Below are positions 1 through 9,988 of a DNA stretch of 9,988 nucleotides, piece after piece (position 1 is the stretch's first letter; each line of letters starts with the position of its first letter). The translations under genes and the position numbers were made by a program. The DNA comes from JBHIBR01 sp046759145 [NCBI: Nitrospinota bacterium] (lineage in GTDB: Bacteria > UBA8248), in contig JBHIBR010000039.1 in NCBI GenBank assembly GCA_046759145.1, positions 1 through 9,988 on the forward strand, given 5' to 3'. Under the pieces are notes generated by a model that saw only the letters and a program-made list of their open reading frames with translations, ran no database searches and was not told the DNA's origin.

Positions 1-798
1 CGGGTTGAGCATCAGGAAATGGCGTGCCGCGCGGGGCGCGCCGTTCTCCTCCACGGCGGCGAAGGGGAGTCCGGTGAGACGCTCGGCGAGCTCGGCCGCG
101 TTGCTCAAGGTGGCCGAAGAGGCCAGGAACTGGGGCTCAGATCCGTAGTGGCGGCACACCCGTCGCAGCCGCCGGAGCAGCAGGCCGATGTGGCCCCCGA
201 AGATGCCCCGGTAGGTGTGGAGCTCATCCACCACCACCGCCCGCAGGCCCCCGAAGAACTCCCCCCATTGCTCGTGGGAGGGCAGAACCCCGTGGTGGAG
301 CATGTCGGGGTTGGTGATGAGGATGCGGGGAGGCCTCTGGCGCAGCTTCTTGCGCCGGCTCTCGGGGGTGTCGCCGTCGTACACCTCCGCCCCCAGCTCC
401 CCCCCGGCGGCCAGGGGCCCCCCGAGGGCGTCCGCCAGCCGCCGGATGGAGCGCAGCTGGTCCTGGGCGAGGGCCTTGAGGGGATAGAGGTAGAGGGCGA
501 AGCTGCCCGGCTCGCGCAGGAGGTGCTGGAAGACGGGGAGGTGAAAGGAGAGACTCTTGCCGCTCCCCGCGGGAGCCACGGCCACCACATTGGCGCCCCC
601 GAGGGCGAGCTCGAGGGCTCGGACCTGGTGGGCGTAAAGTTTCGAGAAGCCCACAGTGGAGAGCGCCCCCCGGAGCCGCGTGTCGAGCTCTGAGGGCGCC
701 TCGCCGTAGCGCGCTCCCCGGGCGGGTAGACGCTCGGAGTGGGCCAGGGTTTCGGCGAAGTGGCGTTCTTCGAGTATGCCTCGGATGAACTGCTTCAC
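1..798 (-). CDS. DEAD/DEAH-box helicase, MrfA/YprA-like (DUF1998-type), C-terminal part missing
   Basis: The minus-strand frame from a GTG at 798 stays open for 266 codons and leaves the window at base 1, so only the first RecA-like lobe is present. Visible helicase motifs, counted from this start, are Walker A APAGSGKS (about residues 75-82), motif Ia with YPLKALAQDQ, a TNPDMLHHGVLP segment, motif II DELH (191-194) followed by TYRGIFG, and motif III SAT (about 228-230). The HTYRG and ICRHYGS-like surroundings (VCRHYGSEPQF) are typical of COG1205 helicases such as Bacillus MrfA, a 3'-5' helicase of DNA repair. An in-frame TAA lies 16 codons upstream of the GTG, and no ATG, TTG or other GTG lies between, so GTG is chosen although no good ribosome site precedes it. 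It is divergent from the glycosylase gene. The family call is strong; the repair role is inferred from the family. Confidence 0.88.
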   Translation of the reverse strand, partial: MKQFIRGILEERHFAETLAHSERLPARGARYGEAPSELDTRLRGALSTVGFSKLYAHQVRALELALGGANVVAVAPAGSGKSLSFHLPVFQHLLREPGSFALYLYPLKALAQDQLRSIRRLADALGGPLAAGGELGAEVYDGDTPESRRKKLRQRPPRILITNPDMLHHGVLPSHEQWGEFFGGLRAVVVDELHTYRGIFGGHIGLLLRRLRRVCRHYGSEPQFLASSATLSNAAELAERLTGLPFAAVEENGAPRAARHFLMLNP

Positions 799-962
799 AA
801 GAGGAGCCCGTCCCGGGCGGCGGAAGCCTCTCCCGCTCTCTCTTTACACGCGGGGGCCGGAGCGCGCAAGGGGAGAGGGCCCGCCCCCGGCGTTGGCGCC
901 GCGGGCGGGCTCCGCTAGGATAGTGGGAGCCCAAGCCACCTTTTCCCGCGTCGCGGAAGACC

Positions 963-1709
963 ATGGGCGCCGCTCTCGCGAAGGCAGGAAGAACTGCCCC
1001 GGGGACCCCCGCCGGGGGGGAGCTCCCCCACGGGCTTCCCCCCGCCGCTCGGGGGAGGAGAGAGAAGCTCCTCCGCATCTACCGGCTCCTGCTCTCCCAT
1101 TTCGGCCCGAGCGGCTGGTGGCCTGCTGAGAGCGCCTTCGAGGTGATGGTGGGGGCCATCCTCACCCAGAACACCGCCTGGGCCAACGTCGAGCGGGCCA
1201 TCGCCAACCTCAAAGGGGCGGGCCTCCTCTCCTTCCAGGGCCTGCGGGAGGTGAGCGCGAGGCGGCTTGCGCGCCTCATCCGGCCGGCGGGCTACTTCAA
1301 CCAGAAGGCGCGCTACCTCAAGGAGCTTGTGAGCCACCTGGAGGCCGCCTGCGGGGGCGACCTCTCCCGCTTCTTCGCCCGCGACACCGCGGCCCTCCGG
1401 GAGGAGTTCCTGCGCATCAAGGGGATCGGCCCCGAGACGGCCGACAGCATCCTCCTCTACGCGGGGGGTCACCCGGCCTTCACGGTGGATGCCTACACGC
1501 GCCGCTCCTTCGCGCGTCTGGGACTCATCCGCCCCCGGGCGCCCTACGAGGAGATCCGGCGCCTGTTCCAGGAGCACCTGCCGCCCTCTTCCTCCCTCTT
1601 CAACGAGTACCACGCCCTCATCGTCCGCCTGGGCAAGAACCTCTGCCTCAAGAGCCCGCGTTGCGGGGAGTGCCCCCTGCAGAAGTTCGGCTGCCGGACT
1701 GACCTCTAG
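963..1709 (+). CDS. Endonuclease III-related DNA glycosylase (HhH-GPD, 4Fe-4S), MagIII/COG2231-like
   Basis: This 248-residue protein has the HhH-GPD fold of base-excision repair glycosylases. The core begins near residue 33, and a GWWPA motif (51-55) precedes the segment AILTQNTAW (65-73). The helix-hairpin-helix is around residues 150-168, with KGIGPETAD. The catalytic Asp is D176 in FTVDAYTRR. Four cysteines near the C-terminus (C228, C234, C237, C244) form the iron-sulfur loop with spacing X5-X2-X6, slightly unlike X6-X2-X5 of E. coli Nth. At the position of the Nth catalytic Lys (GVGRKTA) there is Glu158, as expected for a monofunctional glycosylase such as Helicobacter MagIII (3-methyladenine) and not for a lyase. 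The first 30 residues are Gly/Pro/Ala-rich and poorly characteristic, so a later start is possible, but GGAAGA lies just upstream of this ATG. Substrate is not readable from sequence. Confidence 0.88.
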   Translation: MGAALAKAGRTAPGTPAGGELPHGLPPAARGRREKLLRIYRLLLSHFGPSGWWPAESAFEVMVGAILTQNTAWANVERAIANLKGAGLLSFQGLREVSARRLARLIRPAGYFNQKARYLKELVSHLEAACGGDLSRFFARDTAALREEFLRIKGIGPETADSILLYAGGHPAFTVDAYTRRSFARLGLIRPRAPYEEIRRLFQEHLPPSSSLFNEYHALIVRLGKNLCLKSPRCGECPLQKFGCRTDL

Positions 1710-1770
1710 GGGGAGGGTCCCTTGTGGGCCCGGAGGGGCGAAGCAGGGTGGCGCGACCAGCACCGGGGCA

Positions 1771-1799
1771 TTGACAAGGGGAGGGGGAGGCGCTATAAA
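1771..1799 (+). promoter_or_regulatory. Sigma-70-type promoter for tRNA-Ala
   Basis: A perfect -35 TTGACA (1771-1776) is followed after exactly 17 bp by a -10 TATAAA (1794-1799). The mature tRNA begins 12 bp after the -10, so transcription would start only a few bases before the 5' end of the tRNA. A weak GC-rich stretch separates this from the stop of the glycosylase gene, so the tRNA is probably transcribed on its own. Confidence 0.85.
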
Positions 1800-1810
1800 T
1801 CCTTCGGTGT

Positions 1811-1886
1811 GGGGCTGTAGCTCAGTTGGGAGAGCGCATGACTGGCAGTCATGAGGTCAGGGGTTCAAGTCCCCTCAGCTCCACCA
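1811..1886 (+). tRNA. tRNA-Ala, anticodon GGC
   Basis: The full cloverleaf can be drawn by eye in 76 nt. Acceptor strands GGGGCTG and CAGCTCC pair with a single G-U at pair 3:70, the classic alanine identity element. The D stem is GCTC/GAGC. The anticodon stem CATGA/TCATG encloses the loop CTGGCAG, giving anticodon GGC. The T arm AGGGG-TTCAAGT-CCCCT is intact. The 3' ACCA is encoded in the DNA. GGC reads GCC and GCU alanine codons. Confidence 0.98.
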
Positions 1887-1905
1887 AAATTTAACTACCC
1901 TGTGT

Positions 1906-1940
1906 CAAGGGCGCTGCTTGTGGGTTGGCGCCCTTGTTCA
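1906..1940 (+). terminator. Hairpin terminator downstream of tRNA-Ala
   Basis: A perfect 9-bp inverted repeat, CAAGGGCGC (1906-1914) and GCGCCCTTG (1928-1936), encloses a 13-nt loop and is followed by TTCATTT. The stem is stable and lies 20 nt after the tRNA. The T-run is short and interrupted, so termination may be partial. The same stem could also stop transcription coming from the minus strand. This sequence also lies at the 3' end of the recombinase remnant. Confidence 0.6.
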
Positions 1941-2440
1941 TTTCCCAGGCCGCGGTAAGCCTGCCTGAAAACCTCGCTTAACGTAAGAAGATCCTCCCCT
2001 GGGCGCCCGCAAGGGTTCCCCACAGGAAAACTTCCTTTCCCCTCATGCCGGGATGCTGGCTCCGCCATGCAGGCCTCATCGCTCTCCCTAAGGGATAGCG
2101 CACGGGGGATGCCCGGGTCGAGGACAATCCGCCTTGTTCTCAGGTTCACCTGCCCCCAGGCTAGGCCGAGCAATTCACCGGCCCTCATTCCCGCCCAGCA
2201 GGCCGCGCAGGATGGGGGAGGAGTTGAAAGCCGCCTGCAGATGGGTGTGGGCATCCCAGGCCGCCAGGGGGTGGTAGTGCTCGTCTGATGGGAGCTCGCC
2301 GACGGACCGATGGTACTCGACCAGCGAGGTGAAGCTGGCGGTCCTTGTCCTCCCGGCAGTACTTCTTCACCTCGTTTGGCCTGGCGAGAAGCCACAGAAT
2401 GTGCTGCCGGTCCGGGGGGATGAGATGAACGCCTTCCTGC
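1920..2440 (-). pseudogene. Tyrosine recombinase (phage-type integrase) remnant with frameshifts
   Basis: No intact gene exists here, but the minus strand carries pieces of an integrase in different frames. The clearest is GMRAGELLGLAWGQVNL (about 2200-2117), matching the box I region of tyrosine recombinases, where a GMR.GE.LGL.W.DV.L pattern is typical, with its catalytic Arg. Upstream of it, in another frame, NEVKKYCREDKDR resembles the inter-domain linker of such enzymes. Downstream, again in another frame, SYVKRGFQAGL resembles the stretch before box II. The box II HxxR and the catalytic Tyr were not found. The gene points toward the 3' end of tRNA-Ala, the usual arrangement for elements that integrate into a tRNA gene. 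Limits are approximate. The recombinase identity is good; the exact number of frameshifts is uncertain. Confidence 0.6.
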
Positions 2441-2475
2441 CCGTGCCACGGGGTACTACCCCCAATCATGGGGCT

Positions 2476-2506
2476 TTGACAAGGCCAGCCGGTTGTGGCG
2501 TATACT
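2476..2506 (+). promoter_or_regulatory. Putative promoter upstream of the sensor-kinase stub
   Basis: TTGACA (2476-2481) and TATACT (2501-2506) are both near-consensus, but they are 19 bp apart, longer than the preferred 17. The stub ORF begins about 40 bp after the -10. It may be the surviving promoter of a once complete gene. Confidence 0.45.
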
Positions 2507-2547
2507 TGGCCCGTGAAGAACTGGCGCGCCTTGTGGGGTGGGATCTC

Positions 2548-2835
2548 ATGAACTTACGATGGCTTAAATGGCTCGCCATCATCTTGCCTGCCCTGTTCCT
2601 GCTGCTCTTGGAGCTGGTGAGACAGCGCTATCTGGAGTCCTCTTTTACTCCCTGGACGGGGCGGCTCATCGCGGTCGCGGTTATGGTGGTCGGCGTCTCG
2701 GGCCTCCAGGCCTCTGATAGGTTGGGGACCTGGCGCGCCCGAGACGAAGAGAGGGCCGAGAACCGGGTCCGGAGGCACGACGCAGGACGGACATGCTGCC
2801 CCAAATGGCTGAGGGGAAAGGAGATTGACTATTGA
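2548..2835 (+). pseudogene. Truncated sensor histidine kinase N-terminus (two TM helices)
   Basis: The 95-residue ORF starts MNLRWLKWLAIILP, with a purine-rich GTGGGGTGGGA ahead of the ATG. Two hydrophobic helices (about residues 6-23 and 39-54) are joined by a short loop, followed by a charged stretch, RARDEERAENRVRRHDAGR. This layout resembles the membrane anchor and linker of GAF-type sensor kinases, whose linker often ends in an LHEAG-like motif. Here the reading becomes unlike the family right after HDAGR and stops, with no GAF, dimerisation or ATPase domain. No longer open frame continues it in the following bases. It could also be a genuine small membrane protein. The kinase origin is inferred from pattern only; being a remnant fits its position beside the dead integrase. 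Confidence 0.45.
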
Positions 2836-2853
2836 TACTAAAGATATTAAGTT

Positions 2854-2867
2854 TTAAACATGTTTAA
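2854..2867. promoter_or_regulatory. Perfect 14-bp palindrome in an AT-rich patch; possible operator
   Basis: TTAAACATGTTTAA reads the same on both strands and sits in an AT-rich island (about 2825-2870) within otherwise GC-rich DNA, about 150 bp before the cytochrome/CusF gene. Its shape would suit a dimeric regulator. No clear -35/-10 pair could be fixed around it, and no known operator consensus is matched with confidence. Confidence 0.35.
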
Positions 2868-3017
2868 TAGGCGTTCCCCCAAGGGGCGGAAGAAGGCGTA
2901 GGGCATCGAAGCCTCCTGAGGGGAGGGAGATCGGTCTGCTGACGCGCCCATGAGACGGAGAGGGGGAGACGGGCAGGTCTTTCCCTTCGAGGAGTTCGTT
3001 GAGGGAGGTGGCAGGCG

Positions 3018-4211
3018 ATGCTGAAGAGGCGGGTTGCAGAGTCCCTGAGGTGGATTTGGCTTGTCGCCCTCGTCGGGTGTCTGGCTTGGGCCTTGCCTGC
3101 GGGCGCGCAATTGGAACGTGGGAAAGGTGAACATCCAGAACGCCACCCCTCCCGTGAGAAGGCCCACCCGGCGGAGGTGCCGCAGCAGGGTCCTTACATC
3201 ACGATGGAGGAGTTGCACCGGCACGGAGGTACCCCGAGGGGGTGGAAGTTCCGGATCCCGCCCGGGGATCCGGAGTCCGGGCGCGAGGTCTTCATCGAGA
3301 ACAAGTGCTTCCGATGCCATGCCGTCGAGGGGGAGGACTTCCCTGCGGCGGAACGTAAGCCCACAGACATCGGTCCCCCTCTCAGCGGGATGGGCGGCCA
3401 CCACCCCGCCGAGTATTTGGCCGAGTCCATCGTCAATCCCAACGCCGTCATCCTCGTCGGAAAAGGCTATTTCGGTCCCGACGGCCGGAGCATCATGCCG
3501 ACCTACGCCGATTTGCTCACGATGCAGGAGCTCGTCGATCTGGTGGCATACCTGAAGAGCCTCACCGTGAAGAAACGCTTCTTCGAGGGGATCGGCAAGG
3601 TGATCGCGGTGCTCCCCCAAAAGGGCCAGATCATCCTGGACCACGGGCTCATCAAAGGCTTCATGGGCCCCATGACCATGGGCTACCGGGTGAAGGAGGC
3701 CAGCCTCCTTCAGGGCCTCAAGCCGGGGGACAAGATTCTCTTCACCATCGACGCCGAGGAGAAGGTCATCACCGGAAGGAAACGCCTCTTCGAGGGGGTG
3801 GGGAAGGTGGTTGCCGTGAACCGGGACAAGGGCCAGGTCGTCCTCCACCACGAGGAGATCAAAGGGTTCATGTCCACCATGACCATGACCACCCCGGTGA
3901 AGGAGGCGCACCTACTTAAAGGCCTCAAGCCGGGGGACAAGATCCGCTTCACCATCGAGGCCGAGGAGAAGGTCATCACCGGAAGGGAACGCCTCTTTGA
4001 GGGGGTGGGGAAGGTGGTTGCCGTGATCCCCGACAAGGGCCAGGTCGTCCTCCACCACGGGGAGATCAAAGGGTTCATGCCCGCCATGACGATGACCTCC
4101 CCGGTGAAGGAGGCGCGCCTCCTTCAGGGCCTCAAGCCGGGGGACAAGATTCGCTTCACCATCGAGGAGGAGAAGAAGACCATCGTGGAGGTGGAGAAGG
4201 TGGGGGATTGA
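3018..4211 (+). CDS. Secreted c-type cytochrome fused to three tandem CusF-like copper-binding domains
   Basis: The 397-residue product has a Sec signal peptide (basic MLKRR, hydrophobic core, likely cleavage after ALPAGA, residue 30), so it acts outside the cytoplasmic membrane. A His-rich linker leads to a class I-type cytochrome c domain (about 85-183) with heme-binding CFRCH (97-101) and a likely distal Met160 in SIMPTY. Three 69-residue repeats follow (186-254, 255-323, 324-392). Each has the CusF pattern H...IKGFM..MTM: candidate ligands are H209/M216/M219/M221, H278/M285/M288/M290 and H347/M354/M357/M359. CusF of E. coli binds Cu(I) or Ag(I) by His, two Met and a Trp; here Met stands where the Trp would be. 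GGAGG lies 10 nt before the ATG. It heads the run of genes that ends with the bd-like oxidase, suggesting electron and copper delivery. Domain calls are strong; the partner is inferred. Confidence 0.9.
   Translation: MLKRRVAESLRWIWLVALVGCLAWALPAGAQLERGKGEHPERHPSREKAHPAEVPQQGPYITMEELHRHGGTPRGWKFRIPPGDPESGREVFIENKCFRCHAVEGEDFPAAERKPTDIGPPLSGMGGHHPAEYLAESIVNPNAVILVGKGYFGPDGRSIMPTYADLLTMQELVDLVAYLKSLTVKKRFFEGIGKVIAVLPQKGQIILDHGLIKGFMGPMTMGYRVKEASLLQGLKPGDKILFTIDAEEKVITGRKRLFEGVGKVVAVNRDKGQVVLHHEEIKGFMSTMTMTTPVKEAHLLKGLKPGDKIRFTIEAEEKVITGRERLFEGVGKVVAVIPDKGQVVLHHGEIKGFMPAMTMTSPVKEARLLQGLKPGDKIRFTIEEEKKTIVEVEKVGD
3573..4193 (+). repeat. Three tandem 207-bp in-gene repeats coding the CusF-like domains
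   Basis: Units start at 3573, 3780 and 3987, exactly 207 bp (69 codons) apart, and begin AAACGCTTCTTCGAG, AAACGCCTCTTCGAG and GAACGCCTCTTTGAG. Units 2 and 3 are very alike at the DNA level (about 15 mismatches by eye over the first 180 or so bases), while unit 1 is more diverged. The order of divergence suggests an old duplication and a more recent one. Confidence 0.92.
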
Positions 4212-4261
4212 CGGGGGATAGACCGGGCGGATGGATCCACCGCAATCCGGGGAGGCGAACG

Positions 4262-5164
4262 ATGCCCAAGCGATACCGCGACATAGTCGGCGACGGCGGG
4301 AGCGGCATCCTGGGCCAGGTGCAGTCCATGCAAGAAGCCCTGGCCCGGCGCCTCGCCTCCATCCGGTGGACGGTGGCGGTGATGAGCGGCAAGGGGGGTG
4401 TGGGGAAGACCACCCTCACCGCCAACCTGGCGGTCGCCCTCGCGGAGATGGGCCTGGCCGTGGGAGCGCTCGACGCCGACATCAACGGGCCCGCCCTGGC
4501 CAAGGTGCTGGGCGTGCGCGAGCAGCGGCTCGGGCTCAGCGCGGAAGGGGTCCGCCCCGCCGAGGGGCCCTTGGGCGTCAGGGTGGTGTCCATGGACCTT
4601 CTCCTATCGCGCGATGACGCGCCCGTGGTGTGGGACGCGCCCACCCAAGCGGACGCCCACGTGTGGCGCGCGAACATGGAGGTCGGGGCCCTCCGCGAGT
4701 TCCTGGCCGACACCGAATGGGGGAAGCTGGACCTCCTGCTCCTGGACCTCCCCCCGGGCAGCGACCGACTCTCCCACGTCACGAGCCTGCTGCCGGGGCT
4801 CTCGGGGGCGCTCGTGGTGACGATTCCGAGCGATGTGAGCCTCATCGTGGTGCGCAGGTCGCTGAGCCTGGCGCGGGAACTCGGCGTCCGCCTCCTCGGC
4901 GTGGTGGAGAACATGGTGGGCTACCGATGCCCTGACTGCGCGCGCATCCAGCCCCTCTTCCCGCCCGAGCGAGGCGTGGAGGGGCTGGCGCGCGAGGCCG
5001 GCGTCCCCTATCTGGGCGGTCTCCCCTTCGACCCGGTGGTGGCGGCCCTCTCGGACGCGGGCCGGCCCGCCTTCTTGGCGGAGGGCGCTGAGCACCTTCG
5101 GCTCCTCTACGGCCAGGTCGCCCGGGAGCTGGTGCGCCTTCTCGAAAACCCTCCCGGGAGGTGA
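4262..5164 (+). CDS. Mrp/ApbC/NBP35-family P-loop ATPase (Fe-S cluster carrier)
   Basis: The 300-residue cytoplasmic protein has the deviant Walker A GKGGVGKTT (43-51), the LDADINGP segment after it, a Walker B-like LLLDLPPGS, the ENMVGY segment and a CPDC motif (223-226). In the Mrp/ApbC family this CxxC holds a bridging 4Fe-4S cluster between two subunits, which is passed to apo-proteins. The familiar LPPGTGD is altered to LPPGSDR. The ATG at 4262 is chosen because GGGGAGG lies about 7 nt ahead; the frame opens upstream at TTG 4208, but the added residues are not family-like. It follows the cytochrome gene by 50 bp and precedes the zinc-ribbon gene by 3 bp, so it is probably cotranscribed and may supply the radical SAM enzyme or another local Fe-S protein. 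The target is inferred. Confidence 0.9.
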   Translation: MPKRYRDIVGDGGSGILGQVQSMQEALARRLASIRWTVAVMSGKGGVGKTTLTANLAVALAEMGLAVGALDADINGPALAKVLGVREQRLGLSAEGVRPAEGPLGVRVVSMDLLLSRDDAPVVWDAPTQADAHVWRANMEVGALREFLADTEWGKLDLLLLDLPPGSDRLSHVTSLLPGLSGALVVTIPSDVSLIVVRRSLSLARELGVRLLGVVENMVGYRCPDCARIQPLFPPERGVEGLAREAGVPYLGGLPFDPVVAALSDAGRPAFLAEGAEHLRLLYGQVARELVRLLENPPGR

Positions 5165-5167
5165 CCC

Positions 5168-5713
5168 ATGAAGTTCCTCTGCCTCGCCTGCGACGAGCCC
5201 ATGGAGTACGCGGCGCTGGATGGCCCCGACGAGGATGGCTCCTGCGCGGTGACCTTCTGCTGTCCCCGCTGCGGGCACAGACTGGCTCTCCTCACCAACC
5301 CGTGGGAGACGCAAATTGTCCGCAGCCTCAACGTCAAGATCGGTGGGCGAACTGTCTCTGCGCAACCCTACGAACAGGTGCGGGAGACGCTCCCGGGAAG
5401 CGGAGAGCGCATCCTCGAGAAAGAGCCCGGGGCGACGGAGGGGGAGGTTTCCCCTCCGCCGGGAGGCGGGGGCAAGTGCCCCTTCTCGGGCCTCCCAGGG
5501 CGGCCCGAAGGCTCCTCAGCGCAGGCGCCCTCGGCGGCCCCTGCCCCCGCGCCGCCCCGATGGACGGAAGAGGCTGCTGAGGAGCTCGAAGAGATCCCCG
5601 AGGCCTACCGCCCCATGGCCATGAAGGCGGCCGAAGGATACGTCCTCGAGAGGGGCCAGGAGAGGGTGACGGCCGAGCTTCTGCGGGAGGTGCGGGCGCA
5701 GCTTGGCCTTTGA
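5168..5713 (+). CDS. Zinc-ribbon-like protein with C-terminal PCP_red domain
   Basis: The 181-residue protein has three parts. Residues 1-60 carry two CxxC knuckles, CLAC (5-8) and CPRC (32-35), with extra C26 and C31, which suits a zinc ribbon or a small Fe-S site. The middle (about 75-130) is Pro/Gly/Ala-rich, likely disordered, and holds a lone KCPFSG motif around C104. The end (about 131-180) matches PCP_red (PF08369), the small domain at the C-terminus of light-independent protochlorophyllide reductase subunit B: a Trp, EEAAEELEEIPEAYR, then EGYVLERG and VTAELL. The start has a strong GGGAGGTGA that overlaps the Mrp stop. No chlorophyll genes are nearby, so a role in another tetrapyrrole or redox cofactor is possible. 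The domain call is good; function is unknown. Confidence 0.8.
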   Translation: MKFLCLACDEPMEYAALDGPDEDGSCAVTFCCPRCGHRLALLTNPWETQIVRSLNVKIGGRTVSAQPYEQVRETLPGSGERILEKEPGATEGEVSPPPGGGGKCPFSGLPGRPEGSSAQAPSAAPAPAPPRWTEEAAEELEEIPEAYRPMAMKAAEGYVLERGQERVTAELLREVRAQLGL

Positions 5714-5754
5714 TTCCCCTGCCCGGGATCCCTTGGCCGATGAGGGGGCGCGGG

Positions 5755-6609
5755 ATGCGGGCGAGGCGGTTCTGCCGCTCTTCGGGCGGATTGAGGGAGA
5801 TGGGAGCGCCTTCGCCCGCGCCGGGCGAGATCCTGTGGACGACGGCGGCGCTGCGGCGCGTCGAGAACGCTCCCGCCTTCGTGCGTTCGGGCATCTACAA
5901 ATTGATGGTCAAACGTGCCCGCGAGCTGGGTCAACCCCTCATCAGCTCGGACTTCCTCAGCCAGATCCGCGACGAGGCCATGCTGAGGGTGACGCGCAGC
6001 ATGAAGCGGATGGGGTTTGAGGAGCTCCATCCGGGGGCGTTCGAGGTGGCCAAGCAGAGGCTGAAGCGCAGCGCGCGCAAGCTCGAAGTCCTCGAGGCCA
6101 TCCAGGCCTTCCTGGCCCAGCGGTCGGGGCGGAGCGCGGAGATCGTGGCGAAGTTCCGCGACTACTTCGAGAGCCTGCCGGAGCGGGGCCTCCTCTGGAC
6201 TCCGGAGGCCGAGGCCCGAATGGAAAAGGTGCCCCCATTCGTCCGTCCCATGGTGCGCGAGAAGGTCGAAGCGGAGGCGCGCAAAAGGAAGCAGACCGTC
6301 GTGACGCCCCCTCTGCTGGAGGCCGTCTTCGAGGCGCTGGTCCCCGCCCCCGTTCGGGGGATGTTGCGCTCCCGGACGAAGGAGCCCCTTCCCTCTGGGC
6401 CCCGCCGGGAGCGGGGGGAGGAGGAACCGACCGTCAGTTGGTCGCTCGAGGCGGTCGAGGAGTTGCGTCGTATCGAGGATGACGGGGAACGTCGGAGGGC
6501 CCTGGAGCGGGTGGCCTCCTTCGCCCAAGAGCGCGGCCTTTCCCGCATCACCGCTTCGGCGTTCGCCGCGGCCTTGGGGGCCCCGCTCCGGCCTCCGGAT
6601 CGGCCGTAG
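5755..6609 (+). CDS. Protein with three PCP_red-like domains
   Basis: From this start the product is 284 residues with no membrane segment or signal peptide. Three segments share the PCP_red pattern (Trp, Glu/Ala-rich helix, P..VR, helix, RE.G, (I/V)(S/T)...): residues about 27-76 (ILWTTAALRRVENAPAFVR), 147-196 (LLWTPEAEARMEKVPPFVR) and 228-275 (VSWSLEAVEELRRIED, the most diverged, lacking the P..VR). A basic helical region lies between the first two. Starts at 5740, 5755 and 5800 are all in frame; 5755 is preferred because AGGGGG lies 6 nt upstream. Repeated PCP_red copies in one chain are unusual for a domain normally seen once at the end of a nitrogenase-like subunit. It lies between two other PCP_red genes. 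It may be a scaffold or tetrapyrrole/cofactor handling protein; no catalytic residues are recognised. Confidence 0.7.
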   Translation: MRARRFCRSSGGLREMGAPSPAPGEILWTTAALRRVENAPAFVRSGIYKLMVKRARELGQPLISSDFLSQIRDEAMLRVTRSMKRMGFEELHPGAFEVAKQRLKRSARKLEVLEAIQAFLAQRSGRSAEIVAKFRDYFESLPERGLLWTPEAEARMEKVPPFVRPMVREKVEAEARKRKQTVVTPPLLEAVFEALVPAPVRGMLRSRTKEPLPSGPRRERGEEEPTVSWSLEAVEELRRIEDDGERRRALERVASFAQERGLSRITASAFAAALGAPLRPPDRP

Positions 6610-6679
6610 GAGGGCGAAACGCGCTAGGAGGATGAGGGGCCCCGCCGGGGAGGACGCGTCCCTTCCGGGAGAGCGAAGG

Positions 6680-8017
6680 ATGAGAGAGACCACCGAGAGG
6701 CGGGTGCAGGCCATCAGCTGGAACCTGACCCGGCGCTGCAACCTCCGCTGTGCCCACTGCTACATGAGCGCCTTCCCCGGGGCGGATTGCTCGGCGGAGC
6801 TCACCCGGGATGAGTGCCTCAGGGCAGTGGACCAGGTGGCCGAGGTGAACCCCAACGCGTTCCTCATCCTAACGGGAGGGGAACCCCTTGTGCGGCCCGA
6901 CCTCTTCGACATCGCCACGAGGGCCTCGGAGCGAGGGTTCACGGTGGTCCTCGGGACCAACGGCGTCCTCCTCGACCGGAGGGCGGCCGATCGCATGAGG
7001 GCGTCGGGCATACAGGGGGCGAGCGTGAGCTTGGACTCGGCCGACCCGGGGCGTCACGACCGCTTCCGCGGGCCCCCCGGCTCGTGGGAGAAGGCGGTGC
7101 GGGCGGCGCGGCTGCTGCTCGAGGCGGGTCTCCCCTTCTCTCTCCATTTCTCGGCCATGGAGTGGAACGCGGATGAGTTGCCCGCGATGGTGCGCTTCGC
7201 CCGGGAGCTCGGCGCCCAGGTGCTGAACGTCTTCTTCCTCGTCCGCACGGGCCGGGGCGAGGGCTTCGCCGGGCTGCCCGCCGCCCGTTGCGAGGAGGCG
7301 CTGCGCTTCCTGGCGCGTGTCCAAGGGGTGAAGGGGAATGGGGGCGATCCCGACGAGGCGCCCGTCGATGCAAGGGATCTCCTCATCCGGGCGAAATGCG
7401 CCCCGCACTTCCGTCGGGTCGTCTACGAGCTCGACCCGGCATCCCCGCTCCTCGCCGACTACGCCCATGGAGGCTGCCCTGCCGGGCGGGAGTACTGCCG
7501 GATCGGCCCCTCGGGCGAGGTGACGCCCTGCCCCTACGTCCCGCTCTCGGCGGGGAGCCTCCGCGAGAAGCCTTTTGGGGAGATCTGGCGCTCCTCCTCC
7601 CTGCTCAGGCTCTACCGCTCGGGCACGCTCAAGGGAAGGTGCGGCCGGTGCGAGTTCCGCGAGGTGTGCGGAGGGTGCCGGTGCCGGGCCTACGCGGCGA
7701 CGGGCGACCCCATGGAGGAGGATCCCGCCTGCGCCTATGAGCCCCGGGGCGACGCGCCTCTGGTGCGCTTCCCCGCGGAGAGGAGCTTCGGGCTCGAGTT
7801 CGAGACCGGCCTCGCCTGGACTGTCGAGGCCCGGGAGCGCCTCTCCCGCATCCCTTCCTTCGCCCGGGGGATGGTGGCCAAGGGCGTGGAGGACTACGCC
7901 CGCGAGCGGGGCGTCTCCCCCATCACGGCCGACTTCATGAGGGAGGCCCGCGAGGCGCTCCTCTCGCGGAGCATCATGCCCGGATTCGTCCGGGACCGCC
8001 TCCTGGGGAAGCGATGA
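6680..8017 (+). CDS. Radical SAM/SPASM protein (NirJ/AhbD/PqqE-like) with C-terminal PCP_red domain
   Basis: The 445-residue enzyme has the radical SAM cluster CNLRCAHC (C20, C24, C27), GGEP and a VSLDS strand. A SPASM region follows with many cysteines: GGC, EYC, TPCPY, CGRC, REVCGGC, RC and ACAYEP. The CGRCEFREVCGGCRCRAYAATGD-like layout is close to heme-modifying family members such as NirJ (heme d1) and AhbC/AhbD (siroheme route to heme), but peptide-modifying relatives share it. Residues about 378-428 are a further PCP_red domain (LAWTVEARERLSRIPSFAR, then ERGVSPITADFM). GGGAGA 7 nt ahead supports the ATG at 6680; an in-frame ATG at 6632 has AGGAGG directly abutting, which is too close. 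Its stop overlaps the next start as ATGA, implying translational coupling with the oxidase-like gene. The substrate is not determined. Confidence 0.85.
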   Translation: MRETTERRVQAISWNLTRRCNLRCAHCYMSAFPGADCSAELTRDECLRAVDQVAEVNPNAFLILTGGEPLVRPDLFDIATRASERGFTVVLGTNGVLLDRRAADRMRASGIQGASVSLDSADPGRHDRFRGPPGSWEKAVRAARLLLEAGLPFSLHFSAMEWNADELPAMVRFARELGAQVLNVFFLVRTGRGEGFAGLPAARCEEALRFLARVQGVKGNGGDPDEAPVDARDLLIRAKCAPHFRRVVYELDPASPLLADYAHGGCPAGREYCRIGPSGEVTPCPYVPLSAGSLREKPFGEIWRSSSLLRLYRSGTLKGRCGRCEFREVCGGCRCRAYAATGDPMEEDPACAYEPRGDAPLVRFPAERSFGLEFETGLAWTVEARERLSRIPSFARGMVAKGVEDYARERGVSPITADFMREAREALLSRSIMPGFVRDRLLGKR

Positions 8018-9988
8018 GCGCGCACTCTCCGGCCTTTCGGGGCGAGCGACGGGCGGCGCGCGGCAGCCTGCTGGCGGCCTCCCTGGGCCTCCTGGTGCTC
8101 CTCCCGCTCCCCGCGCTGGCCCAGGCGGGGGCCCCCGCGGATTACCGCAGCTTCTTCGCCCTCGACTCCCGCACCGCCATCTGGGCGGTGGCGCAGCTCC
8201 ACCTGATGTTCGGGGCCTTCGTGCTGGGGGTCCCCATCTTCGCCCTCATCACCGAGTTCATCGGACACCGGACGGGCGACGAGCGATATGACCGCCTCGC
8301 GCACGAGTTCACCAAACTCCTCTCGGCCGCCTTCGCCACCACGGCCTCCCTCGGGGGGCTCTTCGTCTTCCTGCTCTTCGGTCTCTACCCGCGCTTCATG
8401 AACTTCATGGGGGGCGTCTTCCACGGCTCGATGTACGTCTACGCCCTGCTCTTCTTCGCCGAGGCCTTCTCCCTCTACCTCTACTACTACTCCTGGGAGC
8501 GGCTGCGCGGCGGGGGGAAGAAGTGGCTCCACATGGGCTTCGGGCTGGCGCTGAACCTGACGGGCATCCTGCTCATGGCCATCGCCAACGCCTGGGTCAC
8601 CTACATGATGAGCCCCACGGGGATCGACCCCGAGGCGAACCGGTTCGTGGGTACCACCTGGGGGGCGATCGCGAACCCGCTCTGGATGCCCCTGAACGTG
8701 CACCGTTTCATCGCCAACGTGGCCTTCGGGGGCTTCGTCGTGGGGGCCTACGCTGCCGTCAAGTTCCTGGGGGCCAGAAGCCAGGAGGAGCGGGGCCACT
8801 ACGACTGGATGGGCTATGTCGGCAATTTCGTCGGGGTGAGCGCGCTCATCCCGCTGCCCTTCGCGGGCTACTGGCTGGGGCGCGAGGTGTATAGCTTCAG
8901 CCCGGTCATGGGCAACAACATGATGGGCGGGGCCTTCAGCTGGACCTTCATCATCCAGGCCATGCTGATCGGGATGCTCTTTGTCGGGGCGAACTTCTAC
9001 CTCTGGAACGGGATGGAGCGCATCCCCGGGGCCGAGCGATACCAGGGCTTCATCAAGTGGCTCAACCTCATCCTCGTCCTCTGCTTCGCCGTCTGGCTCA
9101 CGCCCCACAACCTCCCGCTGAGTTCGGCCGAGCAGGTCCGCATGGGGGGCCAGTATCACCCCGTGCTGAAATACCTCGGCCTCATGCCCGCCAAGAACGC
9201 CGCGGTGAACTTCATCATCCTCTCCACCTTCTTGAGCTTCCTCCTCTACCGGCGGGGGAACAAGGGCAAGCGCCTCCCCTTCAGCGCCCACGGGCCGCGG
9301 GGCAAACTCGTGGTGGGGGCGGCGGCGGCGGTCTCGGTCCTGATCCTGCTCTGGTTCGCCCGCGTGCTCTTCACGCTGGATCCGCGCGACATGGACCTGA
9401 CGCCGGACCGCCGGGTGTATTTCCTCATCCCCGCCTACCTCTTGATCGCCCAGGCGGCCGTGCTGGCTGCCTGTGTGCCCATGACCTACCGGGACCGCGG
9501 CGTGGCGGCCCAATTTCTCTACCTCGGGATCACGGTCTTCTCTGCCACCCTCTTCCTGGGAGCCTACGGGTTCGTGGTGCTCGAGAGGGCCAACCCCTTC
9601 CTCCGCGAGATCGCCGTGGTCCAGGTGCTCATGGTGCTCACCGCGCTCATCTTCGTCACGGCCGTGGACGTCTACCTCTTCCGGGGGGCGGAGGAGGCCG
9701 GCGGGGTCCAGTGGGGGAAGGTTCCAGTGCGGGCCCAGTACGCGCTGATCCTCCTTTGCGTGAGTGTCGTGCTGCTCATGGGACTGATGGGATTCATCCG
9801 CTCCGGGTTGCGGGAGGACTGGCACATTTACGGCGTGCTGCGGGATACCTCCGTGGGTGCCTTCACCCCGACCATGGCGCACATGGCCTGGGTGGTGGGC
9901 GGCATCGCCGTCCTCTTCCTGGCGCTCATGACCTTCGTCTTCTGGCTGGGCACCCTGGGCGAGGAAAGCCCTCGCCCGGCGGCGGAGG
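8014..9988 (+). CDS. Cytochrome bd oxidase subunit I (CydA)-like membrane protein, C-terminus cut by window
   Basis: 658 codons are open to the window edge. A hydrophobic N-terminal segment ending PALAQA (about residue 38) looks like a signal peptide or extra helix, then many TM helices follow. Compared with E. coli CydA, His63 in QLHLMFG fits heme ligand H19. FFAEAFSLYLYYYSWERL fits the E107 region, with Glu150 matching; the E99 position is Val142. ANAW..YMMSP fits VANGWMQNP. NPLWMPLNVHRF places His230 at heme b558 ligand H186. The long quinol-binding Q-loop between helices 6 and 7 seems to be missing, and the chain extends well beyond CydA length with more helices. It recalls the long bd-like oxidases described in Nitrospira. 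It probably takes electrons to oxygen or another acceptor, perhaps from the cytochrome c. Family is secure; enzyme activity is inferred. Confidence 0.8.
   Translation, partial: MSAHSPAFRGERRAARGSLLAASLGLLVLLPLPALAQAGAPADYRSFFALDSRTAIWAVAQLHLMFGAFVLGVPIFALITEFIGHRTGDERYDRLAHEFTKLLSAAFATTASLGGLFVFLLFGLYPRFMNFMGGVFHGSMYVYALLFFAEAFSLYLYYYSWERLRGGGKKWLHMGFGLALNLTGILLMAIANAWVTYMMSPTGIDPEANRFVGTTWGAIANPLWMPLNVHRFIANVAFGGFVVGAYAAVKFLGARSQEERGHYDWMGYVGNFVGVSALIPLPFAGYWLGREVYSFSPVMGNNMMGGAFSWTFIIQAMLIGMLFVGANFYLWNGMERIPGAERYQGFIKWLNLILVLCFAVWLTPHNLPLSSAEQVRMGGQYHPVLKYLGLMPAKNAAVNFIILSTFLSFLLYRRGNKGKRLPFSAHGPRGKLVVGAAAAVSVLILLWFARVLFTLDPRDMDLTPDRRVYFLIPAYLLIAQAAVLAACVPMTYRDRGVAAQFLYLGITVFSATLFLGAYGFVVLERANPFLREIAVVQVLMVLTALIFVTAVDVYLFRGAEEAGGVQWGKVPVRAQYALILLCVSVVLLMGLMGFIRSGLREDWHIYGVLRDTSVGAFTPTMAHMAWVVGGIAVLFLALMTFVFWLGTLGEESPRPAAE

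Follow-up and report, generated by a model that had tools for sequence, protein, structure and literature searches.

PCP_red domains in three adjacent genes beside a bd-like oxidase: a possible module for maturing the aerobic respiratory chain

Genes and PCP_red domains of the window

The window, a stretch of 9,988 nucleotides from a Nitrospinota bacterium (contig JBHIBR010000039.1), contains a same-strand run of genes that opens with a c-type cytochrome bearing three CusF copper-binding domains (3018..4211, +; PF00034, 51.2 bits; PF11604, CusF_Ec, 152.9 bits over three stretches in the Pfam scan). Next lies an Mrp/ApbC-type P-loop ATPase of the iron-sulfur cluster carrier type (4262..5164, +; PF10609, 225 bits), for which we chose the start at 4262 in a frame that is open from TTG 4208. 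It scores below the cut-offs of the NCBIfam models MrpORP (224 bits) and ApbC (148 bits); it has both the PF10609 domain and the CxxC motif of Mrp/ApbC iron-sulfur carriers, the latter read from the sequence as CPDC. Three genes follow, encoding a zinc-ribbon protein of 181 residues with two CxxC motifs (5168..5713, +), a middle protein (5710..6609, +), and a radical SAM/SPASM enzyme (6680..8017, +), whose stop codon overlaps in an ATGA the start of a cytochrome bd-like oxidase subunit that reaches the window end (8014..9987, +). The coordinates of the three genes in the preliminary description are correct, with a reservation about the middle gene, whose start is more likely ATG 5800 than TTG 5710, since the conserved part of its relative opens at the matching Met. 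An integrase next to tRNA-Ala has no Pfam match.

In a Pfam scan run at E up to 1, PF08369 (PCP_red) passes its gathering score, a curated cut-off of 32.5 bits, in all three adjacent genes, with 42.4 bits in the zinc-ribbon protein, 85.3 bits over the whole middle protein, and 55 bits in the radical SAM enzyme. The spread over three genes first read from the sequence thus holds up, and the repeats of the middle gene give a significant match; the third of them is weak, and the count of three stretches in the middle protein rests on the lax E of 1. By Pfam, the domain of the zinc-ribbon protein lies at 5561..5695 (+; residues 132-176) and that of the radical SAM enzyme at 7817..7951 (+; residues 380-424). 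Domains 1 (5836..5970, +) and 3 (6439..6573, +) of the middle protein, found by both Pfam and an iterated HMM, flank the best match, domain 2 (6196..6324, +; residues 163-205). Searched across all loci with these same domains as seed, the iterated HMM yields E = 2e-12, 7e-19, and 2e-10 for domains 1, 2, and 3. In the middle protein of the closest relative, PF08369 scores 59.7 bits on domain 2 and 23.2 bits, below the cut-off, on domain 1, and no match is listed for domain 3.

Given that the PCP_red domains of the window are 17-44% identical to one another, as against 66-88% identity of the middle and radical SAM domains to their positional counterparts in the nearest relative (L001: 76%, 85%, and 66% for middle domains 1 to 3, and 88% for the enzyme), these domains are, by sequence comparison, old paralogs with no recent mutual copying. 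Relatives of the middle protein occur in L001 (9527-10426), L052 (2154-2921, minus strand), and L004 (7271-8320, minus strand). The relative in L052 is a stand-alone three-domain protein, 73% and 60% identical to ours in domains 1 and 2, and leads us to reject a reading of the middle gene as a truncated Usp-PCP_red gene. The zinc-ribbon architecture, with one or two PCP_red domains, is also found in L004, L046, L048-L051, L053, L073, and L077.

The window proteins resemble BchB of dark-operative protochlorophyllide reductase (DPOR; 2kru, 2ynm) in their C-terminal PCP_red, by sequence and by fold, and differ from it in that the Pfam scan detects in them no catalytic domain of the nitrogenase-like type. 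BchB models score 21-56 bits on them against cut-offs of 490-912, and the full-length BchB model scores 29 and 55.5 bits against a cut-off of 509.

The radical SAM enzyme and heme b synthesis

The radical SAM enzyme (PF04055, 94.5 bits; PF13186, 37.4 bits) falls in the AhbD/NirJ2 branch. It scores 274.8 bits with the AhbD model TIGR04545 (relatives, 309.9-343.5) and 279 bits with the NirJ2 model TIGR04055 (relatives, 300, 323, and 348), missing the 500-bit cut-off of each, and 257.7 bits with the radical SAM/SPASM model TIGR04053, below its cut-off of 395. NirJ2, a putative heme d1 radical SAM protein, thus gives the equal or near-equal best profile score; we know of no NirJ2 that carries PCP_red. 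In trees built without NirJ2 rows, the radical SAM-PCP_red enzymes group together in a single clade (98/97) on the AhbD side (98/95) and outside the AhbC clade (100/100). On this phylogeny, the clade is sister to the heme synthase AhbD. L031, which is too short, was left out before the first tree, and 31 rows, the outgroup L032 among them, were thinned out before the second.

With AhbD and the AhbD-like enzymes encoded next to HemH, the window enzyme shares the radical SAM/SPASM branch, the CX3CX2C motif, and the auxiliary cluster cysteines; our alignment has 53 near-invariant positions common to the radical SAM-PCP_red, AhbD, and AhbD-like rows. The cysteines fixed in AhbD, in the radical SAM motif and the auxiliary cluster, are conserved with a single exception, a position that varies among the AhbD-like rows as well. 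In contrast to AhbD, the window enzyme sits in a separate clade, reaches little over half of the AhbD cut-off score, and ends in PCP_red. Its clade also shows eight fixed differences from AhbD and AhbD-like enzymes, including N15 and Y28 at the SAM cluster motif.

Radical SAM-PCP_red enzymes occur in addition to AhbD itself in G117 (complete) and in G136 and G145 (AhbD cut at contig ends). They coexist with an AhbD-side enzyme in G122, with an AhbD-PCP_red enzyme in G121, G131, and G140, with HemH-adjacent AhbD-like enzymes in four genomes where no ChdC was found (G198, G177, G214, G226), and with ChdC in 18 Nitrospira-type genomes inspected for both (G242 included). Because the genomes checked also have an enzyme expected to make heme b (AhbD, AhbD-like, or ChdC), the radical SAM-PCP_red enzyme probably carries out another reaction, and this coexistence weakens heme b synthase as its sole role. 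Four selected PCP_red-positive genomes without a ChdC match (G002, G067, G101, G106) count against our best explanation. Weak Rokubacterial PF06778 matches (L121, L122, L124) were considered as non-ChdC; we count them as divergent ChdC, given that they keep the core Tyr and the EH-motif His in an alignment of nine sequences, two of which (L123 and L129) are out of frame and were disregarded.

These genomes also bear on an alternative that we consider unlikely, in which the enzyme is an oxygen-independent coproheme decarboxylase serving a second, low-oxygen route to heme b beside ChdC. HemF was found in none of 80 selected genomes and HemN above its cut-off in none; coproheme would therefore be the expected precursor where HemH is present. 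Matches to the HemN model below the cut-off, up to 198.5 bits, occur in 77 of the 80, so a divergent HemN is possible, which also counts against our best explanation. HemH itself, present in 50 of 64 PCP_red-positive Methylomirabilota, is no bar to a role as heme b synthase, since in the coproporphyrin pathway the product of HemH is coproheme. The AhbD branch and the conserved cysteines fit a decarboxylase, as does the presence of a Crp-type regulator with the G226 gene; in G121 and G131, where neither HemH nor ChdC was seen, the sole AhbD-class enzyme seen bears PCP_red. There is a precedent in Haloferax, which according to PMC5746218 uses ChdC under oxygen and AhbD without it. Such an activity would, however, be redundant beside AhbD, beside AhbD-like enzymes in genomes without a ChdC match, and beside AhbD-PCP_red, and both the eight differences at otherwise fixed positions and the scores of 275-344 bits against the 500-bit AhbD cut-off argue against it. 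We also rejected an oxygen-independent heme A synthase: COX15/CtaA is unassociated with PCP_red in Methylomirabilota (54 of 64 PCP_red-positive versus 27 of 31 PCP_red-negative genomes).

Among the matches listed, the closest solved relative of the enzyme by structure is PqqE (Z 24.9), with no AhbD structure among them; as PqqE is a peptide enzyme, this counts against a tetrapyrrole role. A doubtful alternative is that the substrate is a peptide or protein, matured in a RiPP-like manner or by a cross-link in the oxidase, and recognized by PCP_red. The SPASM domain and the top structural matches, all peptide enzymes (PqqE, SuiB, SkfB), speak for it, but the NirJ2 and AhbD profiles score about 275-348 bits as compared to 135 bits for the PqqE model on the window enzyme, and no short precursor gene was noticed in an unsystematic look.

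The PCP_red fold, its distribution, and its neighbours

The predicted structure of the middle protein shows a PCP_red fold around domain 2, in agreement with its description as a PCP_red protein; all matches below lie there, and the model as a whole is low in confidence (pLDDT 54.7). Foldseek finds 2kru (1.7 A over 53 columns, E 0.037) and 2l09 (1.1 A over 49 columns, E 0.063), both with probability 1.00, and structure comparison finds 2l09 (Z 9.1, 2.5 A, 61 aligned), 2kru (Z 8.5, 4.1 A, 63 aligned), and BchB (2ynm_D; Z 7.0, 1.4 A, 50 aligned). In structure comparison, PCP_red is a small helical domain that resembles an AAA+ lid and, weakly, a histone. Among 159 distinct domains aligned, no His or Cys is conserved, and the best-kept candidate residues are Met19 (58%) and Tyr27 (48%). 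Because PCP_red lacks a conserved His or Cys and has a lid-like fold, docking appears likelier than pigment binding.

The original suggestion that PCP_red binds or presents a tetrapyrrole therefore survives in part: the link to tetrapyrroles is supported, through the AhbD-sister enzyme and an AhbD-class enzyme that itself bears PCP_red in two genomes (G121 and G131), and binding by PCP_red is not. PCP_red could still be a tetrapyrrole carrier, holding a pigment with no axial ligand from the protein and handing it between enzymes; its occurrence on BchB, on an AhbD-class enzyme, and on the radical SAM-PCP_red clade would suit this, but the residue conservation and the small lid-like fold make it improbable.

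PCP_red was also said to be normally a single appendage of BchB, which does not agree with the multi-copy sets common in two phyla. It occurs in 64 of 95 Methylomirabilota genomes and in 108 of 198 Nitrospirota genomes, 63 of which have at least ten domains. The PCP_red-bearing Methylomirabilota hold 2-10 copies each in total, so chance is no concern for these matches. In support of an expansion outside BchB, strong matches placed by context in ten genomes lie on radical SAM, Usp, zinc-ribbon, or stand-alone PCP_red proteins. Just 1 of the 18 genomes from the phylum of G001 has PCP_red, which makes the module no general feature of that phylum, and no zinc-ribbon-PCP_red protein was seen in G001 itself; both count against our best explanation.

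Among the loci examined, the exact trio of adjacent genes is confined to the window, contrary to the idea of a conserved trio, and pairs do recur: a multi-PCP_red protein with the radical SAM-PCP_red enzyme, and the Mrp ATPase with the zinc-ribbon-PCP_red protein. The ATPase adjoins the latter in 8 of 13 loci (a count without L047, where the PCP_red part alone was found). Read by eye, 29 of 33 loci have a gene for a multi-PCP_red protein immediately before the radical SAM gene; the automatic count, 26 of 32, misses L025 and L027 (overlap filter) and L010 (too little room). The enzyme itself bears PCP_red in 29 of 33 loci, with L028 and L031 cut at contig ends. Where a locus leaves 6 kb of room or more, COX3 occurs upstream in 18 of 21 cases; Mrp follows at no more than 3 kb in 20 of 26 loci with room, and heme-copper oxidase genes neighbour the module in Rokubacteria. 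Against our best explanation, no PCP_red protein or oxidase was found beside the radical SAM-PCP_red gene of L005 and L029, where there is room, and in G262 genes for a four-domain PCP_red protein and a zinc-ribbon protein lie amid housekeeping genes with no oxidase beside them.

It is very improbable that the PCP_red proteins are regulators tuning respiration in energy or oxygen stress, with the radical SAM gene as an operon passenger: many of them bear Usp domains, and the fold is like an AAA+ lid and weakly like a histone, but the radical SAM gene is a member rather than a passenger because the enzyme itself carries PCP_red.

A possible role in the aerobic respiratory chain

Starting from the observed domain content, gene order, clade, coexistence with heme b enzymes, and respiratory neighbours, we tentatively favour, at somewhat less than even chances, a module of three genes that matures the aerobic respiratory chain through a docking PCP_red and a tetrapyrrole-modifying radical SAM enzyme. 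Its catalytic part, the AhbD-sister enzyme, would most likely modify a side chain of a tetrapyrrole, in a reaction distinct from heme b synthesis. The docking domain common to the proteins would be PCP_red, joining this enzyme, a scaffold made of PCP_red repeats, and a partner with cysteine knuckles of the zinc-ribbon or rubredoxin type. The neighbouring Mrp ATPase may supply iron-sulfur clusters, and the product may be delivered to the oxidase encoded alongside, here the bd-like one. If so, a module beside the oxygen-consuming respiratory oxidases of nitrite oxidisers and their relatives hints at an unrecognised step in building the respiratory chain, and PCP_red, familiar from chlorophyll synthesis, would extend into respiration. 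We found no literature on PCP_red with radical SAM enzymes (most subscription journals lay outside the scope), nor any on protochlorophyllide reductase with universal stress proteins and Nitrospira; PF08369 itself gave a single match, and related topics gave nothing on the module among the matches listed.

The bd-like subunit, whose gene the window end may cut, passes the PF01654 cut-off (84.4 bits, residues 52-298) over profile positions 2-243 of 418 only, and scores 42.6 bits against 5doq_A. In this it is like the bd-like oxidases of the nitrite oxidisers Nitrospina and Nitrospira, which, according to PMC3578206, fit only the N-terminal half of PF01654. For the terminal oxidase of Nitrospira, a main nitrite oxidiser, a bd-like protein is so far only a proposal in PMC6606698, where 'PCP' is not mentioned; nor is radical SAM in the two papers searched on these oxidases. 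Nitrite oxidisers and their relatives might make a special, so far undescribed heme-type cofactor for bd-like or heme-copper oxidases, by way of the AhbD-sister enzyme in a complex held together by PCP_red, an extension that we regard as a fairly long shot. Found beside bd-like or heme-copper oxidases in several lineages, the module may offer a handle on oxidase assembly and heme content. A bd-like oxidase lies beside it in the window, in L001 (the same gene downstream), in L003, and in G226, where a Crp-type regulator, a Usp protein, and a cytochrome c are also present; in L001, an NXR operon adjoins it.

The PCP_red domains of the window

We found that the five PCP_red-like domains reported in the preliminary description are real. 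In a Pfam scan, PF08369 (PCP_red) exceeds the gathering cut-off in all three proteins: the zinc-ribbon protein (5168-5713), the middle protein with three such domains (5710-6609, with a start at TTG 5710 or, more likely, ATG 5800) and the radical SAM/SPASM enzyme (6680-8017). Domain 3 of the middle protein matches weakly, and in the closest relative domain 2 alone exceeds the cut-off. The five domains share 17-44% identity with one another. Each domain encoded by the middle gene or the radical SAM gene is 66-88% identical to the domain at the same position in L001, the locus of the nearest relative, whose radical SAM protein is 84% identical to that of the window; a stand-alone protein of three PCP_red domains at locus L052 is 73% identical in domain 1 and 60% in domain 2. 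The domains are therefore an old set of paralogs. The zinc-ribbon PCP_red has no counterpart in L001, where its best match is 49%.

Across 159 distinct PCP_red domains, including four taken from solved structures, the conserved residues are Trp1 (100%), Ala5 (99%), Ala28 (98%) and Thr37 (92%), followed by Arg17 (87%), Glu25 (84%) and Pro13 (81%); no His or Cys is conserved, none exceeding 15%. The middle protein as a whole is modelled poorly (pLDDT 54.7), with the first two domains at 70-82 in most ten-residue blocks. The region around domain 2 fits 2l09, 2kru and BchB in 2ynm, and its next structural matches are AAA+ lids, with RuvBL at a Z of about 8, a value that in a small helical domain can reflect a common arrangement. 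The PCP_red fold also resembles the helical lid of the magnesium chelatase subunit ChlI, an AAA+ lid (8osh, Z 5.7), and structure comparison gives a weak resemblance to histones.

Gene order and distribution

The described genes between 3018 and the window end are all on the plus strand. The first encodes a cytochrome c with three tandem CusF copper-binding domains fused to it (3018-4211), and an Mrp/ApbC-type P-loop ATPase follows just downstream. Next come the genes for the zinc-ribbon, middle and radical SAM proteins, and last one for a cytochrome bd-like oxidase subunit that reaches the window end. Mrp and the zinc-ribbon gene are separated by 3 bp. The TTG at 5710 overlaps the stop codon of the zinc-ribbon gene, as the oxidase ATG at 8014 does that of the radical SAM gene. 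The cytochrome c-CusF fusion perhaps serves in copper delivery or sensing for an oxidase. Further upstream, a tRNA-Ala(ggc) (1811-1886) is followed by a minus-strand ORF (1895-2449) with no Pfam match, in which the stretch GMRAGELLGL by eye recalls a tyrosine recombinase; the two are a possible remnant of an island insertion.

The window genes are part of a wider respiratory module, apparently undescribed in the open-licence literature. A search with the radical SAM protein found 33 loci. In 29 of them the gene directly 5' of the radical SAM gene encodes a multi-PCP_red protein, whole or cut by the contig end; L003, L005 and L029 lack it, and the remaining locus, L032, encodes a distant radical SAM that carries no PCP_red. 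Rokubacteria show the order COX1, a UbiA-type (CtaB-like) gene, COX3, COX3, COX4, a CarboxypepD_reg protein, Usp-PCP_red, radical SAM-PCP_red and Mrp. COX3 lies upstream in 18 of the 21 loci with 6 kb or more of room, and COX1 in 11 of the 13 with 9 kb or more. Downstream, 20 of the 26 loci with room have Mrp within 3 kb. Mrp adjoins the zinc-ribbon gene in 8 of the 13 loci where the latter was seen (the window, L004, L046, L048, L049, L053, L073 and L077, not L050, L051, L074/L075, L076 or L082). In L001, a Nitrospinota MAG contig, a nitrite oxidoreductase operon (1809-5303; subunit A matches 7b04 along its entire length with 1778 bits) lies directly 5' of the three-domain protein, radical SAM-PCP_red and a bd-like oxidase. 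A bd-like gene is also nearby in L003, on the opposite strand. Genome G226, on a distant branch, has a Crp-type regulator, radical SAM-PCP_red, a Usp protein, a bd-like oxidase and a cytochrome c, and G169 groups a bd-like oxidase, cytochromes, Mrp and zinc-ribbon-PCP_red with a multicopper oxidase. Against this pattern, the four-domain and zinc-ribbon genes of G262 sit among housekeeping genes, and in G198 Usp and radical SAM-PCP_red are followed by cobalamin genes instead of an oxidase.

Of the genomes scanned, PF08369 occurs in 64 of the 95 from Methylomirabilota and 108 of the 198 from Nitrospirota (107 above cut-off; at least 10 domains in 63 of the 198). In the phylum of G001, the L001 genome, it occurs in one genome of 18, and among 14 controls in the cyanobacterium alone. 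Recurrent forms are zinc-ribbon-PCP_red with one or two domains, Usp-Usp-PCP_red-rubredoxin-PCP_red-PCP_red, radical SAM-PCP_red, and stand-alone proteins of three or four domains. In G169, a single 720-aa frame (L078 4766-6925, minus strand) fuses a radical SAM to three PCP_red domains and adjoins a Usp-PCP_red protein. In the Nitrospira-type genome G242, the gene just 5' of Usp-PCP_red and radical SAM-PCP_red (L071 5236-6873) encodes a radical SAM protein that matches a B12-binding domain weakly (28.1 bits, cut-off 32.1).

The radical SAM enzyme and the routes to heme b

The window enzyme scores below the NCBIfam cut-offs for NirJ2 (279 bits), AhbD (274.8) and TIGR04053 (257.7); three relatives reach 300-348 for NirJ2 and 310-344 for AhbD. 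PqqE is the best structural fit for its model (pLDDT 73.9, pTM 0.75), with Z 24.9, 3.4 A and 280 aligned. Radical SAM-PCP_red forms a single group, separate from AhbD, AhbD-like and AhbC, in both trees, one of 74 rows and one of 54 (support 94/94 and 98/97), which contained no NirJ2 or TIGR04053 members and in which some long branches meet. The enzyme retains every cysteine that is fixed in AhbD except one. At eight positions its fixed residue is not that of AhbD and AhbD-like enzymes; two of the eight, N15 and Y28, adjoin the SAM cluster motif and are as in AhbC.

In 80 selected genomes we found no HemF match and no HemN above cut-off; weaker HemN hits in 77, up to 198.5 bits, are taken for HemW-like paralogs. 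Heme b in these genomes should therefore be made from coproheme, either by ChdC or by an AhbD. Of the 80, 58 have ChdC-family genes, with strong hits in all 24 Nitrospira-type genomes and in G001. The set includes 30 PCP_red-positive Methylomirabilota; in these, ChdC is strong in 7, weak in 19 (38-52 bits; three of these hits retain the sequence core) and not found in G002, G067, G101 and G106. Eight genomes, all without a ChdC hit, carry an AhbD-like enzyme on the HemH contig, seven within about 2 kb and G228 at about 10 kb. Separately, a ChdC gene lies close to a HemN-model hit in a frame of about 840-850 aa in two Methylomirabilota (G005:C100:77271 and 79362; G058:C25:18164 and 15672).

Of the 24 Nitrospira-type genomes, all 18 in which the gene itself was inspected have radical SAM-PCP_red alongside ChdC (17/17 plus G242). 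It also occurs alongside AhbD (complete in G117; in G136 and G145 the frames end at a contig edge before any PCP_red), AhbD-like enzymes (G198, G177, G214, G226), an AhbD-side enzyme (G122) and AhbD-PCP_red (G121, G131, G140). This coexistence with each heme b route argues for a reaction other than heme b synthesis. A role in heme b synthesis without oxygen is a possible alternative: Haloferax is reported to use ChdC under oxygen and AhbD without it (PMC5746218), and AhbD is reported from gene sets of the coproporphyrin pathway (PMC10548856, PMC7242693). Our best, still tentative reading is a tetrapyrrole modification other than heme b synthesis.

AhbD-side enzymes that carry PCP_red

G121 and G131 encode AhbD-class radical SAM enzymes that end in their own PCP_red (L148 3571-4968 and L149 993-2390, the latter on the minus strand; 37.4 and 39.7 bits) and fall on the AhbD side of the tree (98/95); the copy in G140 ends at a contig edge. 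Since G121 and G131 have AhbC-type genes (522 and 529 bits, below the cut-off of 650) and give no hit to HemH, ChdC or HemF, nor one to HemN above its cut-off, AhbD-PCP_red is presumably their heme b synthase. These AhbD-side enzymes are a second link between PCP_red and heme.
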